Source: Draconibacterium sp.
GTDB taxonomy: Bacteria; Bacteroidota; Bacteroidia; Bacteroidales; Prolixibacteraceae
Reading direction: 5' to 3'
Length of the DNA: 10,350 bases
Assembly (NCBI GenBank): GCA_015493625.1
Contig: WGCT01000310.1
Location: forward strand, 1 to 10,350
Shown here: piece after piece, positions 1 through 10,350 of the stretch
How the letters are laid out: every line of letters begins with the position of its first letter
How positions within the stretch are numbered: position 1 is the first letter of the stretch
The notes under the pieces: generated by a model
Databases searched by the model: none
What the model saw: the letters and a program-made list of their open reading frames with translations, nothing else
What the model was told of the DNA's origin: nothing
Made by a program: the position numbers and the translations under genes

Positions 1-14
1 AAAATTAATTTAAT

Positions 15-1133
15 ATGAGAACGTTATCTATACTATTTTTGGTCGTACTTTTAAGTTTTTCGGTGTCGGCACAACAACCGGGTACGGTAGTAAAAACAGT
101 TAAAGGGAAGGTAATAAATGCCATAACCAACCAACCCATTTCGTACACAAATATAGGAATTGAGGGCACTTTCCATGGCACTGCAAGCGATGAGAATGGA
201 AATTTTGAGTTAAAGATTCCAAAAGAGATGGCTTCGAAAAATATCTTTTTCTCGGCTGTGGGTTTTAAAAGCAGGCAGTTTCCTGTTCAGTCGCTTTTTG
301 CAAAAGAGTTTAGTGTTATTAAAATGACTGCAAAATCATACGGAATAGAAGATGTGGATATTGACGCTAAAAACATGGTTCTTATTCGTATTTTACGCAT
401 GGCTTCCGAAGAGATTCCGTACAACTATATTCAGGGACCCTACAATTTAACAGCAACCTACAGCAACGAAAAAACAGTTAACGATTCAACAATAAAACAG
501 CAGGGCGATGTTTTAATTTACGATTTTACAGGGTATTCAAAACCTTCGAAATTAAATGCTTACAGGTCGTTAAACTACACGGTTAAAATGGCTGATTCGA
601 TAAACGATTATCGTTTTTCGACAGGTACAACAAACATCGACGAACTGCTGGAACTGGATTGGGTACGCGGTGCTTCGTCGGTATTAAACCCGGCTCTTAC
701 CGGCGGATTAAATTTAAAACTTGTCGACGAGCCAACCATCGACGGGAAAGCGTATTGGGTTGTCTCGTTTAAACAAGAGCAGCCCACGTTAGCCGGTTCG
801 GGCGATTTTTATGCCACAAGTTTCGAAGGGAAAATAACGATTGAAAAAGAGACCTATTCGGTTCTCTCTATCGAAGGGAAAGTGGTATCGGCAAAAAACA
901 ACAGGCAGGGGAAAGGACTTGCAATTGGCGCAACAAATCACAATTATTTCGAAAACGTTTCATACAATTTTTCTGTTCAGTATAAAGATTTACGACCCGT
1001 AAAAATTGAGTTGGCAAAAACCTACCTGTATAAGAACGAAGAAATTTCGGAACATTCGGTTTTGGAAATTACCAACGCACGGGCTTCAAATCTTACCGAG
1101 CTTGAATCGCGGCAATATTTTACAGGGGAATAA
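15..1133 (+). CDS. Secreted protein with carboxypeptidase-regulatory-like N-terminal domain (function unknown)
   Basis: 372 residues. The N-terminus is a signal peptide: a short basic start, a hydrophobic core at about residues 4-17, and a likely signal peptidase I site after VSA (residues 17-19) followed by QQ. No lipobox cysteine is visible. Residues ~28-108 read as a CarboxypepD_reg-like beta-sandwich, with a GKV-N-A-T-QPI strand near 31-42 and the typical GT-SDENGNFELKIP turn near 57-69, ending in a 'VGFKSRQFPV' strand. The rest (~109-372) resembles the region that follows this domain in many Bacteroidota exported proteins: a helix with 'ILRMASEEIPYNY' near 126-138, then alternating hydrophobic strands with 'YNLTATYSN'. 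This part could be periplasmic or surface-associated, and I cannot assign it a function. Only 14 AT-rich bases precede the ATG at 15, so the promoter or an upstream operon partner may be outside the window. It converges with panD, with 20 bp between the stop codons. Confidence 0.8.
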   Translation: MRTLSILFLVVLLSFSVSAQQPGTVVKTVKGKVINAITNQPISYTNIGIEGTFHGTASDENGNFELKIPKEMASKNIFFSAVGFKSRQFPVQSLFAKEFSVIKMTAKSYGIEDVDIDAKNMVLIRILRMASEEIPYNYIQGPYNLTATYSNEKTVNDSTIKQQGDVLIYDFTGYSKPSKLNAYRSLNYTVKMADSINDYRFSTGTTNIDELLELDWVRGASSVLNPALTGGLNLKLVDEPTIDGKAYWVVSFKQEQPTLAGSGDFYATSFEGKITIEKETYSVLSIEGKVVSAKNNRQGKGLAIGATNHNYFENVSYNFSVQYKDLRPVKIELAKTYLYKNEEISEHSVLEITNARASNLTELESRQYFTGE

Positions 1134-1153
1134 TTTTGAAACGAGAAATATAC

Positions 1154-1504
1154 TCAGACCAAACTGTTTGTTTCGGTGTTGGGGAAAATAATAGTGGGCT
1201 TAAATGTTTTTGCTTCCTCAAAATCCATTTGTGCATACGAAATTATTATTACCACATCGCCAACAGCAACTTTTCGTGCGGCCGGTCCGTTTAGGCAAAT
1301 AACTCCCGAACCGCGTTCACCCTTAATAATATATGTTTCGAGACGTTCGCCGTTGTTAATATTTACCACCTGAACCTTTTCGTTTTCAAGAAGGTTTGCG
1401 GCATCCATTAAATCTTCATCAATTGTTATACTGCCAACATATTGCAAATTGGCTTCGGTAACAGTTACTTTATGTATTTTCGATTTACAAATTTCGATTT
1501 GCAT
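1154..1504 (-). CDS. panD: Aspartate 1-decarboxylase (pyruvoyl-dependent), PanD
   Basis: Decarboxylates L-aspartate to beta-alanine, the amine half of pantothenate, in the cytoplasm. The 116-residue proenzyme aligns by eye along nearly its whole length with the PanD family (E. coli form ~126 residues) and lacks only the variable C-terminal tail. The self-cleavage site is present as G24-S25, in '[10 protein letters not shown]'. Cleavage there would turn Ser25 into the pyruvoyl cofactor. Other family residues fall at their usual numbers: Lys9 and His11 in the first strand, Arg54 and Tyr58 in 'NGERLETY', and Asn72 in the 'NGPAA' motif. This numbering supports the ATG at 1504. A purine-rich AGAGAGG sits only one base before that ATG, closer than a usual Shine-Dalgarno site. 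The start lies 13 bp after the panC stop, so the two are very likely co-transcribed and supply the two substrates and the enzyme of one condensation. Confidence 0.96.
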
Positions 1505-1517
1505 ACCTCTCTATTAT

Positions 1518-2357
1518 TTAGTTAAAACAAATATTATCAATTAGTCGTACGTTACCGCAAAACGCAGCAACACAACCTATCGTTTTTATATTTTCGTTCC
1601 AGTTGTTAACCGGCTGAAGTTGATTATTATCGACAATTTCGAAATATTCAACCTCTAAAAACGGGTTTTCATTTATGGTTTTAATCACCCAATTTTCAAG
1701 TTCTGATACGGAAATTTTCCCTTTTTGTTTTTTTGCTTTTTTCAATGTATCGAAAATATGCGCTGCATTTTTTCGCTCTTCGGGCGTTAACAACTCATTT
1801 CTCGAACTCATTGCCAGCCCATTCGCTTCGCGTACAATTTCGCAGGGCACAATTTCAATATCGAGGTTCAACTGTTTTACCATTGCTTTTATAATGGCAA
1901 GCTGCTGAAAATCTTTAAGTCCAAAATATGCTTTGTGAGGCTTTACCATATCGAAAAGTTTGCTAACAACCTGTGCCACACCATTAAAATGGCCGGGACG
2001 GTGTTTCCCTTCCATTCCAGTTTCGAGCTGTCCAAAGTTAAATTGCCGGGTATCGGGTTCGGGATAAACCTCTTTTGCACCGGGGTAAAAAACCACTTTA
2101 CAACCGGTTTGTTCGAGCAACTTTAGGTCCGATTCGAGCGTGCGCGGGTATTTCTCCAAATCGCCGGGGTCGTTAAATTGTGTGGGGTTTACAAAAATGC
2201 TTACCACAACCGCCATATTCTCGGTTACTGCCCGCTTTACCAACGAGAGGTGTCCACGGTGCAAAGCACCCATTGTAGGAACAAAACCGATTGTTCCCAA
2301 TTCTCTGACTTTTTTTAAACTATTTTGTAGCTCTTCTACCGTTTTTACTAGAAGCAT
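1518..2357 (-). CDS. panC: Pantothenate synthetase (pantoate--beta-alanine ligase), PanC
   Basis: Joins pantoate and beta-alanine with ATP to make pantothenate, through a pantoyl-adenylate intermediate, in the cytoplasm. The 279-residue length is normal for the family. It belongs to the HIGH-motif nucleotidyltransferase superfamily. 'FVPTMGALHRGH' covers residues 25-36, with the HxGH nucleotide-binding signature at H33-R34-G35-H36. Further family blocks are 'SIFVNPTQF' (53-61), 'LEKYPRTLESD' (67-77), 'GKHRPGHFNGV' (117-127), 'FGLKDFQQ' (145-152) and the KMSKS-like 'GLAMSSRN' (180-187). The start at 2357 places the first helix (KTVEELQ) as in other PanC proteins, and no strong Shine-Dalgarno site is visible upstream. 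It is followed 13 bp later by panD, which provides its beta-alanine. It is separated from the transport block upstream by 152 bp, so it probably has its own promoter. Confidence 0.97.
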   Translation of the reverse strand: MLLVKTVEELQNSLKKVRELGTIGFVPTMGALHRGHLSLVKRAVTENMAVVVSIFVNPTQFNDPGDLEKYPRTLESDLKLLEQTGCKVVFYPGAKEVYPEPDTRQFNFGQLETGMEGKHRPGHFNGVAQVVSKLFDMVKPHKAYFGLKDFQQLAIIKAMVKQLNLDIEIVPCEIVREANGLAMSSRNELLTPEERKNAAHIFDTLKKAKKQKGKISVSELENWVIKTINENPFLEVEYFEIVDNNQLQPVNNWNENIKTIGCVAAFCGNVRLIDNICFN

Positions 2358-2509
2358 ATTTCAATACAATTTGGCTGCAAAGTAAATAAAATAATTTCTC
2401 AATTTAATAGGAATGTCAATTTGCAATTCATCCCAATTTACATTGGCACGCAAACGTAACCTGATTAAGAATACTTCAATTTCACATTAAGAGAGACAAT
2501 ACAACATTC
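2358..2509 (-). other. Intergenic gap between the ABC-2 permease gene and panC; probable panC promoter region
   Basis: This 152-bp AT-rich stretch is the longest non-coding gap in the window. Read on the minus strand toward panC, it contains a TTGACA at 2414-2419 and a TTACTTTG at 2378-2385, the latter 20 bp from the panC ATG. TTACTTTG is one mismatch from the Bacteroidota -7 consensus TAnnTTTG, but no -33 TTTG lies at the expected distance. A 5-bp inverted repeat with a 4-base loop (CCAAT/ATTGG, 2433-2446) is present without a following T-run, so it is not a convincing terminator for the transport block. I see no RNA gene or conserved riboswitch fold. Calling a promoter here is inference from the spacing and these weak matches. 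Confidence 0.3.
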
Positions 2510-3223
2510 TTATACAAATTTTTCTCTTTTCTGAAGATTGAACAATCCGTAAAGAACAAATACAACCATTCCAATTCCCATAAAAATTCTGTTTTTCGAA
2601 ATAATTCCCTGCCAGATAACTTCGTTTAAATTGTGAGGTATCCGAAATGGATTGAGAAAAACATTCCACTGCGTACGGTCAACAGCATCGGATAACATTA
2701 ATAGTGCAACCCCAATTATAACCATTGTTACTGCCGTTCCGTTCCCATTTTTTATAATGGTTGAAAACATAAACGACAGAGAACCAAGGAAGATAACGGG
2801 AAACATTAATTGATACGCCATTTCGAAAACATTAATTTTAAACAACAGAACAGAAGCCACAGTGGCAAAAAGAACGGTAATAAAATAGATTAGCAGATAA
2901 ATCATTATCAACCTTACCAGCCAAACTTTGTAGCGGTAGTTAGGAATGCCAAATAAAATTTCTAGCATTCGCGAATCGTCGTCGTTTTGAATTCCAAAAA
3001 CCGATGGGTAAAATATCAGCAAAATACCCGGAAAGATGAGGATGTTGTAAATTGTTCCTTCCGAAAGTGTACGCCCGTTTAATACAGTTTGAATTGATAC
3101 AAAAAGGAAAAAACCAAATGCCGCTATTAAAAACCATATAAATTTATTGGCAAAAATTATTCGCAAATTGTACCGAATCATTTTCAGCAAAACAAAAAGG
3201 TTATTTTTTAAATTTAACTTCAT
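2510..3223 (-). CDS. ABC-2-type transporter permease, six-helix (substrate unknown)
   Basis: The 237-residue integral membrane protein has about six predicted helices (roughly residues 27-47, 58-77, 100-128, 136-156, 163-179, 212-230) and no large extracellular domain. Between helices 2 and 3 is 'DDDSRMLEILFGIPNYRYKVWLVRLI' in outline, at 81-106. It is the same kind of segment as the 'E.(R)..G..E.L...P...' block that precedes the third helix in ABC-2 exporters and is expected to face the ATPase. The length is close to the ~240-260 residues usual for ABC-2 permeases that work as dimers with a separate ATPase. The window holds no free-standing ATPase gene. The only ABC ATPase is the C-terminal domain of the RND fusion two genes upstream, which I infer to be its partner. 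It starts 27 bp after the flavodoxin-fold gene and is the last gene of the block. An alternative is that it pairs with an ATPase encoded elsewhere. Confidence 0.85.
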   Translation of the reverse strand: MKLNLKNNLFVLLKMIRYNLRIIFANKFIWFLIAAFGFFLFVSIQTVLNGRTLSEGTIYNILIFPGILLIFYPSVFGIQNDDDSRMLEILFGIPNYRYKVWLVRLIMIYLLIYFITVLFATVASVLLFKINVFEMAYQLMFPVIFLGSLSFMFSTIIKNGNGTAVTMVIIGVALLMLSDAVDRTQWNVFLNPFRIPHNLNEVIWQGIISKNRIFMGIGMVVFVLYGLFNLQKREKFV

Positions 3224-3250
3224 TTTTATAATCTTTTTTCGATGTGTAAG

Positions 3251-3829
3251 TTATTTTAACTTTTGGCCTAACTTTTCACTTTTATTCAGCCACCTTTCTA
3301 TTTTCTCTTTATCAGCCCTTTTTACCGGCGACAACGTTGTTATTTTTACCGGATTAACGCCGCAAAACTGCAACACGCCTTTTTTCATTGCATTGTGGCC
3401 AGGGCGTTTATAAACAAAACGGTAATACCATTTTGGAGTGTCCATAGTAACAATTAAACGGGCTGTTTTTCCGGTTAACAGTTTGTCCCAAAGCAGTGAG
3501 TTTTTGCGATATTTAAAAGCAAACTCAGGCAAAAATACCCGTTCAATAAATCCTTTTAAAAGAGCCGGTGGCGTACCCCACCAAATGGGGTAAACAAAAA
3601 CCAAATGATTGGCTTGCAAAATTTCGTTCTGAATATCTATCAAATCGGGTTCAAGCTCTGTTCTTTTGTGGTAGCCATGTTTTAATATTGGCGAAAAATT
3701 TAAATCGATGAGATTTATTAGTTTACACTCGGCTCCCGAAAAACCGGCTCCCTTTTTATATCGTTTAGCCAACTCGAAACAGAGACTTTCTTTGTTGGGA
3801 TGTCCGTTTATTATTACTACTTTTTTCAT
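3251..3829 (-). CDS. Flavodoxin-fold NAD(P)H:quinone oxidoreductase-like protein (Flavodoxin_2 family)
   Basis: The 192-residue soluble protein of the Flavodoxin_2 group includes NQO1, MdaB and KefF relatives, which reduce quinones and other electrophiles in two-electron steps using FMN or FAD. The first strand and phosphate-binding loop are 'VVIINGHPNKESLC' at 4-17. The family's flavin-facing motif is 'YPIWWGTPPALLKGFIERVF' (80-99), close to the classical YP-WW--PA-LKGW-DRV pattern. 'GKTARLIVTMDTP' (120-132) and 'FCGV' (155-158) are the later core elements. No signal peptide is present, so it should be cytoplasmic. It lies 68 bp after the RND-ABC gene and 27 bp before the ABC-2 permease, all on the same strand, which makes co-transcription likely. 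In the KefF case a member of this family is an accessory subunit of an efflux system, so a transport-linked role is possible but unproven here. The substrate is unknown. Confidence 0.9.
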   Translation of the reverse strand: MKKVVIINGHPNKESLCFELAKRYKKGAGFSGAECKLINLIDLNFSPILKHGYHKRTELEPDLIDIQNEILQANHLVFVYPIWWGTPPALLKGFIERVFLPEFAFKYRKNSLLWDKLLTGKTARLIVTMDTPKWYYRFVYKRPGHNAMKKGVLQFCGVNPVKITTLSPVKRADKEKIERWLNKSEKLGQKLK

Positions 3830-3897
3830 CGGGAAATAATTTTTTTGTCACTACTTTAAAACACCCTGTTTTTTCTGAAATCTTAACAGCCAACTCA

Positions 3898-6800
3898 TTA
3901 AAAATCTTTTAACAAACACAAATAAGCATCTTCGAGGTGCGGCGAAACATTTACCGCATTCGCTGCCGGTTTTTCTTTTGCCAAACATCGCACTCTAATA
4001 TTTTCGCCATCGCGCATGTGGTGAACAATTAACTGTTTATTGGCAAAATCGTCGAACTCTTTTGCCGGAATTGTAAATTGCCAAACAAAGTTTTCGCCTT
4101 TGTTCACCATATCGGTTGGTGTTCCAAAATATTTTAAATCGCCACGGTTAATTACGGCAACCTGATTGCACGAACTCGAAATATCTTCGATAATGTGGGT
4201 CGAAAAAATAACAATTCTTTCGCGGCTTAACTCCACCAACAAATTTCGGAACCGGATTCTTTCACGCGGGTCGAGCCCGGCAGTTGGTTCGTCGACCACA
4301 AGAATACGTGGCAGGTTAAGTAAAATTTGCGCTATGCCAATTCGCTGTTTCATTCCTCCCGAAAACGAGCCGATTTTATCGTTTCGTCTTTCCCACATAT
4401 GAACGTTTTTCAAAACATATTCCAGCCGTTCGTTTCGCAATTTGGTATCTTTTAATCCTTTTAAAATTGCCTGATAGTCGAGGAATTCGAAAGCCGACAT
4501 ATTTTCGTAAGTTCCGAATGCCTGTGGCAGGTAACCTATTAATCCCTGCAACTCTTCGCGGTATTCTTGTGTGTCTAACCCGTTAATCCATATTTTTCCG
4601 TAACTCTGATCCAGAATTCCGCAAATAATTCGCATCATGGTCGATTTTCCGGCTCCATTGGGGCCAAGCAGACCAAACATTCCGGTTCGTATTTCGAGCG
4701 AAACACCGTTTAATGCACGGAAAGGAGTTTTATGTTTTCCAATAACCGGAATTCGCCGAACCATAGAAAAGTACCCGCGGCGAAGTTTTCCGAAACGGCC
4801 TTCGATACGGGCAATATTTACATTCTTTTCGTGAATGTATTTGCCCGAGCGATAAATAATGAGAAGTAATATCCAAATAATTCCAACAAAAATTACCATG
4901 CCTAGGTTGTCCCACTTTTTTATAAAAATAAAAAGAAAAACCAGTGGAGTTCCCCAATAAATAAGGTTGTACATCCATCGTTTCAACTTTAAATAAATAG
5001 CTTTTCCGGTTGTTTTATTTTTATTTGCAAGTACCTGGCTGATTGGGATTAGCAGTAAAAACTGAAAGAAATAGACCAGATGCGAAAGAAACCAGGTTTC
5101 GAATTTACTGCTCACATAGAAAAATGTGAAATAGATTAAAAATGCAAATAGCGGAATTTGCCAAATTAAATCAGCAAAATCGCGAGCTTTTTTAAAGTCT
5201 TTGATTAGGCCGGCACGTTCGCGCATTTTCAACCCCGATTTCCATTCGCGCACAAATCGCGAGTCGCGGTCGTACACTTTTACCAATTTCCGTATCGTAA
5301 TTCGTATTGGTTCGTTTTCGTCGATAACTTTTGTGCTGGCTTGTCGTAAACTGGTGATAATAAACGCAGTAACTCCGGGAATTAAAATAACTAACAAAAC
5401 AAAATCGAGTAGCTGCCAAAGAAATGTATCGACTTCAAAATAGATAAATCCTGTGCCTGCAAGAAAGAGGAGTGCCATTGTCGTTTTAACTCCCCAATGC
5501 AACGATTTCATCCAGTTTAACGAGTTTTCGAGCCCCGAGTAAAGCGTTGGAATAAAGACCAGTGTTAGAATTGTGCTTAACGACAGTCCGCCAATAACAG
5601 TTATTGCAAAAGGTGCTCCAATGGCACCCACATACTCGGCCTGCCCCATTGCCAGCGGGAAAAGCGCAACAATGGTAGTAATTGCCGTAATTAATATAGG
5701 ACGTACCCGCGACAATCCTGCTGCCATAAGTGCCCGCGATTTCCGGTACCCGCGTTTTCGGAGAATATTGGTGTAATCGATTAAAATAATTCCGTTGTTT
5801 ACCACTACCCCAATAAGGATTATAAAACCCATTAATGTATTGGCGCTAAACAGACTGTTACCGGTAAAAATAAGTGCGAGAAACGAGCCGATTGCTGCCA
5901 ACGGAATGGAAAACATTAATACAAAAGGTGTTGATATTGATTCGAAAACCGAAGCGAGAATCATTAAAATTAAGATAAATGCAGCGGCAATAAGAAAATA
6001 AAACTCCGAGAATTGATCCTCTTCGTGAATAACCTCGATGGCAACACCTGAAGGTAATTTATACGAGCTTACTATTTCATCAATCTCTAATCGGTACGTT
6101 TCCAGCAACTCTTTCGATGCTTCGGCTTCGGAAATAAACCGGTAGGTAAGTTCTATCTGTTTTTCCTGATTCACTCGTTTTATACTTGCTTTTCCCGACG
6201 AATAAACCAGTAGTGCAACATCTTGCAAATCGTATGTTGCCCCACTATTATTACTAATTTGCAGATGTCGCAAATCGTCGATTCCTTTCTCTTTTCCTTT
6301 CTCTTTATCGTCGAACTGCTCCTCTTTTATTACAATCTCGTACTCCTCGTTTCCCTGATTAAAATTAACGCCGCCGGCTGTAAACTCACTCGAAAAGGTT
6401 GCCAATTCCGATGTTATATTGTTTAACGTAAGTCCGTATTCGGTTAAAAGCAGCTGATTAAAAAAGAGGTGCACCTCGGGGCGGTTACCCGCAATATTTA
6501 TATTTGCACTCCGTATCGACTCCAAATCTTCGACATAATAAAGAATGTCGTCGGCCACACCTTTCATCACCTCAAAATTGCTTCCTCTAATTACAATGCG
6601 TTCGCGGTTACTTCCAATTCCCATAAACCGGCCAAAGTTTTCGGTGCCCGAACGTCTGCTGCCACCACCGCCAAAACTGGCACTCGATGTTGGAGCTGTT
6701 AAACTAATTTCGGCGTTGGCAACGTTCTTTACTTTCTTTTCAACATCAGCTTTTATCTCGGCAATGGTTCGGTTATTTATCTTTTTGTAATCGTCTTTCA

Positions 6801-8613
6801 GAATAAATGTTAAAATAGCCTCCTCTTCCTGAATTTTCGAAATCAGATCTTTTTTCTCTTCTATGTCTTTTAGTCGCGATTCAACATCGGTTACAACCAA
6901 ATCGGTAGCTTCGAGAGTTGAACCGGTTGGCATAGTTACATAAATAGAGAACTGTGTCTGTTCAACCTCCGAAAGACTATTTACACTAACTGCCAGCGCA
7001 ATAAAAATGGTAAGAAAAAACAGCACAACTGCACCTATAATTGTTTTGGCAGGAGTGCGCATACTTGCCTTTAAAAGAAGAAGATAAATTTGAACAATTC
7101 GATTGTTGGTGGTCACTTTTTCGTAAAAAATGTTTTTCTGTTTTTTCCCTTTCAGCAAAAAATGGGCAGCTGCCGGAATAAGCAGCAGTGCCACAAACAA
7201 CGAAACCATTAATGTAGAAATTATGGAAACTCCCACATGATTACCGAGGAGTTTTACCATATAGTCGGACGAGAAAAGAAAGGGCAGAAATACCGTAACC
7301 GTAGTTAATGTTGCGGCCACAATAGAGCGCCATACCTCTTTTGTTCCCTGTGTTACAGCCCGTTCGGCATCGTAATTGTTGCCCGAGAGCCGATAGATAT
7401 TTTCGAGCACAACAATACTATTGTCGAGCAACATGCCAATTGCCAAAACCAAACCCACAAGCGTTAAACTGTTTAACGAAATATTGAAGGCATAAAAGAG
7501 ATTAAAGGCAGTAAATACCGAAATTGGAATGGCCAAAGCGATAAACGAAACAATGCGGAAATTTTTTAAAAACATCCACAAAACAAAAATAGCGAGCAAA
7601 CCTCCAACCAGTGCAAGGTCGATAATCTGGTCGATGTTCTTCTCCATGGTTTCGGCCATGTTGGTTTGAACAACAATTTCAACCTCTTTCGAAGCCAGCT
7701 TTTTATTTAACTCAGCAATCTGTTTTTCAACTTTGTGCGAAAGGTCGATTAAATTGGCTTGCGAGTCGTTTACTAAAATCATTGAAACCGCATCGAGCCC
7801 GTTTACACGGCTAATTGTAGTTTCCTCTTTTACACCAAAAAAAACGGTTGCTACATCTTTCAAGTAGACAGGGCCGTCGGCAACAACAATATTTTCAATG
7901 TCTGAAACATTATCGTATTCGGCAGTAACGTGTACAAAATATTGTCTTTTCGAATCGTGTAAATAGCCGGCAAAAGTACGGCTTGCCGAGTTGCGCGAAA
8001 TGGCATTTCTGATTTGCGCGGGAGTAATATGGTAAGCTTCGCAGGCGGCTTTGTTATAGGTTACTTCTATCGACCGCTCTTTCCCACCAAAAACGGTTAC
8101 CGATGCAATTCCGTCTATATTCTCCAAATCGGCAGCAATCTCTTTATCAACAATATTTCGTAAACGGTCGGTGCCACCGGTGCCACGCACTTGCAGTTCC
8201 ATAAACTGACTACTAATTTGCTGAATATTAACCTTGTTTACCCGCACGGTAAAGTTGTCGCCAAGGCTATTTTTTATCAAGTCAATTTTTTCCTGAAGTT
8301 TCAGGAATGTATATTTTGTATTTACATTTTGTTTGAAATTTACCTGAATTGAAGCTGAACGGTTTGAGATATTCGACTCAATGCTTTCAACTCCCTCCAT
8401 TGTATTTATGGCACCTTCAATGGGAATAACTGCCTGGCTCTCCATATAAGCGGGGTCGACCTCGACCGACGAACCAACGCTGACAAAAAGCATGGGCAAC
8501 TCGGCATTTGGCATTAATTCAACCGGAAGCATTTTGTAAGACTTAATCCCCAAAAGGGTAAGCCCTAAAAACAACATGCTTATAAATATTTTTCTATTTA
8601 TGATGAATTTCAT
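3898..8613 (-). CDS. RND efflux permease fused to a six-helix segment and a C-terminal ABC ATPase
   Basis: The 1571-residue frame has no interruption. Residues 1-~1030 are a complete HAE1/AcrB-type RND permease: TM1 at ~10-29, a periplasmic porter loop ~30-328, TM2-6, TM7 at ~522-543, a second porter loop ~544-868, and TM8-12 ending near 1028. The TM4 motif is 'AIGMLLDNSIVVLENI' (391-406), with D397-N398 in place of the AcrB D407-D408 pair. TM10 carries 'GVVVNNGIILIDY' (935-947), with no lysine at the K940 position. Residues ~1041-1255 add about six helices, with a basic cytoplasmic stretch at ~1090-1148. Residues ~1297-1505 are an ABC ATPase: Walker A GPNGAGKST 1317-1325 (K1323), Q-loop Q1364, signature SGGMKQ 1418-1423, Walker B ending D1441-E1442, D-loop 'GLD' 1446-1448 and H1473. 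All catalytic residues are present. The tail (1506-1571), with 'SPHLEDAYL' (1557-1565), resembles the end of ABC-2 exporter ATPases. The even number of added helices keeps the ATPase cytoplasmic. The ATG at 8613 follows a purine-rich AAAGAGAGAAG, and the stop is a tandem TAA-TGA. It lies 64 bp after the other RND gene. The normal length for an RND pump is ~1020-1060 residues. The substrate is unknown. Confidence 0.92.
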   Translation of the reverse strand: MKFIINRKIFISMLFLGLTLLGIKSYKMLPVELMPNAELPMLFVSVGSSVEVDPAYMESQAVIPIEGAINTMEGVESIESNISNRSASIQVNFKQNVNTKYTFLKLQEKIDLIKNSLGDNFTVRVNKVNIQQISSQFMELQVRGTGGTDRLRNIVDKEIAADLENIDGIASVTVFGGKERSIEVTYNKAACEAYHITPAQIRNAISRNSASRTFAGYLHDSKRQYFVHVTAEYDNVSDIENIVVADGPVYLKDVATVFFGVKEETTISRVNGLDAVSMILVNDSQANLIDLSHKVEKQIAELNKKLASKEVEIVVQTNMAETMEKNIDQIIDLALVGGLLAIFVLWMFLKNFRIVSFIALAIPISVFTAFNLFYAFNISLNSLTLVGLVLAIGMLLDNSIVVLENIYRLSGNNYDAERAVTQGTKEVWRSIVAATLTTVTVFLPFLFSSDYMVKLLGNHVGVSIISTLMVSLFVALLLIPAAAHFLLKGKKQKNIFYEKVTTNNRIVQIYLLLLKASMRTPAKTIIGAVVLFFLTIFIALAVSVNSLSEVEQTQFSIYVTMPTGSTLEATDLVVTDVESRLKDIEEKKDLISKIQEEEAILTFILKDDYKKINNRTIAEIKADVEKKVKNVANAEISLTAPTSSASFGGGGSRRSGTENFGRFMGIGSNRERIVIRGSNFEVMKGVADDILYYVEDLESIRSANINIAGNRPEVHLFFNQLLLTEYGLTLNNITSELATFSSEFTAGGVNFNQGNEEYEIVIKEEQFDDKEKGKEKGIDDLRHLQISNNSGATYDLQDVALLVYSSGKASIKRVNQEKQIELTYRFISEAEASKELLETYRLEIDEIVSSYKLPSGVAIEVIHEEDQFSEFYFLIAAAFILILMILASVFESISTPFVLMFSIPLAAIGSFLALIFTGNSLFSANTLMGFIILIGVVVNNGIILIDYTNILRKRGYRKSRALMAAGLSRVRPILITAITTIVALFPLAMGQAEYVGAIGAPFAITVIGGLSLSTILTLVFIPTLYSGLENSLNWMKSLHWGVKTTMALLFLAGTGFIYFEVDTFLWQLLDFVLLVILIPGVTAFIITSLRQASTKVIDENEPIRITIRKLVKVYDRDSRFVREWKSGLKMRERAGLIKDFKKARDFADLIWQIPLFAFLIYFTFFYVSSKFETWFLSHLVYFFQFLLLIPISQVLANKNKTTGKAIYLKLKRWMYNLIYWGTPLVFLFIFIKKWDNLGMVIFVGIIWILLLIIYRSGKYIHEKNVNIARIEGRFGKLRRGYFSMVRRIPVIGKHKTPFRALNGVSLEIRTGMFGLLGPNGAGKSTMMRIICGILDQSYGKIWINGLDTQEYREELQGLIGYLPQAFGTYENMSAFEFLDYQAILKGLKDTKLRNERLEYVLKNVHMWERRNDKIGSFSGGMKQRIGIAQILLNLPRILVVDEPTAGLDPRERIRFRNLLVELSRERIVIFSTHIIEDISSSCNQVAVINRGDLKYFGTPTDMVNKGENFVWQFTIPAKEFDDFANKQLIVHHMRDGENIRVRCLAKEKPAANAVNVSPHLEDAYLCLLKDF

Positions 8614-8677
8614 TCTTCTCTCTTTGTATTGAAACGCCTTACCGGCACGCTAATGACTCTGATATTATTAACAATGG

Positions 8678-10350
8678 CTATCTCTTCACAAATAAATTTT
8701 TAAATCGGTCTAACACATCGTAAACACAAGGAATAACAATAAGTGTTAACAATGTAGAAGTTATTAGTCCGCCAATTACGGCCAGTGCCATTGGCGAGCG
8801 TAACGAAGCACTTTCGCCCAACCCAATTGTTAATGGTAAAAGTGCCAAAATGGTTGTTAAACTGGTCATTATAATAGGCCGAATTCGTTGTTGCCCTGCT
8901 TGCAAAATGGCCTCTTTTCTGTTTAGTCCTTCGCGCATTAACTGGTTTATCCGGTCTACCAAAATAATGGAGTCGTTCACCGCAATTCCAACCAGCAGAA
9001 TAACACCAATTATTGCCATTATATTAAATGTTTTCCCGAGAATAAAAAAGATTAAAATGCTGCCCACAACGGCAAGCGGAATGGTTAGCAAAATTACAAA
9101 CGGGTGAATAAGCGACTCGAATTGCGAAGCCAGAACCATATAAACCAGCACGATTGAGAGCAGCAAAGCAAACACGAGATTGTCCATCGACTCTTGGCGT
9201 TTTTCTTCATCGCCGGTTACTTTTATCCGGTAATTTGGCAGCAAATCGATGGTGGATGTTGCTTCGCGAATCTCTTTTGAAACGTGGTCGAGAGCCACTC
9301 CGGGTTTCAATTGAGCAGTAACTTTACCAATGCGATTTTGGTTGCGGCGGAAAATCTCTTTTGGCGAAACATCGTACGAAACATCGGCTATTTCATTAAG
9401 TCTGAAAACCTGTTCTCCCGACTTAATAATAAGCTCGTTTATTTCGTTCACTCCTTTTTCGGGAACTTTAATTGTGATGTCTTGCATTTGCCCCCCCTTT
9501 TCGAGCTGACCGGCACTTTTCCCTTCCAGCTGGTCTTGCACCTGTGTAACAACCGTATTTATATCGATGTTGTACATTCCGGCACGCAAACGGTCTACTT
9601 TTATCTCCACTTCGGGGGCACCATTTTCTATCGATGTTTGTACATTCAACAAACTGCCTATTCCCTCCATTTTCTCTTTTACCCGGTTTACAACCGACTC
9701 AATTTCGTCTAGATTTTCGCCTCGCACTTCAACCACAACCGGCGCTTCGTTGGTGCCAAGAATAGCTTTTAATGCACTCTCCTCTTGCGAAAACTTAATT
9801 TCAAGTCCTTCAATATTTTCCGAAAGTTTATCGATAGTTGCAATAATACTCGCTGTCGATATTTTTGAATCGCCCTTTAAAATTACCTTAATCTCGCCGG
9901 TATTCTCGCCTTCAAAAACCGAGTTTTCGTTTCCGCTAATTCCGTTCGACGGCCCCGCCTGCGAGTAGATCTTATCGAGGTTGTCGCCCAAATAATCGAT
10001 TAGAATGCGTTCAATATTTTCAACAGTAGATTGAGTTCTTTCCAACTCGGTTCCCTCCTGCAACTTCAGGTTTATGGTCAACTCTTTGGTCTCTGTTTTT
10101 GGCATAAACTCGGTTCCAATTTTAGGAACCAGTGCAAATGCAGCTACAATCAGGAGAGTTGAAAGAACAAGTACCATCCATTTTATTTTCAGAATTTTTT
10201 CGAGAAAACGGCCGTAACCACCTACTCTAACCGATTTTGCTTTTACCGGCGATTTCCGGTTGCGGTAAAACCGGTGGTACATCATTGGAATAAGAAAAAT
10301 GGCAACCGCCAGCGACGAAACAAGCGAAAAAGCAACAGTCCACGCCTGGT
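8678..10350 (-). CDS. RND efflux permease (HAE1/AcrB type), 5' end outside the window
   Basis: The frame stays open to the window edge. The 21 codons upstream of the first internal ATG pair (10280-10285) read QAWTVAFSLVSSLAVAIFLIP, the last part of RND transmembrane helix 6. The true start is therefore beyond position 10350, probably by about 450 codons, and the methionines at 10280-10285 are internal. What is visible is the C-terminal half: the TM6 end, TM7 ('MVLVLSTLLIVAAFALVP', nt ~10127-10174), a second periplasmic porter loop with the usual 'GTEFMP' entry and an 'EVRGENLDEIESVVNRVKEKMEGI' type porter repeat, then TM8-12 ending at a TAG at 8678. TM10 has 'VGIAVNDSIILVDRINQLMREG', in which N-D replaces the lysine region of AcrB. 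There is no C-terminal extension, unlike its neighbour. It would export hydrophobic compounds from the periplasm or inner membrane through an adaptor and an outer-membrane channel. It is first in the visible operon, 64 bp before the RND-ABC gene, and the two may form a mixed trimer or act separately. Confidence 0.93.
   Translation of the reverse strand, partial: QAWTVAFSLVSSLAVAIFLIPMMYHRFYRNRKSPVKAKSVRVGGYGRFLEKILKIKWMVLVLSTLLIVAAFALVPKIGTEFMPKTETKELTINLKLQEGTELERTQSTVENIERILIDYLGDNLDKIYSQAGPSNGISGNENSVFEGENTGEIKVILKGDSKISTASIIATIDKLSENIEGLEIKFSQEESALKAILGTNEAPVVVEVRGENLDEIESVVNRVKEKMEGIGSLLNVQTSIENGAPEVEIKVDRLRAGMYNIDINTVVTQVQDQLEGKSAGQLEKGGQMQDITIKVPEKGVNEINELIIKSGEQVFRLNEIADVSYDVSPKEIFRRNQNRIGKVTAQLKPGVALDHVSKEIREATSTIDLLPNYRIKVTGDEEKRQESMDNLVFALLLSIVLVYMVLASQFESLIHPFVILLTIPLAVVGSILIFFILGKTFNIMAIIGVILLVGIAVNDSIILVDRINQLMREGLNRKEAILQAGQQRIRPIIMTSLTTILALLPLTIGLGESASLRSPMALAVIGGLITSTLLTLIVIPCVYDVLDRFKNLFVKR

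Follow-up and report, generated by a model that had tools for sequence, protein, structure and literature searches.

A conserved single-chain fusion of an RND permease and an ABC ATPase in a putative exporter operon of Bacteroidota

Exporters are classed by their energy source, with RND pumps using ion gradients and ABC pumps using ATP. MacAB–TolC and other ABC tripartite exporters combine an ABC exporter with an adaptor and a TolC-type channel. The SecA–SecYEG–SecDF pathway consists of separate proteins, moves a protein substrate and has no adaptor or TolC, and SecA is not an ABC ATPase. To our knowledge, neither permease of the MdtABC and MuxABC systems carries an ATPase and their operons have no ABC permeases. 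Like the locus described here, these systems possess an adaptor and two different RND permeases, which assemble as an MdtB2C1 heterotrimer (PMC7015380). In the Sec pathway, an ATP motor and a proton-driven unit of the RND superfamily act on one export path (PMC8669966).

The locus analysed here differs from MacAB–TolC in that RND permeases are present in the same operon and in the same chain, and from exporters of the NosFY, DrrAB and GldA type in that its ATPase belongs to an RND chain and is predicted to be split by an insert in the membrane. Searches of a collection of open-access papers gave no description of an RND–ABC fusion. The fusion sequences themselves are already public under labels such as 'efflux RND transporter permease subunit' or 'ATP-binding cassette domain-containing protein', and some JGI names give both parts. 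Because most of these database labels are generic, annotation largely conceals the hybrid.

The window (the whole 10,350-nt stretch of Draconibacterium sp. DNA that was analysed) contains an unbroken open reading frame of 1,571 aa (3898–8613, reverse strand), confirming the sequence-only reading that an RND pump is followed by an ATPase without an intervening stop. The RND permease module (RND2) comprises residues 1–1031 (5521–8613, reverse strand). ACR_tran (PF00873) matches residues 2–1026 with 559.5 bits against a Pfam cut-off of 28, spanning nearly the whole model (positions 3–1018 of 1021), and hydropathy analysis identifies 12 transmembrane helices with long porter loops between TM1 and TM2 and between TM7 and TM8, so that the RND landmarks originally noticed are borne out. 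Two extra transmembrane helices (residues 1032–1102; 5308–5520, reverse strand) connect the RND module with the ABC domain; they are recognized by hydropathy in 19 of 19 divergent rows and placed at residues 1040–1060 and 1064–1093 in an AlphaFold2 (AF2) model. ABC_tran (PF00005) matches residues 1301–1445 with 97 bits against a cut-off of 25. NCBIfam assigns RND permease models up to about residue 1029 and GldA-like or DrrA-like ATPase models from about residue 1292, these being among the best 25 of 188 matches and none scoring above its curated cut-off; the GldA and DrrA models are the highest-scoring for the fused ATPase. The TM4 aspartate D397 (nt 7423–7425, reverse strand) and a full set of ABC ATPase motifs, comprising the Walker A lysine K1323 (within GPNGAGKST, residues 1317–1325; 4639–4665, reverse strand, located by motif alignment), the Q-loop Q1364, the signature SGG (1418–1420) followed by MKQ, the Walker B glutamate E1442 and the switch histidine H1473, lie where they had first been read and are invariant in all 140 aligned rows, which are longer than 1,400 aa and represent mostly close kin with some repeats of one genome.

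The ABC ATPase had been read as complete and as following the membrane helices. Its motifs are indeed intact, but the domain is predicted to be interrupted, with the A-loop piece preceding a membrane insert. The first β-strand and A-loop (IRITIRKLVKVYDRDS, approximately residues 1101–1116; 5266–5313, reverse strand) are separated from the rest of the domain, which runs from Walker A to H1473 as defined by ABC_tran and motifs (residues 1297–1571; 3901–4725, reverse strand), by an insert for which hydropathy and AF2 indicate four transmembrane helices (residues 1117–1296; 4726–5265, reverse strand). The A-loop residues K1112 and Y1114 are present in 140 of the 140 aligned rows, and the K-x-Y pattern is kept in all 19 divergent fusions. 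The distance from A-loop to Walker A is about 209 residues in the fusion, as opposed to the roughly 28 residues before the Walker A lysine that mark a continuous ABC domain. Among unfused relatives (an ORF from 49 of 74 loci, sometimes other than the ORF that brought the locus in), this distance is 28–29 residues in 38 of 49 and 19 residues in 5 of 49; K-x-aromatic occurs 19–29 residues before the Walker A lysine in 43 of 49 and was not found within the 45 residues searched in 6 of 49.

AF2 modelling of residues 1001–1571 places a strand at 1105–1111 within the first piece, and alignments of ATPases to the model begin at model residues 100–105 in all 50 listed. The two ABC pieces are thus predicted to fold together as one domain around the membrane insert. 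The pTM of the model is 0.52, so the placement of the insert, the RND end and the ATPase relative to one another is unsure. An ABC domain whose first strand and Walker A are separated by such a passage across the membrane would represent a novel means of attaching a motor to a membrane protein. By crude hydropathy the insert has an odd helix count in 3 of 19 rows. Two loci (L162 and L163, in genomes G295 and G102) have inserts with only two transmembrane helices and an A-loop to Walker A distance of 137 residues, so the insert is able to shrink while the split remains. The linker has no match in Pfam or NCBIfam, and comparison with PDB sequences gave only chance-level matches (best E 1.6).

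The acidic TM4 residue associated with proton coupling is retained beyond the close relatives (19 of 19 divergent fusions, judged by eye). However, RND2 does not reproduce the AcrB-type relay, which consists of D407/D408 and K940 (PMC8277102). The relay reads D397-N398 in TM4 and N939-N940 in TM10 rather than D-D and K, with asparagines at the positions of AcrB D408 and K940 when matched by eye. RND2 may work like an RND pump, but its relay is not of the canonical AcrB type. Because the relay is reduced relative to AcrB, proton use by RND2 itself is something that we infer.

The fusion is not peculiar to one assembly. The window is the entire contig C310 of a draft in 587 contigs, leaving room for an artefact in which a missing stop codon or a chimeric contig joins neighbouring genes. 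However, within the genus 23 of 25 genomes carry the whole fusion in one frame, including the single-contig genomes G006, G008 and G013; it is divided over two contigs in G022 and was not found in G015, which is 70% complete. Across the order, a search with the linker (window positions 4714–5535, residues 1027–1300) matched 40 of 295 genomes, of which 32 encode one frame of at least 1,515 aa and the other 8 reach a contig edge. Matches were also obtained in 8 of 395 genomes sampled from the class and 7 of 395 sampled from the phylum, of which three and one, respectively, are weak partial matches and were left out (G534 being in both). The strong matches beyond the order, G515 and G629 in the same class and G788 and G994 in the same phylum, have fused frames of 1,561–1,577 aa. 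The weak class matches (E 3.5e-5 to 6.4e-4) were not counted as fusions: G697 is a different ABC exporter in which the transmembrane part precedes the ATPase and G685 is a small membrane protein without a Walker A (both by eye), and G534 has stops in frame.

A scan of named genomes found the linker in at least six of the best 80 loci, namely in Proteiniphilum, Parabacteroides massiliensis, Carboxylicivirga, two more Bacteroidales and one bin assigned to Latescibacterota. The fusion in the last of these (L071) is 38% identical and lies on a 4.3-kb contig; the Latescibacterota assignment may be a binning error. The combination of PF00873 and PF00005 also recurs in databases, where it had been proposed to look for it: both domains are carried by all of the best 120 of 3,962 homologues of residues 1020–1571, with Maribellus, Draconibacterium and Mariniphaga among the genera named and about ten shorter proteins among them. 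The sequence-only reading had allowed that the junction might be confined to this assembly, or that homologues might consistently be two proteins split near residue 1030. The first is contradicted by the genomes of the genus and order. As for the second, none of the loci examined, from the 40 linker genomes of the order and from G515, G629, G788 and G994, shows a chain broken near residue 1030; this holds for frames that are not cut by a contig edge and for forms similar enough to pass the search threshold. Because chains of equal length with an identical join occur in independent, finished genomes of the genus, in further families and beyond the class, an artefact is vanishingly improbable and we reject it. 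The RND–ABC fusion is confirmed as a real, conserved single chain.

In a quick tree without bootstrap, 17 fused ATPases, including the Latescibacterota row, group together as a single clade (SH-aLRT 100), and the 10 free ATPases encoded in the operon make up another (SH-aLRT 100). L071 branches before the other fused ATPases. A single origin of the fusion would be the simplest reading of this tree. We considered ABC1 as the direct sister of the fused ATPase, which would have allowed an argument from duplication to a heterodimer, and dropped this idea as the sister relation is absent from the tree.

The fusion belongs to a seven-gene order, conserved in numerous Bacteroidales species, of ABC ATPase, large ABC-2-like permease, TolC, adaptor, RND1, fusion and small permease. 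RND1, a second RND permease without an ATPase (8678–10348, reverse strand; ACR_tran 356 bits), is cut by the contig end so that its last 556 residues are present, and the adaptor and TolC genes consequently lie outside the window. In all 21 loci whose upstream sequence extends over 6.9 kb or more, adaptor and TolC-type homologues are present, and the first labelled gene met on going upstream from the fusion is RND1, which directly adjoins it in 20. A tripartite system is identifiable in the operon of a relative (G009), which encodes an adaptor matching RND_mfp (TIGR01730) above the cut-off and an outer membrane component matching OEP (PF02321). In RND1, a pattern search recognized the TM4 pair D-N in 12 of 18 rows and the TM10 pair, either N-D or N-N, in 16 of 18. 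Some loci from the genus have an ORF of 129–132 aa separating RND1 from the fusion, namely L028 (129 aa; 17252–17641, forward strand), L006, L013, L016 and L017. An RND match in G000 (L002; contig C243, 7506–10589) falls within a 1,452-aa frame, which is above the usual RND length, and similar frames occur in G011 and G021.

Downstream of the fusion, the small permease perm_s (237 aa; 2510–3223, reverse strand) is predicted to serve the fused ATPase as its membrane partner. It co-occurs exactly with the linker: among the 295 genomes sampled from the order, the identical 40 contain it. Its model is predicted to have a NosY-like ABC-2 fold, as expected of the membrane partner in an ABC-2 exporter, and lacks a large periplasmic domain; its strongest Foldseek match has an E of 0.014, short of the 0.001 level. 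A Flavodoxin_2/NAD(P)H oxidoreductase gene (Pfam; 3251–3829, reverse strand) lies between the fusion and perm_s. Among the loci compared it occupies this place only in the genome of the window and in a 97% relative (G021), and it is probably a local insertion outside the machine. Foreign-looking ORFs are seen just past the fusion in L172 (3942–4586, reverse strand) and at the downstream end of L048 (KilA-N-like and transposase-like by eye), suggesting that the gap after the fusion tolerates insertions.

The large permease (in L019 at 6366–9713, reverse strand, and in relatives) has six to eight hydrophobic helices at its N terminus followed by about 840 residues with an M1-peptidase-like region and a Golvesin_C domain. 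Its ABC-2 match (25.3) is below the Pfam cut-off of 27.2. A peptidase role is unlikely, because the Peptidase_M1 match (23.1) is below the curated cut-off of 27.7 and no HExxH motif was found in any of 11 large permeases.

We favour, with modest confidence, the reading that the fusion joins the parts of a single export machine spanning the envelope, where an ATP-driven ABC exporter would pass its substrate to a proton-driven RND pump. The fused ATPase would drive ABC-2 half-permeases, one of them perm_s and the partner half perhaps the large permease of the operon together with the free ATPase, and RND1 and RND2 would form a mixed trimer resembling MdtB2C. Substrate present in the cytoplasm or the inner leaflet would be raised by ATP to the periplasmic side, protons acting via D397 would then push it by way of the RND porter into TolC, and the adaptor and TolC would carry it outward. 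Such a machine would resemble SecA–SecYEG–SecDF in logic (PMC8669966). The sequence-only reading saw an awkward number of three ATPases in the RND trimer, which assumes a homotrimer; RND1 has no ATPase in any of the 21 loci. A mixed RND1/RND2 trimer, for which the MdtB2C stoichiometry offers a precedent (PMC7015380), would contain one or two ATPases and thereby remove the three-ATPase puzzle, and it is as open a possibility as the homotrimer. We hold more tentatively, and on balance doubt, a fully coupled ATP and proton exporter of a new class, with a single chain that would count among two transporter superfamilies, in which the fused and free ATPases pair, perm_s and the large permease pair as membrane halves, and both are hard-wired through the split ABC domain to the RND1/RND2 trimer so that loading and expulsion constitute one cycle.

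The earlier suggestion that an RND pump is tethered to an ABC exporter, as opposed to a stray ATPase, is supported by the gene neighbourhood and the predicted fold of perm_s, whereas the sequence leaves undecided the choice between this and an ATP-assisted pump. One form of the latter, in which the fused ATPase and perm_s move no substrate and ATP regulates or mechanically drives the RND subunit, has analogies in FtsEX and MacB, which transmit force. That two helices and the insert bind the ATPase covalently to the RND module fits this idea, as do the small size of perm_s and its lack of a large periplasmic domain. However, a regulator would not need the whole, predicted NosY-like permease that is present in 40 of 40 linker genomes. 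We consider such gating unlikely, and the strict co-occurrence of perm_s favours an exporter handing over substrate. Given that the operon has an ATPase and a permease of its own, the fused ATPase might be merely a tether or regulator. As a tether, the fusion would secure co-assembly, equal dosage and a shared adaptor and TolC for an RND pump and an ABC exporter that work independently, consistent with the retention of all ABC motifs and the RND TM4 aspartate and with the existence of ordinary stand-alone relatives of both modules. A fusion serving dosage alone would be expected to break occasionally, which, contig-edge cases aside, is not seen in the 40 linker genomes or in the four strong matches beyond the order, and we judge this explanation quite improbable.

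A conserved chain with both engines, accompanied by perm_s and a tripartite operon, would make the handover from the inner-membrane step to the RND step, an old question, testable in one protein. If coupling were proven, the exporter would be in a class of its own; if coupling failed, the locus would represent two ordinary pumps with an odd fusion. Meanwhile the system can be grouped with the tripartite exporters.

Shorter forms of the fusion were collected by a profile search with a length limit admitting approximately 315–1,000 aa, which returned at least 120 proteins. Among the 120 listed, 27 have no PF00873 label and consist of linker and ATPase (531–601 aa). When mapped on the window chain, 25 of the 27 start inside the RND module at residues 977–1018, mostly at the same few internal methionines, and P0163 and P0232 start at residues 1028 and 1042. 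Internal starts of this kind are as would be expected of gene-caller starts on contigs that begin mid-gene, many of the contigs carrying short forms are short, and a few of the 27 may be true split genes. Three genomes considered as fusion-free or split versions (G205, G299 and G160) were set aside, as they have the large permease without the linker on a contig that ends just past the adaptor gene. In G210 the RND2 frame extends to 4 nt short of the contig end. A further eight proteins (P0130, P0134, P0197, P0199, P0214, P0215, P0223 and P0224; 789–931 aa) start inside the RND module at residues 643–794 on contigs of 14,943 to 612,947 nt, several of them long, and may reflect a miscalled start, a frameshift or a true shorter gene. 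One of these eight is named Bacteroides sp. 519.
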